From Psococerastis gibbosa (lineage: Eukaryota > Arthropoda > Insecta > Psocodea > Psocidae): a DNA stretch of 64,000 bases. Below the pieces are notes generated by a model. The model was not told the DNA's origin, searched no databases, and was given only the letters and a program-made list of their open reading frames with translations. Made by a program: the position numbers and the translations under genes. Location: NCBI GenBank assembly GCA_963971405.1, contig OZ020486.1:20855419-20919418 (forward strand), read 5' to 3'. Of the stretch, positions 1 through 64,000 are shown piece by piece (within the stretch, counting starts at the first letter, position 1; the number at the start of each line of letters is the position of its first letter).

Positions 1-14
1 ATGTTGCATTACAG

Positions 15-2244
15 GAGAGGCCGTGCCTCAAATGCAGTACCAAGTCTTCTTCATGCGTAAGCTTTGGGCGGGAGGGTCCGTGGGCCGCGATAAGAACGCG
101 GACGTCATATTCCACTTTCCACAAGAGGTGCCCAAGTATTTAAGAGGTTTCCACAAAGTTTCCAAACAAGATGCCACCACCCTTGCAGCATACATCAGCA
201 TCGCTAAGTTCGGCAAAAGCACAGCTGAGCTTCAGTCTCCGTAAGTGCACAATGTGTTGATATATATTAAATTAGTCAAAACCGTAAATAAATCAACAAA
301 GATAGATTTCAAAATGTATTATTATTATTATTATTTTTAACTTGACATTTAGACTGAGTTCCCCATATTAGATGTATTTTGATTTAAAAAGAAATTCTCC
401 TCCACACTCTAATACAAAGTATGTAGCCGACACCAACACTGTTTGGGCTCAACGTAACCTTGCTTTTTTCACGACTTCAGAAACTGTGACCAGTGTCAGT
501 GCCACATACATACTAATAACTAATAAGTTAATAGTGTAATTCCCAAAATAAATTCAGTTACATAAATTTAGATAATAAATTTTTCTTCTTTGGGTCCCTT
601 GCCATTGTGCAGCCATTTCGCACGTGGAGGCAAGGTGCCAATAACAATATAAGAACTAAAAAGTTAAAGTAGTAATAGGTATAAGTACAGATGCATTAGG
701 TATGCAGATGGTATGAGGTATGTTGAGAGGCATGTTATTAGGAATTCCAAAGTGCTGGGTCTTTTTGTAGTATTGCTTGTTTCACCTTATTTTGAAATAT
801 TTTGCGTGTAGGTGCGCCACGAAGTTCAAGAGAAAGTTTATTGTATTCAAGTAGCCCTATATATAAAAACTTTTTTTGAAAAATTCCGTTTAGGGCGTAG
901 GTGGCACAAACGACTCTACACGTCGGGTTCTATTATCGCTTGCGGGTACAATAGGTCTGTTCCCCGGAGGATTGGTAAAAAACTCCCAGCACTTTATACA
1001 CGTAAAGTGACCTAAGAGGTAGAACATTAATTTCACGAAAAAGAGGAAAAGATACTACCAATAAAAATGTATAAGAGCATTTTTTTTCTACCTTGTGGCA
1101 CCTCGCTTATGGTTCTATAATGGATATTTCATGAAAAATTTGACTGTACAAAAAAACATGTAGTGGGGATCTTCGATGTAATGCCATTAAAATTGGTTTA
1201 TATTATTATATTGCAGGCTGACGTTGCAACAGTTACTCCCACCCGATTTATTCAAGTCGAAGAAACCAAAGGACTGGCAGAAAGAGATAACAGCTGCAGT
1301 CGTAAAAACTTCAAGTTTGTCGAAGGACGAAGCAAAGATTGAATTCCTGAAAATAATTCAGCAGTGGCCTACCTTCGGATCCGCTTTCTTCGATGTGAAA
1401 CAGACGACAGAGCCTAACTATCCTGAAATGATTCTGGTCGCAATCAATCGCCGAGGCATTCATATCATTCATCCTGTTACGAAGGTAAATTTAGTAACTT
1501 TCCAAAGTATCAGTATTTGCAGGTTGTTGTCATCGTCAGTGTTTAGAAATTAGGAAATTACGATGCGTATTGGCTAATGAAGATTTTACAGAAATAGAAT
1601 GAAATGAAGATTTGATGTGTCTCTAGAAATATTTTTCTAGTATAGAATACACGGCCTGTTCTGAAAGTAGGACTGATTTTTTCATGAGCAAACTGGCGGG
1701 AATTTGACAGCGCTAGAAGATATCGGCTCCAGGCTCTTGGCCGTTGAAGAGAGCAGGTCGCTTGTAATGTGAACCCCTGCTGAACAGGCACATCACGGAG
1801 AGCATTTTCTGGAGCAGCGTGTATGACTGTATGACCCGGATGCTAGTACTTTAAGCGCATTACCTCGCCTTTGATAGCAATTTACTGGCCAAGGGTATTT
1901 CCGACCATCGTTGGTAAAGCTAGGAAAAGAGGAATCAGAAGGAAATCGCCATACATGGGAATATAGGAAAAAATTCACATAAAAAACCGGTTCGAATTTT
2001 TTTGCAGGATGTACTAGCTGTTCATGAATACACCAACATCAGCAACTGGTCATCTGGCAACACTTACTTCACAATGACAATCGGAGCTATGCTGAGAGGT
2101 GGGGGAACTCGTCTCCTGATGGAAACGCCCCTTGGCTACAAAATGGACGACTTAATTTCATCGTACGCGAGTTTGATCCATAATGTCAGCAACAGGAGAA
2201 AGTCTGTCAGAGCTCCAGCACCACCACCCCCGGAACAGTTTTAA
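15..2244 (+). CDS. Unconventional myosin VII, C-terminal MyTH4-FERM end (partial)
   Basis: Three terminal exons, 15-240, 1217-1484 and 2008-2244, join in phase (2, then 0) to give about 243 residues ending in a TAA at 2242-2244. The 5' part lies outside the window. Acceptors TTACAG (14), TTGCAG (1216) and TTTGCAG (2007) and donors at 241 and 1485 support the model. The protein matches the last FERM domain of class VII myosins: [18 protein letters not shown], then [37 protein letters not shown] and LGYKMDDL. In the family this domain folds back on the motor for autoinhibition and binds cargo adaptors in actin-based protrusions (sensory bristles, hair cells, microvilli). The C-terminus has an extra proline-rich tail ([10 protein letters not shown]). 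I cannot decide between the VIIa (crinkled) and VIIb paralogue, so no symbol is given. Confidence 0.9.
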
Positions 2245-2830
2245 ATGACGAGGTGGTAGACGCAGGGTCAATGCGTTCGAATGGCAAGGTGATTGGTAGT
2301 CCTCCTCTTAATTGGACACTGTTTTGCATCTCAGCCACGGGGCTTATAAAACCCAGTTCTCTATTAGACATATTGTGGTAGCAGCATGCCCGACAGCCAT
2401 GTCGTCCCGTCCCAGTAAAGATAAGGTACTCATTAGGGATGGGTGGACTCAGGTCCAGTGGAAAATGCGACCTTTTATGCCAATTCGTGACAGTTTATAA
2501 ATCTGCTTTCAGTTCTGCCATATGGAACAAGGCTGAAAGTTATAAATCCATAAAGAATCAATTTATTTCTATATATTCATTAAATATTATTTTAAATACC
2601 GTATGTTAATTATAATAATTATCCAACACTAACACTTATTATTGTAAGAGGTACATGTTTCCCACGTTTCGATGGTTTACAGACAGCCAACCATTTCCAC
2701 GCTTGGTATCACACGATAAGATTGTTAAGAAAGAAAATGTGGAAACAATAAAATTTATGTATTCATATTCAATAAAATGCTTAAATTCAAAATGCAATAT
2801 TAATAAATCCAAACATTTTAACATGAAAAA
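2245..2830 (+). other. Putative 3' UTR of the myosin VII gene with poly(A) signals
   Basis: After the TAA the sequence becomes AT-rich without a good coding frame. AATAAA hexamers lie at 2747-2752, 2771-2776 and 2802-2807, about 500 bases after the stop. That suits a 3' UTR, but the cleavage site cannot be fixed from sequence alone. Confidence 0.45.
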
Positions 2831-4033
2831 AAAAATTAAAACATTTCTGCCTTGTTTATTCGTTAAATGGAGAATATATAAATTCAGATATCTAAGGCCC
2901 GATCCGACGACTGATACTTAAAATTTAAGTGACGCTTGTCTCATTATTATTATGGAATGGTCTAACGTAGTTAGCTTACATCAACTGATTAATAAAAATA
3001 ATAACAAGATTAGCGCTACTTAAATGTTAAGTATCGTACTACTTAGTAGTTACTTTAAGTTAAGTATCGTTCGCCGGTTAGTCACCTTATCTTATTTTTT
3101 ACTTTTAACTCGTATGCCGTGTGGTACCGAGTGCGGACGCAGTATAAATTCAATCATGATTTGATTACCCTCACACTTTTTAATATCAGGACACTCGAGC
3201 CAGAGACGTCGTGCCAGCACTCGCCGCTCATGACTGTCTGGCACCACAGTGCAATACAACTATTTAATTGCGATATTTAGAAGCCAAATAGTGCATTTTC
3301 AAAGTTTCAAAAAACCGCAGGGCGGCGTTGTAATACTGCTCAGAAATGCGTCAGGTAGTGGTTGTGTTAGTCACCTCTACCTATGCCAGTTTCCTGCGTA
3401 AAAGGTATGAAAATTACTATGGTATGTCGATCTAATAAGACTATTAAAAATGGCTCAGAGGTTTGACTTAATGCGCCTCAATGATGGTAGACCTTCAATT
3501 GTTTAAAAAAAACAAACATATGACATGACTTCCGTAAGTCTAATAGTTAAAACAGTGTTTCCAATCATGGCGTATACTTTTCTAGCATGCATGGACCTGG
3601 AAAACAGTGACAAATATGTTTGTGTTTCCGTCGAATTTGGATTGTCCCCAGTAATAGGAGAGAGGAAACTGTATAACTTCAGTACCGACACACCTAAATG
3701 GCTTTGTTCCTGATCTAACTTAATCGTAATCGTGTTAATTATACTTTTGGTGTTCATTTATATGGTATTATTCAAATGAACCTTTTTCGTATAGGAAAAT
3801 GTTTGCGTCCAACCAATCAAAGCATTGGGATTTGACTTCATTTCTCAATGGAATTCTATACGAAAAACGTGCATTGGTACTTTCAATTAAAGGCTGATAC
3901 GTATTGCATTGAATATTTCATCTTAGGCCCAATTATTTGAACATAGAACCACATAAATTAAGTACTGAATACCTACCTAAGCTAGACAAAGATATCGTAC
4001 ACATGCACAAACCTTAAATTTACTGGTTACAAC

Positions 4034-4219
4034 AGAACTGCGTTGATCGGGGCTGATGTGCTGTGGTCTAATGGAATTGGAAGAAGAATTGAGGTAGATA
4101 TCGTCAGTCTAGTGTCTGCGCATGCACTGACAATGTCTACCGCAGTTTTGCACGAAACGTTTGGTTCTTCTACCCCGCTTCGACCACGGCTCATCAGTCT
4201 GAACCAACGCATTTCTCAA
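4034..4219. repeat. Foldback (palindromic) element
   Basis: The left half (from GAACTGCGTTGATCGGGGCT) is the approximate reverse complement of the right half (ending near GAACCAACGCATTTC). An inner pair, GTAGATATCGTCAGT and ACTGACAATGTCTAC, encloses a 17-base centre. The open frames on both strands here are by-products of the palindrome. No transposase is present. Confidence 0.6.
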
Positions 4220-6044
4220 AACTCCGGCCACGAAAGCCTTCGTGTTTATACTACTGGTTACATATCATTTAGCTCACATTATATTAATATCAATGTTGTT
4301 CTGCCTAAAAAAGAGAACCCGACCACATAAATGACAACCTATGGGTCATTGATGTTATCGTCATTTCTTTCTTACAAAAGTTTATGAAGACCTAACTAAT
4401 CTGGCGACAGAGCAACAGGGTTTCAAACCGCGATTTCAACGTAACATACTAATAAAAACCTTTTTGAATACGTGAAAGCTGTTGCATTAATATGCCACAA
4501 ACTACTACAATAACACTAATTACGTATGCACGAATAACATTTAATCACCTGTCATCCCAGAGTACTGCTTCTTTTTATAAATTCTAGTCAACATTATTGA
4601 CTGTCCAAAAATTGAGTTGTCAATCTATGTTACCAAATTAAGGCTTGAACAAGGTAGCCCAGCTAGGCTATTAAGAAATTCGGTTCTTAGGAAGCATACA
4701 ATGTTACTTATACGTAGTTCCGGTGTTATACGATAGAACCATAAAGTCCACAACACACGTCTCCCAACAACAAGTAAAACCAATAATAAAAACGTTGAAA
4801 AAAGGTAACATCTTAGACAAAAATCCAATAACATTAAACATATGGCCGCTAACTTCTCTTGTCATTTCATAGGATGTTCAGGTTGCATGTTCTTTTTATT
4901 TGCTCTAGTTTTTTTTAAAATATGGAATGGGCTCTACCAAAAAAGTGTTTTAAATTACATAAATCCATTATGAATGAAAAACAATTCTGAAATAAAAAAA
5001 CAGAGAACTTATTCTAATAACGAGTAATGATATGCAATGATTCATTCACGTTCAATCAAACCGTCCACACGTCGGAATATGTACTGTATGTTGTAATAAA
5101 TTAATGAGTTTTTGTTAAGCTAGCAACATTTTCATGAATTTTCCGATTATCGCGCTCTTCAGGTAGCAAATTCAGTAAAAATTGAATGAATTTCAGACTT
5201 TCACTACTCTTGGGGTATTGTTATGGTATGATGAAGCTGTAGAATCCGGGGTTGATCTGAAATTGAACTTCCAAATGTTTCCAGTCGTGAAAGCCTTTCT
5301 AATTAAATTGTTATAGTAAGTTATAATTACAGAAAAGTTTAGTATAACCGTATAAATGCCGTTTGTCGAAATCATTTCAATCAGTCTACCAATTTTATAC
5401 TATTTTCTTGCATAGAATCGAAGATATTGCGTCAACCTATTGATTGACAACTGTCCATTCAAATTTGAAAGTCCTGATTGAAGAGGAATACTATGTATAA
5501 TAGCAAGGATTTATTCGAGAATCTATGGCCCTCTGTCCGAAAACAGAGAGTAGCGTATAACAAGCAACTCCGAAATATATGCAATAATTTTTGTTTAAAA
5601 TAATAATTCCTTAACAGACACAAAGATATGAAACCAAAAATACAAGCTTTCATAGTTATTAATTATTATTGCTTTAGAAATACACGATAAGTGCATACAC
5701 CGATTTTATGGAATAGTCGTAAATCAGACGAATATACTTTTTTTTAGAAAGGTTGTGTTTTTTTTCACATGGCCACTTTCATATATTTATATAATATAAT
5801 ATACATAGTAGTAGTTTGGTTGGACACAGTCCCAGGCCACGGTGTGGGCCCATAGGACAGGGGACCTCCTGATTATAGTGGATTCCGAACCACTTGGGAA
5901 ACACAGTGTAGTCACACGACTAGTTCGGAGGTGACCAGGACAAGTCCTACCATGTTTCCCTACCGGCACTGTTATAATATATATAAATATTTGGAAATCT
6001 CAGCCTTAAGTAACAGTTATGCCTGTTACACTGGGTCAGTGGTA

Positions 6045-6190
6045 AGCATGTCTCAACTTGTCCATTATTGCTTGTGGCAGGTGTGGGTTGACATTGAAGT
6101 TGTTTACCAGCGGCCAAAATGTATAGGGAAACAATACCAATCAGGTCCGAAAATATCAAGGTCGTTAGCAGGGCAAGGTGCAATGGGGCC
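6045..6190. repeat. Dispersed repeat, copy 1
   Basis: This shares a run of motifs in the same order with 51613-51790: a CTTGT...TTATTGCTTGT block, GGTGTGGGTTGACATTGA, TTTACCAG, GGCCAAAA, GTCCGAAA and AATGGGCC. The copies are diverged. It is presumably a non-autonomous transposable element; its class is not determined. Confidence 0.5.
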
Positions 6191-7861
6191 TACGTCCATA
6201 AAAATAATATGATGATTCATGCGTTTCAAAAGTACTACTATCCTTCTTACTTCGAAGCATTAGGAAGAAGCAGACAATGTTACGCCATCCATCACAATGT
6301 TCCCAAAAATGACACAAGCATTTGAAAGATGAACGCTACGAACTAAACAAACAATTAAACAGTTGCAATAAGAAAAATATAGAATGGCCTAAAACAGTCT
6401 ATTAAAATAGATATTACACCTAATTGAAATTCTTAAATATTGGATAGATTGATATTGACATGTAGGAAACGCTAGTGAATCTCAAAGGGCTTTGTCAAAT
6501 CAAATCTTACTGATATTGCCCGAGGCATAAATTGGTAGAAGGTATATTTTTTATAACAAAATAGGCTTTTTAGCCGTGAACAGTGTATAATTATATATAT
6601 ATACATTTTAAGAGGAATTGAATGGGTTAGAAGCCAATATGAACAAGTGCTGTCAGTCTGATTTCAAGAAGAACTCACTCGAAGTCTGATTTAACGGTGG
6701 GCAATATTTGCAACACCTTATAGATCGACAACTATGTATGAAAGAGATATACCGTTGCTGCTACAACAGATTGGCCCTCGAAGATTCTCATGGTGCACAT
6801 ATCTCGAAAAGTAAAAAAAAAAAATGTCATGTGTACAAATTGGCTTCTAATCCATTCGATTGGTATCAGCTTCAACCTACAGCTAATGATAAGCCCACTG
6901 CTAGTAGTGGCATACCGTAGCGACGTTACATGGCCCTATTGTCCAGGTTCCTTCAATTAAGGCAGAGATTTACAAATGTTTACAAATTAATTATTTTTTC
7001 GTTCCTCAATCCTCAGCCTTTCAAAATATATTATGAACATTTTAATGAAATATTTGTAATAATACAAGCTTTTGAAGTAAATTTACAATTTCTGATCTGA
7101 AATATTTATATATATATATAATTTTCTTATTAAACACGATAAATTGGATTATGTACAGATTTTATAGAATAAGTATTATAAAATTGTGCATTAATGCCAA
7201 CCCAGGCACTAAGTACTCTATGTAGATAAAAGCTGTATTTTTTATGAATTTTTATTATGTTGTAACATAAACTGATCCTAGTATTTTAAAGGTTTGTGAG
7301 TATGGAAGGATTAATTAATTAATTTCTTCAAAATGACTACATTTGTTTACAAAAAAAACTCTGCCTTAAGACAATATTTTACCGGGGTTTCAAAACAAAG
7401 TTTATAAAATTCAATAACCAAACACACTTTAGGTAAATCAGAATGCCAAAAAGGTTGGCATGGAAGATAGTGATCCCAATTATTGCCAATTTAAAGTCTT
7501 GAAATAAAAACTAATTTGTCCATTAAAAATTGCAATCGCGTAAAACGTATCGCTTTGAGCATATTTTTGTTAATAAAAATAATAACGTAAAAGTTAATGT
7601 TAAAATCTATAAAGTGGACAAAAATGTTTTTTTTCTGCCAAATAAAAAAGCAAATGTTGGATGCTAAGCAGACGTAAGATGTTGATCTGCTCCTAAACTA
7701 TTCTAGAACGAGGCTATGATGAGGCTTAGTGAGGATATGCTAAACTTCTGCCTCGACAGTTGACCCTTCTCATTGGGCAATGAATAAAGCGGATAGGACG
7801 GGGAAAAGGGGAAGCGACATTGGAACGAAAGATCAGCCTTTTTTCTCCAGCACCCCCGGTG

Positions 7862-8006
7862 TCAGACATTATCAGGGCTTCCAGTGAATGAAATAGGTTG
7901 AGCGTTCTCTACCAATGAGTCCTTCGTTCCAGAACTTGTATGTACGTTGTTAGTGTCCGAAACAGATTTTCCTTTTGCATTGTTTTGCATCTCTTCCTGG
8001 GATGCC
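7862..8006 (-). CDS. fwe: flower alternative last exon, distal (ubiquitous-type C-terminus)
   Basis: A GTCTTTCAG acceptor precedes 8006. Joined to the phase-2 end of exon 5 (AA|G), it encodes K145, then [13 protein letters not shown], and ends [13 protein letters not shown]...DNV with TGA at 7862-7864. The NAQP-SFTG motif matches the C-terminus of the common Drosophila isoform, so this is probably the ancestral exon. It lies 1.3 kb beyond the proximal last exon, so using it means skipping that exon. Confidence 0.9.
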
Positions 8007-10544
8007 CTGAAAGACAATAATTAATAATAATTGACTTATATGAGACAACAAAGGATAATCTAGCCATGCCATCGGCATGCGTATGGTTGAATTAAGGCCA
8101 TTTTACATGAGACTCAAAAGAATGAGAATTTTCTAACTCTTTCTTGTCTCGCGTAAAACTCTAATTCAGTAAGTAAGCATGCTCCCTTACTAGCCCTTGG
8201 AGTTAAATATAGAAAAAACAATAATAATAGCCGCTGATGAATCAAATTTTCAGAAGAGAATGACACATGCTGGCATACATCAAAACTATAAGTTGAGTGC
8301 TCACTATTCTACAAATTCATAACAGTATTGATAAGAAGCAGGCATAATAATTGTATTTCGGGGAAATGTTTATTTGTAGCTTTCTTCACATCCAATTGGT
8401 AGAGGCATAGTGCCGGCATAAAATTGCAGGCCGGCCCAAAGGTAAGAAGGTCAGCTTGATAAGGGGTTGCCTCCCCATAGTAACTATCTCCATAATAAGG
8501 AGTGTAACTATTTTTCCGTTTAAGAGCAAATCGAACCTTTTGCACCAAGTCAAATTTCTCATGACATATCGATTGTAGAGCCATAAAGCCTAAAGGCCGT
8601 CATTAACACCGATCAGCCCCACTTTTTGATATTAATTTGTAGACAATTACACTGACAATGTCAGGTTCAAGAAGTTCCACAACTGTGACCAATTGCTGCT
8701 AGTGGCCACGTTATGGCTCTACGACTTCATGAGAAATTTGAAAGTGAGGGAGTCCATTTGCTCTTATCGGATTTGTCAAAGTTGCTGGTAAATAAGAGTC
8801 ATCTGGTGTGTTGTGCCTCGCCATCCTAGGGCCGCGGATTGAGTGGATTATGTGGCCAAATTCAAGATCCTCTCAGTTCACACTGCAATCTAAATACTGT
8901 CTTATAAGGTCATATTTATAGCTTGTAGAAACAGCGATCCTTGTTCGAGAGTTGGTAGTTGGCAGGGGGTAACAGCTGTGCTAAACAAACGTGTCACCAG
9001 ACAATGTGAAACCTCAGTTACAGTAAGGCCAAAGACTGCACTAAGAGCTACCGAACCCAACACTGGCCCAGGCCTAATAATTTTTTTTATTATTATCTTA
9101 TTGTCAAGAGCAAGAGACGAAACAGATTTTCAAAAAGGCGGTGATTGTAAAATAAATTTATGTTAATAAGGCATTCATCAAAATACACACGATCCAAACT
9201 ACAGTATATAGGGCAAAAGAAAGAAACTCAAGCTAAAATGGGTGCAAACACGTAAACTGTCAGTAGACGTACGGCTGAGGCCGGGGGTGCAGGTGTCCCA
9301 CGCCTGATTATTTAAGTTGGGCGCCAAACGTCGGGGTCCTCCATAAGGGTAACGTTGTGGTCAGGAGGGCCGCCGCTCTGCGGAGAAGTCAAGCCCTGCT
9401 GCGGTGTGGCCATCGCGGCCATGTCGTCACGTGATCCTCTGCACAGCCGCACAAAAATATCTCACACCGGTTAGCCATCAAAACAGTTAAGACACGACAC
9501 TGCATTTTAAAATAAATCTACCCTACTACAGCGATTTATAATACATTTTCAAATCTTGATAATAGCATGGATTAATATGAGCTTAAATAACGGCACTGAC
9601 AAGGAAGAATTTAGTTACAGTTAAAATTATCACACATACAGTAAACAATAACATGTTCAGCTAACAAAAACTTGGGATCATTTATCCAAATACTTAAATA
9701 AGATTATTAATATATTGCCACAGCAGTAAGTAGCTGCATTATTTAATATCTTGATAGGTTGAATATGCAAAATGACACACCCACACCCATGGACGGATAT
9801 GGGGGGGGGGGCAGGGTGGTAGCTGCTCCCCAAAAATTTTTTAAGTTAATTTATTACGCTATAATTTAATCGATACTACAGGTTTGTTCTATTTTGACCC
9901 CCAACTACCCCCCCCCCCCAAAAAAAATGGGCTGGATCCGTCCCTGGCCAGAACCTCATGCTATTGTATGGGAACATTCAATTTTTCATAAACTGAGTGC
10001 AAAAGATATCTGATACGGTAAGTTAGTGATTTTCTTTTTCTTTTCTAATTATTTAATTGACAAACACATTTGGCCCCAGCCTAGTGCCATTGCTTGCTGC
10101 AAAGACTACAAAAAATCGTATTAGTATGAATTAAAATAAGCGTGAGGAACGCCCCAAACCATGCTATGACTCTTATGTATAAACGCAATACTTACTTTTT
10201 GCCCAATGACATCAGGCCATATAAGACTCCTGTACCGAAGATGAGTCCGCTTCCAAGGAAAGTACTGAAGCCAAAACACATGAACACAGGAGGTATTGCG
10301 ATCCTGGGAAAGTAAGCGTTCAATCAAAATATTTAGTACATGTATGATGAAGGACAAAGCTGTCATAAGGCAGCCGACATCGCCAATAATAATGCATAGG
10401 AAATCAACAACCACTCATATCCAATATAGGGTTTCTCTCGTGACTTCGTGGAAACGAAACATTATTATTAACATATTGTGGTGATTTTTGGCTTTGTGGC
10501 ACCGGTTCAGTATAATTTGTTATGTTTTTTTAAATAAATACACG

Positions 10545-10601
<57 letters not shown>

Positions 10602-13209
10602 GTGTAAAGTATTAAAATCAAACAAATTTGCACAATTTCCACATAAACATATATATTGTTAAAAGTTATTGTTAAAGTTTTAATTTTTTAACTTTTAACA
10701 ATATATATGTTTATGTGGAAATTGTGCAAATTTGTTTGATTTAAGGCGGGGTTTCCACATACGTCAATGGTCAATGGTAAATATGGTTTTGACGTGGTAG
10801 CAGACATTTTTAGTCAATACCACATTTACCATTGACCATTGACGTATGTGGAAACAATGCTCTACAGCACACTACTCTAGAAGCCTATTAAATTTTTGAT
10901 AAACTTACTTTTTGATAAAAGTAAAGTAAATCAAGTCAATAGGTTTCTTTTTTGCACAAAGTCAAATTTCTCATGACATGACAGAGTCATAAATGAGATG
11001 TTATAAAGTAGAAGAAATTTCCCTCTTCATTTTAATATAGTATGTGACCGTGCCTTACACAGTTTTGGAGCTCCTTCAATCTGACAAGCTCAGTAACCGT
11101 TATTTTTTAACAAATCAAGTTCCATAATTTAGGCCAATCGGTACGGCACCATAATGTACATGAAAGGAATAAATTTTCTCATTTATAACACTTTAATTAT
11201 TGCTCTACGATCGACATATATCATGAGAAGTTTGACTTTGCGCAAAAAATGAAAATTGAGGGCTCCATTGGCCCTTAGGCGGGGTTTTCACCGACCGGTT
11301 AGGGCTAAATACAAATACGGTGACGTGGTAACAGACATTCAAGACTTAGGCGGGGTTTCCACCGACCTCGCATTGCAGAATGCAAATGACATTGACGGAA
11401 ATTTTTGTTTTTCTTTTAATAGAAATCGATTAAAATGTTCGTTACTAACATATCCCATGACGCAATTTTTTAATTTTAGTTTGTTTGTTTGTGATTTTAC
11501 TCTATGTTCATTGATCAATTTTAACTATGACATGGAGTAAAACAAACATTTCCATCAATGTCATTTGCATTCTGCAATGCGAGGTCAGTGGGAACCCCGC
11601 CTAAGTCTTGAATGTCTGTTACCACGTCACCGTATTTGTATTTAGCCCTAGCCGGTCGGTGGAAACCGCGCCTTAATAGCAAGGGAAGAAAACTTACCCA
11701 ACATAGAGCGCTCCGCGATGCCAATATTGCAGTTTTTCAAATCGGTCACTCAAAACTGATACAAAGTCAATAAAGGCGCAACAACAGGGAGCTTCTGCCA
11801 CCAAAACCAAAAATCCGGCTAACCTGAAAAATGATTTAATCAACTCAATTATAGCACGAGGGGATGTGTGTGTGGCTTGTGGCAAGGGTAATTGACGGGC
11901 ATTATAATATAATTCATAAAAATTTTATTTTTTATTTATCATTTAAAAATACTTTTAAATAAATAAAAAGTTAGGCCTACAACAAAAATACGATTTTAAT
12001 ATTCATCTGTCAGATAGATAATACGGTTGTAGTCATTTGCTACAAGACTACGTCATTTTCTCAACTTCTGTTCCATAAAATATTTGTATCTACTTGTATA
12101 CAGGCAATTTTCATGCATAACTTATACATGTGCCTCACACAGTTACGGTACTTAAGGAATATTATGATTCGTCTTCGTTATTTAAAAACATCGCTTGGTT
12201 TTCTTCCTCGCTATTATCCCTAAGAAGGGTCAGCCCGGTCAGCGATGCGGCATAGTGATTTAATTGGTAAAGGTGTAGTTCAGCTAGTCTGCTACCCCTC
12301 ATAAAATCACAAAATGAACCCTATATCGTTGATTTAACTTTAAAGAAACTCATTTCCGAAAGAATTAAAAGTTGGAAAAGTATAGTTTTTGAGTTGCAGC
12401 CCAATTTAGTTCGAATTTTTGCATGGGCAGGTATAGGGACAAATTGCTCATAGATTTTTTTATGGAAGGAACATTGTCAGAGGCATGTAAATAATACAAC
12501 ACTTGCTTAAAATATGAATTCCCTTGCAAATTGGATGTTTTCCTTCCATATTAAACGCATTTTCATTCGACTTTTGATACAGTGGGGTAGCTAAACTGCA
12601 CCTTTACCATTTAATTTAAGTGTCGTGGTTCTTTTACTTAGCTAAGGCACCTTCTTAAGTGACTAGAACATATAATTTGTAATTGAATACTTACATTTGC
12701 CATACTCCTCCCACTAGGCAAGATACATCAGCCAGAATAATGCCCGTTGCTGCCCAGACTCCAAAAAATATAGCCACTAAAATGTAAAAGACGTAAGTCT
12801 GCAATTATTAATCAGAACATATTGTGCTAAACCTACATAATTCATAAATCTTTTGTTTACTCATTGACATAGGGGCCTAGACATTGTTTTGACAGCTCAA
12901 AAGATAAGATAAGCTTTATATGGCTCCTTATGGTCTCGCCATAGGAGCTGTAACATTAAGTAGCACGCCACCACAGTTTTCAATAATTAAACTATACTAC
13001 ATCACCTCCTCCTCCAACCGTGCCAAGACCCCTTGCAGCGTATTTCATCCACACAGAAACATCGTCTTTGTTGGCATCATCAGGCCTCCCCATCAACCCC
13101 CGTACTTTGTCTGTTAACGACTAAAAAAATACAAACATAAGCAATTCTAATTGCTAGGTCTCCATTTGAATACTAATTATTAAAAGAGAAATCAGTCAGC
13201 ACTTACCAT
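7862..13209 (-). CDS. fwe: Calcium channel Flower
   Basis: Exons are 13207-13209 (the ATG alone), 13006-13120, 12695-12776, 11698-11823 and 10196-10303, followed by one of two last exons, 7862-8006 or 9312-9438. All phases agree. The products are 192 aa (distal exon) or 186 aa (proximal exon). The protein is a four-pass membrane protein with hydrophobic segments at about 36-55, 59-78, 106-123 and 126-141. The VAEAPCCC motif carries Glu77, which aligns with the acidic residue proposed as the Ca2+ selectivity site in Drosophila Flower. In flies Flower is a synaptic-vesicle channel coupling exo- and endocytosis, and its C-terminal isoforms act as fitness marks in cell competition. The distal isoform, at 192 aa, is close to the usual family length. 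The start codon is separated from the rest by an intron directly after ATG. Its divergent neighbour is a NEK kinase. Confidence 0.95.
8542..8757. repeat. Foldback repeat between the two flower last exons
   Basis: The left arm AAGTCAAATTTCTCATGACA...GTAGAGCCATAA is mirrored by the right arm TTATGGCTCTACGAC...CATGAGAAATTT. Related arms occur at 10945-11255 and 36927-37090, and a single arm near 15365-15415, so this is a dispersed family. Confidence 0.55.
9312..9438 (-). CDS. fwe: flower alternative last exon, proximal
   Basis: A GGCTGTGCAG acceptor ends at 9439. The exon enters in the same phase as the distal last exon (AA|A) and encodes [16 protein letters not shown], then a Ser/Pro/Gly stretch, and ends DPDVWRPT with TAA at 9312-9314. 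KGSRDDM is reminiscent of KASQEEM in the distal exon, which suggests an old exon duplication or convergent function. A minus-strand AATAAA (9086-9091) lies about 220 bases after the stop, as expected for a terminal exon. It is clearly more GC-rich than its surroundings. Confidence 0.85.
9786..9946. mobile_element. Small hAT-like MITE with internal poly-G/poly-C
   Basis: The ends CCATGGACGGAT and ATCCGTCCCTGG are inverted. The right end read outward, CAGGGACGGATCCAG, resembles hAT-type termini. Internal G(10) and C(12) runs face each other. I see no clear target duplication, so the exact borders are uncertain. Confidence 0.5.
10196..10303 (-). CDS. fwe: flower coding exon 5 (third and fourth membrane segments)
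   Basis: This encodes residues 109-145, [13 protein letters not shown]...[19 protein letters not shown]. The acceptor is TTTCCCAG and the donor AA|GTAAG. It is the last common exon before the alternative C-termini. Confidence 0.93.
10546..10601. repeat. (ATT)n microsatellite
   Basis: There are about 18-19 uninterrupted ATT units in the flower intron, starting 16 bases before a perfect palindrome. Confidence 0.95.
10617..10740. repeat. Perfect inverted repeat, 52-bp arms, 20-base loop
   Basis: Arms 10617-10668 and 10689-10740 are exact reverse complements. They begin ATCAAACAAATTTGCACAAT. The loop is 10669-10688. This is either a very young foldback/MITE or a hairpin RNA locus. It directly abuts the MITE starting at 10745. 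Confidence 0.9.
10745..10853. mobile_element. Tourist/PIF-like MITE (family GGCGGGGTTTCCAC)
   Basis: The left end GGCGGGGTTTCCACATACG follows TTAA. The right side mirrors it up to GTATGTGGAAAC but has lost the final CCCCGCC. The centre contains the family motif TGACGTGGTAGCAGACAT. A much better preserved copy lies at 49197-49331. Confidence 0.75.
10945..11255. repeat. Foldback repeat in the flower intron
   Basis: The left arm GCACAAAGTCAAATTTCTCATGA is the imperfect complement of the right arm TCATGAGAAGTTTGACTTTGCGC, with about 200 bases between them. It belongs to the same family as 8542-8757. Confidence 0.55.
11278..11672. mobile_element. Composite palindromic MITE, nested structure, with TTA target duplication
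   Basis: The outer element runs from GGCGGGGTTTTCACCGACCG to CGGTCGGTGGAAACCGCGCC and is flanked by TTA on both sides (11275-11277, 11673-11675). An inner GGCGGGG...CCCCGCC element occupies 11349-11601, placed at the symmetric centre of the outer one. The outer arms carry GACGTGGTAACAGACAT. The right border lies about 20 bases inside the intron from the flower exon 4 donor (11697). Confidence 0.8.
11698..11823 (-). CDS. fwe: flower coding exon 4 (EAPCC motif)
   Basis: This encodes residues 67-109, including [17 protein letters not shown] with the channel Glu77 and WHRGALYVG. The acceptor is TTTTCAG and the donor GG|GTAAGT. Confidence 0.94.
12695..12776 (-). CDS. fwe: flower coding exon 3 (first and second membrane segments)
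   Basis: This encodes residues 40-67, [12 protein letters not shown] through VGGVWQM. The acceptor is TACATTTTAG and the donor AT|GTAAGT. Confidence 0.93.
13006..13120 (-). CDS. fwe: flower coding exon 2 (cytoplasmic N-terminus)
   Basis: This encodes residues 2-40, [13 protein letters not shown]...[16 protein letters not shown]. The acceptor is ATTTTTTTAG at 13121. The preceding exon supplies only the ATG (13207-13209), followed directly by GTAAGT. Confidence 0.92.
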
Positions 13210-13775
13210 TGTAGAAGATAAAACTTTAAAATATTATTGAGCCGTTGTCAGCTGTCATCAGCACTTAGCGTCTTCTGCTAGTTGCGCGATTCATATTCGA
13301 TTGATCGAATGTTTAAAAGCGCGCGAAAACTGAAAACTTTACTCGACTTTAAAGGAAATTGATTTTTTCTTTTAAATTATCTAAAATGGATTAAAATTTG
13401 TTATTTAAATGAAAATATTATACTTAACTTTTGGTTGCATTGACTACACCGTACTATACGTTTTTTTTAAACCTTATTTTTAATTCCGCAACTGATACAT
13501 AGCCTAATACACTGTAATACACTGTGTACGGAGTATAATAAAATAATAGGAATGGCCAAACCTACTCCGCTTAAACCATATTTATTAAGTAATTGGAGTA
13601 AAAAATTTAATTGTAATCATCGCAATTATTCTGAACAGTAAATAGCAAGCAGGAACTTAATGTGACACCTATCTGATTGGGTTGAGGTTAAATCGAGGCT
13701 ATCCTATTGTTACTGTAGTAACCAACACACAAACATTACTGAACTTGCCCTTGTGAAATCTGTTCTGTGTTCAAT
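13210..13775. promoter_or_regulatory. Divergent promoter interval, flower / NEK kinase
   Basis: Only 566 bases separate the flower ATG (minus strand) from the kinase ATG (plus strand). The interval must hold both 5' UTRs and both transcription starts unless upstream exons exist. I see no convincing TATA box in the expected places. A shared bidirectional promoter is inferred from spacing alone. Confidence 0.5.
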
Positions 13776-16700
13776 ATGTCTGACCAGGAATTCCTTGAAC
13801 TTACCAGAAGATCACTGCAAGATGGTCTGTATTCATCATTATCGGATTTTGTTGTTGATGGAAAAATTGGCAAAGGACAGTTCAGTGTTGTGTATAAGGC
13901 TCGATGTAAGGCAAATGGGGCAACGGTAGCTTTGAAAAAAGTTCAGATTTTTGAAATGACTGATGCAAAAGCTCGTTTGGATTGCATGAAGGAAATCAAT
14001 CTTTTACAGGTAAAGTACATATGTACGGTAGAGCTATCAACCTGGAACCTTGCTAATCTGTTGGCCTTTTCAACATGCAGGTATTAATTTTAGTTCATTC
14101 AGAAATATGAAAGGCGACAGCCAACATACGGGTATGGGTGCTAAAACGCAGGTGCATATAGGTACCTACGCAGCCTAATTTGCAACATAGTAGGGCCTAC
14201 CGTAAACCAAACCTTTCTTCTTTATCATTCGCAGCATTTTGGTCATTTTCTATATCCATTCAAAATTAACTACATACATCCAAAAATCCAGAAGCAAGAA
14301 AGGATTCTATCCAACACAGGACTGGGCTTTGTGACTTGTTGACTGGCACCGAGGTATCATACCGTACTGTATTATTTATACCGTATGCTACCGTACCTTT
14401 CATCTAACCCCATCAATTTCAACGGGTCAGGAGACGTGTGCAGCAGTACCTAGTGTACCCCTTTTTATGCATTTACTTGTGCTGCCTATGGCTGTATTAA
14501 AAAACTGCTTAAGTAAGGCAATCACCTTTACACATAATTAATTAATTATAATTAAATATATATTTTAAATAATTAATTTATTTCAGCAACTTAACCACCC
14601 AAATGTTATAAAGTACTTGGCTTCATTTGTTGAGCACAATGAATTGCACATTGTTTTCGAATTAGCTGACGCGGGAGATCTAGCACGTATGCTCAACTAC
14701 TTTCGTCGACAAAGGAGGCTAGTGGCTGAACGAACTATTTGGAAATATTTTGTACAAATTGCTTCAGCGTTAGAGCATATGCACAGGCAGCGTGTTATGC
14801 ATCGAGGTAGGTGCCGTAGCAGTTGTTATAGTAGAACTATGCTGAGTTCTTCATTCATCACAGCAGAAAAATCACGGTAAGTTGGGTGAGGCATACTGTG
14901 CAAGTACTATACGAACAACAATCTTCTAACAAATTTTATTTATATATACGATGCACACTTTCGGATATATCATTTGCCCGAAGACTGTTTATCGCGTAAC
15001 ACTTGCGCAGTAGGTATGCCTCGGTGAATTAACTTACCGCGATTTTTCTGATGTGACGTATGGCTCTACTCAGTGTAGTTTTACCATGTATCGTGCGATC
15101 ACAATTATTCAATTAAAATGCACTTAAATTGCTCATGTGACAGGCGCATTAGACCTGCACTCATTGCCGGGTGGGATTGGCTCTAAACATGTAGTACCGT
15201 ACCTAAAGGATATTGGATGGATAATGGATGTTCTACAGGTAGACCACAGAATACTATGACATATAGCCACTCACTAAGGAGGCTATAAAGTTAATTTTCC
15301 ACTTCCAACTTCCGTTTTGATTAGCATTCCAATCCAATCCTTATACATAAATGTAAATAACAAATATCTCATGAAATGTCAATTGTATAGCCCTGTCAAA
15401 AATATCAGGACAAACTGAAAAAAAATTTCTGTGCATTTTGATGTAGCCCATATATATTCTCAGCGAACCCTCCTCAATCAAATTATATTAATTTATTCAC
15501 CACTAATCTTACTCTTAAAATTGTACTCTATCCACCATTTTAAGTAAGATAGCACCGAAATATTATGCCTTGTAACAATCTGGCTTCCAGTTCTTCCATT
15601 CTTACTGGGGCGAAAGGCCACATAACAGGTATCGAAACGTAGAGGAGCATTTCAGCTAATTTAATGAAGGCTCAACCAACGATCTTTGTACAGAAAAAGC
15701 GTAGTGGGGTACACAAATTTGGTCATTTAACGGGATTTGAAATCACGCCTTTTTTTTCAGACATCAAGCCAGCAAACGTTTTTGTGACGGCAACAGGTGT
15801 CGTAAAACTCGGCGATCTTGGCCTTGGGCGCTTCTTCAGTGCGAAGACTATAGCGGCGCACTCTTTGGTGGGGACGCCATACTACATGAGTCCAGAGAGA
15901 ATTCACGAGCACGGGTACAACTTCAAATCTGATATCTGGTCCCTAGGATGTCTTTTATACGAAATGGCGGCTCTTCAGAGTCCTTTCTATGGAGACAAGA
16001 TGAACCTGTACATTCTCTGCAAGAAGATTGAAGTATGCGATTACCCCCCTCTCCCCTCAGATCTTTATTCTCGTCAGGTAGACACCCACATTACATATAG
16101 GTAGGCTACATAGCATATATTTCATCAGGATCTGACACCATAAGGCTGTTTTCAAAACTATAAGAAACAAGATTTTGCCTTTTGGTCGAGTGTATTTAAT
16201 TTTTCATTCCACCATTATGATATATTTTGCGTTTTATGTAGCCTATGTACTATATACGTACAGTACGTCCGCACCTATCTACGAAGTCAACAGTACAATA
16301 TGAAGTTTCTCTCAAAATGCTGAGCTTTTTTTTAAGCCGAACTATTATGTAGCCTATCATTCTAATAACTACCTATCTACCTACTTTACAAATGAATTTA
16401 ATAATTTTTTTTATTTAAAAATAATAAATAAATTACAAGAAAAATCGAAGTTTTAAGAAAGAAAGAAAGAAAAATGTCTTTATTTTCAATGTGGGCGAAT
16501 TTTGGGACTTTCGGCCCACTCTTACAATTAAAAATTTACAATTTACAATCCAAATCAATGGTTATAATATATAATATATGTAGATATCAACACCATGCTG
16601 ACTTTTAATATTGTCTCAAAACTCTCTTTACGGTTAACTACACTACTCAATGTAATGCCAATGCAAAGAATGTCATTATTTGCTCTTTTGTTTTCAGCTT

Positions 16701-16835
16701 CGTGACATCGTCGCGGCATGCATACAAGCAGAGCCTGATAAGAGGCCAGACGTCTCCGAAATCCACAAGGTCACCCGGCAAATGAACTCCTTTTTCCAGA
16801 GTCTCCCTCCAGGGGTTCCAGCTCGACCTAGCTAA
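13776..16835 (+). CDS. Nek7: NIMA-related serine/threonine kinase, NEK6/NEK7 type
   Basis: Exons 13776-14009, 14587-14806, 15761-16077 and 16698-16835 join in phase (0, 1, 0) into 302 aa, the length of human NEK7. Visible motifs are the glycine loop IGKGQFS (31-37), VALKK with catalytic Lys54, HRDIKPAN (150-157), DLG (170-172) in place of DFG as in this subfamily, and [13 protein letters not shown], where Ser186 corresponds to the NEK9-phosphorylated activation-loop serine of NEK7. Tyr88 falls at the position of the autoinhibitory Tyr97 (numbering offset 9). The short N-terminus and absence of a C-terminal regulatory tail are typical of NEK6/7, which act in mitotic spindle assembly and, in vertebrates, in NLRP3 signalling. 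Insects usually have one gene for the NEK6/7 pair. The ATG at 13776 (MSDQEFLEL) is the first good start after the divergent promoter. Confidence 0.95.
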
Positions 16836-16990
16836 TAACGCTTACCCTCAGATGTGGATTCCCAACGGTTTCACATTTAATTTAAGTGTTTGTGTGCCTT
16901 TTACTGTGTGTTTTCATGTAAGTTTTTAGTGAGATTATATTATGTAACATCGTGTTCCTGTAGTAATAAACAAATTTTAATAGTACATTA
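16836..16990 (+). other. 3' UTR of the NEK kinase with poly(A) signal
   Basis: AATAAA lies at 16965-16970, 130 bases after the TAA, in an AT-rich non-coding context. This suggests a short 3' UTR ending near 16990. Confidence 0.65.
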
Positions 16991-17469
16991 ACTAAATTGT
17001 TTCACCATGAATAATAGACTAATAGTTACCTTTTGTATCACACGGAATCACCCACCAATCAACAAAATGATGAGACATAATTCAGCTAATGATTCTGAAG
17101 TGGAAAATATGTAAAGTTAGGGCTGGAATTTAAAACAAATGGTAGCTGAATCATAATAATGTTGACGAAATTAATTATTTTCTCGTTCTAAAGCATCGAA
17201 CATTATAATTACCCTTATGGTAAATTCATAGAAAACAGTGTTTCCGTTGTATATTGGCCTTTTCTCATTTGCAATACATACTATTACCTAATCCAAAAAA
17301 CAACACGATGAAGACTATATATTATATGATAAAAGTAAACATAAGTCGGGTGAATGTACTGAATTTTGATTTGAATTAATATTATTCATGGGACTATTTG
17401 AATATGTTTGCTGCAAAATGGCATTTGTTTATAAAAACATTCAGAAAGTTTAAATAAATAAATTAACAG

Positions 17470-17570
17470 TGACTTTATTTTTTTTATAGCTGAGACCACC
17501 CTAGCGGAGTTCAAGGGCCACAAGACACTCTCTTACACTCAACTAGGGGTCAGCAACAAAAACAGTGTTA
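17470..17570 (-). repeat. SINE fragment (tail part only)
   Basis: This carries CCTAGCGGAGTTCAAGGGCC...CTCTTACACTCAACTAGG, the same block found in the longer copies at 25596-25791 and 28688-28866. The tRNA-like head is missing. Confidence 0.6.
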
Positions 17571-19687
17571 ATTTACAACACAATTTTAAGTCGATAAAAA
17601 AATTCCTTAAGTTTAGAGGGGCAATTTCATAAGACTTATTAACTTAATCTATTTCAGAATGGAAATTATTTCCAAGTTCATTATTTTGAAGAAAGCACAT
17701 AAGGTAACTAATGTAGTAATACTTTTTTTGCCCAACAGTTCCCGACGCTATAGACTTTAAATTGCGAACTTGATTGGCGGTGTCATGAGAAGATAAGTGT
17801 AGATAACAGGTCGAGAAAACAAGGCCATTTTCAGGATATTTTTCTAATAGTAACCAAAACAATGTGTACAATTTTTTTCAGTAGGAGATGAACTGTAAGT
17901 ATACATAACCAATAATGTACAAAGAAATGAGTGAAGAATGCTCAATCGAGCGCAAGTTGGTGTTTACAAAATACAAAAATATCAGAATCCATTGATTCCA
18001 TGCATATTATCCTACAGACAACTGAAGCACCGCGCCAACCAGCCACACAAGTATATACACGGCATTTACACGCTTTGGTTTCACATTGAACGTTTCTGAA
18101 GGACCGTCTCACGGTCCAGCCAGAGTATGATGGCAGGAAGACGAAGGCATTGACACCTAACCATCCTATCCGACAGCGGAACCAACAGAAAAAATAAACA
18201 AAAGACAGCACTGGTGTTATGGGGAAAATATTTGAGTTTCTCGTACGCCACAATTTTTAGAATACTAACACACGAGACCCTTTCCACCGTTCCCTATAGG
18301 TACAAAGGAACTTAAAGAAACGAGCCAGAGTTCTAGGCTGGTTTATGCACTATAAATCAACCTATAAACAAGCAAACTAGTTATCTCTTCAAATCAATTC
18401 AAAAGGTGTCAAAGGCACGGACTGTCGCTAAAATAATACATATACAGTACATTACATTCAGTCGTTTTCAGTTCTGTAAAATTGTTCGAACGTTACGTTG
18501 GCTATCTTCTCCAATAATTAGACCCGGTCCGACCATCGTTTGGAAAGTATCTAAGGAATACTGGACGGTACCTCTATCTACCAACGCACAGCATTGCAGT
18601 GAAGTATTCTTTACTGAGACATTTTAAACAATGACGGGAAGGCCCTTAATACGGGCATCTTTTACGTAAATAGAAAATACTACACATTGACATATTCGGA
18701 TTGTAGGACCTACGACAAACATTTTTAGGATTTTAAAAAAAAAACATGAGCCATATAAAATCTATTTTTCCTTCATGCTGATTCCTATTTTATTTACATT
18801 ATAAATGCGGAAGCTACACACTTAACTTAGGAGGGACAACTATCTTCTAAAAAAACATTTCTTTTATTGAAATACTAGAGTTTGGACTATACAGCCAGCA
18901 GGCCTAATACGCCGTTTTAAAAATAGGGTTAAAAATGTAAACTAAAGATTCTGCATTGGACCCGCTGCTGTAATTTTAATAATTTTGAAAATATTAAATG
19001 GAAAAAATCTTACGTGCATTGTACAGCTGAGTTATTAAATGTCTTTATTACTCTCTAGGTTTTAGCTTGACAGAGAATTGAATATAGATTATGGGATTTG
19101 AATCGTCATATAGCCCACGTAAACAACAATCAACAACAAAAAGAAAAATACTGCTCATTTCAAACAGTATTTGAACATGGCGCAATATCAAATTACCCAC
19201 CGTACGTCTGTAATGCCGTCTTTGTGTTGAAATGGATTTAAATTTAAAAATTTAAGTAAAATTACTTGGCTTTTAACTTTGTAAACGGACACACACAACT
19301 CTCATCAATGTCATTATGACAAGTCGTAATTAGTTAATTCTACTAAAGCCCATAAAAAACCTCGTTGGTTCCGCTTTGATTAAAATTCTCTTTGTCAAAT
19401 GTTTTTGACAAAACAATTAATTGGACATGTCACAATTTCGGTTGAGTATGAATGTTGAATCAGTTAATACGCACTGAATGATACAATAAGTCTTGTCTTG
19501 ATATAAATGCAACAATGCCATTAAAAAGTATAAATTAAACTGAACTTGAAACTGAAAGGCTACATGTCAAATTAATGCATTATTCGCATTCTTGAATAAA
19601 ATCAAACCTAACACTAGCTCGAGTGTCAATTACATACCTCCGTGGATAACGATGTAGTGAGAAAAGGATGTACGGTTCGAGGTCTAA

Positions 19688-19891
19688 GGCGGCTATTTGA
19701 ATGTGAATGTGTCATGACGTGGTAGCAGACATCATTAATAAGTCTCAGCCATATTTTAAGGAGACTATTATGTAGATACTTAACTTATCTATTATAAATT
19801 AAGTTATAATATGGTAGAGACTTATTAATGATGCCTGCTACCACGTCATGACACATTCACATTCAAAATCCACGTCGGTGGAATAGCCGCC
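19688..19891. mobile_element. Tourist/PIF-like MITE, long-arm palindrome
   Basis: The ends are GGCGGCTATT and AATAGCCGCC, flanked by TAA and TTA. Inside are TGACGTGGTAGCAGACATCA and its reverse complement, around an AT-rich centre with AACTTATCTATTATAAATTA. It shares its core with 36704-36916 and 31157-31396. Confidence 0.8.
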
Positions 19892-21666
19892 TTAGAGACG
19901 AATGTACTGTAGGCTACTTTCGCCTGGTGAGTAAATACAAAAAAATAACAAAAACAAAAGTAAAAAGTACCACTACCCCAAGTATCACACACATTATTTC
20001 CCTCTCCATTTAAGAATTAGAAAAAATAATATAAGCCATAAATCAGTACCTTCGCCCAACATGTAGAGAAACAAAAAACAAAAAAATAAAATTCAACGTT
20101 CCCAAAAAGCAACATAATATTAAAGAATATTCCCTCTCCACGTAAGTATAATAAAACAATAGAGAAAAATCATGCCATAAAAAAAAAGTTTTCTAGTTTG
20201 AATTTGAAGAAACCAACGTAAGCTAGATAGGCTAGACATGGCCACATGGGCGAAATAAATTCATCTGATCTCAATCGAATTTACATTAGAAGTGTCACCA
20301 TTCGCGATTATCCCGTCAAATAAACCATAAAAATACTTGAAACTGTAAATCGTATTGCATTGGTATGCAACCGAAAACTACATATTGATGATTTGTTGCC
20401 ATTTATATCAAAGTCTAAATATTATTATTTATACAATGCCAAAGCTCAGAGTATACATTAACAGCTCCTTATGAGAGACCTTAAGAGCCTTAAGCTCAGA
20501 GTACTGCCTTAAAAACAGACCACATCTACTTACACAACTCGCAATATAAACAGGTACTCAGAAATTGTAATACCATCATAACTTAAATTACATAGGTCAA
20601 CAGAGCTAAGAATGATATTTAAAACAAAGGGAAAAGACATGCTGATAGCAAAAACCTGAAAGTAAAATGAAGAGCCAAGTTACAAAACTATGAAAAACAA
20701 TTTCGGTTTCATGGCTACCCCATCAACACTGTAGTACCTATTTCATTTTAAGTTCAACCACACTACTCTTCTCGAACGCTTTGTGCATAAAACAGAACCA
20801 AAATTTAGCATAACAGTAACAAAAATTCAAGTCTCAATAGATTGGAACTTAGCTCTTTTTTTAGTTTACGTAGTCAATTGAGGACGTATTTTTCGGCAAA
20901 GCCATCATTCACGTCAATTTCAGTCCAGCAAGATTGAATTTATAGAAATTAAGACAAAAACACGAACAGAAGGAATCATGACGCATGCGGCACCAACAAC
21001 AGAAAAGCACCACTCAAATAACCAGGCTAATCCGACCACTCACAACTCATCTATATGTTTCTAAGGGGCAATCCTATTACAAGCAAATCAACAACATGGA
21101 AGAGACATTACATAAGAAGTGATTTCCAATGGGAATCAACCGGTAACAACCGGAAATGAAGATAAAGGCACATTAGTCTCTTCTGTCAGTTGGCAAACTT
21201 TGGGCTCCCATAATAATTTAATGGATTCGAGGAATACTATTATGCAAAGTAGTAGTCGACTAATCTCAAATTCGAGTCAGATTTAAGCTGTTTAAGCAAT
21301 TACAGTGATTAAATATAGGTGAGTCTACATTACTTCAAAAATTGGCCGCCTGAAGCCCCTCGAAGCAACGCTAGCTCAGTGAAATCTATCGTTGAGGGAA
21401 CCAGGGAAGATTTTAGAGAAGATATTGGAAGCCTAGAGACCTAGAGCTCTTACTTGGGCATGTGAATGCAAAAATTGATGAAATTTTATAGAGCATTACT
21501 ACAGGAACATGGTTGAGAAGGTAAGGCTGGACCCAGCCGTAAACTAAAAATAACTTATTAAAAAAGGGCCAATGAAATAGATAATAGATACGCCAAATTA
21601 TCTCGGGCCAACAGAGACATGGACGGTTATCATGTAATTGACGAGCTGATTCAAAAAGATTATGGT

Positions 21667-21696
21667 GTGTGTGTGTGGGGGGGGGGGGGGGGGGGG
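21667..21696. repeat. (GT)n and G(20) tract
   Basis: GTGTGTGT runs directly into 20 consecutive G at 21677-21696, followed by TGGTGGTGG. The minus-strand proline/threonine-rich open frame across it is a product of the tract. Confidence 0.9.
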
Positions 21697-23622
21697 TGGT
21701 GGTGGTACAGATAGTCAAATCCACAAACTAAAAACAATCTAATTGCCTGTTACATCATCACACTTAAAAAAATACTTTCTTCACATTAAAAAATATTTTC
21801 TATCTAACTACTTAAATTACAAAAACCTTTTTAAGGCTTACATTGTGATTAATTGTAAGAGAATAAAAAGAAAAAGCTACTAAGCTCCTTGTTAAACAAT
21901 AAGAGTTTTAATAATGAATTGCGTTACTCAAATCCCAAAATAAATCATTAATTAACTGGAAGACCCTTCAAATCAGTTGGTTTCACCAATAAAAACACCC
22001 AATTCAAATTAACTAGAATAACAAAATTTAATAAATGAATGATAAAATTAATGTATAAAAAAGTGTCATTAACACAATATACAGTTAGTATTTAAAATAA
22101 TTTAAGATAGGACGTACAAGAGGATAGGGATGCTAATGATAGATTGAAGATGATGGAGCAACGCGAGGCAGTAGGTGTTCTCATTCACAAAATATGCATT
22201 GTAGTGCGAATCTTAAACCTAGAAACTACTTTCCCAAAAAACATTCGGTTCAGACCATTTACGAAAAGGATGGTAAGTACTTGCGGCTGTCGTCAACTTT
22301 TAATTTTTACTGAATCGCACAATAAAGCAATATTAAAAACAACCACAGAATAGACAGACGTTATTAAATTTAAACCCTGCCATACATTTTTTTATTGTTT
22401 TTTATTTGATACTTATTTCCATTACCTATATCATAAAGAAAACTTACGGTGTAAGAAAATTAATTCCATAAACCCATACAGTTACGCTACACAAAAGATG
22501 TTACCCATTTACACTGTACCCGTATCTAGCACATTTCTTTTACCTCTAGCCATTGTACTTCGGGTCGATGCATATGAGCTGCTTCGACCGAAAGAACTCA
22601 CGTTGCATTGATTAAATAAAACACGATAATGAATAAGTTTTAAGGTTTATTGAGACCTCGTATATGTTAATGCGTTTTTCTAATTTCTGGAAGAGTTGCA
22701 AACCGACAAAAGCCACAACAACCTAAAAAACCGCAAGTATTTGACAATAACATAGCAGAATATCTAGTATAACAGAAGCAATAATACCCTAATGAAAGCA
22801 AAATGAGAACATCTAATGAAGGCAAAGCCTCAGTCTCGTTGTCATATATATATTTTATTTTATTTATACGATAGGCGCGGTAACAGCTTCACACTAAATT
22901 ACGTATATAAAAACAACGAAAAATTAATTCTAAATGAATTTTTATAACGCCCTTCATTCATGAAACACTGGTCAGATCAAACAGTCAGCTTAGATTCATA
23001 GAAAGCGCCATTTTCTACCAGCCCCTAGTCAGAGAATTCTGTCTATTACTAATTAACCAATAAATAAATCACCGCGAAGAAAGATAATCACACTTATAGG
23101 GAATCTTTCCAAATATTTTAAAAACAACACGGGGGGAGAACTGATTAATTAATTTCTAGGTCTAGACCCCTTATATTGACAACAATGTTCTTTAAACACC
23201 TCCTAAAATATGCTTTGATAATTCACAATAGATGTTGTCTTGTGAACTATCGTTAATCCATAAAAATCGATAAAGTTCTATTAAATAGAATTTCTGGAAT
23301 GCCTCATTCCGTCTAGATTATTATATTTCATATATAAACAATGGTTCATGTAAACAAATGTATTGTGTATTATCACAGTTGCTATATTTCAGGAGGCGTT
23401 CAAAGAGTGATTTTACCAATATGGCCACTGTGGAACGAGAAATTAATTAATTAGCTCTCATACCGCATGGTTTTCCAAAATTTTTGGAAATATTCCCCTT
23501 AATGTATACATATTTAATCTGGCGTCACATATTCCGACAGTGATAATATTAATTCGGCAACAATAGCGATACAGGCAGTTGAGTAATTCATCAGACACCA
23601 GGGCTCTGTGCTACAATATAGA

Positions 23623-23628
23623 TTTATT
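23623..23628 (-). other. tai: Candidate taiman poly(A) signal
   Basis: A minus-strand AATAAA lies 370 bases after the tai stop codon. It is the first one seen on that side of the stop, but no other element confirms the cleavage site. Confidence 0.3.
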
Positions 23629-23996
23629 TATCTCTTGAATAGGGGCAGGCTTATTCATACTAAGGTGGTAAATTTGCCAAAAAAATACATCTGTACCTGA
23701 GGCGCAAACTATAAACCAAATTTTAATATTTTAACTGTTAATTTTTTTACAGTTAACTATAAATAGATACAACCGACTAAATGGGGCTGTAGCCTTGTTT
23801 AGCATCCAATTAGTTTTCTCATCTTTACGTATTAAGTTATAGCTAACTTTTCATGTAAACATGTAACATATTGTTAAAAAACGAAGAAATATCACCTCTG
23901 ATTTGAAAAATAGCGCTACAATTTCACTGAGAAACAGTCTAGTCCTAGTCGCAACACACAGCCTTCCGGGACAATACCCCCAGTCTCCCTTCGCCT

Positions 23997-24074
23997 TCAC
24001 TCTGACAGTAGCTTCTGCAAAAGGGACGATTTCTGCTCACCCACTCGCTGGGTTTCCTCCATAGAAGTGGTGGC
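23997..24074 (-). CDS. tai: taiman last coding exon (C-terminal LxxLL)
   Basis: The acceptor GTGTTTCAG ends at 24075. The exon encodes [14 protein letters not shown], then [11 protein letters not shown], and TGA at 23997-23999. This closely resembles the extreme C-terminus of vertebrate p160 coactivators (KSLLQQLLTE), which fixes the gene's end. It enters in phase 0, compatible with both candidate penultimate exons. Confidence 0.93.
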   Translation of the reverse strand, partial: ATTSMEETQRVGEQKSSLLQKLLSE

Positions 24075-27000
24075 CTGAAACACCAAAGTGCACCTTTAAC
24101 ATTGAAGCTATTATGTTGATAGACCATGAAAAGCAGAACCAACCACCGCAGTGAATCAAAAATATTGACTCCGCATTACAGTTTGATTGGAAGCCAGAAA
24201 TGTTGCTCACTGTTCCTTGGTAACGAATGTCGCTTAAGGCTGAGACTTCCAAATATTTTGTAGACAAAGGATGTCCCTGTATTTCGGAAGATAATTCCTC
24301 GTAGATATGAAAATGGTCACATGCAAAATTCCTAAGAAATACAGCTTTCTACAAATTTGTTTAAAAAAAGGGTTAGTTTGACTTACATTGCCTGTTGTGT
24401 TAGTAATTAGAGACATGAGCCTCATGGTCATCGAACAATTAGGGCGGAGCCCATTGTCAGAGGAAGGAGGCGGCGTTTCGGGAGTGGGTGCTACTCATAA
24501 GACTAAGTCCTGAGCATTGGCGTAAATTCCTAAAATTTCGGACCCCCAAGATTTTGATCCATTACTCATTCACTTCTAAAGTCTGCCTAGCAAATTATAT
24601 GACTTTTTTATTATTTAACTTACTTTTTTTAATGTATATGAATGAAATACATTATACACTAAACTATTCAAGTTCAGTAAAACAAAAATATTAAAAAGCC
24701 AACTTTTGTTTTCGAAATTAAAAAAAAAAATTGTTTTTAATCTCCTGAAATTTATCTACAAGTTCTGACACGCTCAGCGACCTAGTCGTCTCATTCTCTA
24801 TTTGCATGACGGCCAAATTGCTGAACCTGTTCTGAATGGTGGATAAATAGGCCCAAATTAGTGAGGTTTTGCGCATTTTGCAAGCAGAACAGTTGAGATT
24901 TTACCGACGAATAAACCTACCACTGAGGCAGCCCCGGGGGTTTCCCCCGGAGAGAAAGTCTGAAAAAATAGGTCTGAAGTATTGGGGTTTTAAGCATTTT
25001 GAGTAATATATTTTTTGTGAAAGTACTTGGTCAATGTGTTGATTTTTTTATGATGTCTTTCATGTAAAATAAGCATAACAAGAATTAATATCCCTTTCTT
25101 TATTGTGTTGTAGATACTATGCCTTCCAACGTCTTTGTCACCAGAAATCCTTCGGGGGGGGGGGGGGGGGGCTACGGTAGCCCCCCCTATTTACGCCAAT
25201 GGTCCTAAGAGGAATAAAAAAATCTAACTATTTACCCGACTGATTTACGTCAGATTTTATAGAATCTGTTTAATTCACCTTGTGTTGGTTTTCAAGCTAG
25301 AGTAATCATATTTATGCAAAATGCAAATTTACCAGTCGCAACGCTGGTATTTATTATTTAGTGAATTTCTCATATGGCCATTTTCAAATCTTAACGGCTG
25401 TGGCACGAGGAATTAGATGATATAGTCATAATACCCAGGCCTCCTTTGTTTACAAAATATTTGGGAATCCCTGGCTACTCTGTGCCTAGGTAAATTCACT
25501 GCAAGTAATATCATATTTATCGTACATCTAATGCAAGCTTCACACATGAGAGTATTGCTAAGTTATAAATAATATGGGTCTTATAAATACATAATGACTT
25601 TTTGTTCTATTAATAAGCCAACCTAGCGGAGTTAGGGCCATAAAGCCCTCTCTTACTCTGAACTAGGAAAGCCCGGGACCGCGTGCTTTACATGCCCTCC
25701 GAAGCATGGCCAGAAAATGTAGCTAGTGTAGGACCGAGCCAACAATCTTTCGGGTGAAAGTCTAAGTCCGTTCCACCACTCTACATGTCCTCCACAGGTC
25801 TTCACAATGTCGGTGTTCTCGGGTTATCCCTATTTAAGTGTGTTATGTCGAGTTAAATTAACACTCGTGGAACCCGATAACCAAGCTAACTAGCATGTTA
25901 CCGAAACGCACATCAGAGCGGATTATACCGTCTTGTGTTTTAACTTGGATAACACTTCTAACTAAATAACTAGATAATACCGACAGAAGACCCTTAAAAG
26001 TGGATGGATCTGCAGAAATAATATAATTTGTGTATGTATTTTAGAATGGGGAAGGCAGAAACGATTTTACTGCACTTTAATCGTCTACCAAGAAAACGAT
26101 TTTTGTTGCTCAATTTCTTCTTCATACGTGAACCAGGCATTTAAGTGATAGCAAATGTTACATAAAAATGCCGAATTAAAATTTGTGGACGGCACCTAAT
26201 ACAACAGATATACGGCAGTAAGGAAAAAACACACTAAGGACCCATTCGAATAAAGCTACTACAGTTGGATTAGTTAGGTAGGTGCTTGCAAGTTGGGATA
26301 GGTCTGTAGGGGAAGGGATTAGATCGTCAAAAATCCAACAGGCTCTATAGCAGTTATATGTAAGGCAGCAACTGACCGCACACTTATAGTATATCGCATA
26401 TTAACTATTAGTCTCATTAGACTTTATTCGAACGGTCCCTGGAAGGCCCCTGCAGGGTTCACAGATCACACAACGACATAAAGTGTTCACCACAAGTGAA
26501 TGCATCTCTGCTGTGTCCTTCTTATGCACGACTAAATGGACAACTTTCATATAGAAATATTTGCTGTGATAGGCGGGTGAAATCCCAAAATAGCACCTAT
26601 GCCTAACATATTAGAGATGCTTATCGTATCACTTTGTATTTTTTTTTTCCATAGAAATTAAAGTTTACTGCGGCGTTCCTTTGAATTACAACACTCTACA
26701 TTCTGCGAGGAAAGTACGACAACAGCTATAATATGGACGTAGACTGCCAACTAAAAATGTTGCTGTTTGGTAGGCTTAGGTATAGCATTCGTTCCCGCCA
26801 AAACCAATATTTGAATTTAGAGAGACTTCAGTTGATAATCTACACCTAAATGAATAAATAAGTCACGTTGATAGCTATTGTCGTACTTTCCTCGCAGAAT
26901 CTAGTTTGTTATAATTCAAAGAAACAACGCAGTACACTTGTATTTCTATGCAAAAAAAAAAAGAAGTTTACTATTACTACACTTTACGATACGATTTCTC

Positions 27001-30000
27001 TTTACATTTGTATTTCTATGCAAAAAAAAGAAGTTTACTATTACTACACTTTACGATACGATTTCTTTTATAAGTTAAGCATAGGTGCGATTTTGGGATT
27101 TGACCCCCAATCAGAGGAGGGCATTTTCCAGCATTGTTTTTTTCTATAGGAAATTTCTCTATTAGACCTCCATTTGCCAACGGAGCATTCTCATGGCGGA
27201 CACCATAACACTAAAAACTACAAAATTACAATAAAATCAATGCCACCATAGCTAAATTTTGGACGAATCCGCAGTAAATTATTAGTAAAAAAATTAATAA
27301 AAGCGTGTCTGTGTGTACACCGACCCAAAAGCTGCTGCAGACTCGAAAATTGTAAAAGCTCCAGTACCTTGTTAGTTAATTATTGCAAAGCAAAAAACAA
27401 CATTCGATGAGATTTAGCGAATAAAGCACGTTTTTTCGTTTGTTTTCTTGTATGTATAGGGGTATACCTTCTTTAAGCTATTGAATATTTGAAAAATTTT
27501 TCTGATAATGATATTTGCTACAGCATTTTTTTTCTGGGAATGTCGCATTTCAATAAAATTTACGGTAACTTCATAACAAGATTTTTATGGTGATTTCTTA
27601 CAAATATACACTATACACAAATATTCAGAACCCTAGTCGCATAGCAGCATTAGATGGCAGTATCGCACTTTGTTTAGGGTACATACGACTTAAGATTTCA
27701 TATTTCGGTAGGAACTAAAATTCTGACAAGTATTTTTTTTAGTGGAAAAATTATTAGATCCACTCGCGTTAATAACTAAAAAAATATATTTTTTTACAAG
27801 CCCACTAGAATGTAAGCGTGAATATATCTTACAAAGAGGTAAATTCATAAAGAGATTGGCTTGTATCAAGAGAGGCGACATTAACAGATGCTGGACCAAA
27901 TAAAGTAGCAATATAGTTACTAAAACTTTCACGGTCGGAGCTACACGATGAAGCAGTTGAATCCGGGATGATAGGCTGTGTAAGCGTACTTCCAAACGTT
28001 TCGTCAACATCAGCTGTCGACATCTTCAGCAGCTTCCTGCGGAACCTCCGAAATTCAATTTTAGAAGTAGTGCCACTGAAAATGTGGACCGCTGATATTG
28101 ACGAAACGTTTGTAATTACGCTTTCAGATCGACGACGGCCTATCATCCCGCATTCTACTGCTTCGTCAAATAAAGTAGTACGAAAAATGTCCGATTTCAT
28201 GAAATGAAAGTTTACGGGCATGGGAGAAAGTCACCAAGCTGAACTAAAACATGGCAGCAGGGTGTTCCTTGTCAGCTTTTTCAATAAGCAAACAAAATTA
28301 CCGTAACAATAAGGCGCTCGGCATTGTTGAAAACACCTAGAAGCTGGGATACAAGGCTCGATTGTGCAGACTCCTTTGTCAAGTTTCTTCACGGGGAAAT
28401 TTTGTCACCATATTTTTTTTATAAAATTATATTATTATTTAATTTTCCCCCCACGAGGTTGAGACAGTGATGAGGAGGACGCTATGGTGCAAGAGTTGTT
28501 TTTTTTTTTAATTAAAAAGTGGACGTCCAACACCACATGGTAGATAATACTTTCAGTACATTAAAAAAATATTTATGCAGATAAAATCAAACGGAACAAA
28601 TAATTTGAGGCTGCGGCTTAATGGGATTGATATGGTACAAATTATATACAGTATATTATTATTATTAAAATAAGTAAATAAACAATAACTTTTTGTTGTA
28701 TTACTAAGCCAGCCTAGCGGAGTCTATTACACTCAACTAATAAGGCCCAGGACCACCTGCTATACATGGTCTCCGAAGCATGGCCAGAAAATGTAGCCAG
28801 TGTGAGACTCGAACCAACAACCTTTCGGGTGAAAGTCAGAGTCCGTACCACTACTCTACATGTCCTGACTTTTTAATGGATTGTGCAGTGAAGTGTAGCG
28901 CAGGTCAGGCTTGACAAAGGAGGCTGCAAAATAAGTTCCACAACATTGGGCTTTGAGAGAAAATCCTGGCGCTATTTTCTCTGACTTGGCGATTGGATAA
29001 TTTGAGTAAGGTTAGGAGTACACAAAGCATGCTGTCATAACCATTTGTTCTAGTGCGCCATGCGGATGATGGGCTTACCCTGTTCGAGAGCCCCGGCTGA
29101 GACGAAGACCCGCCTAAATCTGCGCTCATGGACCCCCACATCTTCGGGCTCTCACTCGGACCTGGCAAAACAACACCCACATACAGTCCTTTTGCCACCC
29201 TATTCATATTACCTCCGTCACAATCAAAGATACTTCCTACGCGCCTCTGTTGGTAGTTTTCTCGCCTTTCTGCAAGCCCTCCGAGTCGTTACCAGTACTC
29301 GTCGGTCCTTTATACACGACGCGTATCGGCAACTGCACTTACAATATACTATATCTGAGATATGCAGTCGTACAATAACAAAACAAAGTACCGATAAGCG
29401 TCCTGTAAAAAGGCCTTCACGGCTCTTCATTACCTATGAGACAACTGAAGGGGCCCCACATAAGTCAATATTACAATATTATTGTATGTATCCAAAAGGT
29501 CGAATTAAGATTATGCATTAATGCTATAAAAAGATAATACGGTAATGCGCATTGAGTGCCCACAACACTGTAAAAAAAGCGTAAGAAGAACATGAACAAA
29601 GGATGAAGGCGATGAAATTAAATAATAAATAAATGACATATTGTAATATTTGACAAAGCGATTATCTAACCGATAAACCTTGAAAAATCAGTGGCGTTTA
29701 TACGGGGGGGGGGGGGGGGGGAGAGGGGGTACTAATAATGTGAGTTGTTGAAATGCCTAATTTGCCAGATCTATTAGGTGTACGGGTCACCAGTGAGCGG
29801 CTTGTTTGGTTGAATTCAACGTAGTCTCGGGCCTCTGCCCACGGCACTAAGTTGATAGCTGGAAACGATCTGGTCCGGGCGCCTCTCCCAAAATATTTTG
29901 TATATATACGCATTGGCGCCTAATGATTAAAATACAATTTGGCGTCAGTAAATAACCCCAATTGTGACGGAAAAATAACCACATGGGTGACGGTTCTACC

Positions 30001-33000
30001 TTTTTATAAAACCATTGAAACGCAGACTAATGTTATATATCGGAAGGTAGCGATATAGGCTTTGATGGCCAAGGAGCAATTTTAAAAACGAAATGGAGAC
30101 AAATGCAAACATAAAGCAGCCAATAGAAAAATAGACAGTAGCACAACACAACAGAGCATTTTGAGGAAATAGCACTTCTTCATAGGCCTACGCAGTGTAT
30201 ACACAACTTCCAACAGTTAAAAATATTGGATAAGCTAACAACGCATACCGGGAAAATGAGCAATTTTTATGCTTGCATTGCCTGCGAAAGAGATTGCGCT
30301 ACTGTACTATTTGCTAAAAGCATACAACACGGCACTCACTAGAACCCACTGTCCTAATGTCCTTCTGCAGCCTTGTGCAACAACCTCACATTTAGGGGGG
30401 CCGTGCCCACCGCCCCTAGAAAAGTCTCGGTAAAGAATACTAGCTAGATGTGCCGTCCAGTATTCCTAACGGAAATTTTCCAAGCGTTGGTGGGACCGGG
30501 CCTTTTAAAAGTTCGTCTTCGCCTAAAGAACGGAACAGATTTAAAAGGTTTTCCATTACTCGTATTTTTAGTCTCACTGTCTCAAAGATACAACTGAAAT
30601 AAAAATAAAAAAGTGAGGTTGGTTTGAGGCGTACAGCTCTTGACTTTCCGTTTACTTCAAATATGGGTACAACGTACGGAATATGAATGCCTTAATGGAT
30701 AACTTACTCAAGCAATTCCTCCCCCTAATAATTTGGAAAGCAGTGCCTTTAAGGCCACTCTGGGACCGAAGAATTCAATACCAGTGAAGCCCTAAACAAT
30801 GTATCTCCTGTTCAATTATGTGTCACAACCGTTAATTCGATCAATAGCTGATCGGAGTCGGAACCTCTCTTAGGGAAACTGATCTTGCCCATGTTACAAG
30901 CTTCTAAGCCAGATGATTCTTCTATTCAGCCAGCACTACAATCAGTGTCGTTAATGATACAAACACTGATGGAACATAGCAAATAAAAATGTAGCTATGT
31001 GACAAAATGGTCACCCACATGAGATACATTAATCTTCCCAATGTAATGCATACAGTAGGTCCTATGAAGAACGTTAACAGGTAAAGCTAGTTAGATCGTG
31101 AGAATACCCAATATTAACATTTCTATGCAGCTGTCTCAATGTCTATCATTCACTAAGGCGGCCATTCCACCGGCGAATTTGCTTCACTGAAATTCACTTG
31201 TGTTTTGAGATTTTTTGTGTTTTATTTTAAGGAGACTATTATGTACTTATATACTTAACTTATCTATTATACGTTAAATTATAATATGGTAGCAGACATC
31301 ATTAATAATAGTATAACGTAATTTATAATAGATAAGTTAAGTATCTACATAATAGTCTCCTTAAAATAAATCACGTTAGCTGGTGGAATTGGCACCTTAA
31401 TTATTATTGTATATATCCACATGAAAGCACGAATCCCAATTTCATTCATTTTCCAACGGTTTAAAGCTAAATAATGTAGATAGTCGACTAATGTCAACAT
31501 TGCTTGCTGTTCTGTTTGTCTCAAGTTTAGCGGTGCTATCGGCCCTCTTATTACTAGGTACTTATGCTATAACTTTCATAGTGTAACAAGAATATGCAAT
31601 CAATCTACATTTTTCGATCAGACAAAAAGTGCCAATAGGCAAGTGTGGCATCCTTCGTACAGCCTGTAGGAACTTTTATCGTAGTAACGATCGAAAAATT
31701 TGAAAATGGTTCACAATTTATACAAATCAAAATATTAAGAGGATGTGGAACGTAAATTTTGGACACTGGATCATTCTGTTTTTATTGTTTATTTAATTTA
31801 CTACGCAAGTTGTTCCTCTATGTTGATATATGAAAGTTGTAGAGGTGTGCTTCATGCACAATAACGTAGGATATTTTTAATTTTTGGTGTTATAATTATT
31901 ATTTTATGAACTTAACGGAGGACAAAAATTTCACGCATTGTTAAGATCATGGAGAAATGGAAGCACCAAAAAGTAAATACCTATATTGTGTATGAAGTAG
32001 TAGTCTAAAACGTAAACGTGGATCAAATCTTTATAGCTTACGTAGTAAATTATATACTAAATTTAAAAACTCACTGATTTTTGAATCTTCCAGGGCCCAG
32101 GTATGACCAGTATCTCCGTTCCATATCATTTTAACGACTCAATTAATTGCCTCAATCGGCTAATTTGTAAAAATTGAACTTTACATTTACTTTTGAGTTT
32201 TTGTTTTAATGTAGAACTACAGTATTTACGAAAAAAGAAAAAAAGTTATTGTGAAAACCTACAAAATTGAACCGATATGGACTCATGCTGATGCTATTTC
32301 GTGTCTTTCGAGCAGAGAACCACCTTTTTGGTAGGAATTTTAACAAATTATACGAAATAAGGGTATGACGTGAGCTTACCTGACGACGGCATCTCGAAGG
32401 TTAACCCGAGGGCCTCGAGATCGGCGGCTGAGACCTGCTGGATGTGCTGTCTGGGAGAGGCAGGCGTCGTCTGCTGTGTACGGGCTCCCACAACCGCCCT
32501 CAGCTCCTGGCGCACGTACTCTGAGGATAGTCCATTAGAGTTAGGGCCACCTTGAAACCAGAGACACGTCTTCACCGACCACCCTCGCACCTGGGCCCAT
32601 GTCATTATGTCACGTTACCTACCACATACTATTATTCCCTATGGGGCCTACTAAAGACTTTGGCCAAAAAGTTACCTAATGCCAGCGGCCCACATCCATT
32701 TGCATATTTTTTTCAAATCTCAGCTATACTGCTAAAATAATCAAATAGGCTAATCCTTTTCCAAATTAGTGGAATCACCCCCTTTCAGCCTAATATCAAT
32801 GCAGTAGACATGAATGTAGCTGTATACAACACAATTTTAGTTAAATCTTAACCTAAGGACACCTATCAATTATTTACAAACAATGGATCAATATTCTAAT
32901 CAGTTATTCCTCATTAATATGGGGTGGGTGTAACTAAGCAGGTGTCTAACATTACTAGCCAAGTTAGCCTACACAAAACATTAAGACACATTGACACGGC

Positions 33001-36000
33001 CCTTAAATACTGCATGTAAACATCCAATAAAAACTAACATACAAATTAGCCCAAGAAGTTATTTACAAATTACAAAAGATGAAGGGGGAAATTAGTAAAC
33101 ATGAAGGCTAAATGGGCCTTAGACTCAGAGGCAACAATTATGGTATGTCTCTCATACCGGTAAAACATTAATTATTCGACAAAAAGGCCGATGACGCCAT
33201 TGCCCCAATTACACGCATGAGAATCGATATGAACATATAAATCAATGACAGACGTATGGAAATCCATACGGAAATGTAATCAAAGACAAAGATTTCATAT
33301 TTGATAGAACAGAAATATGTTTTTCAAGCGTGCAATTTGAGGCATTGCGACATTTTTTTTTAGAGAATAGACTTGTTGCGTCTTTCTATGGCATTTCTAT
33401 TTGGGACAACGTGCCTTTGGCTATCTAGGTGCACATGAGATGGCCTGCTAAGTGCTGGGATGATTCTGCGCAGTGATCTAACCTGGGCCTTGTGCTGCGC
33501 ACCAATTAGGCAAGCCAAACGTGCGCGCAACGTCCACCGTTACAACACTTACAATATTATGCCGACAAGGTAAAACGTTTCGTTCGCTCACTTTCGGCTT
33601 AAGTGTCAATATCAAGTAAACTTGTTATGGATGCTAATCTGAAATTCAGATGATTTAAAAATTGAGTTAAGCAAGACAACCTTAAAAATCAGACTCGCTG
33701 TTAAGGCTGTCAACCATGAAATTTGTGGCGGCGTCTTGGATCTCTTCTTCCATTTTAACGAAACTCGCCGTAATGGCGGATAAATTAACTCATGGTTCTT
33801 TAGAGTTTAGACTACTCAGGAGAACAGGTTTTAAGTTATAACCCATGTCATGTTCCCAAGGGCAATAAAAACAATATTATTAAAAGTAAGAAGGTTGCTT
33901 TTGGACAGGAGTAATACTTGCTTGTGTCCCTTACTTCAGAACTTCAGGTAAACATCCAATCAGTAATATGCAGTCTGTGTCCCGATAAAGAATACTATTG
34001 ATCACAGACTCATCAGTAATGCATGAGATTATGCAGTGGACTTGTACGCTGGCGAGCTTTAACATTTTACCATGTCAACAATCCTATTAAGGACACATTT
34101 ATTCTTACGTCCAATGACCCAGTTTAAACAGACATACAAACAAAGCAATCTGCATGGCGACATTTAGAGGACCACGTAGTAGACTCCCCAAGTCCTGGAA
34201 AAGAAAAACAACAGGAGGAAGAGGAAACAAAGGATGGGCGCATGGAGGTTAGTGACAACCAGTGACCCGCATTGGCACCACACGCAGACACTAGCGCATG
34301 CGCAGTGGCGGCAATCCGGGCCACTGGTGAGGCAGCAAGCTGTGGCAACATGCGAAGCGAGGCCTCGGGACTTACCGGCCGATTGATGGTGTTGGGGCAG
34401 TCGCGAGTAGAGTGGCTCATAGTACGGCATTTCTGGGGGCATTTGGTGGTGGTAGAGCATATGGTGCTCTGGGGAGGGATAGGATAGGTGGTGGTGGTGG
34501 GTTCGGGGCATCTCCTTGCCGATACCGTAATGCCCACCTGGAAAGCACGCAAACGTCAGTCCACCAACCTGAAAGCTCCTTTTGTAGGACCAGACCGCGC
34601 ATGCGTGATGCGAAATGTCACAAGTCTGGGCGGGGGTCTCATGCACCGCAGATCACTAACACAGCCCTATCCGTGGATCGCATCGGATGTCACAGCTGTT
34701 ATAGTGAACTGCGTAGGCACTAGGCAGGGGGATAGAACTATTAAAGAAATAGTACACAAACACATTCTGAGGTCTGGTCCAAGTTTATTAATGAAGAGTT
34801 ACGTTGGAGATCTATACAGAGATTAATTCCGAGAAAATAAACGTAATTCTTACTTATGCTTACTCTAATTTCAGCAAGAAGCAGTCTGGGTGATTCGTCA
34901 TAAGCTTCGTTGCTTTGTTCATTGCTAAAGTCTATTTGGTAATTTGTATGACATGTATATGACAAAAACACTGGTAGTTAATTTAATTAACGCATGCTTA
35001 ACTCAACAATAATGAACTAGACTAATAAACTAGAGAAATATTCGATTCTGATATACATTGAATTTCTGCATAAATATATATCTAGATACAAATAAGGACC
35101 AGACCTTCATTAACTGGGGATGTGAATCAAATTGATGTATCATTAACTAGGCACTTATTAATATTTAACCTAACCAAGGTCGGTTTATCATTAATTCCAC
35201 TCACAGAATACATATTTTGATCAAAATAAATTGGTTATCCCCTTTTCCTTGGTTATTTATTATTTAATGATACCAGCAATGTATCATTGATAACTTCATG
35301 TGATTATGTGACATTTATCAACTCTATGGTAAAACCACACAGAAAGAATAGAATGAAAACAGATGAAATAAGAAGTATTGTTTGAGAGCTTATCTCAACC
35401 TGTTCGACTAGTACAACGCAAAGTAACTGTAACGTACAGTTTAATATGTTGCTAACAAAAGTCGAGTGGAATTTTAATAAACCTCCCTCAATTAATGCTC
35501 AGACTGTTATCAAGCCACCAATATTAACCACTTCCCCATAGAATCAAATAGAAGAAATTTTGAAACGGCACCATGCCTCTACTACCTCACTCAGAAAAAA
35601 GGTGCCAAAACTAAACTACTACACACCACTCAAGAAATCAAATCAGGTCTAAAGAACAAACTGGGAGCAACCGCAAACAGGAGTTAGGAAACACTACCTA
35701 CTTCAACAAGTCAGTAAAAACACCAATCACCTCAAAAATTAGTAAGGGTTCACGTAAGCTCTATACGTTAAAAAACTAATCTGCAGGGCTGATATGGCTG
35801 AAATAAAAGATTGATTAGCGGCTGAGAACAGCTTTTCAATGCTCGGCATATGCTCCCATGCCTGAAATATAATCAAATGGCAATAGTTTGACTAGGGACA
35901 TTATAACTCGAAAAATGCTCCCTGCCAAAATTCGCTTTCTAACATAATTTAAAACCGAAAATAGAATGGAACTTCACATGAAATCAATTATTTTCATTAA

Positions 36001-39000
36001 ATATTTTATTAATAGGCCAAATCAAACACAAAATATCTTCCAAACACGAATGATTCGAAAAATAAAAATTAACCGTCATTACCGCACACAATTAGAATTT
36101 TTAATACTCACGAATCCTGGCAGTGCAAACTGACAACTTCATGTATTTAGGACAACAGAGGGAGCATTTTTGTACCACCGGCCAAACATTGCCACATAAC
36201 GTGAGGGAAGAACTAGATAGAAGGCAGTGCTGACTTACCAGGTAACTGTGTGGTAGCCGTCGGAGTGGAGACGGAGCGCTGCAGCCTTAACTGCTGTTGC
36301 TGGAACTGCTGCCCGGGGGGCTGGTAGCCGGTAGGAGAGGCGGGCGGGGGGAACGCCTCTGGGGTGAAGGGGGACTGACGCGGGCCCGGGCCGGGACTCG
36401 CCAGGCTCCGCCCCGGCTGGCCTACCCGGCCCTGCGCAGGAAACCTCCCAGCACCATTCCCATAATTACCCTATAATTGAAACGGCTGGCATTGATGGTG
36501 CAGTACAAAATATACGAGTAGTAACTGTTGTAACACTCGAAATAGCAATACATATGTACGAACAGTAGTAATAATAAGGTCGTGCCACAATAATCCTATG
36601 GTATTCGCTTTTTTTGGCCAAATAGATTTTTAAGATTTTTTCAGATCTGTATTAAAGAACAGGGAATGTAAAAGAGACAATCGGAGGAGGGAAAGCCATA
36701 TTAGGCGGCTATTTCACCGACGTCGTTTTTCATTGTGCATGTGCACGACGTGTTAGCAGACATCATTATATCTACCATATTATAACTTAATTTATAATAG
36801 ATAAGTTAAGTATCTACATTATATTCTCCTTAAAGTATGACAGAGACTTATTAATGATGTCTGCTACCACGTCATGCACATGCACAGTGAAAAACGGCGT
36901 CGGTGGAATAGCCGCCGGATTGTAAAAATCAAATATCTCATGAAACATCAATCGTAGAACTGTCGAAAATATCAGGACGAACAAAAGAAATTTTTCTGAG
37001 CATTATGATACATGATAGCCTATTGTATCTAAATAAAGAGGAGCATTTAATGGATATTGTTGACGACTCTATGATCGATATTTACTGTCAACACCGACTT
37101 GGTGTTTAGTAGTACCTAAGACTTACCGTGAGTTGCGCGTTGAGCATAGGGTTTTGCTGTTGCTGCAAACTCAGTCTGTTATTCTGCTGTTGCTGTTGCC
37201 AGGAAGGAGGGGGTTGATGCCCTTGCGGTGCTGAGGGATACCCAGTCTGTTGACCCTGACAAACAAAAATGTACGATCTTAGAGGGAGCTGCGTGAACAT
37301 TGATATTTGAATAAGTATAGCTCAATACAATAAGCAACAGTCACAGTGTATACTATACACAAACACACACTGTATACTACACACAAATACCCTCCTACAG
37401 TAGCCCGAGGCCTTTTGTTAAAATCTCAGATGATTTATTAGAATGTACCTTACCATTTGGTAAAAGAGGCTTCTTCCCCATTTGGTAAGAGGCGAAATTT
37501 GTAAACATATTTATCGATAGTAGAAACATTAAAAGGTAGGTATGCACAGTGTTTACGTTTTACGTTTACGTCTTTTGGACGCCAACGACAAGGCCATCCA
37601 GGCCGCAACGTTTTGGATCAACGTGTCCTAGGCCCGGACACGTTAAGTAAGTAAGTACAGTGTTTACCTATGGATAGGCATTCCACGTTTTGGTTCAAAC
37701 GATCACAAAATTTTTAGTAAATCATTTTAACTGAAACACTGCCCAAGGCATTCAAGTCTCTCAGCAATGAATACAGTCATTTCTGGCCTAAGATGCAACA
37801 TACATACCTGAGTAATTCTTGGGGAAAGCTGGCTCTGCGCATGAGGCGAGAGACGGGCTTGCTGAGTCTGGGCCCAGCCTTGCGGGGAGTGGGGGGAGTA
37901 CGGCTGTTGCTGCCGAGGGGATGAGATCTGGCCGCCCCCGTTGTTCAGTAACTGGCTACCGTAACCGGGGGACAGTTGCGACTCGTTTACACTCGAGGAC
38001 CGCTGCAACAATATTCAAAACTTATTTACAGTACAACTTGGTTATAAAGAAATAGCCCTGATTACACACTAAGAAGTTTCAGCGGGATCAACAATTTTTA
38101 TTTATTAACGGTGTTTCTTTCTTGCCCAAGTCTCCAGTAACCTAGTTCCTCTCAATCTACATTTCTATTCTAGTATTATTAATAATAATCATTAATCAAC
38201 ACATTTTTGGGTTTTGGCAATTGTATAAACAATGTTTTTTTCATGCAATATTGTACGTGCAGCAAAATCCTGAATATATGCAATGCAACAGTCATACTTA
38301 TATTTCCATTTCTCCAATAACGGTCGATCCTACTAGCTAGCGGGTATTTGAATTCTGGTTAACGCTTGAAGAGAATGCAAACCAGATTTCCTGACCTATT
38401 AAAATCCGAAACGCACTCACTATCAGGTAAATATACAAGTACAGATATAAATAAAACTAGGCTACCCTACCTGAAGCGCAACGTTTGGTGCGACGGTATC
38501 ATTGAGCAGGCTGTCGATGTTGGCGAGTGTGGTCGCGTCAGCAGTCGCATTGGACGGTATGAGGAGCTGTTGTTGCTGCTGCGCCTGCAGTAGTCTCTGC
38601 TTTTGCAGTTTCTGCTGCTCCGCCATCACTTTCCGCTGCAGGAGCACTTGTTGCGACGTGACCGAGTACTGGGGCCGCGCCACTCCAAACCGTGGGCGCT
38701 GCAACTGATACACCGGCGGCGGCGGGAACCCAGCAGGCTGGCTCTGTCAATTAAATAATTTTAACTTGAATTACACAGCAAAAAAATGATTTGATTACTC
38801 CATCCAGCCCAAACTCCAACCTTAGGTATGCCTACTTCTGTCTATTTCTAAATTGGGTCCATGCAAATATTTGAGATGAAGCTCGTGGAAATGTTGTATG
38901 TACTACTGTATAAGATGCAACGTCTTCTGTATGCAAATACTGGAATTCAATTCCCCCACCGAACCCCCGTGGGGGATAAGGTGCGGAAAAAGTTTAGTAA

Positions 39001-42000
39001 AACGTAAGTAAGCCATTGCTATCCAATTTAATCTTTGTAGACGTTTTTTATAATTTCATTACATACTGTAGGGTTGGGAAAATTGATATGGGTCGTATGA
39101 CCTTACAATTATTGAGTATTATGTTGGTTTTAAATACCCATACTTTCTGGATTTTCCGTATTTGATAATTTACTAAGAGCTTACCGGTTGCGATGTGTAG
39201 GAACCGGGCGAGGAGGGGCTCTTGACTGCAGTCTCGCACTGCATCAGCGACTTCTGGATGGCATTGATTGCCATCCTCTCCTGAAGCTGATCCTGCTGGT
39301 AACACGTTTGGTTGGGCGGCTGCGCCTGGTCCATCTGGTCCAGAAGGTGTACGAGCTGACTCGAGTCATTACCCTCAGGTACTATGTCTATGACTTGATC
39401 CAGGATGTCCGAAAGAAGGGGGTCTGACGACTCCCACGCTTGATTCAGACTGTTCTGGCCACGCTCCAGTAAATTCTTCACTTGCAGATTCTGAAGCATT
39501 GCAAATATGGATTCAGATTCAAATAACAGCTCACGAATGAAAAGGTAGCTTTTTATATAATTTTTTTTGCACTTATGAAACAGACTTTCATGGAGGTAAA
39601 AACGAAAAAATAATGCAAGTCCCTGCACACCAAAAGTTTCTATGAATAGGAACGCAAAAGGGCTTGCTCGTCAAACGGTTTTCATATATTTTCAAGAGCA
39701 AGTTTGGTGACACAGTTTTGTTTCTTGCTTGCAAAATTTCAACTTTCCATAATAATTATTTTAATCACAATCAAATCATCAATACCATCAAAATTAAAAT
39801 TAAGTTACCTGCTGTTCCTGGTGCTGAGCCAGTAGGGGGTTGAGGAACTGGTTTCCGGTTGGCCGCTGGGGTTTGCCGGGATTGGGGATAGTGGGTCGGC
39901 CAGGAGTCCCAGACGTCTGGATATTTCCACCAGACCAAGGTGCACCTACAACAAGACAGGATTTCGAAAAGAGAACATCGCCGATAAGCTTAAAGCGATA
40001 CAACAGTGTAACTAAGATAATAGATTTCATTCAAATTTTCCTTGTAAGACGCCCTTGCTGATTAAAATAGTGAAAGTTATTAATAACTTATTAAATATTG
40101 TAATAAAGTTGTTTCTTGCTTTGCAACAAGCCGAAACCAATGCATGATGATGTACTTACTTCCAGGAGTCTTGACCCGCTCAATTTTGGGAAGTTTGTCC
40201 TGAGGTGTCGCTGAAATGACGGAGGTAGGAATAGGCGGTATCGCAGTGGCCTTGGGGGGGTCCTTGGCCAGCAGCTGAGCCAACATCTTATTCTTCTTGC
40301 ACAACTCACTATTGCCACTCGATGTCACTTGCTGTAAATATTGTAAAAAATCAGAATTTAAACGTCGCTCTTTATATTAACTAGGGACAACAAGAATAAT
40401 AATTTGATTATTTTCTATTTCTCGAATTATAATTTAACTTATTCCTTAGTATTATTACTAAAACATGGTATCTATAAGCCAAGAATTCGAAACAGAAAAC
40501 GACTATATTAACAATGGAACGGTTTCATTACTTCCACAAAATTAATAATTCCTAGGTTGCTAAGGCTTTAAATTTTTACGCACATCAAAAGAACGTAAAG
40601 GCTGAAATTTAACTTGATTTGGCTGCAAAAATTGGCTTTATCCGGTGTCAAAACCAAATGGCGTACTCAATTTCAACTGCATATGAGCGTATCTGCACTG
40701 CGCGAAATGTGCACGCACATGATAGGTGTGATGTGAGTACTACTCACCCTTGAAGAGCCACTGTCAGGTGGCCGCTTCCCTCCAGGTCCTCCTCCATCAG
40801 ACTCGTCACTAAGTCTCTTCCGGCTTCCGATCATCGACGAAATGCCTTCTGCAACTGGAGGGGACGGCGTAGCATTCGAGAAACCTAAACTCTTTAGAAG
40901 AGTATCTTCTTGCTATAACAATACAAAATGTTGTTTATGGACTTGGACAGAAAGGATAAGTAACCAAAAACCTCACGAAACCAACTCTACATTAGCCTAA
41001 TTTCTCGTGGTGATAATTGCAGGCTCGTCAGACTAATACGAATAATACTATAGTAGACATGCGCCTAAGAAGAAAACATTTTATTAGTGAAGTAATTTCA
41101 AATGAAGATCATTAACACAGTAATTTTGCAAATTATTCCTACAGTAACCCCAACGTAGAATATTAACAGTCTGCTGAATAACGGATTCATTTACAATAGA
41201 AATGATAATCTCGATGCGCGTCCGAACTCACCAGTAAGTAAACACATTGGCAATGCTGGGGAAGAGATAACGGAATAAAGTTCAATAAGTAATCATGAAA
41301 TATCGGCTTGACTGAATTGTAATATGCCGACCTTTTGTGACCCACTCGATAACGCTAGTCTACACTGTTTCGACTATTGCAATTTTCTGAGACCGATCAT
41401 TCGTGCATTTCAATTAATGCATAGGTTTTTTACGCATTATTGGGTATTATTTTTATGCACTAATAATGAAGCATTTCCTGCTTTAATTTAAAGTAAGAAG
41501 AGGAATTGAATAGACAATTGCCCGGTTATATCCTCTGTACGCTACAAATTGTTTCCTGGAGTTATTTCTATTATTAATCGATTTAAGAGTTATAAGCGGG
41601 TCTGAAGTTGGCAGCAGTGAATATCTATCTATACTGTTCAAGGATGTTGTATTTAACTGGATGCATAACACTATTACTGTAAGCTAAACATAGGCGATAA
41701 TTTTTTTTCAAATTAAAGATTCAGGCAGCCATTTAATAACTAATAATAATAACTAATATCTTCATTACATGTCTACATAGCCTTTCCCGTTCTAGGTCTC
41801 TTTTTTAAAAATAATTTGAATTTGAAATTTGAACTGTGAAAACATTGCAAATGGCCGCGGGATTGCTGCCGACTGGTAGGCTGTTGCGAGTCCATATATT
41901 TATATGTCCATGGTACTGTTAAACTTACCTGGCTGTTCAGTGGAGAATTTAATTTCCTGTCTTCACCTGGATCCTTGAGGAGCTGGTGGAGAAGTTCATG

Positions 42001-45000
42001 TGGCTTCTTCAGACCGGCACGGGATTCGACTTCTTCGTCGTCGTTCTTGTCATTTAGTAACTGCAAACATAACACCGTTTAGCTAATATTGCAGTATAAT
42101 GTCCGGCATATTATTGCTTTCCTATTTATAAGTTAGTATAAGGAAAGATGAGCGAAAAATTCGTTGTCGAGATTTCAGTAGATTTACACGTTTCGAGGCA
42201 CAAGGTCATCGATTTGTGGGCAAACTACTCGGTGGGTTTTGTATCATTATGCATGTAGGTTCACAGAAATCATATCTCGCGACAATTGTTTTCTATTTAT
42301 TTTGGGCTAACTCAATTTTGGAGGGTTTTACCTTTCAAAAACAAAACAAAAAAAGTTTTCCCAAAAACGCCCCAAAAATTTTTCTTGTAATTCACATATA
42401 TTGTAGTTTTATAAAATGATTAAAAAAAATAAAAAAAACAGTCGCTTGACCCTTCATAGTTTGGTTCTGAAGGCAAAAATAAATATAAACAACTCAAGTT
42501 ACATTAAAAATGACTAAAAAATAATTTTTAAACCCTTTTTATCAATGCTTTCTGACTTCAGGTGTGTTTTAGGAGTTAAATAGAGTAACAAAACCGAACA
42601 GGTAGTTTTCCCAAGCAAAGTTTTGGTTGTGAACAAATAATAATTTTTTGAAGAAATTATGGTTAATTCATGCCTATCGACGAATTCAGCGCTTTGGGAT
42701 AGGGAAAGTTAAGGCAACCAAAATTTAACCAAATGACTATTACTTACAATGGAACTACTTATAGCGTCTGTCTCGGTACCTATACAGATAAATAGGAAAG
42801 CATGTACGGGTTCATTCGTAACTGTTCTTGTTTACTTGTGATTGACTTTACTAACCTTTTTTGGGGGAAAGAGGTCTATAAAAACAAATGACATTTAAAT
42901 TTGGTTCTAATAGCGCATCAAATTAAAACGCCTTATTGAAGATTTAAACTCAAATATTTAATCCATGATCTTCCAGAATCTAGATCAAAAAGGCATTAAT
43001 GCATCACTGTAAATTAATTATTGTGCTACAGTCGGTTCAGCCCTTATGTGAAAGAAAATCTCAGATTACTCAGTATAATGTACCTTAAACAAGGCGAGAA
43101 CTGTAAACATATTCATCAATAGTATGATTTCACAAAAGGCCCTTTCCGACGAACAGACCTTACCCAGCCACTAAGTGTAGGGGGAGGTTACCCCAAAAGC
43201 TTATAGTGAGATAAGCTCCCCTTCAACTTAGTGGCTGGATAAGTTTCGATGGTCGGAAGCGGCCCAAGTGTCCAAAATTAATGACTTAAAATGAGGTGGC
43301 ACTGGAAATAGAAAGAAATCCTCACTGCTATCGTATTCGCATTAATTTATTTGCACCAATTTTCTCAATGCGTTATTCACTTTCTTAATTTCATAGGCCT
43401 AGTTACTTTGTATTTTAGTGTAGTACTCTAGTATTATTGGATTTACCTTGAGCAGCATATGATTATGGTTATTATTGTTATTGTTGTTGTTATTAATCGG
43501 AGGTGTCTGGGCGGCGTTAGGCAAGCGAGCGTTCATGGAGCGACCTCCCTCCTCCTCCTCTTCTTGGTTAAGGAGACCTTTGAGTATCCGGTGCTTGTTC
43601 CGCGGCTCGTTTTCTTCTTCGTCCACACTACTTCGTTGCGTCAGCAGGTTCCGCAACCTACCCGACTCCTGCGGCTCTTCTCGCACGTCTTTCTCTTCTT
43701 CTTGCAAAGGAGAGAAGGGGAACGCAGGCGCTGGAGAAGAATATGAAGGGACACTGGGAGGCCGGGGCGTCAAGCTGTTTCGCGAGTCAGGCCCTCCCTC
43801 AGTGACGTCCCATGTAGATGTGGGAAAGAACTCAAAGTCAGAAAGGTTGATTTCGTAGTTGTATGACTGCTGAGTTCCACTAGATGGCATCGAGACGCCA
43901 CCATTACTGCCAGACATGAGGGGGCCTCCTAGTGAGTTGGTGGACGGCGGCGAAGTAACTATTGAATCCGGAGAAGAAATATCTTGTTCCCTGAAAATGA
44001 TAGCAGCAATGGATTTTCATTCATAATAATGAATCAGGACAAAACTTATCTTGCTTAGTTAACTTTATCATCGTTTTGCAAATCAAAACAAAAATAGTCT
44101 AGGCATATCTCAACAAGACTATTATTGTTAATGTTGAAGGAGTTTTTACGGACGTGCAGTGGCCCATTGAACCTTTCCCTGCCGAGCGACCCCATCGGTT
44201 TTCGGATATTATTGTTTTTGTTTTTATACGCAGGATATTTAACAATACATACCCGATAATAGAGTGGGTAGCCATTATGAAGTCGGGCTCTTGCATAGTG
44301 GCGTTGCTTTTGAATAGTTTAGATACAGTCTTTACACGAATGAATTTCTCAGAAGAGCCCACCCGAAGTCGGTACAAAGCGCTCGTACTAGTTCCAATGG
44401 TTAGTGTCTCTTTCAGGTGAGTCGACAACTTCTGCAGGTCCAGCGGGTGGCACATCTCTTGGATGATCTGACCCATAAGATCCTAGACACCAAAAAAAAA
44501 CAAGTTATCAACCGAAAAGCTATCCACAGTAAAAAAAAAAAAAAAAAAAAATTACAATATTACACACCTGCAGAAAATTGGTGTTCACTTCTCAACAACA
44601 ACAAAATGTATCGACGGTAGAATATAGGGGTCAGAAGCGGCATAAGGAATTCCCCGATTGGGAATGATTGAAGTGGCATTTCGAATGATAGTGAAGACAA
44701 AAAAAGCTATCTGCCTATCCCAAGGATCTTAGACAATAATACTTGTGGCATACCTTATTAAGGTACTGTGAGTAGGCGGCGGAAACGCCGAAGGTATCGA
44801 TGCCGACAATCTTGCCGCTGGTGTCGAGCTTCATCGAGAATTGCTCGATGGGCGTGCCGACCGACTTCTCGTTCTGCGGGATCTTCCTGGCGACGCACAT
44901 CAGACTCAAGTCCCCGGATTCGGAAGTCACGTCGTCCCCGTCACCCTTGTCCTTGCTCAACTGAATCTGTAACATACCAGGCCCCATGAGAAGACTTTTT

Positions 45001-48000
45001 TCCTTTGAACATATATATATATATACACGCGGTTCCTGGCGCTGCTGCTGCCTCCGCCACTTGCGCCAGCCGCGGGCGGCAGCTCGGCCCTCGGCCTCGC
45101 GGTCACTGCTCATGTAAATTAATTGTGGTCACACAACACACACGCAGCACCAACTGTCGGGATCAACGAAAATTAATGGTAGCGCAGTCTGCCGCTAGAT
45201 GTCAGTTGATGTCGGTTGGCGGTGGTAGCGCCAACTGTCGGGATAAACGAAAATTAAATGTAGCGCAGTCTGCCGCTAGATGTCGGTAGTCTGCCGGATC
45301 CAATGTAAAATATTCCAAAATCAAATTATAAAAACATTCTCCAGTGGACGAAAGTGTTAATCTAAACCATCCTCGAATCTCCTTGAACACACACAACAAT
45401 ATTCATCATAATCGGTCCAGTCGTTTGAGAGGAGTTTGGATTCATACACACGGACAGTCGAAATATATATATTAAGATATATATAGTGTGACACATTTTT
45501 GCTGATATTAAGAGTCTGAATGATTAAATATTGTCTATTTTCCATCGGAACACCAAAAATCAAGTTTCATAGGGAAATTTTGAATGTAGAGCCAACAATG
45601 ATGTCATATACATTAGAAGAAAAGTTCCTTTACATTTATAGGATAAGATATATAGGATGTTGCATGTTACTACAATGTAGAGGGACATTTCTTCTTATGG
45701 ATGTTTCTTCAAATACATTACCTGCGAGCACTGAATTTGCATGTTCTCGTATTTAGACACACGTTGCTGTTTCTCCTCCATAGTCGCTTCCAGCTCATTA
45801 GGAGGTTTCACCAGCAGTCGACAGTCGAACGTCTTTCTGTTAATTTGGGGGCTAGGATCGTGTGGCCAATCTGCAACCGAGAGTCACATTAAGTAACTAA
45901 TCCGAGCCTAAAATTGTATATGGCCTATGACATGCGGCCAGAGTTGCCTTTTAATTGTAGTTGTAGGCCAACAGCAGTTAGCATCATCATTCTGATTATG
46001 AGCCCTCTCTCAGTAACAGTCCTCATGTCAAATATTTGCAATACCACTCTTCGGGAAGTAACCCACACACTAACCAAACCATAACATGGTGGAGGAATCA
46101 CGGTTATTAAATATTACTTATTGACTATGGTTAACGAGCAGTTATAGACAATTTGGTGAGATTAGTACAGCTGTTTAGAAGTTGTACGATAATGGTAATA
46201 GTTTGAGGATTTGAATAAAAAAACATTAATTAACAAGTTTGTGAATTGACAGCTCATCGAAAACTACCTTGCGGTTTACTACGAAATGGCAGAGCAGTTT
46301 ACACGAGTGTAATGGTTTCACCCCCTAATCCGCCCCTGCCTGGGCTGGGGTATTCAATAGGTTTCTCTCCCAACCCCAGTCCTCAGGCTCTTCAGTGTCC
46401 CTCTAGTACGCGGCGGTGAGACACACACACCTTACAGTGCTTACACATACACTTATACATCTACACATGTTCTACTTCAACTGTCGAGACGCCGCGGACC
46501 AAATACGGTAAGGTTCATCTCAATATTAATCATATACAGTCCACTAATTCATATAACCATCGAAGGCGAGTGGTACCGCCACAACGAGCAATAGGGGGAT
46601 AGACAATTAAGGCATAATACATAATATATTGGGATGGTCACCTTTTCTTATCCTCAATTCGATTCTATTACAAGAATAGATCCTAGAAGCATGGTGGAAA
46701 GTTAAAAAATGAATAGACAATACTTACTTAAAGACATAGGGAGGAGACTAGAACTGAAGCGAGCATGGTCGCCGTGGTGAATAAAATTGTAGATACTTTT
46801 GCCATACACTTCCTCGCGGGAGAATTTGATAAACTGATGAACGTTTTCCGTGACAAACTCGATTTTTCCTTCAAGGTTCACGACAAAGAGAAAGCCGTCA
46901 AGCGCTTCCAGGAGCAGCGGGCCGAATACCTCGTTCCTCAGCACAGTCGGGTTTGAGGAAGACACTTCACCCTGCTGCACAGCTGCATCACTTCCACAGT
47001 GGTCTTGTTGCTTAATATGTCGAATCTGCAACAACATTTTCAATAAATTAGATTGCGTTTAGGTCACTACCTACTTCAAATTAAAACACAAAGAAAGTTT
47101 CACTCTGCATTGGGAAGTGGGTCTTCAATGCATAATAATAGTAAATAGTAAATACTTAATACTTACTACTACTATACAGCATTGAAAACCCAATTCATTG
47201 CATTGAGGTTTCTACTAAAACGCTGCTGACTCTTTTCAGCCAGCCATTGAAGATATCAGCAATTGCAGTCGAAGCGTTTAGTACATCAATTATTATCAGA
47301 CCACGCCCCATCAAAATTATAAAATTACACGCTCAAATAATACATTACATTACAAAGCTTCGTAGCCACCGATTGGTTCAGTCACATATTGTTCCAGAAC
47401 TGACCATATAGGCCATTTTACAAGTACCTTACAGGTGTTTAGTTTTGCAATAATGAGCCTATCCGTTAGATCACGAACGCTCAACTAGTACACAACATAT
47501 ATGATGTATATACCAAAACCCATAGACAATTGAAGATTGCCTCACGTGGCAATGGGATTAGTAAGAATCCTGTTTTCAAAATAAAATAAATATCTAGAGT
47601 ATCGAAGAAGCTTGTGAGGGAGTTCAAAAAATTGCCACCAAAACAAACTCGCTACAACAAAAGAAACCACTACCCGAGACCACAAATAATCCCCAAATGG
47701 CGAATGCACACAATCTGAATAAATTTTATTACCATTGCCGCCCATAAAAATCAAATTTTTCTTTTTTACAGACGCATAGATGGAAAATACAATACGTAAA
47801 AACAATGAAATATATACATTGCAACCACATTTTTATGAATGCTTCAGACGAAATTACAGTCAATCTGCATAAGTGGTCGCATACAAAGTATCAGAAAATA
47901 CCCTGGATTTACACTTAAATGTCCGGATGCACACGGATACGTGGTGATATTACTGAAATACTGCCACAGCTTAAATTTCGGCTAGAATATGAGTATAATG

Positions 48001-51000
48001 GTGGTTTTATTCAATCAGCGGCTGACTTCGTATGTGACGTCACTGAGAACTGCAAGAATGCATACCAAGCGGTAGCGTTTGCCCAGGCAGGTAAAATGGG
48101 CTTCCGCAGCTCAGACAATCAACGATTCGGCAGTTAAGACAGAGATTAACCGGGAGGTTCTCACCATAAGCCAAACATAGTGAAAATTAATTTAGTAAGA
48201 TCACCAGGGACATAAGGTCAAGGGTGTAGAACTTCTGCACCCACAATTCTGTTGTCAGCCCTGGCTGATGGATTGGTCATTTGTTTTTCATTTTCCAATA
48301 TTTTCTGTTTTTTATGTTGGTCACGTTTCCTTTGACCACATTTTTGCCATTTCCTCCTACGTTTCACCGCTATCTGCCACACTTAGCAAATGGCTAGGCA
48401 CCATCTATTCTATTTTATTATCTTTGGTTTGAGCATCTATCACTACTAAAAAACTGAATTTTTTTCTGTTAGACTAATGTAATGACTGATTTAATTTCTT
48501 TGCCTATCAAACTAGTCCAATTAGTCCTCTGTAGATGGCAGTTCTTGACGAAAGCGCTGAGTTTTATTTTTACTAACACAAGTGGTTTTTTTTAGACAAA
48601 GTTAATTTCTTAACGATTATTTGGGTTTTACTAATGCGGGTTATAGTTATAACACGTTTTTTTTTTTTTTAATTAGTCCAACTTTGAAAGATGTTAAGTC
48701 TTTAATCAGAAACAATTAGCCCGACAATTGTCAAAGTGACACGCTCAAGAAACAAGAGAACGTCTACATTCTACAAAATATAATAAATAACCTCCCCTGT
48801 AATCATCATCTTCAAAGAAATGCAGCCTATTATAATAATAATAAATCCCGTACTGTCTGATGTTGCTACAAAAAGAAAGCAAGGTCACATCGAGTTTGAA
48901 CAAAGATGTTATACAGGATTACGTTATGGATAGTTGGTGGCCACTGATTAATTACTATTACCATTCATAACGACTATACAAAATCGTAAGAACCGTTTTT
49001 GAGAAAACAGTTTCTCGAGATATGATTTTTATGAACCTGCATGCGAAATTTACCCAAAATCCACCGAGTAGTTTGCCCGCAAATCAACGAACAGACAGAC
49101 AGACAGGCAACCACTTTTTTTTCCTGTGACCACAAAACGTGTAAACCCACTGAAATCTCGATACCGAACATTTCGACCATCGCAAAGCTTACCTTAGGCG
49201 GGGTTTCCACATACGTCAATGGTCAATGGTAAATATGGTTTTGACGTGGTAGCAGATATTTTTAGTATGTCTTTAATGTCTGCTATAACGTCAATATCAC
49301 ATTTACCATTGACGTATGTGGAAACCCCGCCTTATACAAACTAACGTATAAATAGGAAAGCAAAAAATTACCTATTCAATAACGTTTTATTTGGGATTGG
49401 ATTATTTAGCCATATTTCTCTCGGAAGGATTTTTTTTTTTATTAGTCTTCGTATCTTAGGGGTAGATTTCATGCGCTGCGTTAATAGGGCCCATTGTGGG
49501 AATGACTAATTCAGTTCACAGTTCACCAATCTGAGAGAGGTTGCTAACTGACTTCCTCTTACCTAATTGATGAGTAACAATGAATCAGTATGGAATGGCT
49601 TCATTGCGATTGTTTTTGTTACCGGAAACTGGCATTACCTTCACAGGTACCTTCCTCCATCTAATAATATTCGCGATGTTTTCAAACATATGTTGCAAAT
49701 GACTAATGCAGTTGCACGTATCCTCCGCCCGCACAACGGCAGGAGTGACCTTAATTTCTGACATGATAACCTCTATTCGCATCAAACACACGTTTTAAGC
49801 AACGTCAGACCTTGCAGATACCAAGCCTATCTGTTAACTATACTCTACTTGATGCTGGGATACAGAAAAACTTACACAAGTGTAGTTGTACAAACTAGAA
49901 AATGCCTGTGTTAAGCAAGCATTCTGTTGCTTTGATTGGAGTTAGCCAGTAGACAATTATTCCAGCTTCCAAGCAAAGAGTTCTGGATAAAACCAGCGGA
50001 TGTCTGAACATCAATGTTGACAGAAACATTCTTCAAACTTAAGAGTTTACAGCCCGTAGGAAATTGGCAATTGGAAATTTAATACTTTTTATTTTTTATT
50101 GAATTAACTAAGCATGATATTAAAAATTTTGCTCATTAAAGTTGTAGAAGACTACTTCATGCATCATATAATAAGATATTTTTAATTTTCGAAATGTAGT
50201 TTTTTTCATAAACATGATATGATAAACAATAACTTTTTACGTATAATCGATTTAAAAAAAAAATACAATTTCGAAAACTAATAATATACCTTATTATATG
50301 ATGCATGAAGTAGTCTTTTACAACTTAAATGAGCCAAATCTTTAATAACTTGCTTAGTTAATTAAATAAAAAAATAAAAAGTATTAAATTTTGGGCTGCC
50401 AATTTCCTACGGGCTGTAATCTTAAAGAGGCGATCAAAATGGAATAAAAGCCTTAGAGTGAATGATATGAGTAATGGTGTATACTGTATATTTTGAAATA
50501 CCAACAATATTAGAGAAGAAAAACACAACTTAGGTAAACGTGCTTTAACTTTAAGATAAATTTAGCTGCTGAGATAATTATACGCTTGAAAAACTCCCAT
50601 CGCTTAATTTATTGTAATGGAAAATGAGCAAATATTTTGATCTATGCAGAAATAATGAGTTAATAATTAAATCCATCATTTAGGTTACTTACCCATTGAC
50701 ATAGAAACATTCACTGCGAATCAGCCTTGAACTACCAAATTGCACGAACCCAAAAAACCTCTCAAGATAACCACGATCAGTTCACATGAACCACAGATTT
50801 GAAGGTCAATTCAAAGTAAAACAATTAAAGAACTTTTTGGAATTAGAACAAGCACTTCAGAACAACAGAACTAATGAAGGAACAAATGCGACTTTAGGTA
50901 AAATCAAAAAAACACCAGTAAATAGTTAAATGGAGCGGATAAGTAGCCCAAGGCAAGTGAACGGGTGTAAACTATACGATATTTCATAGCAATGGTGGCG

Positions 51001-54000
51001 TATCACTGAAACATTTAAAATCCTAACCGTAATCTTCGTTATCAGTACATCAGTATTTAATCAATCTACTGTTTGATTGCGGCGACACTGCTATATCGCA
51101 ACTCAACTACCCAGTAGTCACAACTGAGCAAACGACTACCGACCGATGGTTGTCTTTATGTTTGTGATGCTGAAAACGAAATACCTCCACTACTAACCAC
51201 AAGAGAAGTATTAATTAAAGAAAGGAAAAAAAAAACAGAAACTACATTCGAACCCCTTTTCTCCCCCTTGCCCCTATGATGACCACTGCACCAAATTCGC
51301 TACAAGTATTTTACTGGACAAGAGAATTTGTCCAGTAAAGTATTCATTATATCTCTCTGTATGGGCCACTAAACTGGTCGACAAATTCTTCTCTTCAAGG
51401 ATCTGCCATTTCAACTTCCAGTATAACACTTACTCCGCACTATAACCTTGCACCATATACCTTATTTAGGTATATATTAAAAGTGATGACAAAAATATAC
51501 TAAGAAACCCATTTAATAGCTTTTCGTCAAAAAGCCTTTAGTCAGGCATATGGCAGATTCGTATCTGTACTAGGTTAAGTCATGCTTTCGCCTGCTGTAT
51601 TGCATCAATCATGAACTTGTCTTAGCTTGTTTATTATCGCTTGTAGCCGGTGTAGGTTGACATCGAGGATATTTACCAGTTTGCCAATGGCCAAAAATGC
51701 ATACGGAAGCGATGTAATAATGTCCGAAATGTTGACACTGGACAAGGGACCAATGGGCCACTATATGCAGCCTGCCTAGGTTAATAATAAAGTTCCACAT
51801 GACATTATAATTGAAGGCATATGCCACAAATTCAGATGAACAATTTATTGCATCAAAATAACGCCATTGTGCACCGTATAAACATACAAATGCCTCGAAA
51901 TAAGTTATAGAGCACACTGGGATTTTCCAGAAAGTTTGTTGGATCGTACATTTGACATGGCGAAGAATGCGTACCCAGGGGGGTGGTCCAAGACCCCCCC
52001 CCCCCGAAATACATTTTTGTATGTAAACCTGTATGGTTTCAAGAATTTATCAATTAATTCATTAACAAATTACGTAAACAAAATTTGGACCCCCCCCCCC
52101 GAAATCAAAACCTGGGCACGGCCTTGCGTATGCAATAACATAATAAGGGGCATCCCGCCCTTATTGGCATATTACTTCAAACTACTTTTTTAAAGCCTTT
52201 ATTACAGTTGTCCGTATTCCTTTACGGGATGTTCGTTCATACCAGTCTCCATTAGAAAATGTTGTCACACACAAACAAATTATGCACACACAGTACATTT
52301 GTGACTAGTTAAGAGGACATGCTACGTAGAAAATGAGCACCCCAAAATTTGTTGTTTTTATTGACTTTTTATTTTTTTATTTAATTAACAAAGCAAGTCA
52401 TTAAAGATTCGGCTCATGGAAGTTGTAGAAGACTACTTCATGCATTTTTTTTATTTAATTAACAAAGCAAGTCACTAAAGATTCGGCTCATGGAAGTTGT
52501 AGAAGACTACTTCATGCATCAAATAATAGGAAAAATTAAATTTTTGGTACCTTAGTTCTTCCATAAATACCAGAACAGACAGGACAGGACTAAAATTTCG
52601 CGTATTCTGGGATTTTTGGAAGAACTACAAAACCGAAAAGTAAAAATACCCGATTATATGATGCACGAAGTAGTCTTCTACCACCTACATGAGCCAAATT
52701 TTTAATAACTTGCTGAGTTAATTAAATAAAAAACGAAAAGTATTTTATTTTGGGGTGCCAATATTCTACGTGGCATATCCTTTAAAGGTTATTTCCAGAG
52801 CCGATGACCCGGAGCCCATGAGAGAGGTTTCTTAGATAAAAAAATAAATAAGGACTTTTTGATCTATTACTAAGCCAACCTAGCGAAGTTGGGGATATTA
52901 AGCCCTTCTTTACACTTATGAAGGCCCGGGACAACTGCTTTACATGCCCTCTGCAATATGGCCAGGAAACGTAGCAAGTATGGGACTAGCATTCATAAGC
53001 ACAACTTAAAAGAACCGGTCCGAGTTTACTCCAACATGCTTTCCAATCGTCCACCACCTGAAGGTGACTTAAATTCTAGATAGGTCAGGCCTACACATTA
53101 CCACACAGCAATAATGGCAGGTCACGCAATGCATTTGAGCGTGAATTTGCTTTCATTTTTTCAAAAAAAAAATTTTTTTTGCACAAAACCCAATAGTTTT
53201 TTGGAAACCAAACTATCCGGTTTCATTACTCAATTTAACACCTAAAACATGCTTGAAGTTAGAAATCATCGATAGAAAGGTTTCGCAGAAAAATTATTTT
53301 CCAGTCATTTTTCATTAAAATTTAGTTATTTTTATTTTTTTACCCCCAGAAGCAAACTATCAAGGGGCAAGCGACCCCCCGCATTTTATCAACATTAACA
53401 ACTAGGGCCTACAATATATGTGAATTTAAAAGAAATCGTTGGAGCTGTTTTTGAGAAATAATTTTTTTAGACGTCTTTTTTTGAAGTTTGTTGAAAATAA
53501 AAAAAACCCAAATAGAGTTGCCCGAAATAAAAAAAATGGTCCCGAGGTATGATTTTTGTGAACCTACATGTCAAATTTCATCAAAATCGACCGAGCAGTT
53601 TGCCCGGAAATCGACGCACAGACAGACAGACATTTCGTAAAAACCACTTTTTTGGGTTCCTGGGACCTCAAAACGTGTAAATCCGTTGAAATCTCGGAAT
53701 CGAAAATTTCGACCGTCACAAAGCTTTCCTTATACTACGTATAAATTGGAAAGCAAAAATATCTATTATACATTATGGAAAAAAATTTAACTGGAGAGCT
53801 TAGCTTCCAGATGCAGAAATTACTGATCCAGTGGCGACCCCCCCCCCCCTTCAGAAATGGGAAAACGTGACAACCCAAAAAACCTAGCCTCCCCCCCCCC
53901 CCCAAAAGGTTACCCAGCCCCCCTAATACTTAAGACGATATTAACTAATGTGAGTAGAACTGCTTTGTAATGCATAATTTGCCGGATCTAATAGATATTC

Positions 54001-57000
54001 GGGTGAACAGTGAGTCAGTGGTAAGCAAATTCCTATAGCGTCATAGTCCGGGATGGTTCACTATAAATTAACCACTTAATTAATGCGTTGACGTTATAAA
54101 TTTACAATTTGATACTTTATTTTGTTCAAAACACCTTTCAGGGATAGGATAGTGTCAAAAACCATGTAAATCCAAAACACCATACCGCATACATTTCCTT
54201 AATAAGAATCAGCAGGTCACGTGTTTCTTCGGGACACATTTAAATAATTACTTGCAGCCACTGAAGGCTGAGCACATTAACAAATTCAACTTACGGAAGG
54301 TGTACAATGGATTGTAACATACGTTCCTAAGTTACGGTTACTAAGGTATTTATTGCACTGCATAATTACTTTATACGACGGGCGTCAACACCGAACTAAC
54401 CTGGTGACGAGCCACCCCGTGAAAGTGAGCGACAACTCGCCCCCACCACTGTCCAATATTACTATTGGTGGCACATAGAACCTTTGTACTTTGACCAGGC
54501 CAAGGCACCACATAAGTTTCCTTATTCAATGCTTGATGCTCACACCATTTCTAATTTCGTACAGAGTTGTAAGTTGCTGTAATACATCACTGCCCTTTGG
54601 ACCTACTGAGCGCTGGAATTCCACCGAGTACCTTCAAACTTGCGGAGCTAATTTCGTTAAATTTTGAGGCTTTCTCTTAATTTTGTAATTGAATTATAGG
54701 GCATGAAATAGACAAAATATTATTAACTGGCAGGCCGTAGCAAGTTGCTAAGAGAACTCGAAGATGCACACAACCAACAGGACATTGGTCAAGAGGGTTC
54801 TATTGCCAACCCTCACGGCGGCTGAACCCTGTACAGGTTATCATGACAGTGCCAAACCACAGCGTTTTTCTACTTATATTACCGCATTTCGAGACGTAAA
54901 CGTAAACAATTTTGAGTATCGTATCAAATTTTTAATGTTTAGCCTAGAAATGTATTAAGAAAATAATTCCATTACCTGATTAACCGTCTCTTGCAAGATG
55001 GCGCACTTATCAGGCTTGACTGAGAGGGAGTTCATGTCAGCGAAACTGGCGGATATCAACTCTGCCAGCTCTTCAATGTAGATGTTCTCCTGCTCACGGC
55101 GGCGTTTTTCATTAAGGCACTTGTTGCTGCAAAAACAAAATAGTGAAAATGATAATATAAATAGGAACGGAAGCCTTTATCGGAACAGTCTCCACCGGGT
55201 GAAATTTTTTGAAAAAGATACGGAATACACAAATTATAGGCTTTTTTCATTATTAACAAGCCCAAGTGCGGGGCGCCGAGGCTCACCATAGCGATTGTCT
55301 CATTCGCATAATGGAAGGGAAGGGATACCAGAATGCTGCCATTTACTGGCCAAAACAAAACGTTTAGGCCTGAATCAGCAAAAGAACACTCAAGTAAGTA
55401 ATTGCAGCTGTCTAAAATGAAATTGAGCTATGATTATGAATTATTAATGAAATTCGCTGGTTTCAGTGATGCATGCATGCACAGTATTATGGAACTTATG
55501 GGAATTTTGGCAATATTATGATGTGCCTCCTTTAAAATAGGTTTGCGTTATACGCAAGGAAGGAGCTATGCATAGAAACAAAGTAAGAAAATTGTCTTTA
55601 TTTTCTATGTGGGCATTTCTATTACAATTAACCCACAATTTTGTTACAAAAATATTACAATATTATTATAAAAATAATACCCTATATCATTTGAATGTTT
55701 ATTTTAACTTTGGTCAAATAGAAAAAATAGTAACAATTCTTTACAAGGGCACCAATGGCGTGACGAAAGTATTCATTCATTCTTAGATAAACAACCATAA
55801 AGTTATGAAAATGACTAAAAAATGACCAGGTGAATTTATAAGAAATTATTTTTTTAAAAACGCAGACTATTTACACCCCACTGACTTACTTACTACTATT
55901 GCATAAAATCGGTATACGAGTAAAATAAAGGACTTTATCGTGATTTTTAGAGTAATAATATTTCAGGCGAGAAAGTGTAAATTTACTCCGAAAGCTTGAA
56001 TTTTAAGTTGATTTTTTTATCTTAGCGGCTGCTGAACGAGGAATTCTTTAATTTTGTCAAAAATAAGTGGTCGTCATATGGTTACAAAATAATTATTAAT
56101 CACCGCAATAATACTGTATAATACAATATTAATATTTTATCACGATTCACGTGTATTGTACAATGCATACCAATTTTCAATTGCAACTAATATTACTCTG
56201 TTGTAGGGAGGCTTCAACGCATTTCTATCGCTCATCAGAACTAATCAAATAACAAAATACCTCTCTTTTTTTTTTGCTTTCCAATTTATACGTAGTATGA
56301 GGAAAGCTATGTGACGGTCGAAATTTTCGATTCCGAGATTTCAACGGATTTACACGTTATGAGACTAAGAGCCCACGACGGCCATACCTTCGTTTTCTAT
56401 AAAAGCTCAAAGTTTCTGTGTGCATGACCCCTATAGAGATAAGAACGACCAGCGACTATGGAGTTTGGGTTGTGGTTACTTTGGCAGTTAACAGGTAGTA
56501 AAGGTACATAAAATAGTACCTAACTTTCTTTATAGTATAAAGCTAATTTTTTTGCTTTTCAATTTATACGTAGTATAAGAAAAGCTTTGTGATGGTCGAA
56601 ATTTTCGATTCCGAGATTTCAACGGATTTACACGTTTTGAGGTCCCAGGAACCCAAAAAAGTGGTTTTTACGAAATGTCTGTTCATCTATTTCCGGGCAA
56701 ACTACTCGGCCGATTTTGATGAAGTTTTGCATGTAGGTTAACAAAAATCATACCTCGGGACCATTTTTTTATTTTGGGCTGACTCAATTTGGGGGGGTTT
56801 TATTCTCAAAAAACTCCAAAAAAAACGTCTAAAAAAATTATTTCTCAAAAACGGCTCCAACGATTTCAATTAAATTCATATACAGTATATTGTAGCCCTT
56901 ATTAATGTTAATAAAATGCAGGGGGTCGCTTGCCCCTTGATAGTTTGCTTCCGGGGGGGGGGGGGGGGGTAAAAAAATAAAAATAACTAAATTTAAATGA

Positions 57001-59059
57001 AAAATGACTAAAAAATCATTTTTCTGCTAAACCTTTCTTTCGATGATTTCTACCTTCTGGCATGTTTTAGGTGTGTAAACGAGTAACGAAACCTGATAGG
57101 TTGCTTTCCCAAAAAAGTATTTGGTTTTGGTCACAAAAATGTTTTTTGAAAAAATGGTGGAAAATTTACGCTCAAATGCATTGCGTGCCCTGCCATTATT
57201 ACTGTGTGGTAATGAGTTGGTCTGACCGGTCTAGAATGTGCAATGCCATCGATTAATTCAGTGCTTTGGGATAGGTGATATCCTAGGCGATTGCCATAGG
57301 TGGTCCTTGGGTTCCTGACCCCCCCCCCCCCCCCCCACTTCCCAGATGGTTACAGCGTACACTAGATAGAATGGAGTTTTAAAGATTTTTAAATTTATTG
57401 AGGTTACCTCACCTCCAGTGACGTCAGTTGGACAACCCCCCCCCCCCCCCCCCCCCAGATATCCCAAATTAAACCATAGGAAAGTTATTTACCATGAAAT
57501 TACTTATTTTCTCTAATTTTCTGTTAATTCATAAATAGGAAAGCATGTTCGAGTAAACTCGGACCGGTTCTTTGAATGGCTACGGCGAAAGAGGAAAAGA
57601 AGAGTTATTTCCCAATATTTTAGTTCTGAATGATAAAATATATATGTATTTCAGATTTCAATTAATAGGCCACATTGCAAAAAATCAAGCCTACATTTTC
57701 AGCGAAGGCTACATCTCAAAATCTCCCACAGATGTAAATATATACAGTAATAGAAATTTGCCCCACCCCTATGCTTATATTACGTACAAACGCCTCCCAT
57801 TGTCGGAATAGTGTCAGACATCTAACTTAACTGACAAAAAATGTCACCGAGATCAACAATGTAAACAGGAATGACCGAGCCGACTATGACTAAACATGAG
57901 CAGTCATAACACAAGAAAAGTGGCACACAGCGCTCAGCAACAGAATGAGGACACAACTAGTAGAAAAAGAATCACGATAACGTCTTTAAAACATTCAATT
58001 ATTAAATAAAGAGCTTCGTAATACATTGAGAACTTACTGCAATTTAACCTTAATCGGGCATAGTCAGATTAGAACATTATCGTTCTACTGTATATGGTTG
58101 GCCTTAAGCACCCATCAGGGAAGAGGCAAAAGCAAAATTGAGAAAATTCTTAAGAAGCTTCGTAGTTACACGAAATTCAAACTAAGAAATTCAGATTAAC
58201 TTTTTAACTACGAGTAATCTAATTATGCAATCTGTCAAAATTGCATTCTAATATTTTAAGTTTTCCTTCTCAGGGCCTAGGTCCTCATACCAACAATAGA
58301 GCCCAAGGAGTGATCCGCTTAAAAATTAAAAATTTTAGTGCAGTGCCCAACCATAGGGAATCACTAAGACAAAAACTATTTAACTTAGTAATATTTATTG
58401 ATTTAGTTCAATTTTCCTTATGTGAGTACCCATATTTAAAAATTAAAAATACGGAACAAGTAAAATGAAATGATTATTTTTGAATGCGGCAGTTGTGGCG
58501 TCATCAATGAGACCTTGTCGATATATTAGCTTTGGCAACAACAACAACAACAACAGAGATAATAATGTGCAAGACATACCCTGTGGACAGTATAAATGAA
58601 AACAGCTTCAACAAAGGCATGTCTTTCCAATGTGGATAACAGTGAGGCACTAATGCTAAATCCGTTTGCTGACTAAACACGACGCACAGGCACCAAGTTC
58701 TGCCTATTGCTGACCAAGTAGTAGTCGCCAGACGTGTGCACTATGTCATTTATTGAGCCTTCTAGCAACGCCAAGCAGATTATGTAGATGAAATCTTGCA
58801 GCAATGGCGCCTAGGCCTAGTTCATCCTGACGGCTGCATTTTCTAGCCTGGAAATTTTGAAGAATGCCATAGAATGCCCCTGCGTTAGGTATAGGCAAAC
58901 GAAAATCCTTACTTAAACTCCCGCATCACTATCTCCGTGGCGTTGTGGATACAGTAGGCGACATGTATTATTGTACAGTGAGTATACTTACATTTGAGAC
59001 TGAGGTTTCGCGTCTGTTTTTTTCCTCTTCTTCGTGGCCGGACCAGGGACCACGCTCAT
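23997..59059 (-). CDS. tai: Taiman, p160/SRC (NCOA)-family nuclear receptor coactivator
   Basis: Twenty coding exons over 35 kb read in one consistent phase series into 1295 aa: NLS and bHLH (about 10-73), PAS-A (about 107-222), PAS-B (about 225-345), a Ser/Pro/acidic region, receptor-interaction LxxLL boxes, an AD1-like helix region, Gln-rich segments and a C-terminal [11 protein letters not shown]. Boxes LRNLL (482-486), LKGLL (506-510) and LHQLL (575-579) align in order and flanks with NR boxes 1-3 of vertebrate SRC2. LAQLL (667-671) and LNPLL (742-746) are additional. In insects Taiman partners Met for juvenile hormone and EcR/USP for ecdysone, recruiting CBP-type acetyltransferases to target genes in the nucleus. 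The start [14 protein letters not shown] (59057-59059) is the first ATG of its exon; the frame stays open upstream to the acceptor at 59100, so a longer N-terminus from an earlier exon is not excluded. The gene converges with the NEK kinase. Confidence 0.95.
24387..24490 (-). CDS. tai: Candidate alternative penultimate exon of taiman
   Basis: The open segment encodes (A)[13 protein letters not shown], then [14 protein letters not shown] and ITNTTGN, with a strong donor AAT|GTAAGT. Acceptors are at GAG|TA or TAG|CA. It enters in phase 1 and leaves in phase 0, exactly like exon 29079-29161, so it can replace that exon but cannot follow it in frame. The isoform would be 1302 aa. Its upstream polypyrimidine tract is displaced by a transposable element. 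Without transcripts it could also be a dead exon or chance. Confidence 0.5.
24515..25201. mobile_element. hAT-like non-autonomous element with 8-bp target duplication
   Basis: The ends CATTGGCGTAAAT and ATTTACGCCAATG are exact inverted repeats. The flanks GTCCTGAG (24507-24514) and GTCCTAAG (25202-25209) are an 8-bp target duplication with one mismatch, the hAT superfamily length. It has no transposase frame. It contains a G(18) tract at 25154-25171. It lies in the last tai intron, immediately upstream (in tai orientation) of the candidate alternative exon. Confidence 0.85.
25596..25791 (-). repeat. tRNA-derived SINE, copy 1
   Basis: On the minus strand it starts AGGACATGTAGAGTGG (A-box-like). 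It carries TTTCACCCGAAAGATTGTTGG, then the degraded B box GCTCGGTCC, and a body GGCCATGCTTCGGAGGGC...CCGCTAGGTTGG. The sister copy at 28688-28866 keeps an intact B box. Confidence 0.7.
26550..27158. repeat. Inverted-repeat element with internal tandem duplication
   Basis: The left arm (about 26550-26745, containing GAAATCCCAAAATAGCACCT and CTGCGAGGAAAGTACGACAA) is mirrored by the right arm (about 26866-27158). In the right arm, a block TTGTATTTCTATGCAAAA...ACGATACGATTTCT occurs twice in tandem (from about 26937 and 27007). Confidence 0.7.
27945..28172. repeat. Foldback element in the tai intron
   Basis: The left arm GATGAAGCAGTTGAATCCGG through CAAACGTTTCGTCAAC is the reverse complement, with mismatches, of the right arm GACGAAACGTTTG...GCATTCTACTGCTTCGTC. 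A single related motif is at 5228-5250. The long open frames on both strands here come from the palindrome. Confidence 0.65.
28688..28866 (-). repeat. tRNA-derived SINE, copy 2 (intact B box)
   Basis: Minus strand: AGGACATGTAGAGTAGTGG (A-box region), CTTTCACCCGAAAGGTTG, and GGTTCGAGTCTC, a near-perfect RNA polymerase III B box, followed by the shared body. The 3' side is AT-rich. Confidence 0.75.
29079..29161 (-). CDS. tai: taiman exon 19 (residues 1243-1270)
   Basis: The acceptor TTTTGCCAG and donor AGG|GTAAGC bound an exon encoding [18 protein letters not shown], then [10 protein letters not shown]. It enters in phase 1 from exon 18 (TCA G|GT) and leaves in phase 0 into the last exon. It is the default penultimate exon. 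Confidence 0.87.
29692..29925. mobile_element. Possible hAT-like MITE remnant with G(18) tract
   Basis: The left end CAGTGGCGTTTATACGGGG and a right-side TATATACGCATTGGCGCC are partly inverted and resemble the CATTGGCGTAAAT ends of the element at 24515. G(18) lies at 29704-29721. A block AATTTGCC(A/G)GATCTA is shared with 53988-54010. Confidence 0.4.
31157..31396. mobile_element. Tourist/PIF-like MITE
   Basis: Flanked by TAA and TTA, with ends GGCGGCCATTCCACC and GGTGGAATTGGCACC. The centre TAAGGAGACTATTATGTA is mirrored by TACATAATAGTCTCCTTA, and GGTAGCAGACATCATTAATA is in the middle. It lies in the tai intron between exons 18 and 19. Confidence 0.78.
31740..32080. repeat. Degraded foldback copy (AGTTGTAGA...CTTCATGCA family)
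   Basis: This shares GAAAGTTGTAGAGGTGTGCT, TTCATGCA, ATTTTTAATTTTTGG and the mirrored AAGTAGTAGTCTA blocks with the better copies at 50041-50426, 52311-52796 and 62854-63240. Its ends are eroded. Confidence 0.45.
32380..32550 (-). CDS. tai: taiman exon 18 (residues 1186-1242)
   Basis: This encodes [17 protein letters not shown] and [16 protein letters not shown], a block typical of insect Taiman C-termini. It has phase 1 on both sides, with acceptor GTTTCAAG and donor TCAG|GTAAGC. Confidence 0.9.
34376..34537 (-). CDS. tai: taiman exon 17 (His/Pro/Tyr-rich)
   Basis: This encodes [20 protein letters not shown] and further His/Met/Pro/Tyr-rich sequence to QHHQSAG. It is phase 1 in and out, so it can be skipped without a frameshift. 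The donor is GCCG|GTAAGT. Confidence 0.85.
36239..36470 (-). CDS. tai: taiman exon 16 (Pro/Gly/Gln-rich)
   Basis: This encodes [15 protein letters not shown], a long Pro/Gly/Ser stretch and [20 protein letters not shown]. It is very GC-rich (over 65% by eye) against AT-rich introns. The acceptor is AATTATAG; it goes from phase 0 to phase 1. Confidence 0.86.
36704..36916. mobile_element. Tourist/PIF-like MITE
   Basis: The ends are GGCGGCTATTTCACCGACG and CGTCGGTGGAATAGCCGCC, preceded by TTA. The core is ATGATGTCTGCTACCACGTCA and its complement. It sits 234 bases upstream of exon 16 in tai orientation. Confidence 0.8.
36927..37090. repeat. Foldback repeat fragment
   Basis: TCAAATATCTCATGAAACATCAAT and GTAGAACTGTCGAAAATATC are faced by GACTCTATGATCGATATTTA. 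It belongs to the family of 8542-8757. It abuts the MITE on its left and exon 15 on its right. Confidence 0.45.
37127..37255 (-). CDS. tai: taiman exon 15 (Gln-rich)
   Basis: This encodes [20 protein letters not shown] followed by short Gln runs and LNAQLT. It has phase 0 on both sides. Gln-rich C-terminal segments are usual in p160 coactivators. Confidence 0.86.
37808..38002 (-). CDS. tai: taiman exon 14 (Ser/Gln/Pro-rich)
   Basis: This encodes [19 protein letters not shown], then repeated SP motifs ([24 protein letters not shown]). It has phase 0 on both sides. The SP repeats are possible proline-directed phosphorylation sites (inference). Confidence 0.87.
38471..38743 (-). CDS. tai: taiman exon 13 (Gln-rich helical segment)
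   Basis: This encodes residues 856-946. It starts [17 protein letters not shown], contains a charged Gln-rich helix ([20 protein letters not shown]) with a short Q run, and ends [20 protein letters not shown]. It has phase 0 on both sides. Confidence 0.9.
39185..39490 (-). CDS. tai: taiman exon 12 (AD1-like activation region)
   Basis: This encodes residues 754-855. VKNLLERG and the acidic leucine-rich [19 protein letters not shown], followed by [13 protein letters not shown], resemble the CBP/p300-binding AD1 helices of p160 proteins in position and character. The functional equivalence is inferred. It has phase 0 on both sides. Confidence 0.9.
39809..39945 (-). CDS. tai: taiman exon 11 (extra LxxLL)
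   Basis: This encodes residues 708-753, a Pro/Gly-rich stretch ending [20 protein letters not shown] fits LxxLL but contains a proline, so it may not form the usual helix. Confidence 0.88.
40160..40331 (-). CDS. tai: taiman exon 10 (extra LxxLL)
   Basis: This encodes residues 651-708. [19 protein letters not shown] contains a well-formed LxxLL box (LAQLL) with basic residues before it. It goes from phase 0 to phase 1, with donor GGAA|GTAAGT. Confidence 0.9.
40748..40912 (-). CDS. tai: taiman exon 9
   Basis: This encodes residues 596-650, [19 protein letters not shown], then [13 protein letters not shown] and [12 protein letters not shown]. The basic GSRKR and GGKR clusters could add to nuclear localisation. 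It has phase 0 on both sides, with donor AGG|GTGAGT. Confidence 0.9.
41929..42060 (-). CDS. tai: taiman exon 8 (NR box 3)
   Basis: This encodes residues 552-595. [19 protein letters not shown] corresponds to the third receptor box of vertebrate p160 proteins (KDHQLLRYLLDKDEKD). It has phase 0 on both sides. Confidence 0.92.
42116..42800 (-). mobile_element. Diverged copy of the TGCTTTCCAATTTATAC element
   Basis: This carries the family blocks in the same orientation as 56552-57545: TGCTTTCCTATTTATA at the left, GATTTACACGTTTCGAGGC, GCAAACTACTCGGTGGGTTT, TGCATGTAGGTTCACAGAAA, and ATAAATAGGAAAGCATGTAC at the right end. It is diverged and internally shortened. Confidence 0.6.
43447..43990 (-). 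CDS. tai: taiman exon 7 (NR boxes 1 and 2)
   Basis: The largest exon, residues 370-551. After PAS-B comes a Ser/Pro-rich acidic linker ([19 protein letters not shown]), then [12 protein letters not shown] (NR box 1) and [17 protein letters not shown] (NR box 2), and an Asn run of nine. The box order and spacing match vertebrate SRC2. It enters in phase 2 with acceptor TCATTTTCAG; its donor is CTCAAG|GTAAAT. Confidence 0.93.
44253..44482 (-). CDS. tai: taiman exon 6 (PAS-B, second part)
   Basis: This encodes residues 294-370: [40 protein letters not shown] and [13 protein letters not shown]. The pattern matches the end of PAS-B in SRC proteins. It goes from phase 0 to phase 2. Confidence 0.92.
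44754..44966 (-). CDS. tai: taiman exon 5 (PAS-B, first part)
   Basis: This encodes residues 223-293, including [34 protein letters not shown] and AAYSQYLNK. The frame is also open upstream through the intron to an ATG at 45113. It has phase 0 on both sides, with acceptor GTTACAG. Confidence 0.92.
45147..45284. repeat. Tandem duplication, 81-bp unit, 1.7 copies
   Basis: GC(A/G)CCAACTGTCGGGAT recurs 81 bases later (45147 and 45228) with AACGAAAATTAA, GTAGCGCAGTCTGCCGCTAG and ATGTC in register. Confidence 0.85.
45285..45485 (+). mobile_element. Possible 3' tail of an RTE-type non-LTR retrotransposon
   Basis: CATCATAATCGGTCCAGTCG, TTTGAGAGGAGTTTGGATTC, ACACACGGACAG and a terminal AT-rich simple repeat form a layout common at RTE/BovB 3' ends in arthropods. 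This is pattern recognition only; there is no reverse transcriptase in the window. Confidence 0.4.
45722..45870 (-). CDS. tai: taiman exon 4 (PAS-A to PAS-B linker)
   Basis: This encodes residues 173-222: [40 protein letters not shown] and [10 protein letters not shown]. It corresponds to the SHTFNCRMLI...RYEVMQ stretch of SRC proteins. It goes from phase 1 to phase 0. Confidence 0.93.
46728..47025 (-). CDS. tai: taiman exon 3 (PAS-A)
   Basis: This encodes residues 74-173, including [39 protein letters not shown] and [18 protein letters not shown]. It shows strong similarity to the PAS-A domain of p160 coactivators. The acceptor is TTGTTGCAG and the donor TTTAA|GTAAGT. Confidence 0.95.
48960..49380 (+). 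mobile_element. Copy of the TGCTTTCCAATTTATAC element, split by a MITE
   Basis: This contains ATGATTTTTATGAACCTGCATG, GTAGTTTGCCCGCAAATC, GACAGACAGACAG, AAAACGTGTAAACCCACTGA and, after the inserted MITE (49197-49331), ACGTATAAATAGGAAAGCAA. It is only the right part of the full element. Confidence 0.65.
49197..49331. mobile_element. Tourist/PIF-like MITE, 135 bp, TTA target duplication
   Basis: Ends GGCGGGGTTTCCACATACGT and ACGTATGTGGAAACCCCGCC are perfect inverted repeats, flanked by TTA (49194-49196 and 49332-49334). The core is TTGACGTGGTAGCAGA. It is the cleanest copy in the window and lies inside another element. Confidence 0.9.
50041..50426. mobile_element. Foldback/MITE copy (AGTAGTCTTCTACAACTT family), copy 1
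   Basis: The whole 386 bp is a long imperfect palindrome. The ends are AAGAGTTTACAGCCCGTAGG and its mirror CCTACGGGCTGTAATCTT. The inner arms are AAAGTTGTAGAAGACTACTTC and GAAGTAGTCTTTTACAACTT. Confidence 0.75.
51613..51790. repeat. Dispersed repeat, copy 2
   Basis: Sister of 6045-6190: GTGTAGGTTGACATCGAGGA, TTTACCAG, TGGCCAAAAATG and ACCAATGGGCC. The copies are diverged. Confidence 0.5.
51964..52131. mobile_element. Small hAT-like MITE with two poly-C tracts
   Basis: The ends GCGTACCCAGG and CCTGGGCACGGC are inverted. Runs of 12 and 10 C are each followed by CGAAAT. It shows the same architecture as 9786-9946 and 53822-53905. Confidence 0.5.
52311..52796. mobile_element. Foldback/MITE copy 2, with internal 70-bp duplication
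   Basis: The left end AAGAGGACATGCTACGTAGA is mirrored by the right end CTACGTGGCATATCCTTT. The block TTTATTTAATTAACAAAGCA...GACTACTTCATGCA occurs twice in tandem in the left arm (from about 52374 and 52450). Confidence 0.8.
52853..53000 (-). repeat. tRNA-derived SINE, degraded copy
   Basis: This keeps AAGCCAACCTAGCGAAGTTG, GGCCCGGGACAACTGCTTTA and ATGGCCAGGAAACGTAGC in register with 25596-25791, but the tRNA-like head is lost. Confidence 0.6.
53013..53757 (+). mobile_element. TGCTTTCCAATTTATAC element, copy A
   Basis: The left end AACCGGTCCGAGTTTACTCC with ATGCTTTCCAAT, and the right end ACTACGTATAAATTGGAAAGCA, give short inverted termini. The internal order of blocks is the same as at 59806-60615 and, inverted, 56552-57545. 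No coding frame is recognised. Confidence 0.75.
53822..54045. repeat. Poly-C-rich hAT-like remnant and shared flank
   Basis: GATCCAGTGGCGAC, C(10) and C(14) tracts, then TAATTTGCCGGATCTAATAG...GTGAACAGTGAGTCAG, similar to 29750-29800. Confidence 0.4.
54976..55126 (-). CDS. tai: taiman exon 2 (bHLH)
   Basis: This encodes residues 23-73: [51 protein letters not shown]. It is a textbook p160 bHLH with the basic region EKRRREQEN. The acceptor is TTTTTGCAG; it goes from phase 2 to phase 0. Confidence 0.96.
56276..56385 (-). repeat. Truncated copy of the TGCTTTCCAATTTATAC element
   Basis: TTTGCTTTCCAATTTATACG, GTCGAAATTTTCGATTCC, GATTTACACGTTATGAG, then abrupt loss of similarity. It lies about 170 bases before a full copy in the same orientation. 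Confidence 0.65.
56552..57545 (-). mobile_element. TGCTTTCCAATTTATAC element, full-length copy C (inverted)
   Basis: This runs from TTGCTTTTCAATTTATACG to AAATAGGAAAGCATG. It is about 1 kb and the reverse complement of copies A and B block by block. It contains G(17) at 56953-56969, C(18) at 57319-57336 and C(21) at 57436-57456. No transposase frame is seen. Confidence 0.75.
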
Positions 59060-59099
59060 CTTGCCCCACAGCGGCTCCGCGGCGTCACGAGGGCCGAAC
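58992..59099 (-). CDS. tai: taiman first coding exon
   Basis: The acceptor CGTTTTAG ends at 59100. A 40-base leader precedes ATG (59057-59059) and [26 protein letters not shown] is a basic nuclear localisation signal, and KPQSQIN continues into the bHLH exon, as in other insect Taiman proteins. Because an acceptor precedes it, at least one upstream non-coding or coding exon must exist. The donor is CAAAT|GTAAGT. Confidence 0.88.
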
Positions 59100-59472
59100 C
59101 TAAAACGACACAAAACACAATAAATAGCAAGTCTTCCCTAGATTATCAGACAATTCAGCTGGATACCATCGTCAAAAAAATTAGCAGGAAATCTGTCGAA
59201 CGCTGCGGGGGAGAGTCAGTCTGAGGAAGTCCCAAGCTTTTACAACCCTCACGTTCAACTTGATGTTTCAACGTGCGGGCATCTAACGAGCGACAAGAAT
59301 GGATACCGGGCTCCTGAGATTCTCATCCCTCACTGGCTACCCGCACGATGATCGAATCTGGACATAGCCTATGACACGGAAATAAAAGCAAACAAATCTA
59401 TGCTCAAGGTCACTCTATAAGAATGATCCGGAGAAGCATTACAGAAGACCATGTCGTGAGCACAACTTACGG

Positions 59473-59542
59473 GGAACGACAACATTTGGAGGGTAAATTT
59501 CATAAGACGTACAGTGAGATAGTCCACTTCTCTGTATTCTAG
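59473..59542 (-). other. tai: Candidate 5' UTR exon of taiman
   Basis: A good minus-strand acceptor (AGTTCTCTCCTAG) and donor (CCCC|GTAAGT) bound 70 bases. Spliced to 59099, the taiman frame meets an in-frame TGA upstream. That would make the ATG at 59059 the true start. It is supported by splice signals only. Confidence 0.35.
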
Positions 59543-59579
59543 GAGAGAACTTGAACATAGTAGTAGTTAGGGAAACTGA

Positions 59580-59800
59580 CCTCCAAGCATGGGTCCAAGT
59601 CCAAGTGAAAGAAACAGCGCTATGGTAAGTGAGATGGGAGACCATGTGGCTCGCACGCCAGCCGCCGGTGGACAGGGCGCAGGCGGCGAGGGGCAATCGA
59701 TACGAGTGCGGCGCAGAGCTGGTCGATGCGTCCCGAACCACCAGCAACAGGCGGCACAATGGCCCACGTGGTCAGTGCATAAGAAACGCAGCGCAACACC
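59580..59800 (-). promoter_or_regulatory. GC- and CpG-rich island upstream of taiman
   Basis: About 220 bases with many CG dinucleotides stand out from AT-rich flanks, 0.5-0.7 kb upstream of the first coding exon. A promoter or GC-rich 5' UTR exon is inferred. A plus-strand ATG|GTAAGTGAG at 59631 is an alternative donor-like signal on the other strand. Confidence 0.35.
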
Positions 59801-59805
59801 AAAAC

Positions 59806-60615
59806 AACCGGTCCGAGTTTACTCGAACATGCTTTCCAATTTATCAAGTAGTAGCTAGAGAAAATGAGTAATTTCATGGTAAATAATTTTCCTATAGTTA
59901 AATTTCCGATGTCTCGGGGGGGGGGGGGGGGTGCCCACCTGACAACCTGACATCACTGGAGGTGAGGTAAATTCTAGATAGGTCAGACCAACAAATTACC
60001 ACACAGCAATAATGGCAGGGCACGCAATGCATTTGACCGTGAATTTTCAATCATTTTTTTCAAAAACATTTTTTTTGCACAAAAACAAATAGTTTTTTGG
60101 GAAAGCAATCTGTCCGGTTTCGTTACTCAATTTAACACCTAAAACATGCCTGAAGGTAGAAATCATCGATGGAAAGGTTTCACAGAAAAATTATTTTTTA
60201 GTCATTTTTCATTAAAATTTAGTTATTTTTATTTTTTTACCCCCAGAAGCAAACTATCAAGGGGCAAGCGACTCCCCGCATTTTGTCAAAATTAATAACG
60301 ACTATAATATATGTGAATTTAAAAGAAATCGTTGGAGCCGTTTTCGAGAAATAATTTTTTTAGGCGTTTTTTATGAGTTTTTTTGAAAATAAAACCCCCC
60401 CAAATTGAGTTGGCCCAAAATAAAAAAATATTCCCGAGGTATGATTTTTGTGAACCTACATGTCGAATTTCATCAAAATGACCGAGTGGTTTGCCCGGAA
60501 ATCGACGAACAGACAGACTGAGCGACAGACAGACAGACATTTCGTAAAAACCACTTTTTTGGGTTCCTGGGACCTCAAAACGTGTAAATCCGTTGAAATC
60601 TCGGAATCGAAAATT
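59806..60615 (+). mobile_element. TGCTTTCCAATTTATAC element, copy B (right end lost)
   Basis: This begins AACCGGTCCGAGTTTACTCG with AACATGCTTTCCAATTTATC, follows copy A, and carries G(16) at 59916-59931. Similarity stops at AATCGAAAATTTTCC, so the right terminal repeat is missing. Confidence 0.75.
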
Positions 60616-62853
60616 TTCCGTGATCTTATTGGCTGGACTCAAACGTCGTTACTCAATGGGCAGGGAACTCTGGTGAGTCCAAAGATTAGAGTGTATTCGA
60701 CCACTCTCCGATTTATAAGGTTTTTGTAATTATAAGCACTATACGCAGGTCCCATTCATAGGGTGCACTTAGTGTGGTCCTTCTGGTTTTCAGTGATTGT
60801 CAAATGTTTTTTAATTAATAAATACTCATACTCATTTCTATGGGAAAGTTGTCCACTTGTCACTTAATGACTTGAAGCATTGACGGCAAGGAGCAATGAT
60901 ACGTACGATTAAAAAAACTATTAAAATCATAAAAATTAAACTTTAAGGACATGTAAATGCGTTCGTATTAGAGAGGGCTAAGAAATAACTAGAGCAAAAT
61001 TGGATTTCTTTGCAACACGATAATAATGAATATTCTATTTCCTCGTCACCAGCTCAGACCAACAACCTAAAAATTGAATCTGGTTGGCAAATAAGTCTGC
61101 TTGGTAACAGTAACAGACGAATTGTCCGTCCAATTAATTGCCTTGCGAGTCGCCCAAAAACAGTAATACGACATATCTCAACGAATTCAGATTAATAAGT
61201 AGGATATATACTGTGTAACATTGCAATGAAAAGCGTTAAACTTGGCGCATCAATTGTAACTGTGGAATTTTGATATGTTAACGCCCCAATTATCAATAAA
61301 AAAATATTGTGCCACACACATCACATTTAATAACAATTATTGATTATTGACGCATCAAAGGTAATAATGAGATGACTCATTTACGTTTTGCAATAAATGG
61401 GATGGTAGTACAGTAGGACAACTTGCAATACTTACAACAACGGAATAGGGACGGAAGGACCTGGAAGCTTATTGTAGTAATGTGATAGCAAATGGTATTT
61501 GATAATTAGTTCTTACTGTTCTTATACGATTTTAAGTCCGAAATCGCATACCAAATATAATTGAATAGTTCCTCAATTAGACCAGAATATGTTAAAGCAA
61601 AAAAAAAGAACATTGTTGGGAAGATAAAAACAGCGTTCTTTTCCAAAATCATAAAAAGCAAAGGCTGACAAGACTCTGTCATAAAAACACGACAGCAGAA
61701 AATCACAAAATCTCTGAGGGAAAAAAATGAGAAAAGCAAAACCCTAACGAGTGGGTATATTTCCCTCAAGACATTTCTGCGAGCCATAAAAAGGAAAGAG
61801 ATTGGGGCTGACTTTGGGGCAAATTGCTGGTCGCAACCTTCATGAAAAATGATTCGCAAACAGCCATCACCCACCCCAAATTTCTATTGACGGCTCTTCA
61901 AAAGCGAAAGCCTCTTATGCAATAAAGTTTTCAGCTCCGTAAGAAATAGAATTTTTATTACTCGAAGTAAGTCGGAACCTCCACTGCTTTGTTCAGTTTA
62001 GTTTATAAAGCCAGGCATATAACACAAATCAAGTTTTTCTTTTCTTAGGTTAACGTAACAATGTCTCGTTTGCGGCAAGAGGTTGGCAACTTTGAGCGCC
62101 CAATAAAACCTCAACTGCGGATGTAACGATGATTAAGGTAGAGATTTCCAAAAAAAAATATTTTTTTTACAAACCAGACTTGGGTATTTTTGACTAAATT
62201 AATTAATTCATCATTTCATAGCAGCAGCGACAAGAAAAAAAATGGTTTTACTAAAATTCGGGAAAGTATAAGCTTACTAAAAAAGTCCTGCCCCGCCTGA
62301 TTTATGCCTGTTCTAGAATATCGATTTAATGCACTTTATCGTGTTTCTCTAGAGTAACAAAATTCAGATGCGAAAATGCAAGTTTCCTACAAAACCTTGT
62401 ATTTTGTATGCATTTTTCGTAAATTTTTTTATTTATTTTGTGGCTGTGAATCGAGGAATTAATTATTTTATCGTCAGAAATACCCAGGCTTGGTTTGTTT
62501 ACAAAATATTTGGAAATCTCCGCCTTAGTAATCCCACCTTCCACGCATTACAGCTCTTCCTTTAAAATTTCAGTTTGTTTGGAGAGAAATGCAACCTCAA
62601 TTCTAATTCACTGTATATAATATTGTGCAATACTAAGTTGGATTTTGTATTGCCAACTATGGAGCCAGCCCCCCAGTCAAGTCCGACTGAGCTTAATTTA
62701 TTGTGTGGTAGGATCATTGACATAAAGTGCTTACCATTATTTCACGCCATGCTTCCCCAGGAGAAAGACGAACGGAAATAGTATAATCATGAAACTGCAG
62801 GCGTTCCCTAGGAACAATATATAGATAGAAAATGTTTTTGAAGGTCAATGTTT
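60616..62853. other. Upstream region of taiman, nothing recognised
   Basis: AT-rich DNA without a recognisable exon, RNA gene or repeat boundary on either strand. Confidence 0.4.
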
Positions 62854-63240
62854 AAGAGGACATGCTACGTAGAAAATGAGCACCCCAAAATTTGTTGTTT
62901 TTATGTACTTTTTATTTTTTATTTAATTAACGAAGCAAATCAATAAAGATTTGGCTCATGGAAGTTGTAGAAGACTACTTTGTGCATCATATAATCGGGT
63001 ATTTTTACTTTTCGGTTTTGTAGTTCTTCCAAAAATCCCAGAATACGCATAATTTTAGTCCGTTCTGGTATTTATGAAAGAACTAAGGTACCAAAAATTT
63101 AATATTTCCTATTACAAGATGCGTGAAGCATTCTTCTACAACTTCCATGAGCCAAATTTTTAATGACTTGCTTTGTTAATTAAATAAAAAATAAAAAGTC
63201 AATAAAAACAACAAAATTTGGGGTGCTCATTTTCTACCTG
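62854..63240. mobile_element. Foldback/MITE copy 3 (best ends)
   Basis: The left end AAGAGGACATGCTACGTAGA leads into AAATGAGCACCCCAAAATTT. The right end mirrors it as AAATTTGGGGTGCTCATTTT and CTAC. Inner arms CATGGAAGTTGTAGAAGACT and TTCTTCTACAACTTCCATGA are almost perfect complements. Confidence 0.82.
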
Positions 63241-64000
63241 CTCCTGGGGCTAATATCCTGATAATCGCCATCTAAGGTCATTGCGAATAGTATACAGTAT
63301 ACGTAGAAACGTACCCAAATCACAGACCGGACATCAAGAATAAGTGAACGGTTAAAGTTGAATTGAGTATAATTTGTGGTACAAACCTGCTGAATTCCTA
63401 AAATGCATAAAATAATATTGGAAAGTAAGAAATCACTAACCAACAACCTCCATCAGCTTTATTGTGATTTTTAATAGACTACTTTAGCAGAACAATTTAC
63501 GAGCAGTTCAACAGATAATTATCCGCAACCACCCTAAAACGTACACGCTATGAACTCATACTAACACAATTACAAACCTACATTAAATACGTGTGGGTAG
63601 GTGTTTTTAAGCATTACACCTAGTGTTATATGAATCGGGAACATTTAGGCAAAAACTAAACTGCCCGCTAATATAGTCTAGGGAAACATGGCTCCAGACT
63701 CTATAGAGTCCAGAGTTAAAACTAAGCCAGGCTGGCAGCAAAAAGTCGAGCATAACGACAGACGTTACACTAGAGAAAATTCAACGATATGAGTTTTAAT
63801 AACAGCTGTTATAACCCGACGGTATTAAATGACTTCCCGCCAACTAACATATCATACCATTACAGAAAACTCCAATCATCATTATTTTAAATTCGCAAAG
63901 TCCACTTTGGAAAATTAACACTCCATTTGCATTTGCAATGAAGACATGATGACTCCTCATTTCATAATGTTATATTTCATGGCAAGCCCATAAACTGCCA
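63241..64000. other. Right window edge, nothing recognised
   Basis: No exon-like frame, RNA gene or repeat signature was found in this AT-rich end of the window. Confidence 0.4.

Follow-up and report, generated by a model that had tools for sequence, protein, structure and literature searches.

flower and its neighborhood

The window, that is, the whole stretch of Psococerastis gibbosa DNA that we analyzed, is 64 kb long, and all positions given here refer to it. On its minus strand lies a gene that, judged by its predicted protein, is flower (CG6151-P), running from 13209 to about 7250. Five common coding exons, all on this strand, add up to 434 nt, corresponding to 144 codons plus AA. Exon 1 (13207-13209) contributes the ATG alone and ends at the donor ATG/GTAAGT. 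Exons 2 (13006-13120), 3 (12695-12776) and 4 (11698-11823) are each defined by an open frame and splice sites; for exon 2, position 13006 was alone among the five candidate donors tried in leaving the frame open through exon 5. Exon 5 (10196-10303), the last common exon, ends in phase 2 at the donor AA/GTAAGT.

The gene can encode two full proteins, which differ in their C-terminal tails. Both match the Cg6151-P profile of Pfam (PF10233) with E-values of 4.4e-27 and 4.7e-27 (95 and 94.9 bits), and both exceed the curated cut-off of 29.2 bits. In each protein the match spans residues 33-145 and profile positions 1-113 of 113. The match (E 4e-27) bears out the name given to the gene in the initial annotation. 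For comparison with the fly we used a provisional row of the Flower core; it agrees by eye with the primer pieces described below, yet has E at the published K95. With this provisional row the whole protein shares 40% identity, and residues E77 and Y107 of the core align with fly E79 and Y109, numbered as in PMC11655906. Hydropathy analysis merges the helices: stretches above 1.6 overlap over residues 35-92, with another at 104-126, a profile compatible with tails on either side of the membrane. Solved structures gave 25 matches (E 0.27-0.48), nearly all to the ribosomal protein eS24, which we took as chance. A scan of the 64-kb window with Rfam gave no matches.

Intron 4 of flower is rich in repeats. 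A foldback element at 11264-11686 has 151-nt arms that are 91% complementary and lie 121 nt apart, and it contains four GCGGGGTTTCCAC-like motifs. In the same intron, two inverted repeats adjoin each other at 10615-10742 (54-nt arms, 100% complementary) and 10734-10872 (60-nt arms, 83%), beside an AAT-type microsatellite at about 10545-10600. The window holds eight matches to GCGGGGTTTCCAC at two mismatches or fewer, compared with 0.61 expected. The motif recurs in inverted orientation at 49198-49330, 133 bp from end to end, and this copy likely belongs, as a short form, to the same family (foldback or MITE-like) as the element at 11264-11686.

Head to head with flower, on the plus strand, are protein kinase exons (PF00069) at 13743-16104, the first of them below the curated cut-off, which look NEK-like by eye. 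About 0.5-0.6 kb separate the first kinase ORF from the flower ATG, which suggests a common promoter region. Farther away, minus-strand exons with PAS domains extend over 39173-47058 (PF00989 at 46702-47058, PF14598 at 44099-44482), and near them are ORFs that matched no Pfam profile; in one of these, LxxLL-like motifs are visible by eye. We take this region to resemble a taiman/SRC-type coactivator. A plus-strand exon at 1191-1553 encodes a FERM central domain (PF00373), with a KRIT1/FRMD8-type match below the cut-off.

Two last exons behind one donor

The phase-2 donor at 10196 fits two acceptors on the minus strand, at 9438 and 8006. Joining to the proximal last exon (coding part 9312-9438) gives a protein of 186 residues with the tail KGSRDDM...DVWRPT followed by a stop, and joining to the distal last exon (coding part 7862-8006) gives one of 192 residues with the tail KASQEEM..., likewise closed by a stop. 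The choice leaves the membrane core unchanged and determines the 41 (proximal) or 47 (distal) residues after K145. The initial annotation had described two phase-matched last exons joined after K145; its coordinates are right and both tails are open, with the correction that the junction sits inside codon 145, whose final base is supplied by whichever last exon is chosen. Other continuations of the transcript were rejected: retention of the intron past the 10196 donor gives K145 followed immediately by a stop, and an alternative proximal acceptor at 9436, two bases further, yields a tail of merely KIT.

An open frame in the right phase is weak evidence here, because long in-phase tails are common: 20 of the 159 AGs in 10195-7000 open one of at least 42 residues. 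A first-order Markov control of 200 sequences gave a mean of 11.6 such AGs (range 1-30). The proximal acceptor has a branch-like CTAAC motif that begins 36 nt upstream. The statement that the proximal exon has its own poly(A) signal holds insofar as an AATAAA is present at 9091 (9086-9091, minus strand), 221 nt past the stop; a further AATAAA occurs at 8374, between the proximal stop and the distal exon, and the candidate signal of the distal exon lies at 7251-7256 on the minus strand, 606 nt past its stop. Each hexamer by itself is weak evidence, since we estimate about one per kb in DNA this AT-rich.

Correspondence of the tails to fly isoforms

Li et al. 2020 (PMC7748424) list primers from which coding pieces of the Drosophila isoform Fwe-B can be read. 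A terminal DVWRPT is encoded by their reverse primer for the APEX2 fusion, and EDMAAAATSPTQMAGSQAG by the continuation of their K146A/K147A/R150A primer. The latter piece aligns to the proximal tail with a score of 37, equalled in 1 of 5000 shuffles, and to the distal tail with a score of 18, equalled in 1751 of 5000. DVWRPT scores 38 against the proximal tail, with none of 5000 shuffles as good, and has no match in the distal tail (3812 of 5000 shuffles as good). In all six frames of the 64 kb, this hexapeptide occurs once, in the proximal exon and directly before the stop. At the nucleotide level, the final six codons differ from those of the fly primer at four third positions, all silent, and the eight codons of the piece containing EDMAA show one silent difference and two residue changes. 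On the provisional fly row, K146, K147 and R150 of the fly fall on K144, K145 and R148 of the proximal form.

From these comparisons, the proximal tail is homologous to the Drosophila Fwe-B/LoseA tail. The isoform is named Fwe B in PMC7748424, and PMC10366549 states that Li et al. worked with Fwe-LoseA; by that account Fwe-B and LoseA are the same isoform, and the proximal exon is LoseA-like. The exact DVWRPT together with exclusively silent change in its six codons we read as selection on the peptide, which would amount to protein-level constraint on an alternative tail between Drosophila and a distant relative. Among the findings that would refute its own reading, the initial annotation had listed a proximal exon that is not conserved in related species. 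The exon is conserved, in a comparison with a single further species, Drosophila, whose sequence was taken from primers, and the reading is not refuted on this count. Because the proximal tail ends in the six residues of a fly isoform, the pair of tails appears to be both genuine and ancient.

The distal tail resembles a provisional fly tail, NAQPFSFTG, that we attribute to UniProt Q95T12. The alignment of the two scores 59, with none of 2000 shuffles as good, and the proximal exon scores 16 against the same provisional tail (305 of 2000). By elimination this would make the distal exon the probable counterpart of fly Ubi, which we treat as a lead. The third fly isoform, LoseB, ends in KHIFLVRNYI according to a knock-in primer read in the mCherry frame (PMC6315112). 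These last 10 fly residues, which were all that entered the comparison, are unlike either tail in Psococerastis gibbosa, and a search of 10195-7000 for such an end gave best scores of 21-22, in frames that have no other support, and no clear match. Of the three fly tails, the pair in the initial annotation accounts for two at most.

The position of the switch also corresponds. The common core ends inside codon 145, equivalent to fly 147 in the alignment with the provisional row. In PMC11655906, the fly isoforms are described as identical to residue 146 and different from 147 onwards.

Proposed use and origin of the two tails

From the exons, frames, splice-site consensus and tail homology described above we infer how the gene may be used: flower in this species very probably has two mutually exclusive last exons, a proximal LoseA-like and a distal, probably Ubi-like one. 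The strong donor at 10196 would join the proximal acceptor at 9438, and the transcript would end in the first 3' UTR; if the proximal acceptor and poly(A) site were passed over, the same donor would join the distal acceptor at 8006. In the simplest model, proximal splicing and cleavage would compete with skipping to the distal exon. The most likely function would be to supply two versions of a single protein of vesicles and plasma membrane, with a constant core; as in the fly, these versions would differ in trafficking, endocytic partners or signaling by tissue.

Drosophila Fwe-B is also the isoform that was cloned for work on synaptic endocytosis (PMC5393565 and PMC7748424). In mouse T cells, endocytosis was rescued by fly Ubi only, and not by LoseA or LoseB, in the experiments reported in PMC11655906; therefore, the tails matter in endocytosis as well as in competition assays. 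Speaking against the reading, alanine at K146, K147 and R150 of Fwe-B left the fly synaptic functions tested unimpaired (PMC7748424). Tyrosine is absent from both tails of Psococerastis gibbosa, which excludes from either of them an AP-2 motif built on tyrosine, such as the human YARI.

By analogy with what has been proposed for Drosophila epithelia, the tails could instead serve as fitness marks, the distal Ubi-like tail denoting a fit cell and the proximal LoseA-like tail a loser, a reading that we regard as possible but rather unlikely. The homology of the proximal tail to fly LoseA (primers of PMC7748424, label of PMC10366549) would fit such a role, as would the reports of LoseA and LoseB as loser marks in the fly (PMC8277968 and PMC4313366). 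However, LoseA forms part of the ordinary condition of healthy neurons in the fly (PMC6315112), so that the meaning of the mark is cell-type specific, and fwe loseA, fwe loseB and azot were not raised in low-Myc cells (regenerating discs; PMC12752512). In the same study, discs heterozygous for loss of fwe showed a global decrease in cell death. A mark would have to be displayed outside the cell, and on this point the work summarized in PMC10366549 is in conflict: two sets of fly experiments put the C-terminus outside, whereas mouse and human data place the tails in the cytosol, and fly-lipid work also speaks against outside display. The initial annotation had called fitness marking by Flower tails established in Drosophila; it has indeed been reported there, but with conflicting topologies it is less settled than that wording implied.

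The model that we prefer, with both last exons in use, would be mistaken if only the distal exon were much used and the proximal one were a relic that is seldom spliced and persists by chance. Scored with a provisional, generic acceptor matrix, the distal acceptor does outscore the proximal one (3.54 and 2.07, the 98th and 93rd percentiles of 314 AGs), but the latter in turn outscores two of the four common acceptors, whose scores are 1.27, 0.93, 3.15 and 5.19 and whose percentiles are the 89th, 90th, 97th and 99th. Since its percentile falls among theirs, the proximal acceptor is within the normal range of the gene. The proximal coding exon has a GC content of 0.622, compared with 0.385 in the remaining intron; 0.9% of the 127-nt stretches in the 64-kb window reach 0.622. 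Within 13209-7000, each of the 47 stretches of this length that do so overlaps the proximal exon, and this confinement of high GC within the gene, like the exact retention of DVWRPT and the restriction of changes in its six codons to silent ones, argues against a relic, which we consider highly improbable. Although the count of AGs given above shows that phase-matched open tails of such length arise readily, an origin of the proximal frame by chance from a GC-rich intronic stretch has next to no probability and is in our view refuted by the fly primers, since the fly isoform tail is matched near both ends, down to the exact C-terminal hexapeptide and stop.

We speculate, with considerable doubt, that the ancestral flower code was two-lettered, with Ubi-like and LoseA-like tails that would have arisen by tandem duplication of the last exon before the split from the fly, and with LoseB added later. 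Two observations may point this way, the head that the tails have in common and the search of 10195-7000, in which no end clearly resembled that of LoseB. Both tails begin with K-x-S-x-[DE]-[DE]-M, and over the six residues after K the heads score 14, a value matched by 683 of 200000 random draws for a stretch that was chosen post hoc. The provisional fly tail fits this head, as does fly LoseA as far as the primer shows. Over their whole length, the proximal and distal tails align with a score of 24 (43 of 2000 shuffles as good), though in a best alignment that is shifted out of register and so lends no support to duplication. If the two-letter code were true, Psococerastis gibbosa would be a species that lacks the neuronal loser letter LoseB, the mark of unfit neurons in the fly.

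The isoform studies drawn on here concern fly, mouse and human, and the present gene offers a non-fly setting in which roles of the tails in fitness comparison and in endocytosis could be tested against each other and the LoseB tail could be dated. Among the titles and abstract openings listed, no paper on flower isoforms of other insects was recognized, which is no proof of absence, and four tail strings had no literature match. Pattern searches for flower relatives gave 4 and 43 matches in a collection of viral contigs and 77 in one of genome contigs, none of them confirmed; insect DNA is not expected in either.

Among known relatives, FLWR-1 of Caenorhabditis elegans takes part in the recycling of synaptic vesicles. 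For this family member a single isoform is predicted (PMC12092002), in contrast to the two tails of the flower gene described here. Human and mouse CACFD1 (FWE1-4) also belongs to the Cg6151-P family and has alternative C-termini. In two of the human forms an exon within the membrane core is skipped as well, and a C-terminal YARI site is present in two (PMC11655906), whereas both tails of Psococerastis gibbosa lack tyrosine. The closest counterpart is flower of Drosophila melanogaster (fwe, CG6151), which likewise combines a common core with last exons that differ from one isoform to the next (knock-in study PMC6315112). The fly has three isoforms (Ubi, LoseA/Fwe-B and LoseB), and two last exons were found here; the proximal tail corresponds to that of LoseA/Fwe-B, with its K146, K147 and R150, its EDMAA and its terminal DVWRPT. 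Because alternative last exons of flower were already known, we regard the locus as the fly arrangement again and not as a new kind of system.
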